From a virus: DNA of 64,000 nucleotides. Of the stretch, positions 1-64,000 are shown piece after piece. A program made the position numbers and the translations under genes. Every line of letters begins with the position of its first letter. Within the stretch, counting starts at the first letter, position 1. The stretch covers positions 1 through 64,000 of IMG/VR virus record IMGVR_UViG_3300020215_000053, one strand, 5' to 3'. The notes under the pieces were generated by a model. It worked only from the letters and a program-made list of their open reading frames with translations. It searched no databases and was not told the origin of the DNA.

Positions 1-192
1 TAGCCGTCGCCGTTGCCGTCGCCGTTGCCGTCGCCGTAGCCGTTGCCGTCGCCGTAGCCGTTGCCGTTGCCGTCGCCGTTGCCGTTGCCGTTGCCGTCGC
101 CGTAGCCGTTGCCGTAGCCGTAGCCGTAGCCGTAGCCGTAGCCGTCGCCGTCGCCGTTGCCGTTGCCGTAGCCTTTGCCGTTGCCGTAGCCG
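1..192. repeat. Hexanucleotide tandem repeat GCCGTN
   Basis: About 32 consecutive units of GCCGTC, GCCGTT or GCCGTA run from the window edge to about 192, with one GCCTTT variant near 171-176. The unit is a multiple of three, so copy-number change lengthens or shortens the encoded Gly-X tail without frameshift. The repeat touches the window edge, so its full size is unknown. Confidence 0.95.
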
Positions 193-347
193 CCTACGGC
201 GGCGGCCTGGATGTACTCGTTGTCTGAGTAGTCAGAGGCGTTCCCGGCAATGACGCCGTGCTCCTCAACCCACTTCTTCACGCCGTCGATACAGGCGCCA
301 GCGTCCAAGACGTCAGCGACGGTGACTCGCTCCTTGTACTCGAACAT
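1..347 (-). CDS. Gly-X repeat protein, C-terminally truncated by window edge
   Basis: The start is ATG at 345-347 with a GGAGG site inside the 3' end of the preceding gene, whose TAA abuts this ATG, so the pair is probably translationally coupled. About 50 residues of ordinary sequence (MFEYKERVTVADVLDAGACI at the start) are followed by at least 60 residues of Gly alternating with Tyr, Asn, Asp and one Lys. The stop codon lies beyond base 1. I know of comparable GYGDGN-type tails in planctomycete genomes from memory, but no function is assigned. The repeat is likely disordered or extended and its length may vary. Confidence 0.75.
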   Translation of the reverse strand, partial: MFEYKERVTVADVLDAGACIDGVKKWVEEHGVIAGNASDYSDNEYIQAAAVGGYGNGKGYGNGNGDGDGYGYGYGYGYGNGYGDGNGNGNGDGNGNGYGDGNGYGDGNGDGNGDG

Positions 348-623
348 TTACTTCGCCTCCTCCCACGCCTTGGCTGCTTCGGGAGTGACCTCGAAAACGG
401 CCGTCACTTTCCGCACGTCGATGTCGGCGCGAGCGGAAATCTTGCTGGTGGAGGTCGGGCCGGTTTCCGCAAGCTGCATGACGCCTCGCTGTGTGCCGAA
501 GTAGATAGCCATGCGAGCACGCTTGAGGTGGACGCGATCACCGTTCGTATCCTCGGCGTACCCGAAGAACACTCCGCGATGCTCGGTGCAGACGATGACA
601 GGTCGCTCAGATTTCTTGGCCAT
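348..623 (-). CDS. DUF6948-like small phage protein (91 aa)
   Basis: I chose ATG at 621-623 because AGGAG lies 8 bases upstream; a longer in-frame start exists but has no such site. The protein reads KSERPVIVCTEHRGVFFGYA and continues with a conserved-looking LKRARMAIYF and LAETGPTS segment, which I recognise as the DUF6948 pattern of phage and proteobacterial proteins. Its function is unknown. The first gene of the window follows immediately, with no intergenic base. Confidence 0.75.
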   Translation of the reverse strand: MAKKSERPVIVCTEHRGVFFGYAEDTNGDRVHLKRARMAIYFGTQRGVMQLAETGPTSTSKISARADIDVRKVTAVFEVTPEAAKAWEEAK

Positions 624-652
624 CGAAATTCTCCTTGTGTGGTTTTCGTCGT

Positions 653-1012
653 TCAGCTTCCGACCGCGAAGGGGTCTTGTGCGCCAGTGAAGGCGGCCTG
701 TACGTCGGCCAGATCGTCCTTGCCTCTCTGCTTCTCCAGGGCACCGCTCAGCGCCGCCGCCAGGGTCGGCCCGGTCGCGATCCGCCCATCGGCATAGACC
801 CGCCAAACGACCTCGTTCCTGTCCTTGTGCAGCGCCAGGTCGAACGAGATCGAGGCGTAAGTGTCCTCACCAAAGGCCAGCTTGAGTTTCTGCGCCGCCT
901 CCAGGAGATCCACTGGCCCCTGAATCGGCAGGCCGATCATGCCCGCGATTCCGTCCAGCTTGTCAGCCATGCCTCTGAGAGTCTCGGCCGCCTCGCGTAT
1001 GTCCTGACGCAT
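653..1012 (-). CDS. Hypothetical protein (119 aa)
   Basis: The start is ATG at 1010-1012 behind GGAGG. The N-terminal 35 residues are helical (RQDIREAAETLRGMADKLDG). The middle, with alternating acidic and hydrophobic residues ending in VVWRVYADGR, suggests a small alpha/beta domain. I do not recognise the family. It lies 29 bases from the DUF6948-like gene and is probably in the same leftward operon. Confidence 0.65.
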   Translation of the reverse strand: MRQDIREAAETLRGMADKLDGIAGMIGLPIQGPVDLLEAAQKLKLAFGEDTYASISFDLALHKDRNEVVWRVYADGRIATGPTLAAALSGALEKQRGKDDLADVQAAFTGAQDPFAVGS

Positions 1013-1232
1013 TCCCCTGCCTCCAAATCGTGTAAAGAAAAGCCCGCCGCCGTATGATGAAGCCGGCGGCGGGCGCGACCCCGACAACGGAGCCGTCCAG
1101 GTCCGTCACCGACTCGACCAGGAAGCCCTCGGGGTAGTCCGGCTCGTGCGGCATGTTCCGCTCCGCTCGCTCGTAACGCCCCTCGACCACCACCACCAAA
1201 CCGCTCTCCAGCGTGTGCTCGAACCCAATCAC
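963..1232 (-). CDS. Hypothetical protein (89 aa), GTG start
   Basis: This frame starts with GTG at 1230-1232 after a GAGGG site. The first 60 residues look coding (IGFEHTLESGLVVVVEGRYE, then DYPEGFLVESVTDLDG), with the pattern of a small beta-rich domain. The last 30 residues are Arg-rich and overlap the start of the next gene by 50 bases, so the true C-terminus may have been altered by a frameshift. Function is unknown. Confidence 0.5.
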   Translation of the reverse strand: MIGFEHTLESGLVVVVEGRYERAERNMPHEPDYPEGFLVESVTDLDGSVVGVAPAAGFIIRRRAFLYTIWRQGNASGHTRGGRDSQRHG

Positions 1233-1416
1233 GACACGTCCCTCGCAAAAACAAACGGGGTCAGGAACTAGGGATTAAGCAGCAGTTATGGCCAGCGCCC
1301 AAGAATGAGCCGGCTATTTCGCGAGTCAGAAACTCCCTGACATCCGAGAAGGGGTTATTTTCTTTTTGAACAAGTGTTCCGCTTTCTTTGCCGGGCCTTC
1401 GTGGTAGGATTGGTAT

Positions 1417-1450
1417 CTCTCGTGCGCACGCTGGGGCATGCGCACGAGAG
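1417..1450. promoter_or_regulatory. Perfect 12-bp inverted repeat upstream of integrase
   Basis: CTCTCGTGCGCA at 1417-1428 is the exact reverse complement of 1439-1450, with a 10-base loop. It ends 44 bases before the integrase start. It could be an operator, a recombinase arm or core site, or a leader hairpin controlling integrase. No T-tract follows, so it is not an intrinsic terminator. The rest of 1233-1494 holds no gene I can support. Confidence 0.6.
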
Positions 1451-1494
1451 TGAAAGCCTCCTTGCCGCGTAGCGCGACATAGGGAGGCCCGTCC

Positions 1495-2442
1495 GTGTCC
1501 ACGATCCGCCTTTTCTCGGGCAACCAGCCCGAACCAGCCCTCACCGTGCGCCAGGTCATCGCCGCCTACCTTGACCAGAAGGCGCTCGACCACCTCGCCG
1601 GCGCTTTCAGCCTCAAAGCCCTGGAATCGGCCCGCCATTACCTTGGCCGCTTCGCCAAGGACTTCGGCGATCTGCCCGTCAGCCAGTGCCACAAGAACGA
1701 TCTGACACACTGGCTGCTCAAGCACCCGGAATGGGAATCGACCTTCACCCGCCACGATGCCGTCGGCCGCGTGGTGACGTGCTTTTACTGGGCCGAGGAC
1801 GAGCTGGGCATCGTCAGCCGCTACCGCCGCCCCAAGTTCGTGGGCGCCCCCCTGCGCCCACGGCCGGCCATCGAGCCGGCCGAATACCGCGCCATGCAGC
1901 GCTATGCTCGCCGGGCCAGGAACACCCGCCGCATGCTCCGCACGCGAAACGTATTCCGTGCCGCCTTGTCCTTCCTGTGGCGGACGGGTGCCCGGCCCTG
2001 CGAGATGCGCACCGCTCAATGGACCGAACTCGACTGGCGCCGAGAGATCATCGTCACCAAGAACAAGACCGAGAAGGCGACCGGCAAGGACCGCATGATC
2101 CCCGTCGGCTCCGTCATGCACCTCTTGCGCTGGCTCTACCGCCGCAAGAAGCCCGGTCAGACGCACATCTTCACCAACACCCTGGGAAAGCCCTGGACGG
2201 CCGACCGCTTCGCCAAGGAGTTCCGCCGCTACGCCAACCTGGCCGGCGTCCGCCAGAAGGTGAGCGCCTACTGCCTGCGCCATGGCATGTGCGTCCGGCT
2301 GCTGGAGAAGGGCGAGGGGGAGAGGCAGATAGCCGACGTGCTCGGCCACGAATCGACCCGCTACGTGAGCTGGTACGGCAGAACGACCCGGACCATGGCC
2401 GACTACCTCAACGACGTGATTCGCCGGAAGAAGCGGCCCTGA
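1495..2442 (+). CDS. int: Tyrosine recombinase / integrase (315 aa)
   Basis: This is a site-specific recombinase expected to join phage and host attachment sites. The start is GTG at 1495. An N-terminal SAM-like core-binding region covers roughly residues 15-115. The catalytic domain shows Arg167 (GAR), a Lys in the beta-hairpin near 190-199, Tyr259 and Arg262 in YCLRHG where the family normally has HxxR, His285 in VLGHES, and the probable nucleophile Tyr294 in SWYGR. The Tyr for His exchange is one I associate with planctomycete integrases (memory). Length is normal for the family. The attachment site cannot be fixed from sequence alone. Confidence 0.93.
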   Translation: MSTIRLFSGNQPEPALTVRQVIAAYLDQKALDHLAGAFSLKALESARHYLGRFAKDFGDLPVSQCHKNDLTHWLLKHPEWESTFTRHDAVGRVVTCFYWAEDELGIVSRYRRPKFVGAPLRPRPAIEPAEYRAMQRYARRARNTRRMLRTRNVFRAALSFLWRTGARPCEMRTAQWTELDWRREIIVTKNKTEKATGKDRMIPVGSVMHLLRWLYRRKKPGQTHIFTNTLGKPWTADRFAKEFRRYANLAGVRQKVSAYCLRHGMCVRLLEKGEGERQIADVLGHESTRYVSWYGRTTRTMADYLNDVIRRKKRP

Positions 2443-2570
2443 TTCGCCGACACCTGGCGGGTGTGTTTCGGCCTGTGAGAGGAAGTTGCGCCCCAAGGTC
2501 GTGCGCGCGGCCCATCTAGGGTCACGCCCCGACGCGCGGCACATTGGTCGGTCTGTGACCGGCCAGTCAA

Positions 2571-2583
2571 GCGGGTTACCCGC
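2571..2583. promoter_or_regulatory. Short palindrome downstream of integrase
   Basis: GCGGGT-T-ACCCGC is a perfect 13-bp dyad in the 300-base gap between integrase and the next HTH gene. Beyond this and the AT-rich dyads further on, 2443-2747 holds no gene I can support. The gap is a plausible place for attP, but nothing proves it. Confidence 0.35.
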
Positions 2584-2677
2584 CCAATCGCGGAGGTTTT
2601 CGTACTCGACGCGGCGTGCCATTTGGGACTGCCTTGGTGGACCTTGGATCTGGCTTGGTCAAAGCATAGGCGGCTTA

Positions 2678-2725
2678 CTTGCAAAATGCAAGATCAAAAT
2701 TTCCGCAAATTTTGCAATTGCAAAA
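2678..2725. promoter_or_regulatory. Cluster of three overlapping AT-rich dyads
   Basis: Three perfect inverted repeats lie in 48 bases: CTTGCA-aaa-TGCAAG at 2678-2692, CAAAATTT-ccgc-AAATTTTG at 2695-2714, and the 16-bp palindrome TTTTGCAATTGCAAAA at 2710-2725. All share TTGCAA or TTTTGC cores. The cluster sits 23 bases before the HTH gene at 2748 in an otherwise GC-rich genome. It is most simply a multi-site operator, perhaps for that HTH protein itself (inference). Confidence 0.65.
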
Positions 2726-2747
2726 AGACAGGAAGTGGGATAGCTTT

Positions 2748-3002
2748 ATGAGCATGCACAAGGATTCGTCAGGTATGCCAACCTCGGAACTTCAGGAGTT
2801 CATGAACCTGAAGGGTTGGAACCGAACCAAGCTGGCAGCGGCTCTCGACATAACCGCCAATACGGTAGATCGTTGGTTCATGGCCGGAAAAGTCGCTGGC
2901 GGTCCCCCATCCATCCTTCTCCGCGAGTGGCTGGAGCGCGAACGCGCCCGGGCCGCCCACGAGGGGAACGGTCGCAAGCAACTCACTGGCTCCGCTAGCT
3001 AA
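2748..3002 (+). CDS. Small helix-turn-helix regulator (84 aa)
   Basis: A probable DNA-binding regulator. Residues from about 15 to 60 carry an XRE-like helix-turn-helix: helices around LQEFMNLKGW, a turn, then NRTKLAAALDITANTVDRWF, which is the typical recognition-helix pattern. The ATG at 2748 has AGGAAG upstream at somewhat long spacing; a TTG start at 2679 is possible but would run through the operator cluster. The charged C-terminus ends at TAA 3000-3002. It could be an autoregulator, Cro-like or excisionase-like factor for the neighbouring integrase. Confidence 0.75.
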   Translation: MSMHKDSSGMPTSELQEFMNLKGWNRTKLAAALDITANTVDRWFMAGKVAGGPPSILLREWLERERARAAHEGNGRKQLTGSAS

Positions 3003-3052
3003 ACCCTGCGCGGAGCCACATCATGGAACCATTCCGCAGTTTCTGCGTCGGA

Positions 3053-3082
3053 CTTGACCAGTCTGGTCAAGCGTCCTATCCT
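3053..3082 (+). promoter_or_regulatory. Promoter with TTGACC-N5-GGTCAA operator at the -35 box
   Basis: The -35 TTGACC (3054-3059) and -10 TATCCT (3077-3082) have a 17-base spacer. The -35 is the left half of a perfect dyad, CTTGACCAG-t-CTGGTCAAG, at 3053-3071. The HTH gene starts at 3101 behind AGAGGAGG. The same operator and spacing occur at 10006-10034, so a shared repressor is likely, probably the HTH protein encoded just downstream. Confidence 0.75.
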
Positions 3083-3100
3083 CCAACAGAGGAGGACGAC

Positions 3101-3334
3101 ATGCAGACCAAACCGCGCGCCTTGTTCACCCCGGAACTCATCAAGGAGATCCGCGCCACGCTGGGGCTCACGCTGGAGCAGGCCGCGGCCCGCGCCGGGG
3201 TAACCCTGTTCACCTGGCACCGCTGGGAGTCGGGCAAGCGCCATCCGCGCTGGCAGCATCAGCAGACGCTCGAAGAGATGTACGAATCAGCGAAGCGGAA
3301 GCGGCCGAAGAAGCCGCAGACGGAGGGTGAGTGA
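3101..3334 (+). CDS. XRE-family HTH protein (77 aa), candidate repressor
   Basis: The start is ATG at 3101 with a strong AGAGGAGG site; upstream in-frame starts lie in the operator. Residues about 10-50 form a Cro/C1-type helix-turn-helix (KEIRATLGLTLEQAAARAGV, then TWHRWESGKRHPR). The C-terminus is basic (KRKRPKK). It is preceded by a dyad overlapping its own -35 box, the usual arrangement for autoregulation. It is therefore the best candidate for the factor binding both TTGACC-N5-GGTCAA sites (inference). Confidence 0.8.
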   Translation: MQTKPRALFTPELIKEIRATLGLTLEQAAARAGVTLFTWHRWESGKRHPRWQHQQTLEEMYESAKRKRPKKPQTEGE

Positions 3335-3337
3335 GTT

Positions 3338-3577
3338 ATGGGCGTCATGCCATGCTACCGGGCCGGCTGCCCGAACATCCTTTGCGACCACTTTTTGAAC
3401 GGCCACTACATCTGCCTTGAGTGCCAGATGGATTTTGACAAACTCCTGGAGGACTGGCCAAAGCAGATGACGCGTGCCGGGATCAAGAGGCGAATCGAGG
3501 AGTTTTTCGCCAAGTCGAAGGACGACTACGAAGTAGTTGACGTGGACGAGGCGATCAAGAAATTGGAAGAACCATAA
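3338..3577 (+). CDS. Small Cys-rich protein (79 aa), probable zinc finger
   Basis: This gene begins three bases after the HTH gene, so the two are likely co-translated. Cys6, Cys11, Cys16, Cys26 and Cys29, with His18 and His23, suggest one zinc site near the N-terminus (CLEC motif at 26-29). The rest is charged and helical, ending in acidic residues. I do not recognise the family; a protein-binding or transcription-modulating role beside the repressor is possible. Confidence 0.65.
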   Translation: MGVMPCYRAGCPNILCDHFLNGHYICLECQMDFDKLLEDWPKQMTRAGIKRRIEEFFAKSKDDYEVVDVDEAIKKLEEP

Positions 3578-3588
3578 GCGATCCGCGA

Positions 3589-4005
3589 CTAGCCCCCATC
3601 CTTGCCCGCCCCTTGGCGGGCCTTCCTTGCCCTTCTGGCCTTCTCGCAGAGCCTGTCCACCAGCCTGGCCGACCACGGTTGCGACCAGCGTTTTTCCGGC
3701 TCGACCCGGTGCTCCAGCATGTGCAGCGCCAGCGCGTGAGCGCTCCAGCCCTGGCCGCGCTGGGTTAGGAAATATTCCCCCCAGCGCACGTCGTCGGCCT
3801 GGGCCTGGCTCTGTCGCCAGTCCTTGCGCCTGGCGGCGCGGATTAGCTTGGGCCAGGGCCAGAAGGTCTTGTGATGGCGTCCCCGATACCAGACCCAGAT
3901 ACCGTCGGGGGTGGGGCAGTAGACGAGGGGGTTGCCGGCCTGGTCGGTGAGGTGGGGGAGGGTAATGCGGCCTGGCTTGGGGGGGCGCTTATCGTGGCGG
4001 GGCAT
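3589..4005 (-). CDS. Hypothetical basic protein (138 aa)
   Basis: It converges with the zinc-finger gene, 11 bases apart. The start is ATG at 4003-4005; no Shine-Dalgarno site is visible because the 24 bases upstream are a direct repeat. The protein is Arg/Lys/Trp-rich (ITLPHLTDQAGN, GIWVWYRGRHH, FWPWPKLIRAARR), has no membrane segment, and may bind nucleic acid. Two 21-bp dyads upstream at 4046-4108 suggest tight regulation. The family is not recognised. Confidence 0.6.
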   Translation of the reverse strand: MPRHDKRPPKPGRITLPHLTDQAGNPLVYCPTPDGIWVWYRGRHHKTFWPWPKLIRAARRKDWRQSQAQADDVRWGEYFLTQRGQGWSAHALALHMLEHRVEPEKRWSQPWSARLVDRLCEKARRARKARQGAGKDGG

Positions 4006-4028
4006 CGCTTAAAGTGTCGCTTAAAGTG
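4005..4028. repeat. 12-bp direct repeat abutting a start codon
   Basis: TCGCTTAAAGTG occurs twice in tandem at 4005-4016 and 4017-4028, then begins again. On the minus strand it lies directly before, and partly overlaps, the ATG of the gene ending at 3589. It occupies the space where a ribosome-binding site would be. Confidence 0.7.
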
Positions 4029-4045
4029 TCGTGATCCCGAATTTC

Positions 4046-4108
4046 TGTACTGCGACTTGCATTACAATTTTGGACCAGCTTTCGATTTGTATTGCGCTTA
4101 GCATTACA
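4046..4108. promoter_or_regulatory. Pair of 21-bp dyad operators 42 bp apart
   Basis: TGTACTGC-gactt-GCATTACA at 4046-4066 and TGTATTGC-gctta-GCATTACA at 4088-4108 share one consensus. Each is a near-perfect inverted repeat and their centres are 42 bases apart, about four DNA turns, so two dimers would bind the same face. They lie upstream of the leftward gene 3589-4005 and just downstream of the LuxR-type HTH gene, which is a candidate binder (inference). Confidence 0.7.
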
Positions 4109-4113
4109 TTTTC

Positions 4114-4392
4114 TCACCCTCGATCGATCTCCAGTCCGACCCGGGCCGCGAAGTAGAGCCGCGCCAGCCCGTCGTCATCCGCAGCCAGGCCGAGTTTCCT
4201 CTTGATCCCGGAGCGGAACGAGTTGACGGTTCTGGCCGAGATCCCGAGACGCCTGGCGATCTCCCGGGGAGTATACCCCATTGCGATGTGGGCGAGGATG
4301 TCCCCCTCGCGCGGCGAAAGGCCCTGGACCCGCGCGATCGTGTCGTGCAGGTCCAGGGCGAATAGTTCGGTGGCTCGCTGGATGGTCAGCAC
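4114..4392 (-). CDS. LuxR/GerE-type HTH protein (92 aa)
   Basis: The start is GTG at 4390-4392, 10 bases after GGAGG and overlapping the stop of the upstream gene by 5 bases. A stand-alone GerE helix-turn-helix covers residues about 24-70: LSPREGDILAHIAMGYTPRE is the characteristic first half and IARRLGISARTVNSFRSGIK the recognition half. No sensor or receiver domain is attached. A response-regulator receiver domain is encoded separately at 18226. It is likely a transcription factor; the operators at 4046-4108 lie directly downstream. Confidence 0.85.
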   Translation of the reverse strand: MLTIQRATELFALDLHDTIARVQGLSPREGDILAHIAMGYTPREIARRLGISARTVNSFRSGIKRKLGLAADDDGLARLYFAARVGLEIDRG

Positions 4393-4751
4393 TGTTGACC
4401 GTCCTCCTCGCAAAACATCTGGACGTGCATGATGCAGCGGAGCGGAGCGTCCAGCAGGACCATCACGCCCTCCCGCCGGCAGTGTGCCACCGTTTCGCGT
4501 GGACAGCCACGAATGCCAACCACGCTTGGCCAGCCGGCAAGTTGCACAGCATCGACAGCATCGCGCAGCTCCGCGTCGGTCCATGTTGCCGACGTGAAGC
4601 ACAGCAGCATCGGGCGATCGTTCGGTTCGATGATGGCGCATTCGCCATCACGGTTTTTCAGCGCCAACCACTCGGCGGGCTCATCGGGGAGCGACGGCGT
4701 CGGCAGAGCGTCCGTCAAATACTTGTCCAGGTTGACCAGTTTGTGCCTCAT
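4386..4751 (-). CDS. Hypothetical protein (121 aa)
   Basis: The start is ATG at 4749-4751; the gene is coupled to the downstream LuxR-type gene by a short overlap. The N-terminus contains a LPDEPAEWLALKNRDGE segment, followed by alternating hydrophobic strands and a VVGIRGCPRETVAH stretch. The C-terminus is Cys-rich (Cys102-region, CEEDGQQC). No family is recognised. Confidence 0.6.
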   Translation of the reverse strand: MRHKLVNLDKYLTDALPTPSLPDEPAEWLALKNRDGECAIIEPNDRPMLLCFTSATWTDAELRDAVDAVQLAGWPSVVGIRGCPRETVAHCRREGVMVLLDAPLRCIMHVQMFCEEDGQQC

Positions 4752-4770
4752 GTCTGGCCTCGCGACAGTG

Positions 4771-4870
4771 CTGGAGCCCCGCTTGGGCGATTTTGTTTAG
4801 CCTAGGTACCGTTTTCAATGCGACCCGCAGCAATTGCGGGAGGCACCTTCGGTCTTGGGCCGGTCCGATT
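4771..4870 (-). pseudogene. Decayed duplicate of the 3' end of the 5822-6115 gene
   Basis: About 45 bases around 4814-4860 match 5826-5872 almost exactly, including the codons for PQLLRV and the core CCCGCAGCAATTGCGGGAGG. The GAGCCCCGCTTGGGC hairpin segment just beyond the stop is duplicated too (4774-4788 and 5807-5821). The copy has lost one base in the GCCCTCCCG run, which shifts the frame, and has extra sequence before its end. It is a non-functional fragment in a 150-base gap. Confidence 0.7.
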
Positions 4871-4905
4871 TACTCGGCCTGCTCCCGCGCTTCGATGATC
4901 TGGTT

Positions 4906-5181
4906 TTAGCGCTGACCATCGCTCAACTGCACTTCGCCGATTACGCGGCAGTCGCCGCACGACGCCACTCGCAAGTCGCCCAGAGCCACGCAGTATTCCT
5001 GGCCCTCGTCGCCCTGCGTGAAGCACACCAAGCCGGCCTCTTCCTCGTTCTCGCCCCACCACGAGCCGTCCACGAACTCGGCTCCCTCGATCACGTTCGA
5101 GGGCTCCCAGCCGATTGGAACGCACCAGCGGGCTTGCGGAATCGAACTGCGGCGCCCAAGGCGGATTTTCAACTGAGCCAT
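4906..5181 (-). CDS. Hypothetical protein (91 aa)
   Basis: The start is ATG at 5179-5181 behind GGAGGG. The protein begins AQLKIRLGRRSSIPQARWCV and has a central acidic segment (WWGENEEEAGLVCFTQGDEG) with predicted beta strands, and three cysteines toward the end. Its leader, TTTTTAACGGAGGGTAGGAC, is identical to the one before codon Met at 6894-6896. Family unknown. Confidence 0.65.
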   Translation of the reverse strand: MAQLKIRLGRRSSIPQARWCVPIGWEPSNVIEGAEFVDGSWWGENEEEAGLVCFTQGDEGQEYCVALGDLRVASCGDCRVIGEVQLSDGQR

Positions 5182-5321
5182 TGTCCTACCCTCCGTTAAA
5201 AAGTGTCCGTGTTCTTTGCTTCAATGGGTCCATCGACGAATGACCGCAACTCGCGAGCGTACTCTTGCGCGTCCTCGCGTGAGCCGAAAGTCTGCTCGCG
5301 ATTGAGGCCACAATCGCGGCC
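5182..5321 (-). pseudogene. Truncated 3' copy of the 6726-7259 gene
   Basis: Bases 5244-5321 are identical to 6738-6815, the part encoding GRDCGLNREQTFGSRE and the following YARELR. Here the frame has no start codon and continues, after a junction, into the 19-base TGGACCCATTGAAGCAAAG that also precedes the gene at 6642, ending at the TAA inside TTTTTAACGG. The fragment abuts the stop codon of the gene at 5323. It is a shuffled, promoter-less remnant. Confidence 0.75.
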
Positions 5322-5322
5322 A

Positions 5323-5736
5323 TCACCTGCGGTGCGGCAACTCGCTCATCGGCGCCAACTCTGCCTCGAATATGCACTCGGATGCCCTCCTTGGGTCGTA
5401 GTGGTCCGAGCCCGTCTGGGCCCACACCTTTCCATTCTCGTCAATGAGCACGAACTCCTCCCATGGGCGCCTATCTGCCACGACGCGACTATCGCCGGGC
5501 GTTAGCGGCTCTAGCCGCCCGTCGACGGCGCGCCTGTGCGTCGCAAGCAAACCGGCGCGGGATGCCAGGTCGTGAAAGAAGTTGCTCCCGCCATAGGTGG
5601 GCGTGGCGGCCGGTGTCCAGCCTGCGGGGATGTCCCCGCTGACCTCGACGCGGTAGGTGGCCCAGCCGGGGTTGATGCTACTCATGTCTGTCGGCCGGTG
5701 GGAATCCACCTTGACGGCCTTTAGGACTAGTTTCAT
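5323..5736 (-). CDS. Hypothetical protein (137 aa)
   Basis: The start is ATG at 5734-5736 with CTAGGAGGA at ideal spacing. The protein begins KLVLKAVKVDSHRPTDMSSI and has a mixed alpha/beta composition, with a WEEFVLIDENGKVWAQTG segment near residue 92. The last codons coincide with the junction of the 78-bp duplication, so the C-terminus may have been rewritten by that event. Family unknown. Confidence 0.65.
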   Translation of the reverse strand: MKLVLKAVKVDSHRPTDMSSINPGWATYRVEVSGDIPAGWTPAATPTYGGSNFFHDLASRAGLLATHRRAVDGRLEPLTPGDSRVVADRRPWEEFVLIDENGKVWAQTGSDHYDPRRASECIFEAELAPMSELPHRR

Positions 5737-5821
5737 TGTTTCCTCCTAGCCAGCGGAGTCGGTCATTTTCGCCGCAGTGACCGATAGTTTGGGGAGCTTA
5801 CCCCCGGAGCCCCGCTTGGGC

Positions 5822-6115
5822 TCACTTCAATGTGACCCGCAGCAATTGCGGGAGGGCGCCTTCGATCCTGGGTACCGGCATCACCGTGCATTCGATGCGT
5901 CGGCGTTTGCCGGCTATTGTCACCTTGCCGCGATAGATTGTGGCTCCGCTCTTGGTGTCCTTGCCGATAACTGGCTTCGCCGTCAGGCTCAGGTCGCCGA
6001 GAGCCTTTTGGGCCGCGACGAAATCGGGGTTACTGTCTTCCAACTCGCCGCGCAGGCCCGCCAGGTCCATGTACTGGCGGACCGCAGCGATGGTGATGTA
6101 CCAGCGCCATGTCAT
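5822..6115 (-). CDS. Hypothetical phage protein (97 aa)
   Basis: The start is ATG at 6113-6115 and overlaps the upstream stop as ATGA. The N-terminus MTWRWYITIAAVRQYMDLAG is followed by a helical acidic part and a basic strand-rich C-terminus (IYRGKVTIAGKRRRIECTV). I have a weak impression of similar proteins in other phages but no named family. A short GC-rich hairpin follows the stop, and both were partly duplicated at 4.8 kb. Confidence 0.65.
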   Translation of the reverse strand: MTWRWYITIAAVRQYMDLAGLRGELEDSNPDFVAAQKALGDLSLTAKPVIGKDTKSGATIYRGKVTIAGKRRRIECTVMPVPRIEGALPQLLRVTLK

Positions 6116-6642
6116 GGAGTACCTCGGTCCAATGACATCTTGACGGGGTATCGCGACGGAACGTCCGCCGCTTGCTGCTCGGCCAACCCGGCATGCAGCG
6201 CGAATGTATGAGTCGCCGACGATGCGCCGGCAAGGCGGGCCGAATGATATCTGGCCACACTTGCGCGGTCGCGATAATACTGCGCGGTCGCGACCCTGAC
6301 CGGAAGAGGCACCGGGCCAACAGGACAATCATCTCCCAGCCATTCAATCAACTCCTCCGCTTCGTCCTCATCCATGTCGAGCAGCAGCGCCAGCACGGGG
6401 ACTCGCTCGATGTCATACATGGCAGCCCAATCCTTGCGGTCCCATTCGCGCTGCTCGTCGTCGCTCAGGGACGGGGGGTTGTTCCGCCACGCCGCCACGC
6501 AACAACGTTTCCAACGGCGAGCGTCGGCGGCAGACAGATAGTAGGCGTGAGAGCCAATGACAACGCCGTTGCCGCCGTCGCCATAACTGGCGTCAACGCA
6601 TTCGCATTCGGTGTCCGTTAGTCTGTACAGGTAGTGCTTCAT
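6112..6642 (-). CDS. Hypothetical protein (176 aa)
   Basis: The start is ATG at 6640-6642, preceded by GGGAAAG and by the 19-base segment TGGACCCATTGAAGCAAAG found also at 5.2 kb. N-terminal residues KHYLYRLTDTECECVDASYG precede a helical Trp-rich segment (DARRWKRCCVAAWRNNPPS), then an acidic helix (DMDEDEAEELIEWLGDD). It overlaps the next gene by ATGA. No family recognised. Confidence 0.65.
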   Translation of the reverse strand: MKHYLYRLTDTECECVDASYGDGGNGVVIGSHAYYLSAADARRWKRCCVAAWRNNPPSLSDDEQREWDRKDWAAMYDIERVPVLALLLDMDEDEAEELIEWLGDDCPVGPVPLPVRVATAQYYRDRASVARYHSARLAGASSATHTFALHAGLAEQQAADVPSRYPVKMSLDRGTP

Positions 6643-6725
6643 GTTCTTTCCCTTTGCTTCAATGGGTCCACCCCTGTTCGCTGGGGCCGCGTTCCCGCCT
6701 GAAACCCCGGCGGGTCGGGTTCGGG

Positions 6726-7259
6726 CTACTCCTTGGCCCGCAACTCGCGAGCGTACTCTTGCGCGTCCTCGCGTGAGCCGAAAGTCTGCTCGCGATTGAG
6801 GCCACAATCGCGGCCTTGGCCCTCGGTCCACTCGTACCAGGACACGGTGTAGCCGTTGCCGCTGATCGTCACCGTCACGTCTTCGTAATTCTTCATCGTC
6901 CTACCCTCCGTTAAAAAGATGGCCGTCGCCTCAATGCTGTCCGTTCTCGGGGCCGCTTTGCCGCTCGGGTCGCTGTTTAGCAGCATCCACAATTCGGCCT
7001 CGTCGAGTCTGACGGCGACCCATTCGCCGTCGGACCAAACAAACCATCGCCATGACCAGTCGTTAGCGTTATTGAGCCTCGCAATCCGCTTGTACTCGTC
7101 GTACACGGAACGGACGTAGCCTGTAATCTGCGGCTCGTTGCCTGGACTGCTAATGCGCAGACTGGTCTGGCCGTTGCGATCTGTCCACCGCTCTGGCGAG
7201 TTAGTCCACGCCAACCCGACACGGCTGCGGCGAGTGATGGTTAGTGTCGTTGCGGTCAT
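6726..7259 (-). CDS. Two-part hypothetical protein (177 aa), possible gene fusion
   Basis: The start is ATG at 7257-7259 after CAGGAGA. Residues 1-112 form a Trp-rich domain (NDWSWRWFVWSDGEWVAVRL). The frame then continues through IFLTEGRT, which is the translated leader TTTTTAACGGAGGGTAGGAC, into a 56-residue second part starting MKNYEDVTVTISGNGYTVSW. At 5181 the same leader precedes a separate start codon. So the second part may be an independent gene at 6726-6896 that became fused in frame, or both products may be made. Confidence 0.6.
   Translation of the reverse strand: MTATTLTITRRSRVGLAWTNSPERWTDRNGQTSLRISSPGNEPQITGYVRSVYDEYKRIARLNNANDWSWRWFVWSDGEWVAVRLDEAELWMLLNSDPSGKAAPRTDSIEATAIFLTEGRTMKNYEDVTVTISGNGYTVSWYEWTEGQGRDCGLNREQTFGSREDAQEYARELRAKE
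6738..6815. repeat. 78-bp perfect direct repeat (other copy 5244-5321)
   Basis: This segment is base-for-base identical to 5244-5321, same orientation, 1.5 kb apart. Here it is within an intact reading frame; the other copy is in a remnant. Perfect identity suggests a recent duplication or gene conversion. Confidence 0.9.
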
Positions 7260-7292
7260 GATTCGTTCTCCTGAGTTAAGCGTGTGTGAATA

Positions 7293-7381
7293 GCACCAGC
7301 CCCGGCCCGTAACCTGGCAGGGTGGACGGGCGCGGGCGCTGGTGCGTGGATCGTTCGTTGTGCGGTGGATTCCCTGCCAGG
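7293..7381 (-). ncRNA. Possible pseudoknot-forming RNA structure between two genes
   Basis: A long imperfect hairpin has arms 7293-7310 and 7326-7345 (GCACCAGC against GCTGGTGC, then GGCCCGT against ACGGGC). Its loop holds CCTGGCAGGG (7313-7322), which is perfectly complementary to CCCTGCCAGG at 7372-7381. Loop-to-flank pairing would form an H-type pseudoknot in the leftward transcript between the genes ending at 7394 and starting at 7259. It may be regulatory; no known RNA family is recognised. Confidence 0.4.
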
Positions 7382-7393
7382 AATATCCCAAGT

Positions 7394-7612
7394 TTAGCAC
7401 GGTTTTAGCGCGGTGTTAAGCGTGCTGCTGTCTCGCGCGCTGTCTCGCGCGGCGGCTTCCAGGCCGGCATCGAAGCACGCTTGCATGACGGCCCCCAGCA
7501 TTTCGCGGCCGATGTCGTCAAGCTGGCCGAGAAGCACGGGGACATAGGACAGCGCCACATCGGCCCGTACCGAGTAGGGCGCGGCTGCGGATTGTTGGCT
7601 AATCTTCGGCAT
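7394..7612 (-). CDS. Hypothetical small protein (72 aa)
   Basis: The start is ATG at 7610-7612 behind GAGGAGGT. The protein is mostly helical (VLLGQLDDIGREMLGAVMQA, then CFDAGLEAAARDSARDS). No domain is recognised. It lies just downstream of the HTPGPW-type gene and before the structured region at 7293-7381. Confidence 0.6.
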   Translation of the reverse strand: MPKISQQSAAAPYSVRADVALSYVPVLLGQLDDIGREMLGAVMQACFDAGLEAAARDSARDSSTLNTALKPC

Positions 7613-7617
7613 CGCGG

Positions 7618-7956
7618 CTACCTCCTCGCGTCGAAGTCGTCCAGGTCCAGGACCTGGGCGGGTGATGGTTCATGCTGCTTTCCCTCCGCTTTGGCGAGAG
7701 CGGCATTGATTGCATCCAAGCAAGATCCGTTGCCGTCGTATTCACTGGCCATAGCATGAGCCATCTTGCATGCCGCCAGTAGTGCCGGCGCGGCTGCGAT
7801 CAGCCGGGCATTGGCTTCTGCTTCGGCAATCGAGATGTCTGGCAGCATCCGGCGCAACCTCGCTACAATCCAGTTCTCAGAATCAACAATCACCATGTCC
7901 CTTCGTTCGTTCACGCAAACGAATTTCCATGGCCCCGGCGTGTGCGGCATCTTCAT
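7618..7956 (-). CDS. HTPGPW-type phage protein (112 aa)
   Basis: The N-terminal HTPGPWKFV and the ANARLIAAAPALLAACK motif in the middle are the hallmarks of a common family of small phage proteins of unknown function. Start is ATG at 7954-7956 after GGGAGGG; a second ATG two codons later is possible. An Asp-rich tail (VLDLDDFDARR) ends the protein. Confidence 0.8.
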   Translation of the reverse strand: MKMPHTPGPWKFVCVNERRDMVIVDSENWIVARLRRMLPDISIAEAEANARLIAAAPALLAACKMAHAMASEYDGNGSCLDAINAALAKAEGKQHEPSPAQVLDLDDFDARR

Positions 7957-8034
7957 TCCCTCCCATTCGCGGTTAGTGGTAAACGGCCTCCGCCGTCGCC
8001 CTGGTGGGGATGCCAGGGCGTCAGCGGCGGCCGG

Positions 8035-9255
8035 TTACGCCATAGCCAGCTTGTAGGCTACCTGCTTCATCTGGTCGCCGGTTCCAGCGATCGCGCTCTC
8101 GAATCGCCGCGTACGGCGCTCGTCCAGGTCCTTCGCCTGGCGGCCAAGCGTGTTATGATCTGCGTGGTCGGTGATCGCGTTAAACGCCTTCCAGGCCGTG
8201 CCATCTTCGGCGATCTGCTCGCGGTGATAGCGGTCGATGATGTCAGCCAGGGCGGCGCGGTGGGCTGCTTCCTTGCGGGCCAGCGCCTTTTCGGCTTCCT
8301 CCTTGGCTCGCAGGTCGTGCGCGGCCGCCAGTTCGCGTACCAGCTCGCGAGACTCCTCGATGCGCATGATCTCGTCCAGGACATTGCGGGCGTAGGGGCG
8401 GATCTCCAGGCGCTTGCTTGCCATATGGGCGGCCGCAAGGGCAAACGCCTCGTGCGCCTTGGCCGTGTTGGCAAGCGCCCTTTCGGCATTGGCAAGCTTC
8501 TGTCGCACTGATCCGGTATGCCTGATGCTGATGCCCTTCACGCGATCGCTGATCGACGCGGTAAAAGTGTTGTTGCAGACAACGCGCACCGATGTCGGAT
8601 AGCAGTAGAGCGCGCCGGACCCATCGTGCGCCATGGTCACCAGTGCGTATGCCTCGTTCCGGTCCTGCTTGCCGAAAACGAAGCATTGCTTGGGGAGCTG
8701 GGCCAACATCCAGACTTTGCGGCCGCCGTCCAGGGCCCCCGCGGTTTCATACTTCGCCCCGAAGCTTGAAAGCGCCCCGTCCAGGAGGCCGAAACCGTCC
8801 TTATTCTGGATCGGCGCATATCGGCTGCCAACCGCGCCAAGAAAAGCGCCCGTGTCCTGCCTGACGATTCCCCAAGCGTCATCCGCAATGCGAGTCTCCC
8901 CGTTGTACGTGTAGGTGAGCTGCTGCTTCACAACCTGCCAGTCCAGGGAAGCCAGGCGGATTGCATCCGCGCTCGAAACCGCTTCGCGCACGAGTACGCC
9001 GAGCCCGTGCCATGGCAGCGTGCCGGCGGCCATGATCGCCACTCGGCCAGTGCTGTTGTCCAGCGCGTGGCAGGAGTTGTAGTAATCGTGGTTCTCGCTC
9101 ACGATCTCCGGCCCGGCGCCGTTGCCAATTTCGGTAGCTTCGAGCATGGCCCGCAATTCGGCGCGGCGCTTTTCGGCGTGATCCCCCTTCGTCGATCGCA
9201 GCATTTCCAGCTCTTTTCCGAGTTGAGAAAACAGGCTAGCCCATTGCTGGCCCAT
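8035..9255 (-). CDS. DUF932 family protein (406 aa)
   Basis: I place the start at ATG 9253-9255 with GGGGCG upstream; a TTG five codons earlier is the alternative. After about 70 residues of leader sequence, the DUF932 domain begins at MAAGTLPWHGLGVLV. It includes GVVR-like NGETRIADDAWGIVRQDTG, a GGRKVWMLAQLPK segment and the family signature YPTSVRVVCNNT. The C-terminus is a long charged helix (RAKEEAEKALARKEAAHRAA). DUF932 proteins are frequent in phages and plasmids; the role is not established, though association with recombination and DNA maintenance has been suggested. Confidence 0.88.
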   Translation of the reverse strand: MGQQWASLFSQLGKELEMLRSTKGDHAEKRRAELRAMLEATEIGNGAGPEIVSENHDYYNSCHALDNSTGRVAIMAAGTLPWHGLGVLVREAVSSADAIRLASLDWQVVKQQLTYTYNGETRIADDAWGIVRQDTGAFLGAVGSRYAPIQNKDGFGLLDGALSSFGAKYETAGALDGGRKVWMLAQLPKQCFVFGKQDRNEAYALVTMAHDGSGALYCYPTSVRVVCNNTFTASISDRVKGISIRHTGSVRQKLANAERALANTAKAHEAFALAAAHMASKRLEIRPYARNVLDEIMRIEESRELVRELAAAHDLRAKEEAEKALARKEAAHRAALADIIDRYHREQIAEDGTAWKAFNAITDHADHNTLGRQAKDLDERRTRRFESAIAGTGDQMKQVAYKLAMA

Positions 9256-9294
9256 ACCATCGCCCCGCAACAGCGCGCGGGGCGTTAGTGCGGG

Positions 9295-9519
9295 TCAGAA
9301 CCCCAGCAACTCACGACCGTAGGCGAATGCCTTTTCCCAGGCAGGAAAGCGGCAGTCGATGTAGATCGCGCTCGGCCCAACCGTGGACAGCATGACCTTG
9401 CAGATGCCGAACCCGTAAACCGCTTCAATCTTGTCTGCCAGGTCACAAAGCCCGTTGCTGTCCCGATGGGAAACCAGATGCTTTGTCCCTTGCCACCAAT
9501 GCCGATTCTCGCTTGCCAT
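9295..9519 (-). CDS. Hypothetical small protein (74 aa)
   Basis: The start is ATG at 9517-9519. Sequence includes DLADKIEAVYGFGICKVML and a YIDCRFPAWEKAFAYGRELL segment, which suggests a small alpha/beta fold. It lies between DUF932 and a small acidic protein gene in the leftward operon. Family not recognised. Confidence 0.6.
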   Translation of the reverse strand: MASENRHWWQGTKHLVSHRDSNGLCDLADKIEAVYGFGICKVMLSTVGPSAIYIDCRFPAWEKAFAYGRELLGF

Positions 9520-9538
9520 TGCCCAGCCCCTTTCACGG

Positions 9539-9781
9539 TTAAATCAACCCCTCATCCTGCGCCGCCTCGATACTCAACATCGCCTTTTCAATCGCCAGCT
9601 CGGCATCCTGGAGATGCGCCACTGCTTCCGGGATCAACTCCCCTTCGTCGTTCTCCGGGTCCTGACGCTCTTCCAAGTCGGCATAGGCGTCAGATACCAG
9701 CGTCATCAGCTCGGCAAGGGTTAGTTCCATGGGCTGCCCCTTGACGGTTACCGCAACGGTCACGTCCGTTCTCTGCTTCAT
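9539..9781 (-). CDS. Small acidic protein (80 aa)
   Basis: The start is ATG at 9779-9781, overlapping the upstream stop (TCATGA). N-terminal strands (DVTVAVTVKGQPMELTLAEL) are followed by an acidic helix rich in Asp, Glu and Ala. It may be an adaptor or inhibitor-like small phage protein, but nothing specific supports this. Confidence 0.65.
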   Translation of the reverse strand: MKQRTDVTVAVTVKGQPMELTLAELMTLVSDAYADLEERQDPENDEGELIPEAVAHLQDAELAIEKAMLSIEAAQDEGLI

Positions 9782-9954
9782 GACAGCCCCTTCACGATTC
9801 CAACAGCCAGGAATACCAGCCCGGTAATGTCAGCGGACCACGCCGGGAATCCCAGCGTCACCAGCCCGGCGCCGATCACGATGCCGATTCCCAGCATGTG
9901 GAATACCCTGGCTAGGGCAGTCAGTTCCGGCACATGATCCCGATTCCGTTTCAT
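9778..9954 (-). CDS. Two-helix membrane protein (58 aa)
   Basis: The start is ATG at 9952-9954 with GGGAGGGG just upstream; TGA overlaps the next ATG. Two hydrophobic segments are visible: MLGIGIVIGAGLVTLGF (about residues 20-36) and ITGLVFLAVGIVKGL (about 43-57). The basic N-terminus MKRNRD suggests the N-terminus stays in the cytoplasm. It is the first gene of the operon driven by the promoter at 10006-10034. A holin-like or superinfection-exclusion role is possible but unproven. Confidence 0.7.
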   Translation of the reverse strand: MKRNRDHVPELTALARVFHMLGIGIVIGAGLVTLGFPAWSADITGLVFLAVGIVKGLS

Positions 9955-9980
9955 CGCTTGCCCCTCCCGGTAAAACCGCT

Positions 9981-10058
9981 CTGGTCAAATTGACCAGTCA
10001 AGGGAAGAATAAACCACTTGACCGAAATGGTCAAATAGATTTTTTCCGAATTGGTCAA
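9981..10058 (-). promoter_or_regulatory. Leftward promoter with TTGACC/GGTCAA operators
   Basis: On the minus strand, -35 TTGACC (10034-10029) and -10 TATTCT (10011-10006) are separated by 17 bases. The -35 is one half of TTGACC-gaaat-GGTCAA (10018-10034, plus-strand reading), the same 17-bp operator as at 3054-3070. Two more elements flank it: the dyad CTGGTCAA-a-TTGACCAG at 9981-9997, between -10 and the start codon, and a half-site TTGGTCAA at 10051-10058. This is a multi-operator, repressible early promoter. Confidence 0.78.
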
Positions 10059-10059
10059 A

Positions 10060-10672
10060 AAACCGGAAAGACCTGAAAAGGCCAGAAGATCGGCAAAGGA
10101 AAAAAACCGGAAGGGACGAAACCGAGAAAGGAAAAAAGACCGGCCCAGCTCGAAAACCGCCCGATTCCCAGGGAATCAGCCCAAAATGTGACCCTAAGCG
10201 GCCCAGAGTACCGTACAGGGAACACAGAACCAAGGAATACGGCACCAGCACCACCAGCCCAGCACCAGAACCAGCAGCACCAACAGAGCAGTACGGGGGC
10301 AGGAACCAGAGCACGCTCGGGGCATGATCCAGGCATGACCTGGCATATGCAACCAGCAGCACCAGTCCCGTCCCCGGGCCAGCCACCAGCCCAGCCACCA
10401 GCCCAGCCACCAGTCCAGCCCCTCATACACCAACACCTAACCCCGGCATCAGCACATGACCAGCCCCACTACCAGCCCTGCACCAGCAGCAGCACAGTAC
10501 GTAAGCTGCTGCAGCAGCAGCACTACAGCAGAGCGGGGCAGGAGCAGGAGCAGGAGCGGGGCAGGAGCGGGGGCCGGCGCAGGAGCAGGAGCAGGCCGGT
10601 GGTATACCCGGAGTGCCCCCAGATGGGGGGGCTGGCGGGTCTTCATATGCTGGCGGTGGGGTTTTTCGGACA
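10060..10672. repeat. Low-complexity gene-poor block
   Basis: This 600-base stretch holds no convincing gene. It changes from purine-rich A/G sequence (10060-10150) to CCAGC/ACCAGC-type repeats, including three copies of a CAGCCACCAGCC-like 12-mer around 10378-10420. A GCAGCAGC / GCTGCTGC hairpin follows near 10486-10512, then GGAGCA hexamer repeats (about 10540-10600). A minus-strand frame 10449-10673 starting at a TAATG junction is open but reads mostly Pro-Ala and Leu runs. It could be an origin, a recombination-prone spacer or an expanding repeat. Confidence 0.6.
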
Positions 10673-11000
10673 TTATCGTGTTTTGGAACTGGAGCAGATC
10701 CTGTTGCTGCCCCAGAGTTTACGAGGCTTGCCGAGATGAGATTGCTTGGTGACGCCAGTGAGCCAGGACCATGTTTGGCCGGTTTTGATTCCAGAGACGG
10801 TGTTGACGCTGATTCGGTATCTGGCTGCAAGCGTTTGAAGTTTCGCCCCGGCCGGTTCCTTCTTTGAACGTGACATAGTCGTAACCGTACTGGTTCTTGC
10901 AGGATTTGATCCTTCTGTCGCCTTTCCAGACGCTGCCATCAGAGCCGATGCGAAACCCTGGCTGGCCCATGATCTCTCGGTATTCAACGGTTTCGTTCAT
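10673..11000 (-). pseudogene. Frameshifted NUMOD4/HTH endonuclease-associated gene
   Basis: Starting at ATG 10998-11000, the first frame reads VEYREIMGQPGFRIGSDGSV, a NUMOD4-like segment of homing endonucleases. After about residue 47 the coding signal moves to another frame near 10860-10875. There QTLAARYRISVNTVSGIKTG and QTWSWLTGV form the helix-turn-helix typical of the C-termini of such proteins, ending at TAA 10673-10675. No HNH catalytic core lies between. It is either a broken selfish element or a sequencing indel. Confidence 0.65.
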
Positions 11001-11281
11001 GATTTTCTCAGGCAGGAACAGGACTGGTACCCCATGCGGCGGTGGCGGGGGCAGGCGGTGCCGAGTTGTTTGCGAGTTGAGTTGATGAGGCGGTGGTCGG
11101 ATTGGTCTTGGCTGCCGTGGCGGCTCAGGGTGTCTTCGGCGGCGTTTAAGATGGCTTTGCTGGCCCAGATAAGGAGATGTTCGCCGCTCATGGCGGCTAC
11201 TTTCTCCAGGAGGGCGTGTTCCTTGGGGGTGAGGGAGATCGTGATGGTGTAGGCGAATTCGGGCTTTTTGGTGCGTGGCAT
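10997..11281 (-). CDS. Small RHH-like protein (94 aa)
   Basis: ATG at 11279-11281 follows AAGTGA at suitable spacing; a GTG three codons earlier is possible. Residues PEFAYTITISLTPKEHALLE and the following helices resemble a ribbon-helix-helix DNA-binding protein, though I cannot assign a family. The Cys- and Arg-rich last third reads less naturally. TGA overlaps the next ATG (ATGA). Confidence 0.5.
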   Translation of the reverse strand: MPRTKKPEFAYTITISLTPKEHALLEKVAAMSGEHLLIWASKAILNAAEDTLSRHGSQDQSDHRLINSTRKQLGTACPRHRRMGYQSCSCLRKS

Positions 11282-11286
11282 GGCGA

Positions 11287-11463
11287 TCACTTCACTTTCT
11301 TTGGGTCGAGGGCCTTGAGTTGCTCCAGGCAGCGCTGGCAGATGTGGTTGAGGTCGGTCCAGCCAACGACGGTGAGCTTGCCGTCGGTGATGAGCAGGTG
11401 GACCAGGTTTTGCTCGCTGGCGCAGAGGTTGCAGACCGGGAGCGGCTTGTTGACGATGGTCAT
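11287..11463 (-). CDS. Small zinc-ribbon-like protein (58 aa)
   Basis: The start is ATG at 11461-11463 behind GAGGAA and overlapping the upstream stop as ATGA. Two Cys pairs, CNLC (residues 11-14) and CQRC (45-48), separated by a strand-rich segment, form a typical zinc ribbon. Too small for an enzyme, it is more likely a DNA- or protein-binding factor. It ends 5 bases before the next start. Confidence 0.7.
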   Translation of the reverse strand: MTIVNKPLPVCNLCASEQNLVHLLITDGKLTVVGWTDLNHICQRCLEQLKALDPKKVK

Positions 11464-11735
11464 GGTTTCCTCGAAACGAGCATGGGCAGGATGCCCTTGT
11501 GGATGTGAATGCCGCAGAGGACGCCTTCTTCGTTGTAGCTGGCCGTTACGGCCCCTGGGATGATCTCCGTGGCTGTCTTGGGCTTTCCGGTGGCGGTGTA
11601 GATGTAGCAGCGATCCGGCGCGTAGTAGACGCGGACCTGGGAGGCTTCGGACATGGCGGCGCGGATCACGTCGGCGACCCTGGCGCGGGCCTCATCGGCC
11701 AGGCCGAGTGTCGCCGCCCACTGTTCGGGGGTCAT
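11460..11735 (-). CDS. Hypothetical protein (91 aa)
   Basis: I chose ATG at 11733-11735 for its GGGAGG site. A helical N-terminus (TPEQWAATLGLADEARARVA) is followed by a strand-rich half (VRVYYAPDRCYIYTATGKPK) and an NEEGVLCGIHIHKG hairpin. The second half reminds me of DUF2283-type small beta domains, with low certainty. Translationally coupled to the zinc-ribbon gene. Confidence 0.6.
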   Translation of the reverse strand: MTPEQWAATLGLADEARARVADVIRAAMSEASQVRVYYAPDRCYIYTATGKPKTATEIIPGAVTASYNEEGVLCGIHIHKGILPMLVSRKP

Positions 11736-11771
11736 TTCCGCCTCCCTTCGGCTCTGGAACCACACGAGCGA

Positions 11772-12170
11772 TCATGGCTTGATCCTCCTCTTTGCTTCTT
11801 CCACCCTCTTGCGCATCCTGGCAGCGTCCTCGACGACGTGGGAATTGCTCCGCAGCCACGAATACAGGTGGCCGAACGCAAAATGGTCGCGGCGGCAGAG
11901 CGTGATGAGGTTGGCCGCGTCACATTCCAGGTCCGGCCGCTCGGCAAACGGAACAACATGGTGAACCTCGATATCGTTCGCCGTGCCGCACACCTCGCAG
12001 CGCGGGTGCTTGGCCAGGTGGGCCGCCCTCGCTTTGGTCCAGCACGCCGTTCGCGCTGTATGGCCGACTGGCGGAACTGCCTCTTCGGCGGTTGGCATGT
12101 TCATGCCGACCAGGGCGCCGATCAGCAGAGTGACCAGATAAGCCAGCGGATTGCTTCTTCGATGTGGCAC
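11772..12170 (-). CDS. HNH endonuclease with N-terminal hydrophobic segment (132 aa)
   Basis: GTG at 12168-12170 starts two bases before the stop of the preceding gene. Residues 9-22 (LAYLVTLLIGALVG) are hydrophobic and could anchor the protein. The HNH core shows Cys58 and Cys61, His70-His71 in VHHVVPF, Asn87 in NLITLC, Cys92, and His96 or His101. Family members cut DNA, often as phage packaging cofactors or homing nucleases. A membrane-tethered HNH is odd; a later start at MNMPTAEE (residue 23) would remove the segment. Confidence 0.82.
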   Translation of the reverse strand: MPHRRSNPLAYLVTLLIGALVGMNMPTAEEAVPPVGHTARTACWTKARAAHLAKHPRCEVCGTANDIEVHHVVPFAERPDLECDAANLITLCRRDHFAFGHLYSWLRSNSHVVEDAARMRKRVEEAKRRIKP

Positions 12171-12171
12171 T

Positions 12172-12312
12172 TTACGACCGCCCCGCCCATTTGCAGGCGC
12201 ATGCCAGACCGAAGAGGATCGAGGCGGCGAGGTTGCCCCAGAACAGGTAATGGTCGGGGGTGGTAAAGAGTACCGTGGCCGAGCAGCACAGGGCCGCGAA
12301 AGATCGGATCAT
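12172..12312 (-). CDS. Small hydrophobic membrane protein (46 aa)
   Basis: ATG at 12310-12312 overlaps the upstream TGA (ATGA). Two hydrophobic stretches are seen: SFAALCCSATVLFTT and NLAASILFGLACACKW. The next gene, the HNH protein, starts 2 bases after its stop on the same transcript. No family recognised; size and topology would fit a holin or accessory membrane peptide. Confidence 0.6.
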   Translation of the reverse strand: MIRSFAALCCSATVLFTTPDHYLFWGNLAASILFGLACACKWAGRS

Positions 12313-12728
12313 GTGGTGGGCTCCTTGACTCGGGACGCTTCACGCTTCTTCGCCTCGGCAAGCATAGCTTCCGCAGCATCGAAGCACACGCTGGCAAACA
12401 GGGTCCACTCCATTTCGGCGTGGTCCACGATGCCCATCGCCGCCACCGCCCAGCGCCGCACCCACTCGTTGTCATGCGCTCGCTCCATCATGGCAGCTTG
12501 TTTGGCTTTGTCCTTTACCGCTGCCGCCGCCTCCAGGAAGTCAACGACCTCTTGCCGCGTGCCCTTGGCAATCTCGAAGATTCCTAATTTTGCGGCTGGC
12601 TCAGTCGCAGGCTCGCCGACGCAGACCGGCTCGTCGGCTCGTCTGGGGCAGTCGGGATGGTGCTCGTTCACCGACTCGCCCTCCTTGCGGTTCCACAGGC
12701 GGCATTCGCACAATTCGGGGCTCATCAT
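12309..12728 (-). CDS. Hypothetical protein (139 aa)
   Basis: Start is ATG at 12726-12728 with GAGGAAAAG; a second Met follows immediately. The N-terminus has Cys8, Cys10 and Cys28 with His24 (CECRLW, HHPDCPRR), possibly a zinc site. The remainder is helical, with KGTRQEVVDFLEAAAAVKDK and several Ala/Glu-rich helices. It is the first gene of the leftward run that ends near 10.7 kb. Function unknown. Confidence 0.65.
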   Translation of the reverse strand: MMSPELCECRLWNRKEGESVNEHHPDCPRRADEPVCVGEPATEPAAKLGIFEIAKGTRQEVVDFLEAAAAVKDKAKQAAMMERAHDNEWVRRWAVAAMGIVDHAEMEWTLFASVCFDAAEAMLAEAKKREASRVKEPTT

Positions 12729-12752
12729 CTTTTCCTCACTGGTGTGGTATTA

Positions 12753-12823
12753 GTCCAAAACGGACAAAAACAGTCTACGCCGCTTGGCCAAAGGGTGCAA
12801 GAAATTTTGTCAAAAACGGTCTA
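12753..12823. promoter_or_regulatory. Repeated ACGGAC / AAAAACNGTCTA elements
   Basis: GTCC-aaaac-GGAC at 12753-12765 is a dyad. CAAAAACAGTCTA (12765-12777) and CAAAAACGGTCTA (12811-12823) are near-identical, 46 bases apart. They lie between the leftward gene starting at 12728 and the rightward promoter at 12829, so they may be operators controlling the divergent early/late switch (inference). Confidence 0.4.
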
Positions 12824-12828
12824 AGTCC

Positions 12829-12858
12829 TTGACTGAGCGAGCGGCTCGGCTGTAAATT
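12829..12858 (+). promoter_or_regulatory. Candidate late promoter
   Basis: TTGACT (12829-12834) and TAAATT (12853-12858) are separated by 18 bases on the plus strand. It is the best sigma-70-like match before the structural genes, which start at 13135. Transcription would begin near 12866. Confidence 0.55.
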
Positions 12859-12865
12859 GTGAGCA

Positions 12866-13090
12866 AGAAGCCGCAAGGTGGCGGCGCATCCACACCTCGA
12901 AAAAGCGGACCAAGAGATGCAAGCAAGCGTCGTTGGCAACCCAAAAACCCCCACAAGATAACGCCCGCTCGGATTTGGCAAGGAACCGACAACCAGCATT
13001 TGGCGACATGGGCGACTGATCCCCGCCTGTGACACCAGCAAAACAGGTAGCCGTCGAGGGCTCGACACCTCGGCGGCTATTTTCGTTTTT
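12866..13090 (+). ncRNA. Possible ~225-nt leader or small RNA ending at a terminator
   Basis: No reading frame of note lies between the candidate promoter at 12829-12858 and the terminator at 13049-13090. The sequence contains a GCCGC / GCGGC hairpin (near 12871-12887) and ends in an intrinsic terminator 45 bases before the first late gene. It could be a free-standing RNA or an attenuated or antiterminated leader of the late operon. I recognise no known RNA family. Confidence 0.4.
13049..13090 (+). terminator. Intrinsic terminator before the late genes
   Basis: AGCCGTCGAG (13049-13058) pairs with CTCGGCGGCT (13069-13078) with one G-U pair, a 10-base loop, then ATTTTCGTTTTT. It lies upstream, not downstream, of the structural operon, so late transcription must either start after it or read through it. 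Confidence 0.75.
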
Positions 13091-13134
13091 GCTCGTCCTT
13101 GCTGGTTGTCGGTTTCTTTTTTACGAGGCACTTC

Positions 13135-14283
13135 ATGGCAGACGAAGCCCCCCTGTTCCAAGCGGACACGTCGGAAGCCGCTCCCGCCAGCACCACTCCC
13201 GAACCTTCCGCGCCCGAAACACAGCCGGTCGCGGAAGCGTCTCCAGAACAACCGGCAGCGCAGCCAGCGCAGCCGTCAAGCCAGCCCGATACCGCAGCAC
13301 AACAAGCCGCCCAGCCCGCCCAGCAGCCGTGGTGGTCCAGTCTGGGGGCCGACGAGTCCGCCGCGCAAGCCGCCGTCAACGGCATGCGGCAGCAGCTCGA
13401 ACAGATGCGGCAACTCGCGCCTTACGCGAACTTCGTGGCGCAGTATCCGCAGGAAGTCCAGGAGTTCATTCGGGCCCGACACCAGAAGCAGCAACCGGCC
13501 GCCGCGCCCGCCACGGAAAAATCGTGGTACGACGGGCTGTACGAGGCCCCGGAATACGATCCGGCCTGGCTGACGATGGTGCAGAAGAACCCGACCACGG
13601 GCCTGATCGAGTCTTTGCCGGGCTACCCGGCCGAAATCGGCCTCAAAGTGCAGGCCGCCTTGCACCACCAGCAGCAAGTGCAGCGGCGTTTCCTGGAAAA
13701 TCCGCCCGAGTTCATCAAGCCCTTCGCGGAGCGGATCGCCGAGCAGGTGGCCGAAAAGGTCGTGCAGCGGCACCTGGGAGGCCGCGACGAACAGCAACTT
13801 CAGCGCGACTTCATCAACCAGAACAACGGCTGGCTCTACGAGCGCGACGACAAGGGCCAGCAGCGCATGACGCACGTCTGGGATCCCAACACCGGGCGGC
13901 AGGTGCAGACGCCGGTCCTGTCCGTGTGGGGCAAGCGCTACCGCGACCTGCTCAACGAGCGGCACGCCTACCAGATGCAGCGCTTCGGCCAGGCCGACTA
14001 CCAGGATCAACTGGCGTGGGCGCTGGCGCACGTCAAGAACGAATACTACGAGTGGGCGCAGCAGCACGGCCAGCCACAGGCCGCAGCGCAGCCCGCTCCG
14101 GCACAGCCTGCCGCCGACCCGCGCAGTCCGCGCGAGAAGGCCAATGAGCAGTGGCTGGCCGGCCAGCCCAAGGCCGGTTCTCGGCCGTCCAACGGAAACA
14201 CCGCACCCGCCGATACCCCCGTGACCAACAACACGTTCGCATCCCACCTGCTGCGTGAGCTGGAAACAGCCGGCGCGGCATAG
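13135..14283 (+). CDS. Probable scaffolding / capsid assembly protein (382 aa)
   Basis: The start is ATG at 13135 with GAGG at 8 bases. The first 70 residues are Ala, Pro and Gln-rich and disordered. A helical Gln-rich middle follows (RQQLEQMRQLAPYANF, then LKVQAALHHQQQVQRRFLEN). A Pro-Ala-Gln linker leads to a short C-terminal segment (VTNNTFASHLLRELETA). Its place immediately before the major capsid gene and its charged, helical, disordered character fit a head scaffold, which would guide procapsid assembly and then leave. No protease is encoded next to it. Confidence 0.7.
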   Translation: MADEAPLFQADTSEAAPASTTPEPSAPETQPVAEASPEQPAAQPAQPSSQPDTAAQQAAQPAQQPWWSSLGADESAAQAAVNGMRQQLEQMRQLAPYANFVAQYPQEVQEFIRARHQKQQPAAAPATEKSWYDGLYEAPEYDPAWLTMVQKNPTTGLIESLPGYPAEIGLKVQAALHHQQQVQRRFLENPPEFIKPFAERIAEQVAEKVVQRHLGGRDEQQLQRDFINQNNGWLYERDDKGQQRMTHVWDPNTGRQVQTPVLSVWGKRYRDLLNERHAYQMQRFGQADYQDQLAWALAHVKNEYYEWAQQHGQPQAAAQPAPAQPAADPRSPREKANEQWLAGQPKAGSRPSNGNTAPADTPVTNNTFASHLLRELETAGAA

Positions 14284-14305
14284 GGCCAGTTTGGGGGTTT
14301 AGGAC

Positions 14306-15454
14306 ATGGACCAAGCAACGCTTCGCGCGATCAACACCACGATCGCCAAGTATTTCAAGACCGTCGAAGAGGCGGTTTTGCGCAAGCGCGTTGTCCTCGC
14401 CATGCTCATGAGCAAGGGCAATATCCACATGGGGGCCTCGGGCCTCAAGATGAACTGGAAGATCCGCTTCAGGCGCACCAGTTCGCAGCCGCTCCTGGGC
14501 GGCCAGACCCTGACCTTCGTGCCGCGCGACCAGTGGCGCACGGCCGAACTGGGCTGGCGCGGTTTCGCCTCCACCAACTCCATCGAGGAGTTCGAGCTGG
14601 AGATGAACAAGGGCAAGGAAGCCATCGTCAACGTCTGGTCCAACGCGGCCAAGCTGCTCGCCTCGGACATCGAGCAGAACTTCGCCGACCAGCTCTACAC
14701 CGACGGCGAGGCTTCCGGCCGCGAGTCGGACCTGCACGGCTTCGAGTCGATCTTCGGCACCAACGGCGTTTCGACCAAGCGCCCCATCGGCATCAACGAC
14801 GATAGCTACGCCGGTGTCGCCACCGACCTGGCCTCCGAGGGTGGTTCGTGGTCCACGACCGGCACCAATACGTCGTACACCGACTGGCCCGACGGCCGCG
14901 GCGACTACCACTACGACTTCTTCACCCCGCTCGTGGTCAACTACTCCTCCACGATCTCGACCAGCGCCGGCGCCGGCAACATCGGCTGGTCGGCCTCGAC
15001 CAAGACCTGGCTCAACACCTGCATCGAGGCGCTGCGATTCGGCATCCTGGGCTGCTCCAAGAACGACGGCCCCGACGCCAAGATGGACCTCATCATCCTC
15101 GAACAGGCCATGATGCGGGACCTCAAGAACAAGCTCCAGGCCGAGGAGCAGATCACGGTCACGAAGAACACCGGCCCGGGCAGCCCCTACGCCCTGGGCT
15201 TCACCGACACGATCAACGTGGACGGCGTGGACTGCATGTGGGAGTACGGCGTGCCGGCCAACGTCGGCTACGGCCTGCCTTTGGGCCTCATCGAGCTGCA
15301 CTCGCTCAAGCCCAAGCTGTTCAACCCCGGCGGCCCGGACTTCCGCCCCGAGGATCAGTCCTGGCGGATCTGGACCAAGTTCATGGGCAATCTCAAGTTC
15401 GGCAACGAGAAGGGCGGCGTGCGGAACTTCCTCAAGTTCGCCGCTCTCGGCTAA
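14306..15454 (+). CDS. Major capsid protein (382 aa)
   Basis: It lies 22 bases after the scaffold-like gene. Predicted to be the HK97-fold shell protein. Recognisable parts are an N-terminal arm, a long helix region (LEMNKGKEAIVNVWSNAAKL) like the HK97 spine helix, and a C-terminal DGVDCMWEYGVP segment typical of phage coat proteins with an insertion domain. Length is normal for podoviral capsids. It lacks an obvious delta domain, consistent with a separate scaffold. The gene spacing and strong codon bias suggest high expression. Confidence 0.8.
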   Translation: MDQATLRAINTTIAKYFKTVEEAVLRKRVVLAMLMSKGNIHMGASGLKMNWKIRFRRTSSQPLLGGQTLTFVPRDQWRTAELGWRGFASTNSIEEFELEMNKGKEAIVNVWSNAAKLLASDIEQNFADQLYTDGEASGRESDLHGFESIFGTNGVSTKRPIGINDDSYAGVATDLASEGGSWSTTGTNTSYTDWPDGRGDYHYDFFTPLVVNYSSTISTSAGAGNIGWSASTKTWLNTCIEALRFGILGCSKNDGPDAKMDLIILEQAMMRDLKNKLQAEEQITVTKNTGPGSPYALGFTDTINVDGVDCMWEYGVPANVGYGLPLGLIELHSLKPKLFNPGGPDFRPEDQSWRIWTKFMGNLKFGNEKGGVRNFLKFAALG

Positions 15455-15509
15455 GTCGTCATCCGCGTTCGCTTAACCATCAACCGCTCACGATTTCGAG
15501 GATATTGCC

Positions 15510-16130
15510 ATGAACAGTCCCTTGATGGAACGCGGCCAGACGGCATACGGCCCGACCGCGTCCATTGACACCAACGCTCTCAAGTTCGTGCACTGGGAGG
15601 GCAAGGAGTTCACCTTCGAGGACATCGACTACAACGATGTCTCGGTGGGGACCAAGCCGCTCCGCTCCAAGGCCATGGTCAAGTGCCGCATCGTGCGGAA
15701 TATGTCGAGCGCCACCCTGCTTCCCAAGCGGCTGGCGCGGCTCAAGAAGTCGGGCCTCGACATCCTATCCCGCGTGGACGGCTATGCCTGCACCACGGCG
15801 GACGGCCCGTGCTACCCCATCGACGAGTTCCTGCCCGCGGCCGGTGTGCGGCACGGCGATCTCTTTTACGTCGTCGTCGAAGGCCCGGCCATGGTGCTCA
15901 CCGACATTGCCTCGGGGGCCAACAACCTGATCTCGGTCGGCGACTGGCTCGTGTCCCTGACCGGCGCCACCACCGGCGCCACCACGTCGGGCCGCGTCAA
16001 GCCGCAGGACCTCACCGGCGCCACCGCCCTGCTCGGCAACGAGATCCAGCACCGCATCGGTCGGGCGCTGTCGGCCCAGACCACGGCCAACACGGCCAAC
16101 AGCCTGCTCATGAACGTGACGAAGTTCTGA
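15510..16130 (+). CDS. Capsid-associated or decoration-like protein (206 aa)
   Basis: ATG at 15510 follows GAGGATATTGCC. Strand-rich sequence with FVHWEGKEFTFEDIDYNDV near the N-terminus and many Thr-Gly-Ala turns later (SLTGATTGATTSGRVKPQD). Directly after major capsid, this position often encodes decoration or head-stabilising proteins. I do not recognise a family, so the assignment rests on context. Confidence 0.55.
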   Translation: MNSPLMERGQTAYGPTASIDTNALKFVHWEGKEFTFEDIDYNDVSVGTKPLRSKAMVKCRIVRNMSSATLLPKRLARLKKSGLDILSRVDGYACTTADGPCYPIDEFLPAAGVRHGDLFYVVVEGPAMVLTDIASGANNLISVGDWLVSLTGATTGATTSGRVKPQDLTGATALLGNEIQHRIGRALSAQTTANTANSLLMNVTKF

Positions 16131-16200
16131 CCCGCACTGTCGTGCGCCGGCCCGGTCTGGCACCTGCCAGGCCGGGCTTTCCCACACCCGAGGACTCGTC

Positions 16201-16944
16201 ATGTCGGCCACCTGTCACCCCCGCCACATCCAGATCGACTACCGCCCTGGCACCCAGGACGAAGAAGCCTTCCGCGAAGTCATGTCCGAAAACTGCTACC
16301 GCCTCCCTTCGCGGCTCCGCGCCGACGACGTGGTGGTGGACGTAGGCGCGCACATCGGCAACTTTTCCCTGGCCTGCATCCTGCGCGGTGCTGGCCGCGT
16401 CCTGGCCTTCGAGCCGGACCGGGACAACTTCCGCTATCTGACCAGCAACCTCGAGCGCTGGATCGGCGCCACCGCCCGCAACGCCGCCGTCTGGCGCAGC
16501 GACAAGATCGAACAGGTCCATTTCACCGGCTACCCGGCGCAGAACGCCTTCCTGGACGCCGCCCCCTACGCCAACGCCTGCGGCTCGTGCATGCCGCAGG
16601 TGAACGTGAGCGGGGTCAATGAGCGCCGCCCCGTGGAATCCGTGCCCCTGGACCAGATCCTGGAAGGCATCGCGGCGGACGGCAAGCGCGTGCGGCTACT
16701 CAAACTTGACTGCGAAGGAGCCGAGTTCCCCATCCTCTACACCTCCAAGCGGCTCGATCTCGTTGACGAGATTTGCGGCGAACTGCACGATTTCGGCCTG
16801 CGCGGCCTGCCGCCGATGGTGGAGGGATTCACCGACTACGACATGGACGAGATGGCCTACTACCTGGAGGGCCAGGGCTTCGACGTGGACGTGGAGCCCA
16901 ATAGCCAGAGCCGGCAAATGTTCCTGTTCTGGGCCAGGCGCTAG
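16201..16944 (+). CDS. FkbM-family SAM-dependent methyltransferase (247 aa)
   Basis: Class I methyltransferase fold. Motif I is VVVDVGAHIGNFS at residues 44-56 (SAM-binding glycine loop), followed by the acidic loop LAFEPD near 69-73, where Glu71 would hold the ribose. LLKLDCEGAE near residues 165-174 is the FkbM signature. Members usually O-methylate sugars or polyketides. A glycosyltransferase-like gene follows 28 bases later, so the two may modify virion or host glycans. Such genes are unusual between capsid and terminase. Confidence 0.85.
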   Translation: MSATCHPRHIQIDYRPGTQDEEAFREVMSENCYRLPSRLRADDVVVDVGAHIGNFSLACILRGAGRVLAFEPDRDNFRYLTSNLERWIGATARNAAVWRSDKIEQVHFTGYPAQNAFLDAAPYANACGSCMPQVNVSGVNERRPVESVPLDQILEGIAADGKRVRLLKLDCEGAEFPILYTSKRLDLVDEICGELHDFGLRGLPPMVEGFTDYDMDEMAYYLEGQGFDVDVEPNSQSRQMFLFWARR

Positions 16945-16972
16945 CCGCCACACCCTTACCCCCGAGGACACG

Positions 16973-17896
16973 ATGACCCCCGCGAAACTGAACATTCTCC
17001 TGGCCGGCTTCCCCTATGGCGGCAACGGCGCGACCAGTTCCGAGGTGCCGTGCCTGCGCCACTGGTTCGCCAAGGTGGTGGTCGCAGCCAAGAAGGACGA
17101 GCGCGTTGGCGACATCTGGGCCATGGATTTCTCGGACACGCCCATCACGATGACCCGCAACGCGGCCGTGCTCAAGGCAAGACAACTGGGGGCCGACGTG
17201 CTGGTCATGTTCGATTCGGACCAGAAGCCCGACATGCTCCTGGGCCAGGACCCGACCGCCAAGCCCTTCTTCGAGTCCAGTTTCGACTTCCTCTACGAGC
17301 GCAAGCAGCAAGGAAAGGCGACCTCGATCTGCGCCCCTTACTGCGGCGCGCCGCCCGAGCGGGTGCCGTTCTGCTTCACCTGGACCACCGACGACCCGGA
17401 CCATCCCGACGGTCACGCACGGATGCGGCTCCTGACCCGCGAGGAAGCGGCCCTGCGCATGGGCATTCACGAGGTTCCGGCTCAGCCGACCGGCCTCATC
17501 ATGTTCGACATGGACCTGTTCGAGATCACCGACCCCAAGCACGAGTTCGAGCGCATGCTTCAGGCCGGTTATCCGCGGCAGATCGCTCAGGCGGTCACCA
17601 AGCCGTGGTTCTACTACGAGTGGCCGGACATTTATGCGGCCCGCAAGGACTCGACCGAGGACGTGACGGCCACGCGCGACATGGGGCTCGCGTGCATCAA
17701 CGCCCGCGGCTACAACCCGCTCTTTTGCAACTACGACGCCTGGGCCGGGCACTGGAAGCCGGAATGCGTTGGCAAGCCCAGGCCGATCAGTGGCGATGCC
17801 GTGAACGAGAAGTACCGCACTGCGGCCCTCAAAGGCAAGCAGTCCGGCGAAAGGCTGGTGCATGTCCGTGCCAACGGACAGCTTGTGAGCGCCTAG
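16973..17896 (+). CDS. Glycosyltransferase-like protein (307 aa)
   Basis: The start is ATG at 16973 after CGAGGACACG. An N-terminal Rossmann-like part contains TMTRNAAVLKARQLGADVLV and then MFDSDQKP, a DxD motif as used by GT-A enzymes to bind the nucleotide-sugar and metal. Later segments include a Cys pair region (ICAPYCGAPPERV) and YYEWPDIYA. It pairs with the FkbM methyltransferase. Acceptor and sugar are unknown. The alternative is a non-enzymatic homologue. Confidence 0.7.
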   Translation: MTPAKLNILLAGFPYGGNGATSSEVPCLRHWFAKVVVAAKKDERVGDIWAMDFSDTPITMTRNAAVLKARQLGADVLVMFDSDQKPDMLLGQDPTAKPFFESSFDFLYERKQQGKATSICAPYCGAPPERVPFCFTWTTDDPDHPDGHARMRLLTREEAALRMGIHEVPAQPTGLIMFDMDLFEITDPKHEFERMLQAGYPRQIAQAVTKPWFYYEWPDIYAARKDSTEDVTATRDMGLACINARGYNPLFCNYDAWAGHWKPECVGKPRPISGDAVNEKYRTAALKGKQSGERLVHVRANGQLVSA

Positions 17897-17939
17897 CTCC
17901 GCCGCGCCCCGGCCAAGACCGTTTGACTGAGGGCTCCCG

Positions 17940-18257
17940 ATGTTCGCACAGGCTCCGCCAGACTGGCTCAACAACTGGGAGCGCTTCGGCTATGGCGGCA
18001 TCAGCTTCCTCATGGCGGCCACGATGTTCTGGTTCTACGGCCGCCACTGGTTTCTGCGGCAGATCAAGCTGGCGGACATCTGCATCCGGGACAAGCGGAT
18101 GTCGCGCAAGAGGCTCAGATGGGCGCACAGGCGGCTTCAAGAGGCCCTGCAAGGACTGGAAGAGGCACAGGCGGAACTGGTGGCCACCAAGGCCAAGGTG
18201 ATCGAACTCGAACTGAGGCTCAGCCATGCAGACCGTCCTGGTGATCGAGGACAGTAG
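17940..18257 (+). CDS. Membrane-anchored coiled-coil protein (105 aa)
   Basis: A single hydrophobic segment, GGISFLMAATMFWFYG (about residues 19-34), is followed by a basic region and a long coiled-coil helix (RLQEALQGLEEAQAELVATK). It overlaps the receiver-domain gene by 32 bases. The topology resembles phage i-spanins or small signalling anchors; context does not decide between them. Confidence 0.65.
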   Translation: MFAQAPPDWLNNWERFGYGGISFLMAATMFWFYGRHWFLRQIKLADICIRDKRMSRKRLRWAHRRLQEALQGLEEAQAELVATKAKVIELELRLSHADRPGDRGQ

Positions 18258-18657
18258 CGAACTGGCCAAATTGTGGCAGCAGACCCTACCCGGCTTCGGC
18301 TTGCATGTGAGGCTGGCCGGCTCGCTCAGGGAGGCATTCGTGGCGCTAGCAGCAGAGGTCCCCGACTGCATCGTCCTTGATCTGTGCCTGCCAAACGGTG
18401 CCGGGGTCAACTGCGTTAAGGCAGTGCGGGCCGTCGCGGCCGACACCCCGTTGATCGTGGTCACTGGCTCGATCGAGCCGGGGCTGCGGGAAAGATGCCT
18501 GGCGGCAGGCGCGGATGTGTACTTGGAAAAGCCGACCGGGGTCAAGGACATGGTGCGGGAGATCAAGGTGGCGATCGCGACGCGCAGCACGCTGGCCGAG
18601 TGCGGCCGGCATATCGAGTCGGCCCGGCGCGGGCTGGCCTGCACGCGAGGGATGTGA
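18226..18657 (+). CDS. Stand-alone response-regulator receiver domain (143 aa)
   Basis: A CheY-like fold with all switch residues: acidic pair Glu8-Asp9 (VIEDSS), phospho-acceptor Asp52 (IVLDLCLPNGAG), Thr80 (IVVTGS) and Lys102 (LEKPTG). There is no attached output domain; a short helical C-terminal extension follows. It should be phosphorylatable by a host histidine kinase. A receiver within phage late genes is unusual. Overlap with the flanking genes (32 bases upstream, TGATG downstream) indicates it is an integral part of this operon. Confidence 0.9.
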   Translation: MQTVLVIEDSSELAKLWQQTLPGFGLHVRLAGSLREAFVALAAEVPDCIVLDLCLPNGAGVNCVKAVRAVAADTPLIVVTGSIEPGLRERCLAAGADVYLEKPTGVKDMVREIKVAIATRSTLAECGRHIESARRGLACTRGM

Positions 18658-19286
18658 TGAGCGAAGAACGCCTGCATGCTCTGGAAGGCGCGTTGACGGA
18701 ACTGCGTACCCGGCTGTCCGCCGTCGAAACGCATGCCGTCGAGATGGACCACCGGATCGACGTGCTGGAGGAACCCAACCCAATCGTCGTCAAGGCCAGG
18801 GGCTGGCTCGGCTGGCTGTGGGAAAACAGGCCCGAGTGGCGAACACTCCTGCCTTACCTCATCATCGCCGCCCTGCTCCTGCGCGGCGGTCAGGGCTGCG
18901 ACATCCGCTGCGACCGGCTGCCGATCCCCGACTGGGTCAATCCGATTCCTGTCCCCAAGGGGGACCTGCGCGTCGTGGTCATCTACGAGTCGGCCGATGA
19001 GCACAAACTACCGGCCGGTCAGCGCAACATCATCATGGGCCAGAAATTCCGCGACTGGGTGACGGCCCACTGCGGCAAGTCCGATGGCAGGACGGCCGAC
19101 TTCCGCGCCTACGACAAGGACACCGACACCGCCAACGATTATCCGTGGGCGCAAGAGGCCATGAAGCGGCCGCGTGCCGAACTGCCGTGGATCGTGGTCA
19201 TCAAGGGAACCTCGATCGTTCACGAGGGCAAATTGCCCGCCGACCCGGACCAGGCGATTTCGCTCTTGTCGAAGTACGGAGCCTGA
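18657..19286 (+). CDS. Coiled-coil, membrane, thioredoxin-like protein (209 aa)
   Basis: ATG at 18657 overlaps the receiver stop. Residues 1-40 form a coiled coil (RLHALEGALTELRTRLSAVE). A membrane segment lies near 62-76 (WRTLLPYLIIAALLL), preceded by a Trp-rich stretch. The C-terminal 100 residues (LRVVVIYESADEHKLPAGQR, later LPWIVVIKGTSIVHEGKLP) have the strand order of a thioredoxin-like fold but no CxxC. I recall similar proteins in planctomycete phages. It may present a sensing or scaffolding domain outside the membrane. Confidence 0.65.
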   Translation: MSEERLHALEGALTELRTRLSAVETHAVEMDHRIDVLEEPNPIVVKARGWLGWLWENRPEWRTLLPYLIIAALLLRGGQGCDIRCDRLPIPDWVNPIPVPKGDLRVVVIYESADEHKLPAGQRNIIMGQKFRDWVTAHCGKSDGRTADFRAYDKDTDTANDYPWAQEAMKRPRAELPWIVVIKGTSIVHEGKLPADPDQAISLLSKYGA

Positions 19287-19287
19287 G

Positions 19288-20097
19288 ATGCCCGACATCA
19301 TCACCATCACCGACGACAACTATCGTGGCTTCATCGACTCGGCCGATGACATGCCGGGCGACCACAAGGGGCTCACCCCTCGCGACTTCGCCACCTTCCC
19401 GGTCGGCCACTACGCCAACGCTGGCCCGATCGATTTCCCCCTCTTCTCCGATGAGCAGATCGAGAAGGAGATCAGGAACCAGGAGGAGAACGGTTCCTCG
19501 CTCGAACATCTGCGAATGACTTACGACGGCGGCAAGCCGATCGACGCCCTGGACCAGAACGGGCAGGGCTATTGCTGGGCCTACTCGACGACTTCCTGCG
19601 TGACCCTGGCGCGGGCCAAGCAGGGCATGCCCTACGAGCCGCTGTCGGGGCACATGATCGGCTGCATCATCAAGAACTATCGCAACCAGGGCGGTTGGAA
19701 CGCGCAATCGATGCAGTTCGCGCAGGAGCATGGCGTGGCCTCGCAAAAGTTCTGGCCCGCCAAGTCGATGTCGCGCTCCAACGACACGCCCGAGATGCGC
19801 GAGGACGCCCGCAAGCGCCGCATTACCGAATGGTGGGACCTGTCGGACGATCCCGAGACGGTCAAGCGGCAGTTGGCGACCCTGCTCCTGCTCAACTGCC
19901 CGGTGGCGGTGGACTTCAACTGGTGGTTGCACTCGGTCTGTGCCATCCGGCTCATGTCGTGGCGGCCGTTCAAGATCAGGATTCTCAATTCGTGGTCCAA
20001 TAGCTGGTCGAAATTGGGCATGGGCGACCTCGAAGGGGGCCGGGCCATTCCCAACGGCGCGATCGCGCCGCGCGTCATCACCGCCAAGGCGGCCTGA
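19288..20097 (+). CDS. Papain-like (C1 family) cysteine protease (269 aa)
   Basis: The full catalytic set is visible: Gln90 (oxyanion hole) and Cys96 in DQNGQGYCWAYSTTS, His215 in WWLHSVCAIRL, and Asn234 in ILNSWSNSW. The normal GHAV motif is replaced by LHSV. There is no signal peptide, and an N-terminal ~80-residue part precedes the core, possibly a propeptide. Role could be virion maturation, entry, or host-envelope degradation. It lies between two membrane-anchored proteins. No separate endolysin is recognisable in the window, so a lysis role deserves thought. Confidence 0.82.
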   Translation: MPDIITITDDNYRGFIDSADDMPGDHKGLTPRDFATFPVGHYANAGPIDFPLFSDEQIEKEIRNQEENGSSLEHLRMTYDGGKPIDALDQNGQGYCWAYSTTSCVTLARAKQGMPYEPLSGHMIGCIIKNYRNQGGWNAQSMQFAQEHGVASQKFWPAKSMSRSNDTPEMREDARKRRITEWWDLSDDPETVKRQLATLLLLNCPVAVDFNWWLHSVCAIRLMSWRPFKIRILNSWSNSWSKLGMGDLEGGRAIPNGAIAPRVITAKAA

Positions 20098-20111
20098 AAG
20101 GAAGGTGTTCC

Positions 20112-20663
20112 ATGAAGAAGTTCATCGACAACCGGCACGTCTACATCGGTCTGGGCATCTTCGCGGCTGTGCTGGTGCTGGCCATCTCGCTCGGCGCCTT
20201 CCAGTCGAAAGCCAACCCCATCCTGCCGCCGCCTCCCGTGCCGGATCAGGTGCCTGTCATCGACGACGACAAGCGACCGGACGGCTTTCTGGAACCCAAA
20301 CCGGAACCCGTCAAGAAACAGGCGAGCAGCCCTTATTGTGATCCGTCCTGCTCCTGCGGATGCCAGGGGGGCGGGTCGTGCGTCTGCTACATGACCATGC
20401 GAGCCAGAGCGATCAAGGAGGGGGCTGGTCTGGTGGTCTGGATCGGCTGCCGGCGCGGCACAGGCTACGACGATCATTTGCACTGCGAAGTGAAGTCGCT
20501 GCCTGGCTTCGAGGGGTTCAAGGGGCATGTCATCAGCTACGTCAGGAACGGCGAGTTGTGGTTCGCCAGGGCGGTGCCGCACGCGGCCATGCAGGCCCCG
20601 AGGCAACCAGTGTTCTTCCAGCCGGGCGGTGGAGTCGTGCGCATGCGCGGACGCTCGTGCTGA
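20112..20663 (+). CDS. Membrane-anchored Cys-rich protein (183 aa)
   Basis: An N-terminal anchor (VYIGLGIFAAVLVLAISLGA) is followed by a Pro-rich linker and a cluster CDPSCSCGCQGGGSC with a further CVC. The C-terminal half (GLVVWIGCRRGTGYDDHLHC, then GELWFARAVPH) looks like a small beta domain. The C-CxCxC cluster is one I associate with planctomycete exported proteins. It may hold metal or disulphides outside the membrane. It follows the protease with 14 bases spacing. Confidence 0.65.
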   Translation: MKKFIDNRHVYIGLGIFAAVLVLAISLGAFQSKANPILPPPPVPDQVPVIDDDKRPDGFLEPKPEPVKKQASSPYCDPSCSCGCQGGGSCVCYMTMRARAIKEGAGLVVWIGCRRGTGYDDHLHCEVKSLPGFEGFKGHVISYVRNGELWFARAVPHAAMQAPRQPVFFQPGGGVVRMRGRSC

Positions 20664-20707
20664 TAGGTCCGATGTCGGCTCCGGTGCGGGGCCAGAGGAG
20701 ACATGCC

Positions 20708-20926
20708 ATGGAAAACGAAGTGCAAAAGGCCATGATGGCGGCGGCGGCGGTCGGCCTGAACCTTACCGAGGAGCAGGTCAGGGCGATCCTGGACCTCATC
20801 TACAGCGGCGGCGATTCGGTCGTGCTGGCCACGGCCAACCCGTTCGACAACCTGGCCTGGGCCATCGCCAAGCCGATTCTCAAGCAGTTCGAGGCCAAAC
20901 TGATCGCGATTCTGACCAAGAAGTGA
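20708..20926 (+). CDS. Small helical protein (72 aa)
   Basis: Start is ATG at 20708 after GAGGAG; an ATG at 20703 is out of frame. Helical, with NLTEEQVRAILDLIYSGGDS and a C-terminal amphipathic helix (WAIAKPILKQFEAKLIAILT). Unknown function; it lies within the membrane and protease cluster. Confidence 0.6.
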   Translation: MENEVQKAMMAAAAVGLNLTEEQVRAILDLIYSGGDSVVLATANPFDNLAWAIAKPILKQFEAKLIAILTKK

Positions 20927-20929
20927 TCC

Positions 20930-21040
20930 ATGGATCGCTGGATCATTCGAGCCCTGGTGCTCCTGGCTGCCCCGATCTGGGTGCCTTACATCGCCTGGCT
21001 CGTGGCCAGGGATGTTCTGGCCGAGATGAAAAAGAGGTGA
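20930..21040 (+). CDS. Single-span membrane peptide (36 aa)
   Basis: ATG at 20930 starts 3 bases after the preceding stop. Nearly the whole chain is one hydrophobic helix, RALVLLAAPIWVPYIAWLVA, ending in a basic tail MKKR. Phage peptides of this kind are often accessory lysis or membrane-disturbing factors. Its position between two short genes with tight spacing supports it being real. Confidence 0.55.
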   Translation: MDRWIIRALVLLAAPIWVPYIAWLVARDVLAEMKKR

Positions 21041-21043
21041 CCC

Positions 21044-21415
21044 ATGTCCCGCTCTCTCGTGCTCCTGAAACTCGTCCTGCTCCTGGCCCCGGTCGTGCCC
21101 GCCGAGCGCAAGGAGGGCCAGCAGCCGGTGCCGGATCTGGTGGCGACCACTCAATTCGGTTCGATGACCCAGAGCGGCAAGGTGCTGACGATCCAGGGCA
21201 CCTACTGGTCGGCGACGGGCGAAATCCGCGAGGACGGCACGATCTACCTCTTGTGGATCACCAGGGGCGGCCGCATCGCTCCGGGCGTGTACCGGCAAGA
21301 CGGAGACACGCTTGTGGGAAATTGGGGCTGGGTCGATGACGTGGAGATCGCCTTGGACGGCGAACTGATCGGGCAAACGTGTCGCGAGACGCTGTACCTG
21401 ACGCGGCCCAAGTGA
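21044..21415 (+). CDS. Secreted small protein with signal peptide (123 aa)
   Basis: ATG at 21044, three bases after the previous stop. Signal peptide LVLLKLVLLLAPVVPAERKE with likely cleavage after PVVPA. The mature part is a predicted beta barrel: GKVLTIQGTYWSATGEIRED, TIYLLWITRGGRIAPGVYRQ and GNWGW. This pattern resembles small lipocalin-like periplasmic domains I associate with planctomycetes. Role unknown. Confidence 0.65.
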   Translation: MSRSLVLLKLVLLLAPVVPAERKEGQQPVPDLVATTQFGSMTQSGKVLTIQGTYWSATGEIREDGTIYLLWITRGGRIAPGVYRQDGDTLVGNWGWVDDVEIALDGELIGQTCRETLYLTRPK

Positions 21416-21489
21416 GCCTTACCCCGGCGTCACCGTGTTCGGCTGGGCGACGGGCCGGTGCGCCGGGGCGGATCTTGTGATGGAAGGGG

Positions 21490-21627
21490 ATGGGTGGGGG
21501 CCTGTCCCCGGTGTGGACCGGACCTGGGGAGGGCGACCGAACCAGGTCCGGGTTTATCGCCGGCAGGCCGGGACAGTCGGAAGCGTACACCGCATACCGG
21601 CCGCCGGCGGCCATCGAGGCGAAGTAG
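21490..21627 (+). CDS. Possible small protein (45 aa)
   Basis: A frame from ATG 21490 to TAG 21625-21627, ending one base before the next start. It contains EGDRTRSGFIAGRPGQSEAY, which reads like a real protein tail, but the start region is Gly-rich and the ribosome site too close. It may be the remnant of a longer gene. The rest of 21416-21627 shows nothing else. Confidence 0.3.
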   Translation: MGGGLSPVWTGPGEGDRTRSGFIAGRPGQSEAYTAYRPPAAIEAK

Positions 21628-22038
21628 ATGCCGAAGAAGAAGTCCGCGAGCAAACGAACCGAAGAAGCCATGCTCGTGGAGACGATGCGCGGAGCCCTCC
21701 AGACCCGCAACACCGGCATGCTCCGCGAGATCATGGAAGAGACGATGAACCTGGCCGGCGGAACCAGGTGCTTCGCGAAGCTCTTGTGGGATGCGTACAC
21801 GTCCTCTGACGCCGGGCCGCTCTTGCGGTCACGCATCCTGGACGTGTGGATGAGAGCCCTGATGGTGACCCAGCCCAAGGGCGACCCCGACAACGATCTT
21901 GGCGCACTCAGCGCCGAGGACATCGACAGGGAGATGAAGGAGTTGATCGGTGCCGTTCGATCCGAGCAAAATGCCGCCGACGCCGCCCAAGAGGACCACC
22001 ACCTCGAAGGCGACGACGACAGCGCCGAAGAAGAATAG
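21628..22038 (+). CDS. Probable small terminase subunit or pre-terminase protein (136 aa)
   Basis: A basic start (PKKKSASKRTEEA) and a helical body (LQTRNTGMLREIMEETMNLA) end in an acidic tail (EDHHLEGDDDSAEEE). It overlaps the start of the terminase large subunit by 89 bases. Position and size fit TerS, the DNA-recognition subunit, but no clear HTH is visible, so this rests on context. Confidence 0.5.
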   Translation: MPKKKSASKRTEEAMLVETMRGALQTRNTGMLREIMEETMNLAGGTRCFAKLLWDAYTSSDAGPLLRSRILDVWMRALMVTQPKGDPDNDLGALSAEDIDREMKELIGAVRSEQNAADAAQEDHHLEGDDDSAEEE

Positions 22039-23704
22039 CGTGCCCGAAGCGCCGCCGCCTGGGATGCCCGAGCACAAGCTGGCCCGCTTCCGCAAGCTGC
22101 TCGTCGCTCGCGCCAAGCTGCGCATGGAAGGGCTCAAGCTGTTCGAGCCCATGCCGGTGCAGACCGCCTTCCTCTCCTCCTCCTGCCGCGAACGCATCGT
22201 CTATGGGTCCAACCGCAGTGGCAAGACAACGGTGGCCATGGTGGACCTGGCCCGCATCCTGACCGGCCAGGACCCGCTCGGCCGCCTGCCGCGCGAGAAC
22301 CTGATCTGGTATGTGGTTGGCAAGGACGGCCGCGAGCTGGCCAACGTCGTTCACAAGAAACTGTTCATGCCCGCCTGCTTCCAGATCATCCGCGACGAAC
22401 GGACCCGGCAGTGGCGAGCCTTCCGGCCTTATCAGGAGGCGGACGCCCAGAGAGAGCAGGAAGCACGCTGGGCTCCGCCCCTGATCCCGGAGCGGTTCGT
22501 CCGCGAGGTGTCGTGGGAGAACAAGAAGGAAGGGCTGCCCAAGCTGGTGAAGCTCATCAACGGCTCGGAGATCCACTTCTTCTCGGGCAACGCCCGTCCG
22601 CCACACGGCTCGTCGATTCACGGGGCGAACTTCGACGAGGAAGTGCCCGACGGCTGGTATGCCGAGATCGCGGCCCGCCTGGTGGACTACCGCGGCTACT
22701 TCACCTGGTCGGCCACGCCCGAGCAGGGCACGGACCAGCTCCTCATCCTGCACGAACGGGCGATGGGGGAGATGGAGCGGTTCATGCAGACCGGCGTCAA
22801 GCCGTCCATCGAAGAGTATTTCATGGCCATCCACGGCAACCGGCACCTGACCCGGGAGCAGGTGGAGGAGTTCGAGTCGAAGCTGACCGACGAGCAGAAG
22901 CGGGTCAAGGTCTACGGCGAGTTCCTGCAGCTTGGCGCGTCGGTGTTCCCCGAGTTCCTGCCATCGCTGCATGTCGTGGACCAGTTCCCGATCCCGCTCG
23001 ACTGGACGCGCTACCTTTACATCGACCCCGGTTATCAGGTGTGTGCGGTCCTGTTCATGGCCGTGCCCGACCCTCGCGACGAGAAGCACGCCGGTTACAG
23101 GTACGTCTACGACGAACTGTACCTCTACAACTGCAACGCGGACCTGTTCGGCCGCAAGATGCGCGAGAAGTGCGAGGGGCAGGACTTCGAGGCGTTCCTG
23201 ATCGACGAGCACGAGGCGCGCAAGCACTCGGCCGGCGACGGCAAGACTCTGGCCTCGCAGTATTCGGAGGCCCTGAGCCGCTACAAGATTCGTTCGCGCA
23301 CGACCGGCTACGGTTTCTCGCCCGGCTCGGACGATCCCAAGGCCGACGTGGCGGCCATTCGCGACTGGCTGCGTAACCGGCCCGACAAGGGGCCGATCCT
23401 GCGCGTCTTTCCCAAGGACGCCATCCCCAACTTCCACTACGAGATCACGCACTGGCGGTTCAAGAAGGACGCCAAGGGGCTGGTTACGGATGAACCCGAA
23501 TCGCGCGGGCGCGTTCACCTCATGGCGGGGCTGCGCGGGCTGGTGCAGTGCGATCCGCAATGGGTCAGGCCCAAGCACATGCCGGCACCGGACGAGATCC
23601 AGCGCATCATCGCCGAGGACCGCAGGCGCGAGAAGGCCCTGTATGGCGACGGCCCCGCGGTGTTTTGCGGCCCGCGCGGCGCGCGGGTGGGGGTGGGGGC
23701 ATGA
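21950..23704 (+). CDS. terL: Terminase large subunit (584 aa)
   Basis: DNA-packaging motor and nuclease. GTG at 21950 follows AAGGAG inside the upstream gene. Walker A is GSNRSGKTT at residues 86-94. Walker B, HGANFDEEVP, gives Asp229-Glu230 with catalytic Glu231. The coupling motif is SATPEQGTDQ near 255-263. The RNase H-type nuclease begins at LYIDPGYQVC (Asp359), with further acidic residues at FLIDEHEARKH (about 417-425). Length and order match podovirus-type TerL. It lies after, rather than before, the capsid genes, with portal following. Confidence 0.93.
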   Translation: MPFDPSKMPPTPPKRTTTSKATTTAPKKNSVPEAPPPGMPEHKLARFRKLLVARAKLRMEGLKLFEPMPVQTAFLSSSCRERIVYGSNRSGKTTVAMVDLARILTGQDPLGRLPRENLIWYVVGKDGRELANVVHKKLFMPACFQIIRDERTRQWRAFRPYQEADAQREQEARWAPPLIPERFVREVSWENKKEGLPKLVKLINGSEIHFFSGNARPPHGSSIHGANFDEEVPDGWYAEIAARLVDYRGYFTWSATPEQGTDQLLILHERAMGEMERFMQTGVKPSIEEYFMAIHGNRHLTREQVEEFESKLTDEQKRVKVYGEFLQLGASVFPEFLPSLHVVDQFPIPLDWTRYLYIDPGYQVCAVLFMAVPDPRDEKHAGYRYVYDELYLYNCNADLFGRKMREKCEGQDFEAFLIDEHEARKHSAGDGKTLASQYSEALSRYKIRSRTTGYGFSPGSDDPKADVAAIRDWLRNRPDKGPILRVFPKDAIPNFHYEITHWRFKKDAKGLVTDEPESRGRVHLMAGLRGLVQCDPQWVRPKHMPAPDEIQRIIAEDRRREKALYGDGPAVFCGPRGARVGVGA

Positions 23705-23880
23705 AGCAGCGCGAACGCGGCTCGCTGGACGCTCAGCTTCGGGATCTTGGCTTCAAGATCCATTCCCGGCCGTCCAAGGGGGAGCCGATCTGGGAGCGGC
23801 TAGGGATCAGGTACACACAGAAGGCGGCGCTGGAAGTTCTGGCCCGCTACAAGGAAACCCACAAGGAGAACCAGCAGTGA
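23701..23880 (+). CDS. Small basic protein (59 aa)
   Basis: ATG at 23701 overlaps the TerL stop (ATGA), and its own stop overlaps the next GTG. Contains LRDLGFKIHSRPSKGEPIWE and a C-terminal helix. Such tiny proteins between terminase and portal are common but uncharacterised. Confidence 0.6.
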   Translation: MKQRERGSLDAQLRDLGFKIHSRPSKGEPIWERLGIRYTQKAALEVLARYKETHKENQQ

Positions 23881-24221
23881 GCGCAACAGCAACCGCGCCG
23901 GCCAAAGGGCCGGTCCAGTACGACATGCCCGAGGTGGAGCCGGGCAGCCTGGTGTGGTGGTACCGGGAAGGACATCCGCACGGGGAGCCGACGGCGGCTC
24001 TCGTGACGCGTGTCTATGCCCGCAGCGTGGACCTCAACTTCTTCGTCGCGGGACGGGCCACGATGGACGGCCGCTCCGGGGTGCGCTGCTGCGACGACCC
24101 GGACATGAAGGACTCGGAGCGGCGCTACAACGGCGGCTGGACGCTGACCGGCCAGGACCGCAAGCTGCGCGAGCGGCTGGCGGCCCTGGAGGCACAGGTG
24201 AAGGACCTCAAGAAGAAGTAG
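23877..24221 (+). CDS. Small protein with C-terminal coiled coil (114 aa)
   Basis: GTG at 23877 overlaps the previous TGA. A strand-rich first half (GSLVWWYREGHPHGEPTAAL) is followed by a short coiled coil (RLAALEAQVKDLKKK) at the C-terminus. Unknown function; may assist head or portal assembly given its position directly before the portal. Confidence 0.6.
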   Translation: MSATATAPAKGPVQYDMPEVEPGSLVWWYREGHPHGEPTAALVTRVYARSVDLNFFVAGRATMDGRSGVRCCDDPDMKDSERRYNGGWTLTGQDRKLRERLAALEAQVKDLKKK

Positions 24222-24225
24222 GCCG

Positions 24226-26130
24226 ATGGACAACCCTTTCCTGGCGGTGAAGTCCGGCTGGATCAAAAAGATCGTGGCGTCCCTGAAAGCCAAGCAGGAG
24301 TTTCAGGAGAACGCCAACGAGGGGATGGCGTTTTTCAATGGCCCCTACGACTTCCTCTATAAGCCGGAAACATTCGCCGAGAAGAAGTCCCTGGCCTGGC
24401 ACGGCGACGGTTCGTTCCCAACCCCCGGCTTCGGCATCGTCATCAACAAGATTTCCGAGGGGGTGCAGCTTTTCGGGCCATCGCTCTACCACCGCAACCC
24501 GGACAGGCAGGCCACGCCGCGCCTGTTCCCGATCCTGCCGCCGGAGGTGTTCGGCGACCCGCTGGACCCCGCCGTGCAGCAGATGCACCTGGCCATGAAG
24601 ATGCAGGTCATGCAGGAGCAGCTTCCCGACCGCATCCGCGGCCGCCTGGTGGAGCACTACCTGGACGCCACCCCGAACATGCTGGACCTGGAAAGTTCGG
24701 CCCGCAAGGTGGTGGACGAGGCGATCATCAAGGGCATGGGCTGCTTCCGGCACAAGCTCTACCGCGTGCCGGGCGGGCGCATGCGGGTGGCGGGCTCGTT
24801 CTATCAGTCGGTCGATGACGTGACCGTGGACCCGGACATGGAATCGTTCGAGGACGGCAAGTGGCTGGCCATCCGCTGCGTCAAGCCGATCTGGGAGGTC
24901 GAGGACCAGTACAACCTGCCGCGCGGCTCGCTCAAAAACAAGGGCACCGACCAGTCGCTGACCCAGAACGAAACCAGCACCGATTTCGAGACGCAGTTGC
25001 GGCGGGTCAAGGGGGAGACGTGCGACCTCCTGACCTACTGGGAAGTCTATTCCCGGATGGGCATGGGCTCGCTCCTGTCTGGCGTCCACGAGGACGCCAA
25101 GGCCATCGACGTGTTCGGTCCCTACGTGAAGCTGGTCGTGGCCGAGACGGTCGATTACCCGCTCAATCTCCCCGAGGCGATCTGGGCCGACAAGGACGCC
25201 GTGGCCCGCGCCGTTCAGTGGGACACGCCGTTCTGGGTCGGCGACGGCTGGCCGGTGACGCCGCTCAGTTTCCACTGGATCCCGCGCAAGGTCTGGCCGC
25301 AGTCGCACTTCGCCCCGGCCATGGGGGAGTTGCACTTTCTCAACTGGGCCTACTCGTTCATCGCCACGAAGATGGCGGTGTCGATCAAGGACTGGATCGG
25401 CATCAAGGCTGGCGCGGAAGAGGCGATCCAGAAGGCCATCGAGAGCCCGGTCGGCGACTACCGCGTCGTCAAGATCCCGGCCAACCTCGGCGACAACATC
25501 AAGGACGTGATCGAGTTCCTTCAGCATCCGCCGTTCCACCCGCAGTTCTTCCAGGTGGTGCTGGCGTTCATGGAGAGCTTCGACAAGCGCACCGGCCTCA
25601 CGGAACTCATGTACGGCCAGACCGCCACCCAGTCGCGTTCCTCGGCCGACTCGCAGCTCAAGGGCGAGGCCATGAAGATTCGCCCCGACGACATGGCCAA
25701 ACAACTCGAACGCACCATGGCCGCCACGGGCTGGAAAGAGGCCCTGATGGCCCGCTGGCACCTGGAGCCGGAGGATCTGCTGCCGATCCTCGGCCAGGTC
25801 GGGACGCAGTATTGGCAGCAGTTCGTGGCCACGCACGACCCGGCCCAGCTCGTTCACGGCCTGGAGTATCGCGTCGAGTCGGGCAACATCCGCAAGCCGA
25901 ACCAGGACAAGAAGGCGCAGGACGCGACGGCGGCGTTGTCGCAACTATTCCAACCCTTCTGGCAATATGCTACGATGACTGGCGACGTGAATCCGGTCAA
26001 CGCCCTCGTCACGCTCTGGTGCGAGGGGCAGCAGCTTGATCCGGCCCCCTTCCTCCTTCCCACACCACCTCCCGTAGCTCCCACCGCTACCGGCCAACCC
26101 CCTCCCGAAAAACCGAAGGAAGCCGCATGA
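24226..26130 (+). CDS. Portal protein (634 aa)
   Basis: Forms the dodecameric vertex through which DNA is packaged. Directly follows terminase. Recognisable portal-like features are a helical N-terminus, DVTVDPDMESFEDGKW (core strand region), a long helix AEEAIQKAIESP, and GLTELMYGQTATQSRSSADS, which matches the conserved region before the crown helices in podoviral portals. The Pro-rich C-terminal tail is probably disordered. Length matches portals of T7- and P22-like phages better than small siphoviral ones. Confidence 0.82.
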   Translation: MDNPFLAVKSGWIKKIVASLKAKQEFQENANEGMAFFNGPYDFLYKPETFAEKKSLAWHGDGSFPTPGFGIVINKISEGVQLFGPSLYHRNPDRQATPRLFPILPPEVFGDPLDPAVQQMHLAMKMQVMQEQLPDRIRGRLVEHYLDATPNMLDLESSARKVVDEAIIKGMGCFRHKLYRVPGGRMRVAGSFYQSVDDVTVDPDMESFEDGKWLAIRCVKPIWEVEDQYNLPRGSLKNKGTDQSLTQNETSTDFETQLRRVKGETCDLLTYWEVYSRMGMGSLLSGVHEDAKAIDVFGPYVKLVVAETVDYPLNLPEAIWADKDAVARAVQWDTPFWVGDGWPVTPLSFHWIPRKVWPQSHFAPAMGELHFLNWAYSFIATKMAVSIKDWIGIKAGAEEAIQKAIESPVGDYRVVKIPANLGDNIKDVIEFLQHPPFHPQFFQVVLAFMESFDKRTGLTELMYGQTATQSRSSADSQLKGEAMKIRPDDMAKQLERTMAATGWKEALMARWHLEPEDLLPILGQVGTQYWQQFVATHDPAQLVHGLEYRVESGNIRKPNQDKKAQDATAALSQLFQPFWQYATMTGDVNPVNALVTLWCEGQQLDPAPFLLPTPPPVAPTATGQPPPEKPKEAA

Positions 26131-26252
26131 AGTGTGCTTCGTGCAAGAAGGTCCGCGTTCGCTTCCGCGGTAATCGCTGCGCTCGCTGCGGTGACAAGAT
26201 CGTCAAGGCGGCCATCCGTCTCATCAAGCGCGAAAGGTCAGGTGCCCGATGA
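26127..26252 (+). CDS. Zinc-ribbon peptide (41 aa)
   Basis: ATG at 26127 overlaps the portal stop (ATGA) and its stop overlaps the next ATG. CASC (3-6) and CARC (18-21) form a compact zinc ribbon with a basic helix after it. Likely a nucleic-acid or protein-binding accessory of packaging; not a known family. Confidence 0.65.
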   Translation: MKCASCKKVRVRFRGNRCARCGDKIVKAAIRLIKRERSGAR

Positions 26253-26467
26253 TGCCTCCTCAAGATCCCATGGCCCAGCTCATGGCCGGACAGGGGCCGG
26301 CGATGCCCGGCGGCGTACCCGGCGCCGCCGTCTGTCCCATGTGCGGCATGCCCATGGGCGCCCCGGTCGGCATGCCCCCCGGCCCGCCGATGGCCATCCC
26401 GCCCGAACAAGACCAGAGCCCGCTCGCGGCCATGCTGATGGGCGGAGCGCCTCCGGGAGCCTACTGA
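26249..26467 (+). CDS. Met/Pro/Gly-rich small protein with CxxC (72 aa)
   Basis: Starts at an ATGATG overlapping the previous stop; its stop overlaps the next start as TGATG. About a sixth of residues are Met, with a CPMCGMPMG motif in the middle. Probably disordered apart from a possible metal site. Function unknown. Confidence 0.55.
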   Translation: MMPPQDPMAQLMAGQGPAMPGGVPGAAVCPMCGMPMGAPVGMPPGPPMAIPPEQDQSPLAAMLMGGAPPGAY

Positions 26468-27027
26468 TGCCCAGCCACGCCGAGTACCTGGAACTGTTCG
26501 CCGAGACGGACGATCCGGCGCAGATCGAGCACTACGAACTGTGCCGCAAGAACGGCGCGTCGCACCGGCTGGCGCTGATGCTGGCCCTGGGCGTGCCGCC
26601 CATGTCCAACTCGGATCGGGAGTTTTTGCAAGGCTCGGAGAATGGCCGCCAGTTCCAGAACTGCCCGCACATCGGCAACGCTTACGCGAAGCTGGCCAAG
26701 CGGGCCGGGTTCACGGACCTGTCAGGCAAGAAGTACCTGTCGGGCCTGGCCCGCTTCCCGGGCGATCCCGAGGCGTGGGTATCCGACCGCAGCGACGTGA
26801 AGCGCGTTCTGGAGAACCGCGGATGGGGGGCGGAGGGGGCGGTCACGACCAAGGTCCGCGAACTGGACCAGCCTCCCGAGATTACCCCGGTTGCTCCGCA
26901 CATCGTCGAACGCGAGACGCAGGCGGAGGTGGCCAAGACGGGGCCGGTGACGCCCAAGAAGAGGCGAGAGATCAAGGAGCAGGTCCGCGAGCGGCTAACG
27001 CCGCACTGGGCCAAGAAGGGGGTCTGA
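26467..27027 (+). CDS. Hypothetical protein (186 aa)
   Basis: N-terminal helices (SHAEYLELFAETDDPAQIEH) are followed by NCPHIGNAYAKLAKRAGFTD, GKKYLSGLARFPGDPEAWV and a basic C-terminus (KKRREIKEQVRERL). The middle part resembles a small conserved phage domain that I cannot name. Located after the portal accessory genes; a head-associated role is possible. Confidence 0.6.
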   Translation: MPSHAEYLELFAETDDPAQIEHYELCRKNGASHRLALMLALGVPPMSNSDREFLQGSENGRQFQNCPHIGNAYAKLAKRAGFTDLSGKKYLSGLARFPGDPEAWVSDRSDVKRVLENRGWGAEGAVTTKVRELDQPPEITPVAPHIVERETQAEVAKTGPVTPKKRREIKEQVRERLTPHWAKKGV

Positions 27028-27028
27028 C

Positions 27029-27337
27029 ATGGCGAACAAGATCGGCAAGATCGTGGAGCAGATCGTGTCGGATGCGGTGGCGACGGGGCAGGTGGCCCTG
27101 AACGCCTCGACGCCGACCCTGATCGCGGCGGCGCGGCCGGGGCGGCAGCGCATCACGATCACCAACGATTCCTCGATCAAGGTCTACATCGGCGGCTCGA
27201 CCGTCGCGACCAACAGCGGGGACATGATCGCGGCCACGTCCGGCTCGGCCAAGACATACCACACGGAGGCGGCGCTGTACGGCATCGCGGCCTCGGGCAC
27301 CCCCACCGTCACGTACCTGGAAGAATACGTCTCTTGA
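27029..27337 (+). CDS. Small strand-rich virion protein (102 aa)
   Basis: One base after the previous stop. Contains LIAAARPGRQRITITNDSSI and VYIGGSTVATNSGDMIAAT, typical of small beta-sandwich phage surface proteins. First of the run of fibre-like genes. Confidence 0.6.
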   Translation: MANKIGKIVEQIVSDAVATGQVALNASTPTLIAAARPGRQRITITNDSSIKVYIGGSTVATNSGDMIAATSGSAKTYHTEAALYGIAASGTPTVTYLEEYVS

Positions 27338-27356
27338 TCCGAAGGGAGATCGCGTC

Positions 27357-28400
27357 ATGTCTCTGAACGTAGCAATCGAACCTCGTCTGGCGAAGGCCCT
27401 CAAGGACGACGGACTGGCCCGCGACCTCGTAACGGACATCAACGCCGTCCTCGACGGCAGCCTGGGCGACACGACTCCCGGCACGGTCGAAGCCTCCAAG
27501 GTCGTGGTGGTGGATTCCAACAAGGACATCTCCAGTTTCCGCAACGTCGGGCTCACCGGCGACCTGACCCTGGCCAGCGGCGGCAATCTCGTCCTCAGCG
27601 GGGCAACGGGCGAGTCGGAAATCATCCTCACCGACAACCTGGCCGATGCCCTGTCCGTCAAAATCTCGGGCGGCGCGGACTTCTTCGTGTTCTGCACCAC
27701 CGACTCGGCCGAGAAGCTGACCCTCGCCCAGGACTTCCACCTCATCGGCGGCAAGGACTTGGTATTCACGGGGGCAACCGGCGAGTCGGAGATCCACCTG
27801 ACGGATAACCTGGCGGACGCTCTTTCGGTCAAGATCGCTGGCGGGGCCGATTTCCTCGTCTGCGTCACCACCGATTCCGCCGAGAAGATCAACATTTCGC
27901 AGGACGTTCACTTGATCGGCGGCAAAGACCTCTTGTTCGTCGGGGCCACGGGCGAGTCCGAAATCCACCTGACCGACAACCTCGCCGATGCCCTGTCGGT
28001 GAAGATCGCGGGCGGTGCCGACTTCCTGGTGTTCGTGACCACGGACTCGGCCGAAGGGATCACGGTCGGCCAGCATCTGACCATGGCCGACGCCAAGAAC
28101 ATCATCCTCAACACCACGACCGGCACGAAGATCGGCACGGCCACGACCCAGAAGCTGGGCTTCTACAACGCCACGCCGGTCGCGCAGCCCGCCGCGCTGA
28201 CCGCGCAGCTTACGACCATCACGCATACCGCTCCGGGTAGCGACGACTTCGCCATCCAGAACCTGACCAATTCCTCGCCCTTCGGCTTCGTGACGGCGGA
28301 CGAAGGCAACACGGTCCTCAAGGTGATCGCCAACTTGCAGGCCAGACTGGCCGAAGTGGAAGCCCGTCTCGAAGCTCTCGGACTCGTGGCCGCCAACTAA
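27357..28400 (+). CDS. Tail-fibre-like protein with internal repeats (347 aa)
   Basis: Three tandem copies of a ~57-residue unit, each with GATGESEI, LTDNLADALSVKI and GGADF, span about residues 80-245. The C-terminal EVEARLEALG coiled coil could drive trimerisation. Thr- and Gly-rich beta repeats with a terminal coiled coil are usual in trimeric fibres and spikes. Receptor or target unknown. Confidence 0.7.
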   Translation: MSLNVAIEPRLAKALKDDGLARDLVTDINAVLDGSLGDTTPGTVEASKVVVVDSNKDISSFRNVGLTGDLTLASGGNLVLSGATGESEIILTDNLADALSVKISGGADFFVFCTTDSAEKLTLAQDFHLIGGKDLVFTGATGESEIHLTDNLADALSVKIAGGADFLVCVTTDSAEKINISQDVHLIGGKDLLFVGATGESEIHLTDNLADALSVKIAGGADFLVFVTTDSAEGITVGQHLTMADAKNIILNTTTGTKIGTATTQKLGFYNATPVAQPAALTAQLTTITHTAPGSDDFAIQNLTNSSPFGFVTADEGNTVLKVIANLQARLAEVEARLEALGLVAAN

Positions 28401-28410
28401 GGAGCCTCGC

Positions 28411-28890
28411 ATGGCCGTATCCGGTCCAGCTACGTTCCGCCTGGAAACGGCGCTGAACGATCCCGATTCCGCCCGCCACCTGATCGAGCAGATCAACGCG
28501 GCGGGCGGCACGGTCATCGACGAACTGGTGACCCTGACCAACGCGGTCACGGTCAACCTGTCGCAGGTCGTGCCGTCGGGATCGGTCGTTTTGTCGGTCC
28601 AGGCCAACTTGCAAACCACCGTGAGCGGGGACGGGTCGGGGGACGATTTGCTGGCCAAGGTCGGCATCGGCACCACCGTGGACCCCGACAAGTACGCCAT
28701 CACCTCGGCGCTGACCAAAAACTCCAAGGCCAAGGGGCTGGCCGACTGGGCCGTCCTGGCCTCCGACGAGCAGATCGCGGTCAGGGCCTGCCAGTCGGAC
28801 GGCTCCCCATGCACCGAGAAGTTCCTGGCCGGGGGCCAGGTCCGCGTCCGCGTCGTGTACCTGTCCGTTCCCGACCTGGGCAACGCCTGA
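28411..28890 (+). CDS. Virion surface protein (159 aa)
   Basis: Ten bases after the repeat fibre. Strand-rich, with LVTLTNAVTVNLSQVVPSGS and LAGGQVRVRVVYLSV. Size and context suggest a fibre-associated or head fibre domain. Family unknown. Confidence 0.6.
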   Translation: MAVSGPATFRLETALNDPDSARHLIEQINAAGGTVIDELVTLTNAVTVNLSQVVPSGSVVLSVQANLQTTVSGDGSGDDLLAKVGIGTTVDPDKYAITSALTKNSKAKGLADWAVLASDEQIAVRACQSDGSPCTEKFLAGGQVRVRVVYLSVPDLGNA

Positions 28891-28901
28891 GAGGGTGACC
28901 T

Positions 28902-31900
28902 GTGGCCGATAATGTCCAGCTCAACTCGGGAAGCGGCGGCGCTACCGTCCGCACGCTGGAGGACGGCTCCTCCATCCAGTGGCCGGCCGGGGTGTGTGCC
29001 TACGCCATCTCGGTCGGCACGCCCGACGTGCTCCAGATCGTCACCCTGGCCAACGGTCTGCCGGTCCAGCCCGGCACCTCGACCACCTGGACCGTGGTCA
29101 ACAGCGGCACCTTCGCGGTCCAGGCCGCCCAATCGGGAACCTGGACCGTCCAGCCTGGTAACACCGCCAACACGACCCCATGGCTCGTCTCCATCCACGA
29201 CGGCACCAACAAGGCGTCCGTCCGCGACCTGGGCTCCAGCGATGCCCTCAACGTCGCCATCTGCGATGGGTCCGGCAACCAGATCACCTCGTTCGGCGGC
29301 GGCACCCAATACACCGAAGGGGACACGGACACCACCATCACCGGCACGGCGATGATGTGGGAGGATGCGTCCGACACCCTGAGAGCCGTGTCGGCATCCA
29401 AACCGCTGCCGGTCGGAGACGCGGGCGGCTCCCTGACCGTGGACAACGCCGGCACCTTTGCCGTGCAGGCGGCCCAGAGCGGCACCTGGAACATCACGAA
29501 CATCTCGGGCACGGTCAGCCTGCCCACCGGGGCGGCCACCGCCGCCAAGCAGCCCGCTCTGGGCACCGCAGGAACCGCCTCCAGCGATGTCATCACCGTG
29601 CAGGGCATCGCCTCGATGACGCCCGTGCAGGTCAGCCAGGCCACGGCCTCGAACCTGAACGCCACCGTGGTCGGGACCGGCACCTTTGCCGTGCAGGTGA
29701 CGAGCCTGCCCGCCTCCACCAGCACGATCGAGGTGGTCGGCGATGCGGCCCACGATGCCGCGGCAGCCGGCAATCCCCTGCTCCTGGGCGGCTACGCTTC
29801 CGCTGCGGCTCCTTCCGACGTGTCCGCCGATGGCGATGCGGTCAGACTGTGGGCTCTGCGAAACGGCGCCTTGGCGGTCAACGTCACCGCGGCCGGAGCG
29901 CTGGTTGGCGGGGACGCGACGAACGGCCTGGACGTGGATGTGACCCGCGTGCAGGGGAGCGTCACGGTCGCTCAAGCCACTGCAGGCAACTTGAACGCCA
30001 CCGTCGTGGGAACCGGCACCTTCGCGGTACAGGCCGCGCAGAGCGGGACCTGGAATGTGGCCACCGTCACCAACATCACGGGCGGCAGCACGGCCCACGA
30101 CGCGGCTGCTGGCTCGGTCAACCCGCTCCTTCTGGGCGGCTATGCGTCGGCGGCAGCCCCGACCTCCGTCTCGGCGGACGGGGACGCGGTGCAGGCGTGG
30201 TTTCTCCGCAACGGGGCGCAGGCGACTGTCATCACGGCGGCCGGGGCCTTGATCGGTGGGGACGCCACCAATGGCCTGGACGTGGACGTGACGCGGGTCA
30301 AGCCCGATGGCACGAACACGATGCCCTCTCTCGACACAGCAGGCCGGGCAGGGTTCGTGAAGGTGACGGACGGCACGACCACCTCCACCGTCCTGAGCCT
30401 GTCCAATTCCAACGCCCTGGTGGCGGCGATCGTGGACGGCTCGGGCAACCAGATCACCAGCTTCGGCGGCGGAACGCAGTACACCGAAGATGCCGCGGCA
30501 GCCGCCAACCCGGTCGGCACCGTGCCGATCCTGGTCCGCGCCGACACCCCGGCCGGGGCTGTCTCGGCCGACGGCGACAACATCGCCCAGCGTGGCTCGA
30601 ACTATGGCGCTGCTTACGTGACGCTGGTGGACTCGGGCGGCAACTTCGTCTCGGTCGGGGGCGGCACGCAGTACACCGAGGACGCGGCGGCGGCGGCCAA
30701 CCCGATCGGCAACGCTCTGATGATGGTGCGGGCCGACTCGCTGGCCGGATTGGTGTCGGCCGACGGCGATAATGTGGCGGCGCGCGGCACCGACAAGGGC
30801 GAGTTGTACGTCAAGCACGCCGACACCATCGCGGCCACGCAGTCGGGCACCTGGAACGTCGGCGCGATCTCCACCTCGATAACTCCCGGCACCGGGGCCA
30901 CGCATCTGGGCAAGGCCGAGGATGCGGCCCACTCCTCCGGGGATGTGGGGGTGATGGTGCTGACCGTGCGGCAGGACACGGCCACGGCCCTGTCGGGCAC
31001 CGACGGGGACTATCAACCGCTCATCACCGACGCCAACGGCAAATTGCACGTCATCGTCGGCAACACGGTGGCGGTGGGCCAGGCCGGGGCGACCAACATC
31101 GCCAAGGCCGAGGATACCGCTTTCGCCAACGCCGACGTGGGCGCGGCCGTGATGGCGGTCAGGCAGGACACCCCCGGCAACACCTCCGGGGCGGACGGGG
31201 ACTACGAGTTCCTGCAAATCTCGGGCGGCAGGTTATGGACCTCCACCACGGTCACGTCGCTCCCGGCTTCCACGAACACGATCGAAGTGGTAGGTGACGC
31301 GGCCCACGACGCCGCCGCCGCTGGCAACCCCCTCCTGATGGGAGGCTACGCCAAGGCGGCTGCTCCCACGGACGTGTCCGCCGACGGCGATGCGGTCAAT
31401 GCCTGGTTCTTGAGGAACGGGGCCCAGGCGACAGTCATCACGGCCGCTGGCGCTCTCATAGGCGGCGATGCCACGAACGGCTTGGATGTGGACGTGACGC
31501 GGGTCCAGGGTAGCGTCACGGTCGCTCAGGCGACGGCCGGCAACCTGAACGCTACGGTGGTCGGCACAGGCACGTTCGCGACTCAAGTTACGGGCGATGC
31601 TCTGACGGCTCTCCAGCTCATCGACAACATCGTCTCCAACATCGACACGGCGACCGGCGGCACCAATGCCGGCGTCGTCGCTCTGGCCACTCGCGATGAT
31701 GCTCTCTCGACCCTGACGCCTGCCGAGGGGGATAATGTCCAGCTTCGGGTGGACGCCAACGGGGCCTTGTGGACGGTCGTGTCTGGCACCGTCACGGTCG
31801 GTTCCCATAACGTCACGAACGCCGGCACCTTTGCCGTGCAGGTCACGTCTTTGCCAGCTTCGACCAACACCATCGAGGTTGTGGGGGATGCGGCTCACGA

Positions 31901-32735
31901 TGCGGCAGCGGCCGGCAATCCGATCCTGATGGGTGGCTACTCGAAAGCCGCCGCCCCCGCTGACACCTCGGCCGATGGCGATGCAGTCAATGCGTGGTTC
32001 CTCCGTAACGGCGCCCAGGCGGTCAACGTGACGGCGGCGGGAGCCCTCATTGGCGGGGACGCCACCAACGGGCTCGACGTTGATGTTACGCGCGTTCAGG
32101 GCAGCGTCACGGTGGCCCAGGCCACGGCCGGGAACCTCAATGCGACCGTGGTCGGGACAGGAACCTTTGCCGTGCAGGTCGATGGCTCGGCCCTGACGGC
32201 TCTGCAACTGATCGACGACACGATCTTTGCCGACGACGCCGCGTTCACGCCGGCAAGCTCGAAGGTGTCCGCGATCGGCTGCCTGGCGGACGAGTCCTCG
32301 ACCGATTCGGTGGATGAAGGCGACATCGGTATCCCGCGCATGACGCTGGACCGCAAGCAGCACGTCGTTGCCGAGACGGAGGGGGCCACGATCCGCGAGT
32401 CGGGCACGGCCTTGACCGTGAAGCGGGCGCCGTTCGGCGTGGCCTCCTCGGGGGAGAACACGCTGGTGGCCGCCGTCGCATCGAAGAAGATTCGCGTCTT
32501 GTCCCTGGCCATCATCGCGGCTGGCGCGGTCAACGTGTACTTCAACAATGCGACGGATGGAGCCGTGTTCGGGCACGCGACCAACAAGATCACGCTGGAT
32601 GCGGGCGGGGCCGGGTTCGTGTTGCCGCACAACCCGCACGGATGGTTCCAGACCGGCACGAACAACGAAGCACTACGGATCAACCTGTCCGGCGCCGTGG
32701 CGGTGTCGGGCGGGTTGACTTACGTCGAGGTCTAG
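28902..32735 (+). CDS. Giant repeat tail fibre / adhesin-like protein (1277 aa)
   Basis: GTG at 28902. The chain is almost entirely short beta motifs such as GTFAVQAAQSGTW and GNLNATVVGTGTFAVQV, with at least four long units of about 100 residues (see repeat entry). The last 120 residues differ (VKRAPFGVASSGENTLVAAV) and look like a compact C-terminal domain. It is the largest gene in the window. A long extended fibre is the likely structure. Family members are found in several large phages under the name tail fibre or hypothetical. Confidence 0.75.
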   Translation: MADNVQLNSGSGGATVRTLEDGSSIQWPAGVCAYAISVGTPDVLQIVTLANGLPVQPGTSTTWTVVNSGTFAVQAAQSGTWTVQPGNTANTTPWLVSIHDGTNKASVRDLGSSDALNVAICDGSGNQITSFGGGTQYTEGDTDTTITGTAMMWEDASDTLRAVSASKPLPVGDAGGSLTVDNAGTFAVQAAQSGTWNITNISGTVSLPTGAATAAKQPALGTAGTASSDVITVQGIASMTPVQVSQATASNLNATVVGTGTFAVQVTSLPASTSTIEVVGDAAHDAAAAGNPLLLGGYASAAAPSDVSADGDAVRLWALRNGALAVNVTAAGALVGGDATNGLDVDVTRVQGSVTVAQATAGNLNATVVGTGTFAVQAAQSGTWNVATVTNITGGSTAHDAAAGSVNPLLLGGYASAAAPTSVSADGDAVQAWFLRNGAQATVITAAGALIGGDATNGLDVDVTRVKPDGTNTMPSLDTAGRAGFVKVTDGTTTSTVLSLSNSNALVAAIVDGSGNQITSFGGGTQYTEDAAAAANPVGTVPILVRADTPAGAVSADGDNIAQRGSNYGAAYVTLVDSGGNFVSVGGGTQYTEDAAAAANPIGNALMMVRADSLAGLVSADGDNVAARGTDKGELYVKHADTIAATQSGTWNVGAISTSITPGTGATHLGKAEDAAHSSGDVGVMVLTVRQDTATALSGTDGDYQPLITDANGKLHVIVGNTVAVGQAGATNIAKAEDTAFANADVGAAVMAVRQDTPGNTSGADGDYEFLQISGGRLWTSTTVTSLPASTNTIEVVGDAAHDAAAAGNPLLMGGYAKAAAPTDVSADGDAVNAWFLRNGAQATVITAAGALIGGDATNGLDVDVTRVQGSVTVAQATAGNLNATVVGTGTFATQVTGDALTALQLIDNIVSNIDTATGGTNAGVVALATRDDALSTLTPAEGDNVQLRVDANGALWTVVSGTVTVGSHNVTNAGTFAVQVTSLPASTNTIEVVGDAAHDAAAAGNPILMGGYSKAAAPADTSADGDAVNAWFLRNGAQAVNVTAAGALIGGDATNGLDVDVTRVQGSVTVAQATAGNLNATVVGTGTFAVQVDGSALTALQLIDDTIFADDAAFTPASSKVSAIGCLADESSTDSVDEGDIGIPRMTLDRKQHVVAETEGATIRESGTALTVKRAPFGVASSGENTLVAAVASKKIRVLSLAIIAAGAVNVYFNNATDGAVFGHATNKITLDAGGAGFVLPHNPHGWFQTGTNNEALRINLSGAVAVSGGLTYVEV
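29690..32190 (+). repeat. Long coding repeats within the giant fibre gene
   Basis: Near-identical blocks occur around 29690-30020, 30090-30300 (shortened), 31250-31590 and 31840-32180. Each contains IEVVGDAAHDAAAAGNP, GDAVNAWFLRNGAQ, LIGGDATNGLDVDVTRV and NLNATVVGTGTF. DNA similarity between blocks is high enough that homologous recombination could add or delete units. Confidence 0.85.
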
Positions 32736-32738
32736 TAG

Positions 32739-34022
32739 GTGGCATCATCGAAGGTATCAGCGCTGACCGAGCTGTCGGTTCCCGACCTGGCGGACATCGC
32801 CTACATCGTGGACGATCCTGCGGGCACGCCCTTGAGCCGCAAGATTTCGCTGAACCGTCTGCTGGCCATCTACCAAACGTGCGAAGGGCGCCTGACGCTG
32901 GCGACGGGCGAGTCGATTTACAACAAGAGCACGCCATTAACCCCAAGCGCGGCGAACGCGACGACGGACATAGTGACCTTCGCCTCGGCGCATGGCTGGG
33001 CGACTGGAACCGTGGTGATCCCGCAGGGCACCGGCATTGCTGGCTTGTCGGCGCTCACGACGTATTATGTCCGCTCTCAGTCGAGTACCACGATCAGCCT
33101 TCATACGACGGCATCGCTCGCCCATATAGACGGCGCGAAGGTTGACATCACCAGCAGCACGCTCACGACGGCATCCGGGATAACCATTCGCCCACTTGGC
33201 ATTGCCAGCGTCAACCTTTACTTCACGCCGCACGACGGCAACAAGATTGCCCTCTACGACGGCACACGCTGGAAGGTGTACGCCTTCACCGAGCGCACCT
33301 TGGACCTGTCTGCGGCGGTCGGCGGCGGCAACATGACCGCCGACCGCAACTACGACGTGTTCCTCTACGACAACTCGGGCACCCTCACGCTCGAACTGTC
33401 TGCTGCATGGAACGCGGATGGCGTGACCAGGACGGACGCCCTGACGACGCAGGACGGGGTGATCGTCAAGTCGGGGGCCGCGACACGGAGGTGGCTCGGC
33501 ATCATCCGGGCCACGTCGGCCACGACAACCGAGGACAGCGAGTTTCAGCGCTTCGTGCTCAACGGCTACAACCAGTATCCCAGGCAGTCTTTTCGCTGCC
33601 CAGGTTATATCAACAACGGCGCAAACTTTAGCTACAGTCATGCGGCGTCCGGTGGCGCGGCCAGTGGCTGGACCAGAGCCAACAACGGCAACGGCAGCCG
33701 CATCGCCTATCTTTCGGACGGTCGCAACCCCTACCGCGTCGGCTTTCACGCCAACGCCAGCAACACGTTTCGCACGGGAATTGCCGAGGACTGGACATCG
33801 AACACCTCACCGCCGCCGAACATCGTCGCCAGCGCTGCGGCGACGACGAACCAATCGGCGGACGGCAGCCATTCGAGCCGTCAGAGCGAAGGCTATCACT
33901 ACCTGGATCTGATGGTCTGGGCTTCGGCAACGGCAACGACGTATGTGGCGGACAACGCGCGAGGGACCACCGCCCTGATGGACACCCCGGTCACTTACAT
34001 CGAAGCGATGATCATGACATAG
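32739..34022 (+). CDS. Tail-fibre-like protein A1 (427 aa)
   Basis: GTG at 32739. The N-terminus LTELSVPDLADIAYIVDDPA is shared with the next gene, so the two are tandem paralogues. The body has repeated strand and turn patterns (TERTLDLSAAVGGGNMTADR) and a C-terminal domain that differs. Probably a virion-attached fibre. Confidence 0.7.
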   Translation: MASSKVSALTELSVPDLADIAYIVDDPAGTPLSRKISLNRLLAIYQTCEGRLTLATGESIYNKSTPLTPSAANATTDIVTFASAHGWATGTVVIPQGTGIAGLSALTTYYVRSQSSTTISLHTTASLAHIDGAKVDITSSTLTTASGITIRPLGIASVNLYFTPHDGNKIALYDGTRWKVYAFTERTLDLSAAVGGGNMTADRNYDVFLYDNSGTLTLELSAAWNADGVTRTDALTTQDGVIVKSGAATRRWLGIIRATSATTTEDSEFQRFVLNGYNQYPRQSFRCPGYINNGANFSYSHAASGGAASGWTRANNGNGSRIAYLSDGRNPYRVGFHANASNTFRTGIAEDWTSNTSPPPNIVASAAATTNQSADGSHSSRQSEGYHYLDLMVWASATATTYVADNARGTTALMDTPVTYIEAMIMT

Positions 34023-34030
34023 GAGCGGCC

Positions 34031-35416
34031 GTGCCTTCGAGGTTGATGCTTTCTGGGGTTGGCTCTCGCGCGGCGGCTGCCGCGACGGGCGCTCTTTTGC
34101 AAGAGCCGTCCGGGGATGCGCTGCTGCTCGAAACGGGCGGCACGGACGAAATCAGGTTGGAGTCTGGATCAAGTAGCGATCTGACCGACCTCACCGAACT
34201 GTCGGTTCCCGACCTGGCCGACATGATCTACGTTGTGGACGATCCGGCTGGCACGCCTCTGTCGCGCAAGATGTCCTTGAACAGGCTTCTCGGTCTGCGG
34301 CAGTCGGTCTGCGAGGGCAGGCTGACGCTGGTCAGTGGGCAGCCCCTGTACGAGCCGACGAAGTTCCTCACGCCTTCCTCTGTGAATAGCACGACGGACA
34401 TCGCTACGTTCTCTTCGGCGCATGGGCTCGTGACAGGAACTCTCGTGAAGCATCTTGGCCCGGGCATCTCCGGCATTACGGCCGGCACGACATCCTGGAT
34501 TCTGGCACAGTCAAGCACCACGGTGAGCTTTCATTCTTCATTGAGTGACGCCCTCTCGGACACTAACAGGAGAAACATCACAAGCACCACGATCTCCGGT
34601 GGCGCTTCCCTGCGGTTTATCGGCGTACAGAGCGGCACGCTTTATTTCACTCCGTATGTAGGCAACTGGATTGGGCTCTATGACGGCACGCGCTGGAAGG
34701 TGCATTCGTTCACCGAACGCAGTTTGACGCTTGTTGGTCTTACGAGTGGCACGCCCTACGACGTGTTCATCTACGACAATGCTGGCACGCTGACGTTGGA
34801 GTTATCGGCGGCGTGGGCGGACGACAACACGAGAACCGATGCCCTAGCCACGCAAGATGGCATACTCGTGAAATCCGGCGCGCCTACCAGGCGTTGGCTT
34901 GGCATCATCTACCCAATCGGAACGAATAGGGCTGATGATTCCGAAAGGAGCCGCCACCTTTTGAACGGTTACAACCAGGTGCCGCGTTCAGTCTACATAT
35001 GTCCGTCGTACAGGGACGATAACGCCTCGACGACATTTACTCATGGTGCGACTGGCGGCGAGGCTGGCGGCTGGACGGACGCCACAGAAGAAAACGTCAG
35101 TGGTGCCGTCAGCTTTCTCAGCGACGGCAGGAGCGCCTGTCGTTTCTGTTTCCAAGCCAGTGCCAATGCCATTTTCCGTGTCGGCTTACGAATCAACCCA
35201 GACACGCCGAGCAACATCGTAGCGAGTTCTGGAGGTGGCACTGGCAACATGGCCATGGCGACCTGGGCCGGCCTTCTGCCTGCTGGCCAGAACGGCGCCG
35301 CTGGAGTTGTTTTCGCCAGCGCCACCACCACGGCCTACAGCGTGGATTTTTCGCGAGGCTCCATATCCCTGCGCGATGTGCCCCTGACTCATCTCGAAGG
35401 TGTCGTGTATGGCTGA
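34031..35416 (+). CDS. Tail-fibre-like protein A2 (461 aa)
   Basis: GTG at 34031 behind AGGAGCGGCC. After a short leader it has the shared LTELSVPDLADMIYVVDDPA module and parallels A1 through RWKVHSFTERSLTL and the following DGILVKSGAPTRRWLGI segment. The C-terminal ~100 residues diverge from A1. A duplicated fibre with altered tip is the simplest reading. Confidence 0.7.
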   Translation: MPSRLMLSGVGSRAAAAATGALLQEPSGDALLLETGGTDEIRLESGSSSDLTDLTELSVPDLADMIYVVDDPAGTPLSRKMSLNRLLGLRQSVCEGRLTLVSGQPLYEPTKFLTPSSVNSTTDIATFSSAHGLVTGTLVKHLGPGISGITAGTTSWILAQSSTTVSFHSSLSDALSDTNRRNITSTTISGGASLRFIGVQSGTLYFTPYVGNWIGLYDGTRWKVHSFTERSLTLVGLTSGTPYDVFIYDNAGTLTLELSAAWADDNTRTDALATQDGILVKSGAPTRRWLGIIYPIGTNRADDSERSRHLLNGYNQVPRSVYICPSYRDDNASTTFTHGATGGEAGGWTDATEENVSGAVSFLSDGRSACRFCFQASANAIFRVGLRINPDTPSNIVASSGGGTGNMAMATWAGLLPAGQNGAAGVVFASATTTAYSVDFSRGSISLRDVPLTHLEGVVYG

Positions 35417-36674
35417 GCAGATCCTGAACGGCCCGATGAACCGCCTCCTGACTGGCCTTCAGTCGCAGAGCTACGGCGCGCATGTCCTGGGCATCTCCGG
35501 CACGCCCAAGACCACGGACATCGATGCCTCGATCACCATTACCTGGTCCGGCTCGCAGACCGGCACGGACGAGACGAACGCCGCCGCCTACATCGCCGCC
35601 TTCGACTGGCAGTATTCCACGACCGAGCGCGTGGCCCAACTCAACTGGAACGGCGAGGTGCTGGCCGCTCTCATCATGCAGGTGGACCGGCTCCGGCGCG
35701 GGGATTGGACCGACGGCTGGGACTCGGCCCTCATCGCCACGGAGCGGGCCAAGGTCGAGAACTACTACAACAGCGTGGCCCCGACCAACACGGTGCCCGG
35801 GGCCCAGACCATCGCCACGGGCCTCACCATCACCTTCTCGGGCGCGAAACAGATTTCGATTGCCGACGCGGCCCTGACCGGCAACATCAAGGTCACCCTG
35901 ACGGTGACGAGCGGCACCCTCACCCTGTCGGGGACAACTGGCCTCACATTCACCACTGGCGACGGCACCAATGACGCCACGATGGTGTTCACGGGGACGC
36001 TCACCAACTGCAACAACGCCATCAACGGCATGACCTACACCGCGCCGGGTGGCGCTGGCTCTGACACCTTGACCATCACTGCGGACGATCAGGCCAATAC
36101 GGTGTTCGGGGCGGCCACGGGGATCAACCTGTGGGACAGGGACACGGTGGCCATCACGATCAACACGCTGTCCTCGTCGGAAGCGATCGTCGGCACCGGC
36201 CTGGACGATTCCAGCTACGGCACGGCAACATGGCTCACGCCGACCAACATCCAGACCGATGACACCAACTACGCGACATGCCCCAATGCCCCCATGGGCG
36301 CCGATACCAAGAGTCACTACCTCAAGGGTCGCAACTGCGGCTTCATGATCGCGTCGGACAAGACGATTGCCGGCATCGAAGTGAAAATCAACCGCAAGAA
36401 AACGGGCACCCACGCCATCACCGACGACCGCGTGCGCATCGTCAAGGCCGACGGCACGATCGGCACCACCGACAAGTCCACCGGCTCGGCCTGGACGACA
36501 TCCGACGTGGAAGCGGTCTACGGTTCCAGCAGCGACCTCTGGGGCGAGACGTGGACTTACGCCGACATCAACGACGCGGACTTCGGCGCGGTGATCGCGG
36601 TCAACCTCGTGTCGGGAATGCCACCTGCGGATGCACAGGTCGATTACATGAAGATCAAGGTCTACTACTACTAG
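35409..36674 (+). CDS. Fibre with Ig/cadherin-like repeat, paralogue B1 (421 aa)
   Basis: ATG at 35409 overlaps the previous stop. The N-terminal ~90 residues share a module (LLTGLQSQSYGAHVLGISGT) with the genes at 37417, 38967 and 40528. A central Ig/cadherin-like domain (LTVTSGTLTLSGTTGLTF, TMVFTGTLTNCNNAINGMTY) is the pattern of giant bacterial adhesins. The C-terminal domain (TWTYADINDADFGAVIAVNL) is shared with the gene at 40528. Likely host-surface binding. Confidence 0.75.
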   Translation: MAEQILNGPMNRLLTGLQSQSYGAHVLGISGTPKTTDIDASITITWSGSQTGTDETNAAAYIAAFDWQYSTTERVAQLNWNGEVLAALIMQVDRLRRGDWTDGWDSALIATERAKVENYYNSVAPTNTVPGAQTIATGLTITFSGAKQISIADAALTGNIKVTLTVTSGTLTLSGTTGLTFTTGDGTNDATMVFTGTLTNCNNAINGMTYTAPGGAGSDTLTITADDQANTVFGAATGINLWDRDTVAITINTLSSSEAIVGTGLDDSSYGTATWLTPTNIQTDDTNYATCPNAPMGADTKSHYLKGRNCGFMIASDKTIAGIEVKINRKKTGTHAITDDRVRIVKADGTIGTTDKSTGSAWTTSDVEAVYGSSSDLWGETWTYADINDADFGAVIAVNLVSGMPPADAQVDYMKIKVYYY

Positions 36675-36680
36675 CCGCCC

Positions 36681-36911
36681 ATGACGGAAGAGGAACTGAA
36701 AACCTGGGAGGAGCGGCTGCGGCAGCGCGAGGAGTTGATCGTGGAGCGGGAGCAGGCTTTGTGGATGTGGTGGCTTAAAGGGCTGCAAGGGTGTGCTGGC
36801 AGCCTGCACGGCCTGCAAAAGCATGGCTTCGCGATTACGCCGCCGTGGCGCAAGGTGCTCAAGGATCAAGTGGATGTTCTCGGCGAAACGCTGACCAAGC
36901 TGGGAGACTGA
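36681..36911 (+). CDS. Small coiled-coil protein (76 aa)
   Basis: Six bases after B1. Strong heptad-like charged helix EELKTWEERLRQREELIVER followed by a Trp-rich segment. Could be a fibre chaperone or small connector. Family unknown. Confidence 0.6.
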   Translation: MTEEELKTWEERLRQREELIVEREQALWMWWLKGLQGCAGSLHGLQKHGFAITPPWRKVLKDQVDVLGETLTKLGD

Positions 36912-36912
36912 T

Positions 36913-37407
36913 ATGGCATCCGGTAATCATCTGGCTGTTTTCCATGCCCGCGACGGCTTCCCGCCCGCGTCGAACTACGGCGCGCGGGACGCGCGGAACA
37001 CGAACCCCGTCGTGGACTTCGACCCGTCCACGATCGAAACCTTGTACTTCGACGGCATCCTGTCGCACCTCTACGGCGGCGGCGGGCTGACGTTCGAGAT
37101 ATGGTTCGCCATGACCACTGCCACCTCTGGCAACGTGGTCCTGGGCCTGGCCATGGAGCGGCACCAGGACGGCACGGACACCATCGCCTCGGACAGCTTC
37201 GCGACGGAGCAGACCGCGACCGTGGCCGTGCCCGGAACGGCGGGGGTGGTGAAGAAGGGGACCATCACCATGACCTCCGGGGCGCAGATGGACAGCCTAG
37301 CGGCCGGGGAGCACTTCCGGCTTCGCTTCCGCCGCGTGGCCGACAACGGCTCGGACACGGCGGCGGGGGACTGTGAGCTGATCGCGATTTTGGTCAAGGA
37401 GACGTAG
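36913..37407 (+). CDS. Virion surface protein, paralogue C1 (164 aa)
   Basis: Starts one base after the previous stop. Shares MASGN-start, AMERHQDGTD-like centre and SGAQMDSLAAGEHFRLRFRR with the gene at 44998 (C2), so it is a duplicated family. The pattern resembles a jelly-roll or beta-sandwich. Located beside fibres in both cases. Confidence 0.7.
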   Translation: MASGNHLAVFHARDGFPPASNYGARDARNTNPVVDFDPSTIETLYFDGILSHLYGGGGLTFEIWFAMTTATSGNVVLGLAMERHQDGTDTIASDSFATEQTATVAVPGTAGVVKKGTITMTSGAQMDSLAAGEHFRLRFRRVADNGSDTAAGDCELIAILVKET

Positions 37408-37416
37408 GAGGCACCC

Positions 37417-38952
37417 ATGGCCGTCACTAGCCTGCAAAAGGTCCAGGAACGTCTGCTGGCCGCGCTGCAAGCCGCTTCGTTTGGAGCGAAGGTGGTCGGC
37501 GTGGACCCGTACCCGCCCGCCGTCACCGATGCTACGCGCCAGCAACTGGTGATGGCCGGCGACGGGGACGAGTGGATGATCCGCTGGGACGGTACACAGA
37601 GCGAAGACGATACGACGGCAGCAGCAAATGCCGTTGGCGACTTCGACATGACCGAGACGCCGAGCGATGCGGCCGAAGAGTCACCAGCCAAAATCTCCCA
37701 GGGCACCTACGCCGCAATGCTGTTGGCGATGAACCAACTCATCAGGAAGGAGGAAGTGCAAGAGGATGCTGCCTCGCTGATCTCTGGTGCCGCAAAGGAC
37801 ATCACTGTCCTGACCACCAATTTCTCGGACACCTCGACTTACTTCGTGTCTGGCCCGGCCGCCAGTCCAACTATCAGCGTCAATAAGGGGCCTGTCGGTG
37901 GTTTCTCATTGTCTGGCCCGGTGGATTTTGGTGCTCAGCGTGCGGATGGCACCTTTCATGTGACACGCGGACAATTCGTGTTCGGCGGCACCGTGCCGAA
38001 CGGTGTTAACGCGGCGGGGCCTGGACAGTGGAACATCGCGGGGTTTCGTGATTGGCCGACGATCCTCGAAGCGCAATCCTTGGACCAGAATTTCCAGCCA
38101 GTAGGCAAGGTAAAGTTGTCGCGGACTAACGGAGATACTGGTCCCAACGCCGCCACCTTCCTTGTCGGTGATGCCGTCAACGGCTCCCAGCGTCTTGTGC
38201 TCGAAGGGACAGCGATCGAAATCTACGAATACCTCAACGTCACCTTCAAGGGTGATACCGGACCTCTCCCTCTTGGCACGTACTACGTCAAATTGCGGGC
38301 CACGATCGAGGACCCGGTGTTCGGCGACAAGTACACCGGCAAGTGCAGAATCATGGCGATGGTTGGCTTTCTGCAAAACAACACTTATACGCCATGGGTC
38401 TATCCGACGAGCGTGACTACCACAGCCTCGACTCCGAGTTACCCATGGCTTAGCCCCAACGCGATCCGGTCCAAAGACAACCAGTTCGCTTTTTGTGCCG
38501 GCGCTCCGCGGCGGCCGTGCTCCTCGCCTCCCGCAGTGGTGAACAGCGATTGGCTGAATGCCTTGTTCCGATTCAGCGTGGCCGACTTCGGTATGTCCGA
38601 GGGGGTCATTGGCAACGGCGTGAGGATTCGCGGTATCGAACTTCAGATCAAGAAGGCGAATCTCAGCGCTGGTGGTCAAATCTGGGATGAGACGCTGAAA
38701 TTCGATCGTCCCGTCGCCGACAACAAAGCGAGTCCGGTGTTTTGGCAGAGAACGAACGGCAGCGAAGTGCCATGGAATACTTACGGCGGTCCAGGCGACA
38801 GATGGGGGACCACGCTTGACAACCACGTCGATTTCGTCAATGGCGTTACCATCAAACTGCGAGCGGCCCTCGGCACGTCGGCCCTTCTCGAAACCACCAC
38901 GGCCATGATCGACACCATGCGTATGCGAGTTCGCTACGAACCAAGACCGTAA
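37417..38952 (+). CDS. Fibre paralogue B2 (511 aa)
   Basis: The N-terminal module (VQERLLAALQAASFGAKVVG, VDPYPPAVTDATR, WMIRWDGTQSEDD) is homologous to the gene at 38967 and more distantly to 35409 and 40528. The remainder is unrelated to the Ig/cadherin-type bodies and has a C-terminal domain with IRGIELQIKKANLS also seen in 38967. Likely an alternative receptor-binding fibre. Confidence 0.7.
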   Translation: MAVTSLQKVQERLLAALQAASFGAKVVGVDPYPPAVTDATRQQLVMAGDGDEWMIRWDGTQSEDDTTAAANAVGDFDMTETPSDAAEESPAKISQGTYAAMLLAMNQLIRKEEVQEDAASLISGAAKDITVLTTNFSDTSTYFVSGPAASPTISVNKGPVGGFSLSGPVDFGAQRADGTFHVTRGQFVFGGTVPNGVNAAGPGQWNIAGFRDWPTILEAQSLDQNFQPVGKVKLSRTNGDTGPNAATFLVGDAVNGSQRLVLEGTAIEIYEYLNVTFKGDTGPLPLGTYYVKLRATIEDPVFGDKYTGKCRIMAMVGFLQNNTYTPWVYPTSVTTTASTPSYPWLSPNAIRSKDNQFAFCAGAPRRPCSSPPAVVNSDWLNALFRFSVADFGMSEGVIGNGVRIRGIELQIKKANLSAGGQIWDETLKFDRPVADNKASPVFWQRTNGSEVPWNTYGGPGDRWGTTLDNHVDFVNGVTIKLRAALGTSALLETTTAMIDTMRMRVRYEPRP

Positions 38953-38966
38953 GGAACCAAGCCACA

Positions 38967-40514
38967 ATGGCAACCGTACTCGAAAAACTCCGCGACCGGC
39001 TCACGACCAGCCTTCAGAGCCAGTTCGGCTCGAAGTTCCTGAAGCTGGATCCCTACCCGCCAGCAATCACCGACGCGGCCACGCAGCAGGTCGTGGAGGG
39101 CGCGGACGGGCTGGAGTGGATGGTGACGTGGGACGGCACGCAGACCGATGTAGATATGGCGAAGGCGCAAGCGATCGTCCAGGGGTCGGATGCAGTCTCG
39201 ACACCCGAAGAGGAGGCCGCCGAGTCGCCAGCCGTCATCTCTTCAAGCACCCATGGGGCCTTGCTGGTGGCGGTGAACAAGCTGATCCTGGGCGAAACCG
39301 TGCCCGTCAATGCGGCAGCGGAGGTGGCGGCTGCGGCGAGCCAGGCGCAGATTGCTTCCGGGCGGGCCTTGTCCTACGTGGTCAGCGGCGCGGCGGCAAA
39401 CCCGGTGATCCTGGAGCAGCAGCAAGGCGCTCCGCGTTTCATCGGCCCTGGTACGGCTACCGGCGACCTGAATGCCAACGTACTGCGGCGCGGCCTGGCG
39501 AATGAGGAGTTGAACGTCGTCGCCCTCGCGCATGGATTCCATAACACGCCCGCCAATGCCGAAATTTCTTTGCAGATTCGATTTGAGTTTGCCAACACGG
39601 GCCAGCAGCTACCCGCAGTGGTCATCTTGTCGCGTGGGGCTTCGGCGCCGAACTGCGTCATAGGCGGCAACGTCAACGGGGACGCTGGTTTTCTCCTGCG
39701 CGGGAGGCGTGACGATGTTTTGATGAATCTGTTCATCAGAGTTCCCAAGGGCAGCCTCCCGATCCAGCGGACCATCAGGATCATCTACAACGCTACCATC
39801 AACGTCCCCGGAGTCGGCATCCACAGTAACAGGCAAATTGCCACCTTCATGTTTGGTCCGCTGCCGGGTGACAGGACGCCATGGCGATCTCCAACCTCCG
39901 CGATTACGACATCCACTCCTGACGGGGATCATGATTGGAGTGGCAACGATAACGATATTTTGCGCTCAGATGATCGGTCCATGTTCGTGGTAGGCGACCG
40001 AAACTGCATGGATCCGCGCATAGGAGTGCGAACACCCTTGGCGGAGGTGAAATCTTACTGGCTGAGGTTTTGCTTCCTGTTCAGGGCGTCGGACTTCGGC
40101 CTAATCAATGGAGATCCCGCCAGCAGGGCCACGATTCAGGGGATCGAGTTTTCCATTCTAAGGCGAGCCGCAGGCCCAGGCGTGCCTGGGGCTGTCTTAG
40201 ACGAGTGGGTCAAGGTCGGTCATGACGATGGCGGAACTGAAATGATAGGCACGTCTGGGGTCGGGGGGACCGTATGGCCGGCCGCTTGGTCCTGGCAAAC
40301 GTGGGGCGCTCCTCCAGCCGTTGGCGGATCTGGAAACTACCTCTGGCTAGACCCTGCCGCCCCTCCAGCGCCTGCACCGTTTTGGGACTGGATCAAGTGC
40401 CAAACGATGTACGGCTATCTCCAGGTCAAACTTGTTACGCCGACGGCTACGGCCGGGATGGTGCAGGCCATCGTGGACACGGCTCGGATGCGCATTTGGT
40501 TTCGCAGGAACTAA
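38967..40514 (+). CDS. Fibre paralogue B3 (515 aa)
   Basis: 14 bases after B2. Same N-terminal module (LRDRLTTSLQSQFGSKFLKL, LDPYPPAITDAATQ, WMVTWDGTQTDVD) and a related C-terminal segment (IQGIEFSILRRAAG). The middle is different. Together B2 and B3 suggest duplication then exchange of the central domain. Confidence 0.7.
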   Translation: MATVLEKLRDRLTTSLQSQFGSKFLKLDPYPPAITDAATQQVVEGADGLEWMVTWDGTQTDVDMAKAQAIVQGSDAVSTPEEEAAESPAVISSSTHGALLVAVNKLILGETVPVNAAAEVAAAASQAQIASGRALSYVVSGAAANPVILEQQQGAPRFIGPGTATGDLNANVLRRGLANEELNVVALAHGFHNTPANAEISLQIRFEFANTGQQLPAVVILSRGASAPNCVIGGNVNGDAGFLLRGRRDDVLMNLFIRVPKGSLPIQRTIRIIYNATINVPGVGIHSNRQIATFMFGPLPGDRTPWRSPTSAITTSTPDGDHDWSGNDNDILRSDDRSMFVVGDRNCMDPRIGVRTPLAEVKSYWLRFCFLFRASDFGLINGDPASRATIQGIEFSILRRAAGPGVPGAVLDEWVKVGHDDGGTEMIGTSGVGGTVWPAAWSWQTWGAPPAVGGSGNYLWLDPAAPPAPAPFWDWIKCQTMYGYLQVKLVTPTATAGMVQAIVDTARMRIWFRRN

Positions 40515-40527
40515 AGAGGAGACAAAC

Positions 40528-41847
40528 ATGCGCGACATGGTGAAACGGCTCTACTCGGATCTCAAGGGCCAGAGTTACGGCGACAAGATCCTCGGCATGC
40601 GCGTCGATCCCGACGCCTCGGTGGGTCTGTCCTGGGACGGCACGCAGAGCAACGTCGATGTCGATGCCGCCAAGGCCGTCATCGACGCCTTCGACTGGAA
40701 CCCCAAGAACGCCGAGCGGGCCGCCCACGCCGGGCGCCCCGACGATGCGACCCTGACGGCTCTCGTCGTGGCGGTGAAGGAACTCAACGACCAGGTACAG
40801 AAACTTCGCCGCGGCGACTTCTCCGACTCGGCTCCCGCTTCGTGGGCGACCTCGGCCCTGGCCACGCCTGCCAGCAACGCCACGACCGAGCAGGCCATCA
40901 GCGGGCCGGTCATCACGGCCCCATCGTCCAAGACGGTGGCGAACGCCTCGACCATCACGTTCTCGGGCGGCGATCTGATCTCGATCGCTCACTCGTCCCT
41001 GACCGGCGACATCCAGGTGTCGCTGACCGTGGGAGGAGGCACCCTTACCCTGTCCGGCACGACGGGGCTCAGCTTCGCTTTCACGGCGGACAACTACGGC
41101 ACGGCGGCCGGGGATGGCACGGGCGACGCCACGATGGTGTTCCGCGGCAGCCTGACCAATGTCAACAACGCCCTCAGCGGCATGGTCTACACGCCCACGA
41201 CGGGAGTGTACGGCACCGATACGCTCACGATCACAGTCAACGATCTGGCCAACTCGCCGTGCGATTGCTGCGCCCAGACGGCCACAAGGACCGTTAGCAT
41301 CTCCGTGTACGGGCTCTCGTCCGGCCCGCGCCTGGCCACGGTCGGGGCCACCAGCAACAGCAACGGCGGCACGGCGGACTGGCCCAGCCCCAACGATGGC
41401 CGCATCACCGCCGACGATGGCAACTACGCCATCGCGGCTGGCTCGCCGACGCCGGGGCAGCAACTCAGCTACTACCTGTTCCTCAAGACGTTCGGCTTCA
41501 ACCTCCCCTCGAACGCGATCATCGACGGCATCCTGTTCGAGGTGAAGCGGAAGGCCACGGCGGGCACGGGCGGGGTAACGACCGACAACGAGGTGCGGGC
41601 CATTACGGCCGACGGCACGCTGGCGTCGAGCAACCTGGCCCAGGCCGCGTGGGCGACCACGGAGGGCTGGGTGCCTTACGGAGGGCCTACGGAATTGTGG
41701 GGGGCGACCTGGGCACACACCGACATCAACGACGCCGACTTCGGCCTCGCCATCGCGGTCAACGTCTGGGGTGGAATGTTGCCGGGCACCACGCCGTCTG
41801 ACGCGCAGGTCAACACCTGCCGCTGCACGGTCTATTACCACACGTAG
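40528..41847 (+). CDS. Fibre with Ig/cadherin-like repeat, paralogue B4 (439 aa)
   Basis: I place the start at ATG 40528 after AAGAGGAG, not upstream inside B3. N-terminal module (LYSDLKGQSYGDKILGMRVD, LSWDGTQSNVDV), a central adhesin-type repeat (GGTLTLSGTTGLSF, NVNNALSGMVYTP) and the C-terminal domain (HTDINDADFGLAIAVNVWGG) match B1. The 3' end overlaps an opposite-strand gene by 13 bases. Confidence 0.75.
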   Translation: MRDMVKRLYSDLKGQSYGDKILGMRVDPDASVGLSWDGTQSNVDVDAAKAVIDAFDWNPKNAERAAHAGRPDDATLTALVVAVKELNDQVQKLRRGDFSDSAPASWATSALATPASNATTEQAISGPVITAPSSKTVANASTITFSGGDLISIAHSSLTGDIQVSLTVGGGTLTLSGTTGLSFAFTADNYGTAAGDGTGDATMVFRGSLTNVNNALSGMVYTPTTGVYGTDTLTITVNDLANSPCDCCAQTATRTVSISVYGLSSGPRLATVGATSNSNGGTADWPSPNDGRITADDGNYAIAAGSPTPGQQLSYYLFLKTFGFNLPSNAIIDGILFEVKRKATAGTGGVTTDNEVRAITADGTLASSNLAQAAWATTEGWVPYGGPTELWGATWAHTDINDADFGLAIAVNVWGGMLPGTTPSDAQVNTCRCTVYYHT

Positions 41848-42143
41848 GCCAGGAGGCGGCGAAGTGTGCCGGTAAGGCGCGGAGGAGGCGGGGAGGCAGG
41901 TAGTACGGCGCTGTAACGTGGCTGGCCGTGATGGTACGAAACAACGATGTCGCTGCGAAAGTTGGTCCACCAATGATCTTCCCAGCCATCTTCAGGAGTG
42001 TCGCTGCGACCTATGCCCGTGAACACGAACCGGGCCGGTTCGGTCGGAACAGGGGCTGTCCACCAGCAACATGCCAGGTTGGCGACCACGCAGAGCAGGA
42101 CAGCAGCCTCGGCGAGGCAAACGACTTTCAAGGCGGCTTTCAT
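41835..42143 (-). CDS. Opposite-strand membrane or secreted protein (102 aa)
   Basis: ATG at 42141-42143 has a strong GAGGAGG site. Hydrophobic N-terminal stretch LAEAAVLLCVVANLACCWWT acts as anchor or signal peptide; the rest (DGWEDHWWTNFRSDIVVSYH) is Trp/His-rich. It is the only leftward gene between capsid and nozzle genes, so it may be a separately expressed cargo gene. I see no clear promoter. Confidence 0.6.
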   Translation of the reverse strand: MKAALKVVCLAEAAVLLCVVANLACCWWTAPVPTEPARFVFTGIGRSDTPEDGWEDHWWTNFRSDIVVSYHHGQPRYSAVLPASPPPPRLTGTLRRLLAYVW

Positions 42144-42192
42144 GGCTGACCTCCTCAAGGCAAGTGTAGCCCGCAAAGCGGGGTGAAGCAAA

Positions 42193-42369
42193 ATGGGTGG
42201 CCCGATCCTCTTGACCCTGTTGCAGCTTGGCGGCTCGGCCGTCGGTGACGCGCCGGCCGCGTTCGATCCGTGCGCGGTCCACTACCGCAGCCGCCCCGAG
42301 GAAACACTGACCCCGCGCAGCTTCCCCGAGGAGTCCGGCCAGCCGCGCACGCGGCCCGAGGAGTGCTAA
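42193..42369 (+). CDS. Small protein with hydrophobic start (58 aa)
   Basis: ATG at 42193, TAA one base before the next ATG. The beginning MGGPILLTLLQLGGSAV may be a weak signal or anchor; the rest is Pro/Glu/Arg-rich. It starts 49 bases after the divergent opposite-strand gene. Family unknown. Confidence 0.5.
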   Translation: MGGPILLTLLQLGGSAVGDAPAAFDPCAVHYRSRPEETLTPRSFPEESGQPRTRPEEC

Positions 42370-42370
42370 G

Positions 42371-43558
42371 ATGCCGAATCAACGGCTCATCACGTTTCGC
42401 GATTGCGTCGAGCACCTCTTGGACTATACCGGGGGCGGCACGGACGAGATCAACCTGCGCCGCGCCCGCCGCGCCGTCCTCAACGCCTACCGCGAAGTCA
42501 GCAACGCCCGCCCCTGGCATTACTACTTCCGCCTCGGCAAGATCAACACCGTCGCCAGCTACTCCACCGGCACCGTGGCCTACGACCACACCGGCGGCAG
42601 CAACGAGCGAGAACTGACCCTGACCTCGGGAACCTGGCCGGACTGGGCCGGGCTGGGGACCGTTCTCGTGGACAACGTGCCCTACGACGTGGCCGCGCGC
42701 GTCTCCGCGACGGTGCTCACCCTGTCGGTCAACAACAACCCCGGCGCCGATGTGGCGGCAGGGACCAGCTACCAGATTTTCCAGGATACCTACCAGTTGC
42801 CGGGCGATTTCAAGTCGTGCGGCGAGATGGTGAACAGCACGACGGCGGGAACGATCCCCTACATCCAGCCCGACGAGTGGCCCGGCCTGCACCGCAGCCT
42901 GCGTGCCCCGGCCATGCCCAGCCACTTCACGATCACGTCCGACCCGCGTTATCACGGCGTCCTGGCCGTCCGTTTCGGGCCGCCACCCAGTTCCACCTGG
43001 CGCTACGATTTCGTCTACCGCCGCAAGCCGCGCGACCTGGTGACGGAGAATTATTCGACCGGCACCGTGACGGTCAACTCGGCGTCCACGACCGTCACCG
43101 GCACCGGCACGGCCTGGACCACGGCCATGGAGGGGGCGGTGATCCGCTTTTCCGGGGATGGCACCAACCTGCCGACCAGCCCCGCGGGCGGGCCTGGCGG
43201 GGAGCCGGCGGTTGTGGAGCGGATCATCACCGACGTGGCCAGCGCCACCAGCCTGACGATCGACGCCGTGCCGGGACAGACCCTGACGGCGGTGAAGTAC
43301 CTGATCTCCGACCCCATCGACATCGAGATGGAGTCGATGCAGAACTACCTCTTGCGCGAGTGCGAGCGACAGGTCAGGATCGGCACCAAGTACCAGCCCA
43401 CGGCGTTCGAGGAGGAGTTGCACAAACTGGCGATGATGCAGGCGTTCGAGGCGGACAACCGGGCGACGGAGCCGCGCTGGAGCGGGTCGGGCAGGCGGGC
43501 GTGGCCTCGCGTGGACGACTTCCCGGCAGCGGCGGCACTGAGGACGAGTTTGCCATGA
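42371..43558 (+). CDS. Neck / head-tail adaptor-like protein (395 aa)
   Basis: A helical N-terminus (TFRDCVEHLLDYTGGGTDEI, NLRRARRAVLNAYREV) resembles podoviral head-tail adaptors and gp4-type proteins. An inserted beta domain (SASTTVTGTGTAWTTAMEG) also occurs in the large protein at 46579. The C-terminus is again helical. I assign the neck on position and fold pattern, not on a clear family match. Confidence 0.6.
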   Translation: MPNQRLITFRDCVEHLLDYTGGGTDEINLRRARRAVLNAYREVSNARPWHYYFRLGKINTVASYSTGTVAYDHTGGSNERELTLTSGTWPDWAGLGTVLVDNVPYDVAARVSATVLTLSVNNNPGADVAAGTSYQIFQDTYQLPGDFKSCGEMVNSTTAGTIPYIQPDEWPGLHRSLRAPAMPSHFTITSDPRYHGVLAVRFGPPPSSTWRYDFVYRRKPRDLVTENYSTGTVTVNSASTTVTGTGTAWTTAMEGAVIRFSGDGTNLPTSPAGGPGGEPAVVERIITDVASATSLTIDAVPGQTLTAVKYLISDPIDIEMESMQNYLLRECERQVRIGTKYQPTAFEEELHKLAMMQAFEADNRATEPRWSGSGRRAWPRVDDFPAAAALRTSLP

Positions 43559-43731
43559 AACCAGCACGGCCGGCCGTGGTGATCATCGATTTTCCTGGGC
43601 TGCTCTCCAACGTCGATCCGATCGACTTCCCGGAGGGCGGGGCGGAAGTGCAGCTCAACCTGGCGTCCGTGACGCTGGGGGAGGCGGTAGTGCGGCGAGG
43701 GCTTCGCAAGGTCGATTTCGAGGACGACTAA
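43555..43731 (+). CDS. Small virion-associated protein (58 aa)
   Basis: ATG at 43555 overlaps the previous stop (ATGA). Sequence AVVIIDFPGLLSNVDPIDFP and GEAVVRRGLRKVDFEDD. Too short to classify; lies between adaptor-like and two small beta proteins. Confidence 0.6.
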   Translation: MKPARPAVVIIDFPGLLSNVDPIDFPEGGAEVQLNLASVTLGEAVVRRGLRKVDFEDD

Positions 43732-43733
43732 CC

Positions 43734-44045
43734 ATGTTCGCAGGCTTCGTACAACTCGGCTCGACCATCACCGGCGCGGTCTTGACCAGGAACGCCAGCA
43801 CTCAGGTGCCGACCGACGCGGCCAGCCCACCGACCTTCCGTATCTACGGCCCGTCGGGCCTGATGGCCAACGGCACCGGCACGGCCTCGCTCCTGGACTC
43901 GTCCAACACGGACGGGCTGTACTCCTGGTCCTACACGCCGGCCGGGGCCAACGGCTTCGCGGCCGGGGTGACTTACACGATCCTGTTCCAGTACACGGTG
44001 TCCGCAGTGGTGCAGGCCCAGATCGTGACCTTCACGGTGACCTAA
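43734..44045 (+). CDS. Small beta-sandwich protein, paralogue D1 (103 aa)
   Basis: MFAGFVQLGSTITGAVLTRN start and strand-turn pattern parallel the next gene (MFLGDFQLGRTVILDVQTTN). The pair is a tandem duplication. Ig-like small virion decoration or fibre-base domain is plausible. Confidence 0.65.
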   Translation: MFAGFVQLGSTITGAVLTRNASTQVPTDAASPPTFRIYGPSGLMANGTGTASLLDSSNTDGLYSWSYTPAGANGFAAGVTYTILFQYTVSAVVQAQIVTFTVT

Positions 44046-44465
44046 ATGTTCCTCGGTGATTTCCAACTTGGCCGCACGGTGATCCTGGACGTTCAGACGA
44101 CGAACGCCTCGGGGACGCCGACCGTGCCGGACGATGCGCCGACGTGCCGCATCTATTCGGCGGCCGGGGCGCTCGTGCAGTCGAAGTTGATGCCGGTGGT
44201 GGAGCCGGAACAGGTGACGGGCCTGTTCGGCCTGCCTGTGTTCCTGGGCCTGGAGTTCGCCACGGGCTACTATCTGGTGCTCCTCCGCTGGGCGATCTCG
44301 GGGACGACTTACGCGGAAGCGCGCAGCTTCCGCATCGTGGCGGGCGGGGACGTGGAGGGGGCCGTGGTCGACATGCACTGGTTCCAGCGGCCACACGCGA
44401 ACTATCTGGTCCATGTCCTGGAGTCGGGCTACGTGCGCAAGGGGCAGAATCCCAGCCTAACGTGA
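44046..44465 (+). CDS. Small beta-sandwich protein, paralogue D2 (139 aa)
   Basis: Starts immediately after the D1 stop, with no gap. Shares the D1 N-terminal pattern and adds a C-terminal HWFQRPHANYLVHVLESGYV segment. Likely a virion surface component; function not known. Confidence 0.65.
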   Translation: MFLGDFQLGRTVILDVQTTNASGTPTVPDDAPTCRIYSAAGALVQSKLMPVVEPEQVTGLFGLPVFLGLEFATGYYLVLLRWAISGTTYAEARSFRIVAGGDVEGAVVDMHWFQRPHANYLVHVLESGYVRKGQNPSLT

Positions 44466-44473
44466 GGTGGAAG

Positions 44474-44995
44474 ATGATCCAAGAGGCGACGGAACGCGAA
44501 AAGAGACTTTTGGTCAGGGGGCACTACGGCTGGCGGCACTGGTCCGCCCCGCGCAAGAGCGGCCTGCGCACTCTCCTGGGGGAGGGCGGCATGGACAACC
44601 TCATCGTCACGACGGGGCTGAACCTGATCCTCAATAGCGGCCTGGGGACGCTCTACATGGGGCTCATCAACGCCAGCCCCACGCCGTCGATCGTGGCTGG
44701 CGACACGATGGCCTCGCACGCGGGCTGGGCCGAGACGCACACGACCTACAACGAGGCGACCCGGCCGCAGTGGTCCTATTCGGTGACGAACGGGGTGGCG
44801 TCGGCGGCGAACGTCAACTTCAACTTCACCGGCACCGTCACCGTCCACGGTCTGTTCATGACCTCGAACAACACCAAGGGGGGCACGACCGGCACACTCC
44901 TGTCGGCCGCCGCGTTCTCTCAGGGCAACCGCAGCTTCCAGAACGGGCAATTTCTCCAGGGCTCCTTCACCCTCACCCTCACACGAGTGCAATAA
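44474..44995 (+). CDS. Virion protein (173 aa)
   Basis: ATG at 44474 after GAGGTGGA; a far upstream in-frame start lies inside D2 and was not chosen. The basic N-terminus (EREKRLLVRGHYGWRHWS) precedes a strand-rich part with LYMGLINASPTPSIVAGDTM, ending in NRSFQNGQFLQGSFTLTLTR. The second part recalls short phage tail-spike or tail-collar domains; low certainty. Confidence 0.6.
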   Translation: MIQEATEREKRLLVRGHYGWRHWSAPRKSGLRTLLGEGGMDNLIVTTGLNLILNSGLGTLYMGLINASPTPSIVAGDTMASHAGWAETHTTYNEATRPQWSYSVTNGVASAANVNFNFTGTVTVHGLFMTSNNTKGGTTGTLLSAAAFSQGNRSFQNGQFLQGSFTLTLTRVQ

Positions 44996-44997
44996 CG

Positions 44998-45492
44998 ATG
45001 GCCAGTGGTAACACGCTCTTGGTCCTGCTCCCGCAGCAGCACATACCGCCCAGCAGCAACTACGCCACGCTGGATCTGCGCAACCAGCACCCGGTCCTCG
45101 ACTTCGATAAGGCCACGATCGAGTCGGCCCTGTTCGAGGACGTGATGCCCCGGGCCTACGCCGGGGGCGGCATCACCTGCCGGATCTGCTTCTCGGCGAC
45201 CACGGTCACGACGGGGGACGTGGTTTGGGGGATCTCCCTGGAGCGGCACCAGGACGAGACGGGGGATCTGGACTCGGACGACTTCGCCGCCGAGCGGACG
45301 GTGACGGCCACGGTACCGGGCACGTCGGGCATGGTGCAGTACGCCGAGATCGCCTTCACGGAAGGGGCGCAGATGGACTCGATCGCCCTGGGGGAGCACT
45401 TCCGGCTCAAGATCCGCCGCGTGGCAACCGACGCCGCCGACACCGCCGATAACGACGCGGAGTTGTGGTCCATTGAGGTGCGTGAGACGTAG
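44998..45492 (+). CDS. Virion surface protein, paralogue C2 (164 aa)
   Basis: Paralogue of the gene at 36913: shares LERHQDET, GAQMDSIALGEHFRLKIRR and the overall length of 164. Eight kilobases separate the copies. The role is unknown; the conserved charged tail region suggests an oligomer interface. Confidence 0.7.
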   Translation: MASGNTLLVLLPQQHIPPSSNYATLDLRNQHPVLDFDKATIESALFEDVMPRAYAGGGITCRICFSATTVTTGDVVWGISLERHQDETGDLDSDDFAAERTVTATVPGTSGMVQYAEIAFTEGAQMDSIALGEHFRLKIRRVATDAADTADNDAELWSIEVRET

Positions 45493-45501
45493 GAGTTTCG
45501 G

Positions 45502-46359
45502 ATGGCCCGCAAGGGGAACGGATCATCGGCCAAGCTCGTCGGCCCCAGCCTCGGTTCGGGCCTGACCAGGCTCTCCATCCATCTGCGCTACCGCAACGAC
45601 TCCGTTCCCGGCTCGGGGGACATCACGATCCCCGTCCACCTCTCCGACGCGGGCGGGGCCAATTACTCCACGATCTTCGCCTGGAACCATTCGTCGGCCG
45701 GATCGCGGCAAGCCTGGACCATGGTGCAGGCCGACCACTCGACCCAGACCGTCGCGAAGTACGTGACCAGCCTCCAGGCCAATACCTGGTATGACCTCGT
45801 CATGACCTGGGACGGCTCCAATCTCAAGGCGTACCTCAACGGCGCATTGGAGACGACCACGGCGGGGGCCGATCCCGACGGGGCGATCACGGTCACGCCC
45901 AAGTTGCTGGTCTACGATGGGGCGCCCGATGCTTTCTGGGACGACGGCGAGGTCGCCGAGCTCGCGGTCTGGAGCGTGGCCCTGGATGCGGCCGAGGCCA
46001 ATGCACTCGGCAAGGGCTTCTCTCCCTACTTCATCCGCCCAGCTTCGCGGCTCCTCTACGCCCCGCTCATCCGCGAGACGAACAACTGGCACGGCACGGC
46101 CCTGACCGACACCAGCACCACCGTCACGGACCACCCCGGCGTCATCTATCCGTTCGCGCGTGCGATGCCCCCGGGCCTGACCACCGTCCAGATGACCCAG
46201 ACCGGCTCGGTGTCGGAATCGCTGACGGGCGACGACGCGGAGGAGTTCCGGGGGGAGTCGGCCACGGTGGCCGAGGCGTACCGGGTGAAGGGGATTGCAC
46301 TGGCGCACACGCCGTATCTGGCCGTAGGGCGGCACCGGCCCAGCCCGCGAGGGAACTGA
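45502..46359 (+). CDS. LamG / concanavalin-like virion protein (285 aa)
   Basis: The middle follows a LamG/concanavalin A pattern: WTMVQADHSTQTVAKYVTSL, NTWYDLVMTWDGSNLKAYLN and DGEVAELAVWSVALDAAEAN. This fold often binds carbohydrate. The final third is a separate segment. Probably a receptor- or glycan-binding virion component. Confidence 0.75.
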   Translation: MARKGNGSSAKLVGPSLGSGLTRLSIHLRYRNDSVPGSGDITIPVHLSDAGGANYSTIFAWNHSSAGSRQAWTMVQADHSTQTVAKYVTSLQANTWYDLVMTWDGSNLKAYLNGALETTTAGADPDGAITVTPKLLVYDGAPDAFWDDGEVAELAVWSVALDAAEANALGKGFSPYFIRPASRLLYAPLIRETNNWHGTALTDTSTTVTDHPGVIYPFARAMPPGLTTVQMTQTGSVSESLTGDDAEEFRGESATVAEAYRVKGIALAHTPYLAVGRHRPSPRGN

Positions 46360-46360
46360 C

Positions 46361-46582
46361 GTGGTGCCGCTCATCAAGGCTTTCGTCATCAAGCGGTTCA
46401 GCGGCTGGTATGTCTGCTTCGGAAGGCCAGACCTGGTGCTGGTGGATGCGGTAGGGCCGCTGGCGAAGAAGGCGGAAGCGAACAAGGCGCTACAGCGGAT
46501 CAAGGCCGGGGCCACGACCATGAAGGTGATGCGCCGCATCGCCAAGGCGTACCAGCGAATGGTGGATCTGAGGGAGATATGA
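46361..46582 (+). CDS. Small basic protein (73 aa)
   Basis: GTG at 46361, one base after the previous stop; overlaps the next gene as ATGA. Strand-rich start (FVIKRFSGWYVCFGRPDLVL) and helical basic end (AGATTMKVMRRIAKAYQRMV). Unknown. Confidence 0.6.
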   Translation: MVPLIKAFVIKRFSGWYVCFGRPDLVLVDAVGPLAKKAEANKALQRIKAGATTMKVMRRIAKAYQRMVDLREI

Positions 46583-48837
46583 CCGACTTCGCCGAGACGG
46601 ATCTGGGGCTCCTTTACCTGGCTGACGGCTTCTCGCCGGTCATGCGCTGGGACGGCATCACGCCCTCGATGGAACTGGCCGGGCTGGCCGCCCCAGCCAC
46701 GGCCCCGGCCATCACCTCGCCGGGCAGCGGCAGCACGCTCGGGGTGTACTACGCCTACGTCCGCTACAAGGACCGATTCGGCTTCAAGTCGAACCTGTCG
46801 CCGATCTCGGCCGCGGCCATCGTGAAGGGGAACCTGACCGGCACCATCACGGGGGCGACCAACGCCGACCCCATCGTGATCTCGGCGGCCGGCCACAACC
46901 GGGCGACTGGGGACGAGGTGACGATCACCGGCGTGGGGGGCAACACGGCGGCCAACGGCACATGGACGATTACGGTCATCGACGCTAACTCTTTCTCTCT
47001 CGACGGTTCGCAGGGGAGCGGCGCGTACACCTCGGGAGGCTCATGGACGGCCAGCCCCATCATCACCTACACCGGCCTGGCCGTGCCGACCGATCCCAAG
47101 GTGACGCGGCGGCAGATCCTTCGCAACACCGACGGCCAGGCCGACGTGTTCTACGTGGACATCGACACCGACGACCTGACCTCCACCACGCTGACCTCGA
47201 CCCGCACCGACACGGAACTTGCCACGCAGGAGGCTCAAGCGATCCTCGACGATCTGGCCCTGCCGCTGGCCAATCGGCGGGACGTGCCGCCCAACCACAA
47301 GCCGTACCTGTTCCACCTCCTGTCGCGGCTGTTCTACCTGGGGTCGGTGGACTACAAGCGCGGACACGTCAAGGTGACGGTGGCTTCCACGACGGTGACC
47401 GGGGTCGGCACGGACTGGACCGAGGCCATGGAGGGCCGCTACCTGTACGTGACCGGGGCCAACGAATCGTACCTGATCTCGGCGGTGGACGAGACGGCGC
47501 AGACCCTCACCCTGTCCACGGCCTACCTGGGGCCCACGGACCTGTTCGCTCGCTACGCGATCCGGCCAGCACCGGCGGAGCGGCGGACGATGTACTGGTC
47601 CGAAGCTGGCGAACCGGAGGCGGTGAGCGTTTTCAATGCGTTGTCGATCCCGGAGAACTCCGACGAGATCACGGGCGGGTTCGTGCGCGGCTCGTTCGGT
47701 TACATCCTGGAGAAGCGGCACATCCACAAGCTGACGTTCCAGGACGATCCGGCGCGGGACGGGGGGCTGTTCCCGGCCGCCGACCGGGGCTGCATCAACA
47801 ACCGCTGCTGGGTGCTGGTGGACTCGACGGCGTACATGCTGGACGAGGAGGGGGTTCATCGTTTCGGCGGCGGCGAAAGCGGGTCGGTATCGGACGCGAT
47901 CCAGGACCTGTTCCGGCCGGGGGCGAACGTGCCCTATGCCATCAACTGGCAGGCGCAGGAGCAGTTCCATGCCGGGCACTGGCGGCAGCACTCGACGATA
48001 CGCTGGTTCGTCTGCTTCGAGGGGGATTACCTGCCGCGGCACGCGCTCTGTTACAACTACCGCGCCGACAGGTGGTGGATCGAGCGCTACCCGTTCGCCA
48101 TCGCCTCGGCGGCCAAGGGGGAGGTCAGGGGCGTGCCGTGTGTGTTCCTGGGCGGAGATGGGCGGCAGGTGTTCGTCTCCTGGGAGGGGCACCTGGATGT
48201 GGCGCAGTCATCCGCAGGAACGGTTCGTGGTACGGCGACATCGGCGGGCGTCCTGTCCCTGTCCGACTCGGGCGCTAGCTTCCCTGCGTCGTTCGTGGGA
48301 GCCCCCGTGGTCATCGTCGCGGGCAAGGGCAAGGGGCAGGAGCGGCGGATCGTGGACGTGAGCGCCACCACGCTCTACCTGGACCGTCCCTGGCTGGACC
48401 GGCCCGACACGACCTCGATCTACCAGGTGGGCGGCATCCAGTGGCAACTGCGGCTGTCGGACTTCCGCTTCGCCGTGGCGGAGGAGCACAAGGACCGCCG
48501 CGTGGAGCTGGTGTTCGAGCCGCAGTCCAGGGCGGCCCTGCTTGACATGCGATACTACTACGACTTCTCGGATACCCCCGTGACCCAGCGCGAGACAGTG
48601 CAGGGCGCGAAGCAGCGGGGCTTCTCTTCGACGGCGGGGCAGACTGATCTGGTGCTGGACCTGACGCGCGTGCGCGGCGTGGCCAGCCACTTGCTGCCCG
48701 ACCACCGCGAAGACAGCAGCGAGGGGACGCGCTTCGTGCAACTGGAGTTGGGCGGGTGCTCCAACGGCGAGGAGCAGAAACTGCGGCAGGTGACCATGAA
48801 CGGCGTCACCATGCCCGGGCAACTGGAGGCACCCTGA
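46579..48837 (+). CDS. Large tail nozzle-like protein (752 aa)
   Basis: Length is close to podoviral tubular/nozzle proteins (T7 gp12 is of comparable size). Strand-rich throughout, with YYAYVRYKDRFGFKSNLSP, an inserted beta domain (VASTTVTGVGTDWTEAMEG) that it shares with the adaptor-like protein, and a central segment with repeated Trp and GG motifs. Probably forms the tail tip through which DNA leaves. The family assignment is by analogy, not a clear motif. Confidence 0.6.
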   Translation: MTDFAETDLGLLYLADGFSPVMRWDGITPSMELAGLAAPATAPAITSPGSGSTLGVYYAYVRYKDRFGFKSNLSPISAAAIVKGNLTGTITGATNADPIVISAAGHNRATGDEVTITGVGGNTAANGTWTITVIDANSFSLDGSQGSGAYTSGGSWTASPIITYTGLAVPTDPKVTRRQILRNTDGQADVFYVDIDTDDLTSTTLTSTRTDTELATQEAQAILDDLALPLANRRDVPPNHKPYLFHLLSRLFYLGSVDYKRGHVKVTVASTTVTGVGTDWTEAMEGRYLYVTGANESYLISAVDETAQTLTLSTAYLGPTDLFARYAIRPAPAERRTMYWSEAGEPEAVSVFNALSIPENSDEITGGFVRGSFGYILEKRHIHKLTFQDDPARDGGLFPAADRGCINNRCWVLVDSTAYMLDEEGVHRFGGGESGSVSDAIQDLFRPGANVPYAINWQAQEQFHAGHWRQHSTIRWFVCFEGDYLPRHALCYNYRADRWWIERYPFAIASAAKGEVRGVPCVFLGGDGRQVFVSWEGHLDVAQSSAGTVRGTATSAGVLSLSDSGASFPASFVGAPVVIVAGKGKGQERRIVDVSATTLYLDRPWLDRPDTTSIYQVGGIQWQLRLSDFRFAVAEEHKDRRVELVFEPQSRAALLDMRYYYDFSDTPVTQRETVQGAKQRGFSSTAGQTDLVLDLTRVRGVASHLLPDHREDSSEGTRFVQLELGGCSNGEEQKLRQVTMNGVTMPGQLEAP

Positions 48838-49340
48838 TGGCTGGTCTATGGCAGGAACGGCAACGGCTCTTGCGCGAGGAGAAATGGACGGCGAACGGGC
48901 TGGCCGAGGAACTGTACGCCATGATCTCGCCGGACGTGCCGGAAGATTTCCAGGCCCCGACCACGTTCCATCAAACGCCGGGCGGGGCACCGGCCATCAC
49001 CATCACGGGGGCGGGGGAGGGGGATTCGGTATTCGACTTCAAGGGCCGCGACGGGGCAAAGGTCGGCGACATCAGGATCGTCAACAACACGATCGAGATC
49101 GTGCAGCGCGACAAGGACACCGGGGCGGAGACGACCATTGCCGGGGCCAGCGTGGCCGGCGGCTTGCGCGGCACGGTGGTGTCAGGTTCGGGAAGCAGCT
49201 ACGTGGTCAACACCAGCAGCGGCAACAAGAACGTGACCCAGCTCCAGATCGACAGCGGCGAAACGATCCCGGCCGGGACCAGCGTGGTCTTGTTCCGGGA
49301 CGCCAGCGGCTACTTCATGCAGGTTCCCGTGTGGCTCTAA
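48837..49340 (+). CDS. Virion protein (167 aa)
   Basis: ATG at 48837 overlaps the nozzle stop (TGATG). Helical N-terminus (WQERQRLLREEKWTANGLAE) then strand-rich body (GSGSSYVVNTSSGNKNVTQL). Architecture like a small tail-associated protein with an anchoring helix. Family unknown. Confidence 0.6.
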   Translation: MAGLWQERQRLLREEKWTANGLAEELYAMISPDVPEDFQAPTTFHQTPGGAPAITITGAGEGDSVFDFKGRDGAKVGDIRIVNNTIEIVQRDKDTGAETTIAGASVAGGLRGTVVSGSGSSYVVNTSSGNKNVTQLQIDSGETIPAGTSVVLFRDASGYFMQVPVWL

Positions 49341-50086
49341 CACCTTTCTCGATCCCTGGCGAACAGTACAAGCTGCCCCTGGCCAGCCGGAAGTCGTCGT
49401 ACACGCAGGTCTTTTTCCATGGTTCCTCGGTCAATCTCTATGCCGGTATGACCGGCAGCCAGAACTCCCTCACCGACAACTTCGCCAGGCAGGGCTACCT
49501 CGTGCGGCTGCCGCGCGTGGTGCGGTTTTTGTTCTCCTCCTCGGGTGGCACGCCAGCGACCGCGTTCACGAACCACTACAGCCCCCTCTGCTCAAGCCTC
49601 GGTATGGCCCTGGCATCGCATGGGATCTGCGTGGCGTGGGGTAAGGACGGCGGGGCAAGCCAGCGATGGCTCTCGCACGCCACGCCGGACAAGGACGCCA
49701 ACTTCACGGCGGCGAACATGGTGGCGGGAGACATCTTCACCTACGTATTCGCCAGCTCGAACCTCGCTTACGGCAACGACCTCATCGAGTACAACTCCCC
49801 GCTCAGCGCGGCGGCGACACAATACCAGTCGGACTACAACCGCTTCGTGGAGCGGCATCCGCGCTGCAAGAGTTTCGGCGGGCACATCTACCAGGTGCCG
49901 TTCGGCACGGACCTGGACGAGATCGCGCAGCGGGCGGTATCGGGGGCAGCGCCCATGGCCCAGTTCGGCCAGGGGCTCGACCAGTACGGATGGACTTACA
50001 CCGCCGTTGAATGGGACCTGCCCGCGAACTACGTCGGCTTGTCCGCGATCCAGGCGGAAGTTGAGAGTTTCTTCGGCATCGCGTAG
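49331..50086 (+). CDS. Virion protein (251 aa)
   Basis: I place GTG at 49331-49333, overlapping the previous stop; an in-frame extension upstream would lie within the previous gene. Sequence includes YTQVFFHGSSVNLYAGMTGS and PRVVRFLFSSSGGTPATAFT. A mixed strand and helix protein with no recognised motif. Likely tail or capsid surface. Confidence 0.55.
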   Translation: MALTPFSIPGEQYKLPLASRKSSYTQVFFHGSSVNLYAGMTGSQNSLTDNFARQGYLVRLPRVVRFLFSSSGGTPATAFTNHYSPLCSSLGMALASHGICVAWGKDGGASQRWLSHATPDKDANFTAANMVAGDIFTYVFASSNLAYGNDLIEYNSPLSAAATQYQSDYNRFVERHPRCKSFGGHIYQVPFGTDLDEIAQRAVSGAAPMAQFGQGLDQYGWTYTAVEWDLPANYVGLSAIQAEVESFFGIA

Positions 50087-50111
50087 AATCGGGGCAACAG
50101 GAGGATCTGCC

Positions 50112-50822
50112 ATGGCCATGCGACCCTTATCTTTCTTCTCGCGGGATCCGCTCAGCGGCTCGGCTGGTGGCGGGGGCGGGCTTCAGGCTCGCATGGAGTC
50201 GGACTTCGACCCCTTCGAGGCCGCTTCGCAGCGGAGCCTCCAGAACGAGCTGGCCGACAAGTCCGCTGCGGCCAGGCTCCGCGAAGCGCAGATCCAGGCC
50301 AACGCCGCCACGGCGGGGGTGCGAGCGCAGCAGAACAGGTTCAAGCAGATTTTTCCGCTCATCAAGAGCCAGCTTTCGGGCGCGTTCGGCGGCGGGCTTG
50401 GCGGCGGCGCGGCCACGGCGGGGGGCTCGTCCGGCTCTGGCCCGGCCATCAACGCCAACCCGATCTTTTCCGGCTCGCAGATCCAGCAACAGGTCAACGC
50501 CGCCACGGCGGCCAACGATCAGCGGGCGCAGACCCAGGCCCGCCTGGCCCGGGAACAGACTGCCGGCCACGGATTCGGCGCGCAGTCGCCTCTGGCGCGA
50601 GCGCTCGAGATGGGCGCGCAGAATCAGGCCATGGCGGCGAACACGGCCAACGAGCGCGAGATCCGGCTAGGGGCCACGGGGCGCAATGCGGCGCACGTCC
50701 TGGATGCGCAGCGGGCGCAGGAGGAGCAGTACGCCAGCAGAATGCGGGAGGACATCGAGCGCCGCAAGCCGTACTTCCAGCAGCAGCAGAACATGCTCGC
50801 CGTGCTGGCTGGCTTGGTATAG
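50112..50822 (+). CDS. Helical Gln/Ala-rich internal virion protein (236 aa)
   Basis: ATG at 50112 after CAGGAGGAT. Mostly helical, with Gly-rich linkers and Gln-rich coiled coil stretches (QANAATAGVRAQQNRFKQIF, IQQQVNAATAANDQRAQTQA). Resembles phage internal core or ejection proteins in composition. It ends the first part of the late operon. Confidence 0.6.
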   Translation: MAMRPLSFFSRDPLSGSAGGGGGLQARMESDFDPFEAASQRSLQNELADKSAAARLREAQIQANAATAGVRAQQNRFKQIFPLIKSQLSGAFGGGLGGGAATAGGSSGSGPAINANPIFSGSQIQQQVNAATAANDQRAQTQARLAREQTAGHGFGAQSPLARALEMGAQNQAMAANTANEREIRLGATGRNAAHVLDAQRAQEEQYASRMREDIERRKPYFQQQQNMLAVLAGLV

Positions 50823-50823
50823 G

Positions 50824-50886
50824 ATGAAACGGGTCATTGCTTGGAATTGGCGTCGCCTTAACGAATACCAAAACCAAGGCACTTGA
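50824..50886 (+). CDS. Possible 20-residue peptide
   Basis: A tiny frame starts one base after the previous stop, ahead of the terminator. The codons MKRVIAWNWRRLNEYQNQGT are unremarkable and there is little room for a ribosome site of its own. Reported only for completeness. Confidence 0.2.
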   Translation: MKRVIAWNWRRLNEYQNQGT

Positions 50887-50900
50887 CCTCGCCACATAGG

Positions 50901-50941
50901 AGATGCCGGGCGGTTACCCCAAGCCGCCCGGCATCTTTTTT
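50901..50941 (+). terminator. Strong intrinsic terminator
   Basis: AGATGCCGGGCGG (50901-50913) pairs perfectly with CCGCCCGGCATCT (50924-50936), a 13-bp stem with a 10-base loop, followed by a run of T to 50941. It ends the transcript from the structural block. Genes at 51160 and later need their own promoter or read-through. Confidence 0.93.
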
Positions 50942-51159
50942 GCTTTAGCCGGAACAGGGGGCCTCATTCGGAGGATCCGGCCATGGCTGTCGAAATGCTC
51001 GTGATCGTGAGCATCGCCACCTGATTTGGGCTGCCGTTGCGCATGATCGTGCTCATGTGCGGGAACATGGTTGCGGATGAGGCCCTTTCTTCTCATCTCA
51101 TGTCCGGGTAGAATGGCGGCACCACACTTCTTTTCCGGCCCCCGCCCGGAGCCGCGCCA
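50942..51159. other. Non-coding gap after terminator
   Basis: These 218 bases contain no supportable gene. TAGAAT at 51109-51114 could be a -10 element for the gene at 51160, but I see no good -35 at the right distance. A GGAGCC site lies before the start codon at 51160. Confidence 0.4.
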
Positions 51160-52620
51160 ATGCCATTCACCAATCCACTCGGGGCCATGATCGGCTGGAC
51201 CGAGCAAGACGAGGAAGAACTTCTGCGCCAGCGCCGCGAGGGACCGCTGGCCGGCCGCATGCCGGGCATCGTCGGCGGCGGCAGGCTGGGCGGCCTCGGA
51301 GCCGTGGCGCAAGCGGTTGGCGATGCCTCGCTGGGGGCGATGGAGGTAATGCCGCCACCGCCAAGCCCGGAGCGGCCTGCGGTCGAGTTGCCCGGCGCGA
51401 GGCCGCAATTGCCGATCACGCGCATCGTCGCCGACCTGCCCGACCAGAACCGGCCCAGGTCCGGTCCCACCAGTCCACCACCGCCTACGAGTCCTCCGAC
51501 GCCGACCTCGCCGGCGCAGGCTGCGCCGGTACGGGCGCTGACCTTCGGCCCGCAGAGCACGTTGCCCAACGGGGTCGGGGTCCGCGATGTAGCCTTCGAG
51601 ACGGCCGAGTTGGCTTTTGCTCGACAGCAGAATCCCACCCTCCCCATCGTCTCCTCGCCCTACTTCGATCCCAGCGTGGCCCCCACCATCGTTGGCGGTC
51701 CCGGTAACTATGCCGTCATGCGCGGCGGCCAGGTGACGGCGGCACAGACACCGGCCGGCGGAGTGATGCCGAACCCGAACGACCCGGCCTTCTGGCAGGC
51801 GGTCAACGGCCAGATGCGCTTCAATGGTGACGCCTTCGGAGGGGCGATGCAGGGCTACCAGGCCGGGCTTCAGAATGCAGCGAACCAGGCCAGACTGGAT
51901 CTGGCGAGGCAGGAGGCGTTCGGCGGCATGGGGCTTGGCGGGCAATTCGTTCCGGGGCGGCTTCAGACCGATGCCTTGCAGGCGGCCAATGCGGGCAGGG
52001 CGGCGGAGATCCAGCACGGCCCCGATGCGGTCAACGAGCGGAACTTCAGCAGTTTCCTCCAGGCCACGCTTCAGCAGGGGGGCACCATCCAGGATGCACG
52101 GCGGCGCTGGGCCGAGTCGGGGCTGGCCCTGCCACCGTCCCAGGGCGGATCGCCGCAGTCTCCAGCCTCGTTCGGCGCACCTACAGCGACAACGGGCGCA
52201 ACAACTGTGGCGCCGACCGGCCCGCAGCGTGGCCCGACTCCGGTTCAGCAGTCCCCCGAAACGGTAATGGAACAGGTCTTGGCCGAGATGATGCGAGCGC
52301 AGACCCCGCTCCAGGGGGCGACGGGGCCGCGACCGCTGGGGCAGGGGGACGTAGCAAGCTTCATCCAGCGACTGCCGCCGGGATTTCTGGACCAGAACAT
52401 CCAGCAGTTCATGCCGTTCATGATCCGCCGCTTCGGGCCGCAAGTCATGGACCAGTGGTTCACCGGGCGGTCCTGGCGTGGCAGTTCATCGCCGGACGCG
52501 GTAACTCGTCAGGCGGTCATGAACGCCGTCAACCGGGTCCGACCCGGCACCGTCGGCGGCAGCATCGCCAACCCGCAGTCGCCGTGGTGGACCCTGTACT
52601 TCGGCGGGCGGGAGCGGTGA
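51160..52620 (+). CDS. Pro/Gly/Gln-rich virion protein (486 aa)
   Basis: ATG at 51160. A short helical start (GWTEQDEEELLRQRREGPLA) precedes a long disordered stretch rich in Pro, Thr and Ala (RSGPTSPPPPTSPPTPTSPA). A central Gln-rich helical domain (AMQGYQAGLQNAANQARLDL) and a C-terminal domain (FMIRRFGPQVMDQWFTGRSW) follow. Adjacent to the large ejection-type protein; a core/ejection protein is plausible. The 3' end overlaps an opposite-strand gene by 135 bases. Confidence 0.55.
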   Translation: MPFTNPLGAMIGWTEQDEEELLRQRREGPLAGRMPGIVGGGRLGGLGAVAQAVGDASLGAMEVMPPPPSPERPAVELPGARPQLPITRIVADLPDQNRPRSGPTSPPPPTSPPTPTSPAQAAPVRALTFGPQSTLPNGVGVRDVAFETAELAFARQQNPTLPIVSSPYFDPSVAPTIVGGPGNYAVMRGGQVTAAQTPAGGVMPNPNDPAFWQAVNGQMRFNGDAFGGAMQGYQAGLQNAANQARLDLARQEAFGGMGLGGQFVPGRLQTDALQAANAGRAAEIQHGPDAVNERNFSSFLQATLQQGGTIQDARRRWAESGLALPPSQGGSPQSPASFGAPTATTGATTVAPTGPQRGPTPVQQSPETVMEQVLAEMMRAQTPLQGATGPRPLGQGDVASFIQRLPPGFLDQNIQQFMPFMIRRFGPQVMDQWFTGRSWRGSSSPDAVTRQAVMNAVNRVRPGTVGGSIANPQSPWWTLYFGGRER

Positions 52621-52818
52621 AACCACCATCCAGCCCGCCGCGGCCACCAGAATGACCACGGCAACCTGCACGAAGAGGACGGTCCAGTGCAGCGCCGATC
52701 CCGGACTGCCGATGAAGCGGTATTCGGTTCCCCACGGTTCGGACCAGGGCGGCACCAGGAGCATCACCGCCACGGCAGCGATCGCCGCCACGACAACCTT
52801 CTTGCGTTCCTCGTTCAT
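52486..52818 (-). CDS. Two-helix membrane protein (110 aa), opposite strand
   Basis: ATG at 52816-52818 with GAGGAGAGATGCG. Two hydrophobic spans, KVVVAAIAAVAVMLLVP and LFVQVAVVILVAAAGWM, flank a loop with WGTEYRF. This is the layout of a widespread small bacterial membrane protein family with a WxEPWG-like loop. The C-terminal 40 residues overlap the preceding gene and may not be native. Convergent with 51160. Confidence 0.6.
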   Translation of the reverse strand: MNEERKKVVVAAIAAVAVMLLVPPWSEPWGTEYRFIGSPGSALHWTVLFVQVAVVILVAAAGWMVVSPLPPAEVQGPPRRLRVGDAAADGAGSDPVDGVHDRLTSYRVRR

Positions 52819-52879
52819 CGCATCTCTCCTCAAGTAGTGACCCCGCGCCAACCGTAGGTCACGACGGAGATCCGGTCAA

Positions 52880-55800
52880 ATGCCGCAACTCCCCGACCCC
52901 TTTGACTTCATCGGTCAACCACGCCCAATCCGCCCTCGCGCTGCCGACATCCTGCCGCCGCAGTCCCCCGAGGAGGAGCAGTCCCTGCTTGGCCAGCTCG
53001 GCTCGGGGCTCCTCTCCGGCCTGGGCTACATCGGCTCCAGCCTCGACAAGGTGCGCCGCGCCGCCTGGGCACTGCCGACCGGCAACGCGCGCGAACTGGC
53101 CGCCATCATCCCCTTCTCCGACGCCCTCGGCATCACCGACCCGACCCAGGCCGTGCATGGCTCGGATTTGCTCGGCGGGGACGAAAATACGCCGTTCCTG
53201 TCCGGCGAAGGGCTGGGCGGTCTGGCCCTCGACATCGCCCTGGACCCGCTCACCTACCTCTCCTTCGGCGGCTCGGCCGTCTCCAAACTCGGCCAGGCCG
53301 CCAAGAAGGCCGGTGTCCTGCCCAAGTCGGGCGCCGCTCGTGCCGCCGGGCTGGCCGCAGCTTCGCCCGAGGCGGCCAAGCTGGCCCAGTACACCGGCCA
53401 GACGGTCGCCGATGTCGCCGGCAAGTCCCTGGGCGGGCACATCGGTGTCGGCCTGCCATGGCCCGGAGCGGCCAACTTCTGGACCGCCGATTTGACCCCT
53501 CTGGGCAACACCCTGTCGGGGGCCGCACAGGCCGCTTCTGGCGCCGTCGGAGCCCTTCCCGTGGTCGGGAAGCCTTTGCAGGCCCTGGGGAGCGGCCTGG
53601 GCGAAGCTGGGGCCGCTACGGGGCGTGCCTGGAACGCCCTTTTTGACCGTGACGTACTCGGCCAGCTCAGCCAGAAAGGTCAAGAATACGGCCGTGAACT
53701 GTCCCTGGCCCGCAAGCTGGCCCAGGAGCAGGCTTTGGAATCGGTCGGTAGTGCGGTCAAGGCATATGGGCCAGACGCGCTCAAGGGTGGGCAGGAAGTG
53801 CGCGGCATCCTGGAAGGGACCTTGCCGGCCGGGCAGGCGTCGGCAGGCGGTCAGCGGGCGGCACCCGTCATCAAGAACGCGCAGGAGGCTTTTCTGGCGG
53901 AGGCGAAGGAGTGGGGGGTGCCGGTTGGGGAGATCGACAACTATTTTCACCGTTCTGTGGTGAAGCCCGAACTGGACGTGGCCCACGGCGGCAAGGGGGC
54001 CGGATCCGGGCTGACGGTACGCTCCCCCTCGCAGATCGCGCGCGAGGAGATCTTGACCAACATCCCGGGCGGCACGGCGGCGATCGAGAAGATGGTGGCG
54101 GACCCGTTCCTATCCGGCACGGCGCGCGGGGCAGGGCAGGACACGGCGGCAGCCGCGCAGCACATCATGCAGAACTACGCCATCCAGGACCCGGTGAAGG
54201 CGAAGAACCTGGCGGAGTTTCTGTATAGCCTCAGCCCGGAGCGGCAAAAGATCGGCCTGTTCGCCAAGGAGGCCATGACGGATTTCGAGGAGGGGCTGAA
54301 GCAGATCGCGCAGTCCACGGCCACGGCCAAGACCATGATCGGCTTTCTGGCCAAGGAGGCGGTGACGGGGGCGAAGCCGCCCGGGGGCCGGTCGCTGGGG
54401 GAAGTGCTGGCCAACGTCGGGCTGGACCGGAACGTGGCCGACATCAAGATGCTCGACGCCCTGGTCGCCTCGGGCAAACATCCACCGTTTCGCGGCAATC
54501 CGGCCCAGCAGGTGCTGACGCTCGACAACCACTTCGTCAGCCGCGAAGTGGCCGACGCCCTGGAGCGGAGCCTGCAAGCCTTCACCATGCCGCGCGTCCT
54601 GGAGCCGGTGGTGAAGGTGTGGGACTCGATCCAGAACCTCACCAAATCGTTCCTGACATCGCCCAACCCGGCCTTTCACGCCCGCAACGCCGCTTCGGGC
54701 CTGTGGCAGAACTACATCCTGACCGGGGCCAAGGCCCTGCCCGACGCCTACCGCGAATCGGCCGCCCTCCTGCGCGACCCGGCCCATGTGGTGAAGGGGC
54801 TCAGCCAGCACCCGGAGTTTCGCGGCCTCTCCGACGCCGCCGCCACGGAGATCCTGCGCCAGAAGGCGTTCACCTCGGGTCTGCTCGGGGCTGGACCGGC
54901 GCAGGACGTGGTCGGGCAGGCGGCGGCGCAGGAACTTCTCATGCGATTTCCGGGTGCCATGCCGGGCCGCAAGGTCGGACTCGAAGCCGTACCCGACTAC
55001 CTTCAGGGGCTGGTCGGGCGAGGTCAGCCGGGGACGGCGGCGGAGAAGGCGAACCCCCTGGCGGTGCGCGGCGTGGGCGGCAGGGCGGAGAGCAAGTTCG
55101 CTCCTGTCGCGGCCGGGCAGAAGCTGGGCAACGAGGTCGAGGACCTGGGCCGCCTGGCCGGGTTCGTGGGGCTGGCACGGCAGGGCTACAGCCTTGATGT
55201 GGCGACCGAGATGGTGAAGGCGGCGCACGTGGACTACACGCGCCTGACCGGCTTCGAGTCGCAGGTGATGAAGCGGCTGGTGCCGTTCTACAGCTTCGCG
55301 CGCGGCAACGTACCGCAGCAATTCCGCCAGATCCTGGAGCGGCCCGGCGGCATCACGGCCAACATGGTGAAGGCCAGCAGCCAGGCCCGCGACGAGTTCG
55401 CCCCCGACTATCTGGGGCAGGGACTAGCCATCCCGGTCGGCGGGGACGATAAGACGCGGCGCTACCTGTCCAGCCTGGGACTGCCGTTCGAGCAGCTTGG
55501 TGAGTTTACGACCTTGCGAGGCTTGGCCGGACAACTGTCGCCTCTTCTCAAGTACCCTTACGAGCAGCTATCCGGCCAGCAGTTGTTCTCTGGCCGCGAC
55601 CTGCGCGATCTGCATTCGAGACTGGGCGACCTCGGCGTCAACCTGCCGCAGCCGGTGGAGAACCTGCTGATGAACTCGCCCCTGTCGCGGCTCATCGGCA
55701 TGGGTTCGACGCTGGTGGATCCGCGCAAGAGCTGGGCGGACGCGGCGCTGAACCTGGCGACGGGGGCAAGGGTGACGGACGTGGACATGCAGAAGGCGAG

Positions 55801-55981
55801 GCAGCAGGCGATTCGCAAGGCGCTCGATGAGGAGTTGCGTGGCCAGCCTGGCGTGGGCGTGTTCAGCCGGATGTATTTCCGCCCGGAAGAGATCCAGAAC
55901 ATGGACCCACGTGAACAGGCCCTGGCTCGGCTATACCTGGCCCAGGAGCAGCGGGCGCGGCAGCAGCGGGCGCAGAGGTAG
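52880..55981 (+). CDS. Large ejection-type / polyvalent internal virion protein (1033 aa)
   Basis: A long mostly helical protein. The N-terminal third contains Gly/Ala-rich hydrophobic segments (LLGQLGSGLLSGLGYIGSSL, GLGGLALDIALDPLTYLSFG). The C-terminal third has MKRLVPFYSFARGNVPQQFR, which matches the LPD38-type pattern seen in phage polyvalent proteins. The LRGQPGVGVFSRMYFRPEEI and QRARQQRAQR C-terminus is basic. Such proteins are usually packaged in podovirus heads and ejected with DNA, crossing the envelope. No lytic domain recognised. Confidence 0.65.
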   Translation: MPQLPDPFDFIGQPRPIRPRAADILPPQSPEEEQSLLGQLGSGLLSGLGYIGSSLDKVRRAAWALPTGNARELAAIIPFSDALGITDPTQAVHGSDLLGGDENTPFLSGEGLGGLALDIALDPLTYLSFGGSAVSKLGQAAKKAGVLPKSGAARAAGLAAASPEAAKLAQYTGQTVADVAGKSLGGHIGVGLPWPGAANFWTADLTPLGNTLSGAAQAASGAVGALPVVGKPLQALGSGLGEAGAATGRAWNALFDRDVLGQLSQKGQEYGRELSLARKLAQEQALESVGSAVKAYGPDALKGGQEVRGILEGTLPAGQASAGGQRAAPVIKNAQEAFLAEAKEWGVPVGEIDNYFHRSVVKPELDVAHGGKGAGSGLTVRSPSQIAREEILTNIPGGTAAIEKMVADPFLSGTARGAGQDTAAAAQHIMQNYAIQDPVKAKNLAEFLYSLSPERQKIGLFAKEAMTDFEEGLKQIAQSTATAKTMIGFLAKEAVTGAKPPGGRSLGEVLANVGLDRNVADIKMLDALVASGKHPPFRGNPAQQVLTLDNHFVSREVADALERSLQAFTMPRVLEPVVKVWDSIQNLTKSFLTSPNPAFHARNAASGLWQNYILTGAKALPDAYRESAALLRDPAHVVKGLSQHPEFRGLSDAAATEILRQKAFTSGLLGAGPAQDVVGQAAAQELLMRFPGAMPGRKVGLEAVPDYLQGLVGRGQPGTAAEKANPLAVRGVGGRAESKFAPVAAGQKLGNEVEDLGRLAGFVGLARQGYSLDVATEMVKAAHVDYTRLTGFESQVMKRLVPFYSFARGNVPQQFRQILERPGGITANMVKASSQARDEFAPDYLGQGLAIPVGGDDKTRRYLSSLGLPFEQLGEFTTLRGLAGQLSPLLKYPYEQLSGQQLFSGRDLRDLHSRLGDLGVNLPQPVENLLMNSPLSRLIGMGSTLVDPRKSWADAALNLATGARVTDVDMQKARQQAIRKALDEELRGQPGVGVFSRMYFRPEEIQNMDPREQALARLYLAQEQRARQQRAQR

Positions 55982-56126
55982 GCTGGTGTTCGCCGCACCA
56001 GTCCTCCGCGTCCGTCTCGGGTGGCCAGTTATCGTCGCGCGGAGCGTGGCGGCGGCAGACGCCGATCTCATCTTCCATATGCTCCCAGTAGCGACACGTC
56101 CGGCAAGTTTCCAGCGAACCCGGCAT
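55863..56126 (-). CDS. Small zinc-binding protein (87 aa)
   Basis: ATG at 56124-56126 after GGAGGAGC; ATG at 56148-56150 is an alternative. CRTCRYWEH, then GVCRRHAP and DWCGEHQ form one Cys3/His-type zinc site common in small phage proteins. Its Pro-Ala C-terminus overlaps the ejection-protein gene by 119 bases on the other strand. It is the last leftward gene of the right-hand early run. Confidence 0.65.
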   Translation of the reverse strand: MPGSLETCRTCRYWEHMEDEIGVCRRHAPRDDNWPPETDAEDWCGEHQPTSAPAAAAPAAPGPGIAEPGPVHVGPCSGSLPGGNTSG

Positions 56127-56164
56127 GTCCCTTGCTCCTCCACCTGGCATGAACGATCTCCCCC

Positions 56165-56383
56165 TCATTCGCTGGCTACTGGACCCGACGGCGACAACCC
56201 AGGAGGCGCTGCTGCTGGCGTCCCATTGCGGCGGAAGGCGGCTCTGGCCTCCTCGTAGCGCCGCCACGCCGCCTGCGCCGCCTTCCACAGCCGCCCGCGC
56301 ATCCGCCAGTCATCGCAGGCCAGCGCCACACCAAGAGCGTCCTGGCACTCATCCAGCAGCCGATGCAGTTCCGCTTGCGTCAT
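56165..56383 (-). CDS. Small helical protein (72 aa)
   Basis: ATG at 56381-56383. Two Ala/Arg/Leu-rich helices (QAELHRLLDECQDALGVALA, WKAAQAAWRRYEEARAAFRR). Overlaps the upstream gene's 3' end by 35 bases. Function unknown. Confidence 0.6.
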   Translation of the reverse strand: MTQAELHRLLDECQDALGVALACDDWRMRGRLWKAAQAAWRRYEEARAAFRRNGTPAAAPPGLSPSGPVASE

Positions 56384-56726
56384 CGGTGGATCGCCTCCTG
56401 TCGCGGATCTTGTAGTACGCGGTCAGGCACGCTTGGCACCAACTCCGCCTGATCCGCCGGCCGTGGCAGGTCGTCGTCGGGAACGAGCCCTTGGGATAGG
56501 CGACCTTGCAGCGCGAGCAGGTCTTGGGTTCTTCCGGCGGGTTCCTGGCGGCCTGTTCGGCGTCGGCCTCGCTGGCGAACACGGCGAGCAGGGTATCGCC
56601 CTGCCATACCCCATAGCCGCCCGCGATCGGCCCCACGCGGCAGGCCCGGCGGCGCTCGTGAGCGGGCGGGGCCTTCTCGCGGAGACGCAGGACGTACTTG
56701 TCGGTGCTGGTAAAGGCCATGACCAT
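56349..56726 (-). CDS. Zinc-finger protein (125 aa)
   Basis: ATG at 56724-56726 with AAGGA; longer in-frame starts lack one. A compact N-terminal domain (FTSTDKYVLRLREKAP, GVWQGDTLLAVFASEADA) is followed by a zinc finger: CSRC then CHGRRIRRSWCQAC. The second part resembles HNH-like finger cores but lacks a clear HNH triad, so nucleic-acid binding is the safer call. Confidence 0.65.
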   Translation of the reverse strand: MVMAFTSTDKYVLRLREKAPPAHERRRACRVGPIAGGYGVWQGDTLLAVFASEADAEQAARNPPEEPKTCSRCKVAYPKGSFPTTTCHGRRIRRSWCQACLTAYYKIRDRRRSTDDASGTASAAG

Positions 56727-56758
56727 TCGCGGCGTCCTTTCCAATCAAGGTTTGCGGC

Positions 56759-57061
56759 TCACTCCATCATCTCTTTCAGCTTCACGAGCAGCGCCAGCAC
56801 GTCGCGGTACGGGCCGGCGTCGGCCGCCTTGAGGTACACCGCCGCATCGAGCAGTTCCTGATAGGCGTCCACCAGATGGTCCCGGCCGCTACCGCGCTGG
56901 ACCGGGCAGCCGTACTTGGCGATGCCGAACTCGCGGCGGGCGCGCATGTCCCGTAGCAGCTTGCACCACCGATCCGACCCAGCTACGTCCTCGATCACTT
57001 CCAGCCACACGTCCCCCTTGGCGGGTCGTGGTGGCGGCTGAGGGGTGGTGGGGTCGCTCAT
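56759..57061 (-). CDS. Hypothetical phage protein (100 aa)
   Basis: ATG at 57059-57061 overlaps the RusA stop (ATGA). Contains WCKLLRDMRARREFGIAKYG, HLVDAYQELLDAAVYLKAAD. This arrangement (a YGxP-type loop followed by DxxQExxDaxvYL) matches a known family of small phage proteins of unknown function, possibly MazG-like. I do not see the MazG catalytic EE pairs clearly. Confidence 0.65.
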   Translation of the reverse strand: MSDPTTPQPPPRPAKGDVWLEVIEDVAGSDRWCKLLRDMRARREFGIAKYGCPVQRGSGRDHLVDAYQELLDAAVYLKAADAGPYRDVLALLVKLKEMME

Positions 57062-57501
57062 GTGCCGATCGTCTCCACTTCGAGGATCATCTTGGGTCCG
57101 TCCAGGTCGTAATACTTGCTCAGGTGTTCGACCGCGATCTGCGAATCGTCCCGCCACAGCACCCCCGTCAGCGCGTCCTCGATCGCCCGCGTCAGCTTGA
57201 GCAGGTCCGGCCTGGTCGTGACCCAGTAGGGGGCGCCAACCTTGACGGCGCCCGTGCTGCGCAGATGCGTCTTGGGGCGGGGGGCGATGAACACGATGGT
57301 TAGCTGGAGCGGTCCTTCGAGCGGGGGGCGGTCGCCGAACTCGCGCCGCACCACGTCGGCCACGGCCCGCTTCCAGTCGCGGCTTTTCGGGTTGGCGTCG
57401 GACACGGCCACACCGATGCTGCCGTCCGTGCGCGGGATCGGGAAGGCCCGCTTCGAGCCGGCCGTCTGGGGTTTGCCGCGGACGACGAAACGGTGGATCA
57501 T
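57058..57501 (-). CDS. rusA: RusA-like Holliday junction resolvase (147 aa)
   Basis: The RusA pattern is clear: a basic N-terminal strand (VRGKPQTAGSKRAF), then the acidic catalytic region RPDLLKLTRAIEDALTGVLW with Asp99 and Asp109, and the DDSQI motif with Asp118-Asp119. RusA dimers cut four-way junctions during recombination or before packaging. Here RPDLLKLT replaces the more common KPDxDNL, so one metal-binding Asp differs; a metal-dependent function is still likely. Confidence 0.85.
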   Translation of the reverse strand: MIHRFVVRGKPQTAGSKRAFPIPRTDGSIGVAVSDANPKSRDWKRAVADVVRREFGDRPPLEGPLQLTIVFIAPRPKTHLRSTGAVKVGAPYWVTTRPDLLKLTRAIEDALTGVLWRDDSQIAVEHLSKYYDLDGPKMILEVETIGT

Positions 57502-57761
57502 GGGCTCACCTTCTTGCAGTGGTACACCGATACATAGCCGCTCACGCCTTCGAGGAACACGACCGGATGCCCGGACGAATCAAGGAAAGCCTCCGACCGG
57601 ACCTTGGCCACGACCGGAGGCCCGAACGGCAGGACGCTCCAATACTCCAGTTCGTCGCCTGGCTTGAAATCCTCGTTGAAGCGGTCCACGGATTCCTGGC
57701 CCATGCCGACCCGGCAGCGGCCACGGAGGTAGTTTTTCGGTTTCAGGATGTTGTCTGCCAT
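57498..57761 (-). CDS. Small strand-rich protein (87 aa)
   Basis: ATG at 57759-57761, overlapping the upstream TGA; overlaps rusA downstream. Sequence RFNEDFKPGDELEYWSVLPF and HPVVFLEGVSGYVSVYHCKK suggests an SH3-like barrel. Such domains can bind DNA or protein partners. Family not recognised. Confidence 0.6.
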   Translation of the reverse strand: MADNILKPKNYLRGRCRVGMGQESVDRFNEDFKPGDELEYWSVLPFGPPVVAKVRSEAFLDSSGHPVVFLEGVSGYVSVYHCKKVSP

Positions 57762-58015
57762 CACGCCCTCCCTTCCGCCTTCGCGATCGCGACAATGAGC
57801 AGACCGTGGACCGCACCGATGGCCAGTTCGATCGCCTCGACGGCTGTCTTGGCATCCGTCAGCAGATCAATGAGTCGTTCCTGATGCCTACCCACTTCCT
57901 TACAGAGATCCTCGCAGGTGGCTTGTAGGGAGGCAAGTTCGGCGCGGAGTTGGGCATTCTCGGCTTGCAAGGTGCTTAGCCACGTATCGGTCATGTTGCT
58001 GAAGTCTGGTTGCAT
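57761..58015 (-). CDS. Small coiled-coil protein (84 aa)
   Basis: ATG at 58013-58015 behind GGAGGAG. Coiled coil through residues 15-50 (LQAENAQLRAELASLQATCE), then an Ala-rich helix. Overlaps the next gene's start. Possibly oligomeric regulator; no DNA-binding motif. Confidence 0.6.
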   Translation of the reverse strand: MQPDFSNMTDTWLSTLQAENAQLRAELASLQATCEDLCKEVGRHQERLIDLLTDAKTAVEAIELAIGAVHGLLIVAIAKAEGRA

Positions 58016-58019
58016 CGGC

Positions 58020-58289
58020 TCACTCCTCCCTCATCTCCCTGTAGTAATGCCACTCCCGCCCGCACGCCTCGCACCGCCCGTCCCGGTAACTATCCCCGCC
58101 CGTCGGCGTCACGAGCAGCACGATCCCGTCCTGGCCGCAGTAGGGACACCGCCTCTCGCGGCACTCGTCGCAGATGTGCCACTGACCTGCCTCGCGAATG
58201 CGTCCCTGGCCGCCAAGTCTGGCGTAGTCGCCGTTCGCGGCGGACCGGAGGCACCAGTCGCATGTGAGGGCGTTGAGGAAACTGGTCAT
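58020..58289 (-). CDS. Multi-zinc-ribbon protein (89 aa)
   Basis: Cys pairs CDWC (10-13), CDEC, CPYCG and CEACG suggest two zinc ribbons. A protein with this many ribbons and so few other residues probably binds nucleic acids. It is the first gene after the 27-bp operator-like palindrome. Confidence 0.7.
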   Translation of the reverse strand: MTSFLNALTCDWCLRSAANGDYARLGGQGRIREAGQWHICDECRERRCPYCGQDGIVLLVTPTGGDSYRDGRCEACGREWHYYREMREE

Positions 58290-58306
58290 CTTGGCTCCCT
58301 TTGTCC

Positions 58307-58357
58307 GAACTATCCGGAAATTCCGGATAGTTCATTTGGAGAGTTGTGGAGAGTTGT
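58307..58357. promoter_or_regulatory. 27-bp perfect palindrome plus 10-bp tandem repeat
   Basis: GAACTATCCGGAA at 58307-58319 and its exact reverse complement at 58321-58333 flank a single A. Next to it, GGAGAGTTGT is repeated twice in tandem at 58338-58357. The leftward gene starting at 58289 lies 18 bases away. This is very likely a regulatory operator, possibly at the head of the right-hand early operon; I see no clear -35 and -10 pair. The remaining bases to 58458 hold no gene. Confidence 0.75.
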
Positions 58358-58458
58358 GTCCTCTCGGAACCAACGCTTCACGGCAACTCCCTGACTCACC
58401 CAAACGGCGCCCGTGCCGTCCGCTCGCGGCGAATCCAGACGGCCGCCGATTGATAGCC

Positions 58459-58638
58459 TCACGACCGCCTGCTAATCAATTCGAGTCCGTCCTGGAACAA
58501 CTCGCTGGCCTCTTCGATCGTCTCAAGCACCTCGCTGTACTCGTCAAGCAACTTCCGCAACTTGTCGCGTTCCTTGGCTATCGTGTCGATGATGCCCCTG
58601 GCTTGCTTCCTGAAGTCGTCTGCGGTTTTTCGCGGCAT
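58459..58638 (-). CDS. Small helical coiled-coil protein (59 aa)
   Basis: ATG at 58636-58638 with GAGTGAGA; GTG three codons earlier is an alternative. Entirely helical, with ERDKLRKLLDEYSEVLETIE. Looks like a two-helix hairpin or dimerising coil; no DNA-binding signature. Confidence 0.6.
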   Translation of the reverse strand: MPRKTADDFRKQARGIIDTIAKERDKLRKLLDEYSEVLETIEEASELFQDGLELISRRS

Positions 58639-58710
58639 CTGTCTCACTCCTCGAACAGCGGCAGGCCCGGCGCCTGCGTCATCTCGTCCGCCTCACTAGA
58701 CCCACGCGGG

Positions 58711-59165
58711 TCACTTCCCACAAAACAGCCCGCAACTCGTCACCGTCAGAGGGTCAAACTCGTCAGACCACAACATGCCTTGCTGACGTGCACCGATGAG
58801 TTTCCGTACCGCCTTGACTCGCTTCGCGAAGATTTCCGGGGCACGCCGCCTGATCTCTCGTAGCGGCGTGCCCGGAATCCAAAAAAATAGTTGTTCACGA
58901 GGGGGGGCTGCCGTAGTCTATTTCGAGTTTCTCCGCTCTCTCAAAGAGTGCTGGATGGTGCTCCAACAACCCAGCCCACTCATACCTCCTCTGGTAGAAG
59001 CACAAAAAACAATTGGCCCTGGATCGCCACGAAAAGAGAAAAGCACGGTCCCAAGGTTTCAGGTTTCGCACACACTCCCGGCCTGCATCGTCCAGCTTGG
59101 TCCACACCGCGTCGTAGAGCCGTTGCCAGAAGAACGTCGGCGGTAAGACGCCACGGGAACACGCC
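58711..59165 (-). pseudogene. Decayed PAPS-reductase-like / adenine-nucleotide hydrolase-like gene remnant
   Basis: Translating three frames in turn gives a continuous protein-like tail: SNDYRNGVFPWRL, then TFFWQRLYDAVWTKLDDAGR, KPWDRAFLFSWRSRANCFLC, FYQRRYEWAGLLEHHPALFE, and after a shift at the G7 run (58904-58910) EQLFFWIPGTPLREIRRRAP and a CGLFCG end. The CFLC and HHPALFERA pattern is typical of the C-terminal part of phage PAPS-reductase-family proteins. At least two frameshifts break it, and the N-terminal catalytic region is absent. Confidence 0.7.
58834..58877. other. Long GC hairpin inside the decayed gene
   Basis: TTCCGGGGCACGCCGC (58834-58849) pairs with GCGGCGTGCCCGGAA (58863-58877) with one bulged base. 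No T-tract follows on either strand, so it is not a normal terminator. It may be an inserted palindromic element within the pseudogene or a coincidence of coding sequence. Confidence 0.45.
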
Positions 59166-59229
59166 GTTGCGGTAGTCGTTGCTTACGATTCCAGAAGATC
59201 AATGGGCGGATCGCTCCACCTGCTCTTTC

Positions 59230-59658
59230 TCAATCAGCAACCCGCCGCATCGTCTTCGGGTCGAACTGGTACGTCACCTGGTACACGCCGGCCGGTAGCC
59301 GATGGTGCGGATGCTCCGGGTGAGTCAGCATCCACACCTCAGACGCCACGACGACCGGGCCGAGAATTTCTTGGGGCTCCACGTCCATCGGCGGCTTCAC
59401 GTATTCCGGCAGTTCCACGCCTTGAAACACCTCAACGGCTCCCTCGGCGACGTGCCTGGCTCCGTTGCCGGTTCCCAGCGCTACCTGGACCGAACCGCGT
59501 CCAATCTGTTTGCCGCGGGGGTGAGTATCGGCAACGCGATGGACGTAGATATCGCCCTGCTGGACGGCGTGACCAATCTCGATTCGCCGCGTGATGCGGA
59601 CGTTTTCGTCGGCCTTGGCGTTCATCACGGCCTGGATTTTTTCGAGAACTTGCGTCAT
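59230..59658 (-). CDS. Hypothetical protein (142 aa)
   Basis: ATG at 59656-59658 after AAGGAGTCAG. Regular strand-rich protein with EIGHAVQQGDIYVHRVADTH, GTGNGARHVAEGAVEVFQGV and WMLTHPEHPHHRLPAGVYQV, the second part containing several His. I recall similar sequences in planctomycete phage contigs, without a function. The gene downstream is the decayed remnant. Confidence 0.65.
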   Translation of the reverse strand: MTQVLEKIQAVMNAKADENVRITRRIEIGHAVQQGDIYVHRVADTHPRGKQIGRGSVQVALGTGNGARHVAEGAVEVFQGVELPEYVKPPMDVEPQEILGPVVVASEVWMLTHPEHPHHRLPAGVYQVTYQFDPKTMRRVAD

Positions 59659-59679
59659 GTTCTGACTCCTTGAAAAAGG

Positions 59680-60615
59680 TTAGGACTTGGCCAAAATCCG
59701 TGATTCATCGAAACCGCAAATCGATTCGTGTGCTTCTCGGCACGTCTTCACTGTGCCGACGACCGGCATGTAGTAAACTCGCTTGGTGCCGCCATCAGTT
59801 CCAACGAGCCACTGGTCGCCGTGGGCGTCTCGCACCAGGCAGCGCGGTGCCGCTCCCTTCCGGCATTTTTCGCGGTCGGCGTCTACCAGTTCGGCTTTGG
59901 ATTCCCAGAGGTATTTTTCGGGCGTCATTCGCTCGATGAGTGCTCGGCGAACTTCGGCGTTCGATTCGGTGCGAATTTCTTCGACCGTAATTTGTTCGGG
60001 ACAGAGAATCGCGTAGGCCGGGACCAGAACGCCGTGCCAGAAATACAGGTTCTCGACATCGTTTCTTATCGCCGGACCATCCTCGCAATGCAGACGGCGA
60101 ACGTCACCGACCGACTCGGTTTTCACTTCGGGTTTGGCTATCCAGAACAGCGTCTTGTCGGTCCAAAACAGACACCAGCACCCTCCCAGGAAGGCGTCTA
60201 AGAGCGGCATCGACCACGACTGAACTTTTGGCTTGTTGTCACTACCGAAGTAGGTGGTTGACAACCAAGAGAGTTCCCACCAGTACCACCGACAACCAGT
60301 CAGCACACACCATTGCGCGAAACGTCGAAACTTACCGTTCAGAACGTCCCGAGCGTTCCGAGCGTCCCGAGCGGCCCGAGCGGCCCGAGCGGCCCGAGCG
60401 TCTTTCGGCAACCGCTTGCAAACGTCTTCTGCGATCTCGAAGACTGTTTGGCGGAGATCGATATCCTGGCACCATTCGCCGACTAAGCGTTTCACCTTCC
60501 GCTCGATTCCAAGCGTGCGACAATACTCGGCAAGAGCCGCATTGACGGTATCCTCGTCCAGGATGCCGGGATAGTTGCACGCCTCAACGTAACGGTCGAA
60601 CAGTTCGCCTTTCAT
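59680..60615 (-). CDS. DUF6745-like protein with Ala-Arg repeat (311 aa)
   Basis: ATG at 60613-60615. N-terminal helical region is followed by a short repeat of (Ala/Asp/Asn)-Ala-Arg (residues about 72-90, from the 9-bp DNA repeat). The C-terminal domain LHCEDGPAIRNDVENLYFWH and NAEVRRALIERMTPEKYLWE matches my memory of DUF6745. Such proteins are common in large planctomycete genomes and of unknown function. It is the last gene before the small unknown genes ending at 59230. Confidence 0.75.
   Translation of the reverse strand: MKGELFDRYVEACNYPGILDEDTVNAALAEYCRTLGIERKVKRLVGEWCQDIDLRQTVFEIAEDVCKRLPKDARAARAARAARDARNARDVLNGKFRRFAQWCVLTGCRWYWWELSWLSTTYFGSDNKPKVQSWSMPLLDAFLGGCWCLFWTDKTLFWIAKPEVKTESVGDVRRLHCEDGPAIRNDVENLYFWHGVLVPAYAILCPEQITVEEIRTESNAEVRRALIERMTPEKYLWESKAELVDADREKCRKGAAPRCLVRDAHGDQWLVGTDGGTKRVYYMPVVGTVKTCREAHESICGFDESRILAKS
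60348..60401. repeat. 9-bp tandem repeat (six units)
   Basis: Six contiguous units of CCCGAGCGG or close variants (CCCGAGCGT, TCCGAGCGT) lie inside the DUF6745-like gene. Because the unit is nine bases, unit gain or loss changes the Ala-Arg stretch without breaking the frame. Confidence 0.9.
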
Positions 60616-60622
60616 CGCACGC

Positions 60623-61048
60623 CTAGCCTTTTCGCAAGAGTGAGCAGAGCAAGAGCCGCTGTTGCCGGAACCACCGCGTTACCTCCTGCTCGGAGACGTT
60701 CCAAGCGGTTGTCCAGCCGATCGGCATCCCCATCAGCCATTCCACGAAGGTAGCGTTCAGCCTCTTCCGCTGTGAGGGCGGGAGCGAGGTGCGGGTAATC
60801 GCGCAGGATTTCGGCCCAGCGTTCTCGCTCTCCTGGGCCTGGTGGGAAAGGTCCGAAGTCCAAGATGCAGCATCCCGGTTCAGGTTGCCGCCCTGGGTGC
60901 TGTGCTCGTCCACTCCCAGTCGCCTGCCGTCGTGAGCATTCGGTGTCGCCCAGACTTCCGTCTGGCCTGGTAGCCTCGCTCCACCAGCCACCGCCGTTCC
61001 TTTTGCCGACCCCCGAACAGAGCGAGATGTAGGAACGTAGAGCCACAT
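60623..61048 (-). CDS. C5-methyltransferase C-terminal-like protein (141 aa)
   Basis: ATG at 61046-61048 has a strong AGGAGG site. Segments WATPNAHDGRRLGVDEHSTQ and LNATFVEWLMGMPIGWTTAW are familiar from C-termini of phage DNA cytosine methyltransferases, but the catalytic PCQ motif and SAM site are absent. In an overlapping frame the same DNA reads AERYLRGMADGDADRLDNRL and RLRAGGNAVVPATAALALL, another methyltransferase-tail pattern. It is either a separate target-recognition polypeptide or a remnant. Confidence 0.6.
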   Translation of the reverse strand: MWLYVPTSRSVRGSAKGTAVAGGARLPGQTEVWATPNAHDGRRLGVDEHSTQGGNLNRDAASWTSDLSHQAQESENAGPKSCAITRTSLPPSQRKRLNATFVEWLMGMPIGWTTAWNVSEQEVTRWFRQQRLLLCSLLRKG

Positions 61049-61345
61049 TCACTGCCTCCTGGGTTGCGGCGGCATCAGCCCAAGCTCGACCAGCGCGCGC
61101 AGGTGCTTGCACCCCGCGTAGTCCACGCCCTCGCGGCGAAAAGTGAAGTCGGGGCAGCCGCAGTGGTTGCCGTGGCCGTTCGTGTAGAGGTCGTAGCTGA
61201 CGTGGCCCAGCCTGGGGTCGGGCCGCGTCAGGCGCCAGGCCGGTTCCGCCACGCGCGGGTCCGGGGACAACCTCTCCAGCTTGTACCAGCGGCGGCCGAT
61301 CAGGACGGCCAGGGCCACCTTGGGCCGCGTAGGCGTGCGTGTCAT
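61049..61345 (-). CDS. SWIM zinc-finger protein (98 aa)
   Basis: ATG at 61343-61345 overlaps the upstream stop (ATGA). CxCx(14)CxH: Cys62, Cys64, Cys79 and His81 form the SWIM metal site (HCGCPDFTFRREGVDYAGCK). SWIM domains bind DNA or proteins. The N-terminus (ALAVLIGRRWYKLERLSPDP) is basic. No associated domain. It precedes the methyltransferase-tail gene in the operon. Confidence 0.8.
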   Translation of the reverse strand: MTRTPTRPKVALAVLIGRRWYKLERLSPDPRVAEPAWRLTRPDPRLGHVSYDLYTNGHGNHCGCPDFTFRREGVDYAGCKHLRALVELGLMPPQPRRQ

Positions 61346-61548
61346 TCGTAGAACTCCAGATTGATCTTCAGGCGGTCCGCATCGGCCCGGTAGGCTGGCG
61401 TGGCGCGGATCTCCACATAGTTTTCGGACCCGGTGACACCGTGCAGGGCGTCCAGAAGGATCAGGCGGCACGCATTCCAGTTCGGCGCCTCCAGCGCATA
61501 CTCGATCATCTCGCGCATCGACATGCCGCGCCGCTCGACATTGCTCAC
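61342..61548 (-). CDS. Hypothetical small protein (68 aa)
   Basis: GTG at 61546-61548 overlaps the upstream stop (GTGA); stop overlaps the next start. Helical N-terminus (MREMIEYALEAPNWNACRLI), then YVEIRATPAYRADADRLKIN strands. Unknown family. Confidence 0.55.
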   Translation of the reverse strand: MSNVERRGMSMREMIEYALEAPNWNACRLILLDALHGVTGSENYVEIRATPAYRADADRLKINLEFYE

Positions 61549-62210
61549 AGCATCACGCTCACTTTCTTCTTGCCCCGCCCCGCCTCCAGGAACAGGCAAC
61601 TCTCCCGCCCCCGCAGCTTTGGCTTCACGCCGGATTCCAACTTCTCCTTCACGGCCTGCAGCGTCTCGGTGTCGCGCCACCGGAGAGCCCGCTTGATCGC
61701 CTCGGGGATCTGGTCGCGGATCGGCTCCTCCACCAGGTCGGCAATCTCCTGGGCCAGTTTGTTCTTGAGCCGCTTCACGCCTTCATCCGGTGCGTCCTTG
61801 ACCATGACTTCGCCCCACGCCTCGAAGCCCATCCATACCAGCATCGGCACACGCTTGTCCGCCTTCATCCGCTCGCGCAGTTCGTGGTAGAACTCGCGAA
61901 TCTGGGCTACCGGGGCGGTCAGGAGCGGGCCGAGCAGTTCATCGGCCTTGGCGTCGTGAGCGTCGTACTCGTCCTTGTCGTGCGCCAGGCACATGCCGAC
62001 CACGGCCTCGATCCACTTCTCCACCATCTCTTTCACCTGCATGTTGGTTCTCCGTTTCTTGCTTGGGAAACGCATCGCGTAGCGGATCAGGGCACCGACA
62101 TCTCGCATCCTCTGGACCGGCACACTGCGGCCACCCTTCCACCTCATGCGCAGGTCCCAGAGGAATTTGCCGGCTTCCAGGCTGGCCATCACGGCGGAAC
62201 GAACGCCCAT
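61545..62210 (-). CDS. Helical hypothetical protein (221 aa)
   Basis: ATG at 62208-62210 overlaps the upstream TGA; an internal ATG at 62040-62042 with CGGAGA could also serve. The protein is mostly helical and basic at both ends; the middle includes VEKWIEAVVGMCLAHDKDEY and PVAQIREFYHELRERMKADK. It ends in KPKLRGRESCLFLEAGRGKK. No motif identified; DNA metabolism context suggests a replication accessory. Confidence 0.6.
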   Translation of the reverse strand: MGVRSAVMASLEAGKFLWDLRMRWKGGRSVPVQRMRDVGALIRYAMRFPSKKRRTNMQVKEMVEKWIEAVVGMCLAHDKDEYDAHDAKADELLGPLLTAPVAQIREFYHELRERMKADKRVPMLVWMGFEAWGEVMVKDAPDEGVKRLKNKLAQEIADLVEEPIRDQIPEAIKRALRWRDTETLQAVKEKLESGVKPKLRGRESCLFLEAGRGKKKVSVML

Positions 62211-62644
62211 CACTTCTTGACCCTCCTCCAGTCCAGGCCCATCTCCAGGAACGTCCTTTTCGCCAGCTTCGCCGTGCCGTGCGAAATCTCCGCCATCTCG
62301 GCTACGTAGTGCTCCAGGACCTCGAAGGGCGGGTTCTTCGGCAGGCGCAGGATCAGGTTCACGACCAGCTCGATCTCGCATTGCAGGCACCGCTCGCGGC
62401 GGGCCACGATCTGGCGGAACTCGGCCACGGTCGGCGAGTTTCGCGAGTGAAACCCGTCGTGGCAGGGGCACTCCAGGGGATGGCCAAGCGAGATCAGGTT
62501 AATGCGGATGTCCAATCTGCTGCCGCCCCCATGCCCTTTCGGGCGGATGTGGTGCGGCTGCCTGGCCCGGCACTTGGCCAGGCAAAACGCGCACGTTCCG
62601 GGGCCGCGAAATAGATCAAGGGTTTCCTCGCTCGTGTAGATCAT
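62210..62644 (-). CDS. HNH endonuclease (144 aa)
   Basis: HNH core with Cys18 and Cys21 (CAFC), His31-His32 in QPHHIRPKGHGG, Asn49 in INLISLG and His62/His66. This form is typical of phage HNH proteins of the NinG/HNH type. The C-terminal half is a helical domain of unknown role. In phages these enzymes cut DNA in replication or packaging steps. Placed directly upstream of the helical gene in a coupled pair. Confidence 0.82.
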   Translation of the reverse strand: MIYTSEETLDLFRGPGTCAFCLAKCRARQPHHIRPKGHGGGSRLDIRINLISLGHPLECPCHDGFHSRNSPTVAEFRQIVARRERCLQCEIELVVNLILRLPKNPPFEVLEHYVAEMAEISHGTAKLAKRTFLEMGLDWRRVKK

Positions 62645-62672
62645 CGCTCGATTCCTTGCGATTAAGGGCCTG

Positions 62673-63221
62673 TCACTCCTCGATCTCGCCGATCTTGCTC
62701 GTCAACTGGCGGATTGTGCTCGGCAACGAAGCCATCTCTTTCTTCAGCGCGTTTGGCAGCAACCGCTCTCGGTAGTTGCGTGTCTGAAGTTGCTCGTAAA
62801 CCTTCATGAACTGAGCCCTGACGACGGCGACCGGCTCCTTGCCGTAGCAGAGCGCGTGAATGCCCATGACCTGCATTGCCTCGACCACCAGAGGCGGCAG
62901 GTCTTTGCAGCCGCGCTCGATCGAGCCGTCAACCTCCGGGTCGATCTTGCCGATGCCTCGCCACGCGATCGCCCACGCTTCCGCCGGTGTCGGTTCCTTG
63001 TCCGATCGCATCACTTCGGCGGCAGCTTCTCTCAACTCGCTGACCGTCGGGAACGTCGCCCACTTGTGCTCCAGCACCACTTTTTTCGCCGCAAGCCTCA
63101 GCGCCTCGATCGGTATGTCGCCGAGCAGGTCCATGTAGACCTCGGCCAAGTCGGCCGATGGCGGTTTGCCGATCGCGGCGCCGATGTAAGCCAGCACTTG
63201 AGCCAATTCCAGCCTGGTCAT
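62673..63221 (-). CDS. Helicase-loader-like replication protein (182 aa)
   Basis: ATG at 63219-63221 overlaps the upstream stop. N-terminal helices (LELAQVLAYIGAAIGKPPSA), then WATFPTVSELREAAAEVM and a YRERLLPNAL C-terminal tail. This pattern fits phage replicative helicase-loader or loader-inhibitor proteins found next to initiator genes. I cannot see an ATPase motif, so it would not be an active DnaC-type loader. Confidence 0.55.
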   Translation of the reverse strand: MTRLELAQVLAYIGAAIGKPPSADLAEVYMDLLGDIPIEALRLAAKKVVLEHKWATFPTVSELREAAAEVMRSDKEPTPAEAWAIAWRGIGKIDPEVDGSIERGCKDLPPLVVEAMQVMGIHALCYGKEPVAVVRAQFMKVYEQLQTRNYRERLLPNALKKEMASLPSTIRQLTSKIGEIEE

Positions 63222-64000
63222 CTCGCTTCCCCTCGCGCAACGAACTCTTCCAGGCCAGCAAAGAGTTTTCCGTTGCTGTTGCGATCGTCGTACTTGCCCT
63301 CGATGAGTTGCGCCACGGTGTCGCTACGCAGAAACCAGTCGATGTCAGCCCGCCACCCTCGACTGCCGCCGCCTTGGCAAAACGAACTCGCGGCAACTTT
63401 CGCCAGCGCCGCCTCGACATTTCCCAGCCAGCCGCTTTGCTTGATCCGAAGGCGGTACTCTTTCCGCCGTTTGTCCGTCACGACCTGGCAGTGCGAGACG
63501 TTGGGGATTTCGTTCCATCGAGCGATCAGCGTTTCGATGGTTGGCGCCGCCGCCGCCGGTGTTGTCTCCTGCTCTTGTTCCTGCTCTTGCTCCTGCTCTT
63601 GTTCCTGTTCTTGGCTTCGGACACCCTTTGAAGGGGCTTCGAGGACCCTCATGGGAGGCAGGTGATAACGGTCCCCGTATCTGGCGTAAAACGCCTTATA
63701 GAATGGGGACTTATGGTAAGGTTCCAGCGCCCGCACGATGCCCTTAACCCGGTTGTCCTTTGGTTGGAGCGATTCCCCGATCTGGTAGCGCGCCATTTCG
63801 GGTATCCAAACGACCTCTGAAGCCCTGTCGTACTCCGCGAAATCCGCTTCGCGGACCCTTTGAAGGGCCTTCCAAGCGGCTTCGCGGCCCAGCCCGAGGT
63901 CATGAGCGATCATGGGCAGCGGCAGGTAATAAAGGCCGATCATGTTGGCGAGCCGGCAGGTGAGGAGGTAAATCGCCACGAGCTGGGTCTGTGGTCCAGC
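63218..64000 (-). CDS. Replication-initiator-like protein with QE repeat (N-terminus beyond window)
   Basis: The frame is open to the right edge, and residues before the GTG at 63977-63979 (PQTQLVAIYLLTC) look coding, so the true start is outside. The visible N-terminal part (ANMIGLYYLPLPMIAHDLGL, GREAAWKALQRVREADFAEY) is a winged-helix phage initiator pattern. A Gln-Glu linker follows, then a C-terminal DNA-binding-like domain (GWLGNVEAALAKVAASSFCQ). Together with the loader-like gene it forms a replication module. Confidence 0.75.
   Translation of the reverse strand, partial: AGPQTQLVAIYLLTCRLANMIGLYYLPLPMIAHDLGLGREAAWKALQRVREADFAEYDRASEVVWIPEMARYQIGESLQPKDNRVKGIVRALEPYHKSPFYKAFYARYGDRYHLPPMRVLEAPSKGVRSQEQEQEQEQEQEQEQETTPAAAAPTIETLIARWNEIPNVSHCQVVTDKRRKEYRLRIKQSGWLGNVEAALAKVAASSFCQGGGSRGWRADIDWFLRSDTVAQLIEGKYDDRNSNGKLFAGLEEFVARGEAR
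63566..63613. repeat. 6-bp repeat encoding Gln-Glu linker
   Basis: Eight units of CTCCTG/CTCTTG/TTCCTG-type hexamers encode alternating Gln and Glu in the initiator-like protein. The unit is in frame, so its length can vary without frameshift; similar QE linkers recur in other phage initiators (from memory). Confidence 0.85.

What the first reader, a model, noticed from the sequence alone, without database searches (positions are those of the whole stretch)
16201..21415. Signalling, redox, protease and membrane module inserted between capsid and terminase
Ten tightly spaced genes sit in the late operon: FkbM methyltransferase, glycosyltransferase-like, membrane coiled-coil, phosphorylatable receiver domain, coiled-coil/membrane/thioredoxin-like, papain-like protease with complete Gln-Cys-His-Asn set, anchored Cys-rich protein, two short helical or membrane peptides and a secreted beta protein. 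Seen directly: motifs, membrane segments, overlaps. Known: receivers and C1 proteases are rare in phage late regions. Inference: a coordinated host-envelope system for lysis, entry or host signalling. No conventional endolysin is recognisable elsewhere in the window, so the protease and membrane proteins could replace one.
Basis: partly seen in the sequence, partly recalled or inferred. Interest (0 to 1): 0.85.

Follow-up and report, generated by a model that had tools for sequence, protein, structure and literature searches.

The report
Paired protease lysis cassette, planctomycete phages
The stretch holds a papain-like protease gene that is always found, in phages and prophages of Planctomycetota bacteria, right after a gene for an exported thioredoxin-fold partner and among small membrane proteins including known phage holins, so it is most likely the machinery these viruses use to break out of their host in place of a normal wall-cutting enzyme.

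Summary
The ten genes are real, but they are not one system. FkbM (g1) is not tied to the rest, and the glycosyltransferase-like gene (g2) belongs to the head-gene block of this phage family. The core is g5-g6: an exported or membrane-anchored protein with a thioredoxin-fold domain (no CXXC), then a C1A papain-like peptidase. I found the pair in 39 independent loci (IMG/VR contigs and Planctomycetota genomes): always same strand, g5 upstream, usually within 10 nt, with correlated divergence (r=0.57, 0/5000 permutations). Flanking head and tail genes are mostly unrelated. Catalytic Gln, Cys, His and Asn are invariant (32/32). Around the pair, small membrane or secreted proteins are enriched (46% vs 13%, p=3e-15). 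Two lineages carry recognised holins, seven a downstream CXXC thioredoxin (two joined to trypsin-like peptidases), three receiver domains between a membrane coiled-coil gene and g5. No lysozyme, Amidase_2 or SLT domain occurs in 29 viral records, and no murein hydrolase in three records scanned with Pfam. The module sits just before the terminase, where lambda/P22 carry lysis genes. Best reading (about 0.6): a lysis cassette of planctomycete phages in which a papain-like peptidase replaces the endolysin. Substrate and function are untested.

The parts
16201..16944 (+). g1 FkbM-family methyltransferase; adjacent, judged not part of the cassette
   Evidence: PF05050 6e-16, TIGR01444 3e-20; homologue in L019 lies elsewhere, at 17013
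16973..17896 (+). g2 glycosyltransferase-like protein; part of the head-gene block of this phage family
   Evidence: No Pfam/PHROG/NCBIfam match; homologues only in L019 and L033, after the same capsid-block genes
17940..18257 (+). g3 small membrane + coiled-coil protein (candidate holin/regulator)
   Evidence: Sequence; weak phrog_126 holin/antiholin E 0.099; same architecture (N-terminal TM + coiled coil) beside the pair in many relatives
18226..18657 (+). g4 stand-alone receiver domain, phosphorylatable Asp52
   Evidence: PF00072 1e-19; receivers in the same position in L017 and L032
18657..19286 (+). g5 coiled coil - transmembrane - extracytoplasmic thioredoxin-fold domain (residues 103-209); obligate partner of g6
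   Evidence: Alignment A5, AlphaFold2 domain pLDDT about 96, Foldseek to thioredoxins; upstream of C1 in 39/39
19288..20097 (+). g6 C1A papain-like cysteine peptidase, no export signal; proposed endolysin-equivalent
   Evidence: PF00112 5.5e-7; pLDDT 93, pTM 0.92; procathepsin/xylellain fold; catalytic residues 32/32
20112..20663 (+). g7 membrane-anchored protein with a Cys-rich CxC motif
   Evidence: Sequence; weak match to secreted Cys-rich L019:11067-11516 (E 0.02); Cys-rich secreted proteins occur downstream of C1 in L004, L017, L019, L084
20708..20926 (+). g8 short protein with a C-terminal hydrophobic/amphipathic helix
   Evidence: By eye resembles short proteins just downstream of C1 in L002, L004, L007, L019, L033, L084; no significant sequence match
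20930..21040 (+). g9 36-aa single-membrane peptide (weak gene call)
   Evidence: ORF and hydrophobicity only
21044..21415 (+). g10 small secreted beta-rich protein
   Evidence: Signal-peptide-like N-terminus; no confident family match
21628..22038 (+). g11 probable small terminase subunit (boundary gene)
   Evidence: Precedes the large terminase in window and L019; identity not proven
22040..23704 (+). Large terminase (boundary gene; a start at 21950 is also possible)
   Evidence: PF03237 9e-10, phrog_2 7e-14

Best explanation
g3-g10 form the lysis (egress) cassette of a Planctomycetota phage whose two-gene core is g5-g6. Shown: g5 and g6 are an obligate, co-diverging, co-oriented pair; g5 carries a thioredoxin-fold domain without redox cysteines behind a signal peptide or membrane anchor; g6 has an intact C1A catalytic set and no export signal; small membrane proteins, and in two relatives recognised holins, flank the pair. 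Inferred: g6 accumulates in the cytoplasm, a membrane protein of the cassette (g3, g8 or g9) opens the inner membrane at the end of infection, and g6 reaches the periplasm. There the anchored or secreted g5 domain binds and positions or activates it, and it cleaves protein or peptide components of the envelope in place of a murein hydrolase. In several lineages a secreted CXXC thioredoxin and/or a trypsin-like protease is added, consistent with a disulphide-stabilised protein target. The receiver g4 would tune the membrane step in response to a host kinase.
For: Pair conserved: 38/38 loci plus window; a reverse search with g5 alone gives C1 next door; 39/39 same strand with g5 upstream, mirror-tree r=0.57 with 0/5000 permutations; gap of 10 nt or less in 20/31. 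Most g5 relatives have signal peptides; C1 N-termini are not hydrophobic, apart from weak values in L010 and L033. Holins beside the pair: L003:5398-5757 phrog_9987 1.2e-12 and L025:7601-7987 phrog_2359 3.3e-9. Small TM/secreted genes 81/178 near vs 37/293 far, OR 5.8, p=3e-15. No Amidase_2, Phage_lysozyme or SLT in 29 viral records; M23 and CHAP only below cut-off. No murein hydrolase in Pfam scans of the window and of records G014 and G026. Hosts: the cellular hits found lie in genomes of the phylum of a Gemmataceae MAG, several in long chromosomal contigs. CXXC thioredoxins downstream in 7 lineages, joined to trypsin-like domains in 2 of them. Two BFVD phage relatives of the C1 fold are annotated as peptidoglycan-binding-like and N-acetylmuramidase.
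Against: No experiment. Planctomycetes have lysozyme-sensitive peptidoglycan (PMC4432640), so a protease alone might not lyse them. The viral records may be incomplete, and only five endolysin families were searched in all of them. g3 and g8 are not recognised holins (best E 0.099). The obligate partner is exported while the peptidase is not, which is unusual for endolysin systems. A C1 homologue without g5 exists in one planctomycete contig (L100). The window's own host is inferred from its relatives, not shown directly. The cellular search was confined to that phylum except for one pattern-limited scan of all genomes.
Confidence: 0.6

Rival explanations
1. Virion-associated entry protease: g5-g6 are packaged or tail-associated and open the outer protein layer during infection.
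For: Pair lies in the late gene region among structural genes; a protease is a plausible aid in crossing a proteinaceous layer.
Against: g5 carries signal peptides or TM anchors, which virion proteins do not need; holin neighbours; position varies from capsid side to tail side.
Confidence: 0.15
2. Lysogenic-conversion or host-takeover cargo: exported proteins remodel the host envelope or block superinfection, with the peptidase working inside the cell.
For: Secreted thioredoxins, CAP-domain, trypsin-like and lipid-desaturase proteins nearby; present in prophages; integrase in the window.
Against: Co-directional with late structural genes; tight g5-g6 coupling and membrane-gene enrichment; no defence-family match for g5/g6.
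Confidence: 0.15
3. Protease plus dedicated regulator: g5's thioredoxin-fold domain is an extracytoplasmic inhibitor/chaperone of g6, and the pair processes phage or host proteins unrelated to lysis.
For: Obligate pairing and co-divergence; protease-inhibitor operons exist (staphopain/staphostatin, from general knowledge).
Against: An exported inhibitor would not protect the cytoplasm where g6 is made; holin neighbours unexplained.
Confidence: 0.07
4. Unrelated cargo genes that happen to lie together.
For: g1, g2 and most accessory genes are not conserved together.
Against: 39/39 linkage of g5-g6 across loci with otherwise mostly unrelated phage genes.
Confidence: 0.03

Closest known systems
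Canonical phage lysis cassettes (holin-endolysin-spanin; lambda S-R-Rz, P22 13-19-15; from general knowledge)
   Same: Small cluster of membrane proteins plus an unexported hydrolase in the late region, directly before the terminase genes in the window; recognised holins in two relatives
   Different: Hydrolase is a C1A papain-like peptidase, not a murein hydrolase; obligate exported thioredoxin-fold partner; optional thioredoxin, trypsin and receiver genes
Papain-family C1A peptidases (cathepsins, xylellain)
   Same: Fold and full Gln-Cys-His-Asn set
   Different: About 15-22% identity; phage-encoded, no signal peptide, obligate g5 partner
Papain-family-like N5 domain of mycobacteriophage LysA endolysins (PMC3314691)
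   Same: Papain-superfamily cysteine peptidase in a phage lysin
   Different: There one domain of a modular endolysin, usually with amidase/muramidase and binding domains; here a stand-alone C1A protein
C1A peptidases of uncultured Caudovirales in BFVD (A0A6J5QDM8, A0A6J7XQB9)
   Same: Same fold in phage proteins, TM-score 0.64-0.70
   Different: 18% identity; their neighbours were not examined
Thioredoxins
   Same: Fold of the g5 C-terminal domain (Foldseek prob 1.0, E 7e-4)
   Different: No CXXC; membrane-anchored or secreted; no sequence relative of the domain in PDB

Membership tests
Peptidase family C1A (papain) | Papain fold | tested here: met
   pLDDT 93; Foldseek procathepsin/xylellain E from 6e-11 to 2e-9
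Peptidase family C1A (papain) | Catalytic Gln, Cys, His, Asn | tested here: met
   Q90, C96, H215, N234 invariant in 32 sequences
Peptidase family C1A (papain) | Proteolytic activity | not testable with these tools
   No assay
Phage lysis cassette | Recognised holin next to the hydrolase | tested here: inconclusive
   Yes in L003 (phrog_9987) and L025 (phrog_2359); in the window only a weak match (g3, E 0.099)
Phage lysis cassette | Murein hydrolase (endolysin) | tested here: not met
   None in window; five families without matches over cut-off in 29 viral records
Phage lysis cassette | Needed for host lysis | not testable with these tools
   Needs a genetic experiment
Thioredoxin (redox-active) | Thioredoxin fold | tested here: met
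   g5 residues 103-209
Thioredoxin (redox-active) | CXXC active site | tested here: not met
   Absent in 30/30 g5 domains
Receiver domain (response regulator) | Acidic pair, phospho-Asp, Thr/Ser, Lys | tested here: met
   E8/D9, D52, T80, K102 in g4; equivalents in L017 and L032
Receiver domain (response regulator) | Output domain or cognate kinase | tested here: not met
   No output domain in g4; no histidine kinase among the window's Pfam matches; a host kinase cannot be excluded
FkbM methyltransferase | FkbM domain over its cut-off | tested here: met
   PF05050 59.4 bits vs 22.7; TIGR01444 73 vs 37.7

The most novel reading that the evidence does not exclude
Phages of Planctomycetota leave their hosts by proteolysis, in some lineages assisted by thioredoxin, of an envelope protein layer without any murein hydrolase, and in some the membrane step is gated by a phosphorylatable receiver that reads a host two-component signal.
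Probability: 0.22. Interest if true: 0.88.

Novelty: new variant of a known kind. Interest (0 to 1): 0.66.

Why it matters
I found no description of lysis genes of planctomycete phages in the library searched. If right, this gives the phylum a marker lysis module, a lysis enzyme class other than murein hydrolases, and a handle on the old question of how far a protein layer contributes to the planctomycete cell wall. A receiver domain inside a lysis cassette would tie lysis timing to host two-component signalling.

Tried and rejected
Ten-gene module: rejected, g1/g2 do not travel with g5-g6. g5 as a redox thioredoxin: rejected, no CXXC in any domain checked. Anti-phage defence reading: PADLOC gives only weak partial matches, none for g5/g6. 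Prohead-protease reading: not favoured, partner exported and position variable. Annotated phages (INPHARED): no match for g5 or g6 by tblastn. Terminase search of IMG/VR found no close relatives. Literature searches found no planctomycete phage lysis system and no receiver in a phage lysis module. Short proteins g7-g10 could not be tied to families by sequence.
Full report
WHAT IS THERE. The window is bases 1-64000 of a 67,955-bp IMG/VR virus record with an integrase, major head protein, portal, terminase and tail genes. Between the head genes and the terminase lie ten + strand ORFs, g1-g10, at 16201-21415. Domains: g1 FkbM methyltransferase, g4 receiver with all phosphorylation residues, g6 papain-family peptidase. 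g2, g3, g5, g7, g8 and g10 match no curated family over its cut-off. g5 is coiled coil, membrane segment, then a C-terminal domain.

RELATIVES. g6 and an alignment of its relatives brought 36 IMG/VR contigs and two genome contigs: L011, a Gemmataceae MAG, and L012, whose genome falls in the same order. In every one the C-terminal domain of g5 lies upstream of the peptidase. Searching the other way, with one g5 domain only, returned known loci and one new contig, L084, which also has the peptidase immediately downstream. Planctomycetota genomes gave further loci: 2/392 genomes of the phylum, 6/102 of the order, 12/398 of the class (overlapping sets). One of them, G224, has the pair in a phage-like gene cluster inside a 3-Mb contig. 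Eight of nine further ones inspected have the pair; L100 (G484) has a lone homologue among cellular-looking genes. Taking one locus per lineage, 39/39 have g5 upstream on the same strand. In 20 of 31 dereplicated loci the gap is 10 nt or less, often an overlap. Pairwise divergences of the two proteins correlate (r=0.57, 0 of 5000 permutations), although some of that reflects common ancestry of the loci.

ANATOMY OF THE PAIR. g6 and 31 relatives keep Gln90, Cys96, His215 and Asn234 invariant. AlphaFold2 gives pLDDT 93, pTM 0.92; PDB neighbours are procathepsins and xylellain. Its N-terminus does not look like an export signal. The g5 domain is modelled at about 96 pLDDT as beta-alpha-beta-alpha-beta-beta-alpha; the best PDB matches are thioredoxins, yet none of the 30 domains checked has CXXC. 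In most relatives this domain follows a signal peptide and a Pro-rich linker. In L101/L102 the N-terminus looks like a lipoprotein signal. In the window, L018 and L105 it follows a membrane segment. So it faces outward (inference from topology).

NEIGHBOURS. Within four genes of the pair 46% of small proteins have a membrane or signal segment, against 13% further away in the same loci (OR 5.8, p=3e-15). Recognised holins occur in L003 (phrog_9987, 1.2e-12) and L025 (phrog_2359, 3.3e-9). A protein with a thioredoxin-type CXXC follows the peptidase in seven lineages. In L079 and L101 it is part of a protein with a trypsin-like domain. Receivers occur in the window, L017 and L032 (two genes), always between a membrane coiled-coil gene and g5. 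CAP-domain, PAS and lipid-desaturase proteins appear sporadically. FkbM and g2 do not follow the pair. In the closest relative, L019, scaffold, head, g2, membrane coiled-coil gene, g5, peptidase, small genes, g11, terminase and portal keep the window's order, while the FkbM homologue lies after the terminase.

ENDOLYSIN. The window's Pfam scan shows no murein hydrolase. Records G014 and G026, scanned the same way, show none. Amidase_2, Phage_lysozyme and SLT are absent from 29 viral records; M23 (one) and CHAP (two) give only sub-cut-off fragments. The records may be incomplete and other lysin families were not searched in all of them.

INTERPRETATION. A membrane gene cluster around an unexported hydrolase, recognised holins in two lineages, no conventional endolysin, a position before the terminase as in lambda and P22 (general knowledge), and a planctomycete host range together make lysis the best reading. 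The proposed mechanism: the peptidase is released by a holin-like protein, docks on the outward-facing g5 domain and cuts envelope protein or peptide, in some lineages with help from a secreted thioredoxin that opens disulphides. The docking, the substrate and the receiver's role are inference. Planctomycetes were long thought to have a proteinaceous wall but do have lysozyme-sensitive peptidoglycan (PMC4432640), so whether a peptidase suffices is open.

NOVELTY. C1A-fold proteins are known in other uncultured phages, and papain-superfamily domains occur within mycobacteriophage endolysins (PMC3314691). I found no description of a stand-alone C1A peptidase paired with an exported thioredoxin-fold protein, nor of planctomycete phage lysis. 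I rate it a new variant of a known kind (lysis cassette), pending experiment.

Noticed in passing
L079:5035-6168 (G224 prophage): Secreted trypsin-like peptidase fused to a CXXC thioredoxin (WCGPC), directly downstream of the C1 gene; a similar combination in L101:8530-9549 (WCEPC).
   Followed up: partly
L003:8460-8999, L008:11666-12205: Phage-encoded lipid desaturase (PF10520, CarF/TMEM189-like family) in the same cassette.
   Followed up: no
L005:11337-11954, L006:11689-12207, L011:6009-6608: Secreted proteins of one cluster, CAP domain (SCP/PR1-like) where tested, a few genes downstream of the pair.
   Followed up: partly
L005:12319-12804: Coiled-coil protein that looks like a PAS domain (one PAS match) near the pair; another signalling-type domain besides the receivers.
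   Followed up: no
L025:8014-9282: 422-aa protein between holin and g5 with a GDCG...GHF pattern, possibly a second papain-like fold.
   Followed up: no
L100:9476-10210 (G484): C1 homologue without g5 among cellular-type planctomycete genes; possible cellular paralogue or decayed prophage.
   Followed up: partly
window 3-347 (-): Low-complexity Gly-Asn-Tyr-Asp repeat protein (GYGNGDGNG repeats).
   Followed up: no
window 4117-4392 (-): Small stand-alone protein resembling a LuxR-type (GerE) helix-turn-helix; with the receiver g4 it could form a split response regulator.
   Followed up: no
L002:7681-8268 and 8281-8724: Tandem duplicate of the membrane coiled-coil gene upstream of the pair.
   Followed up: no
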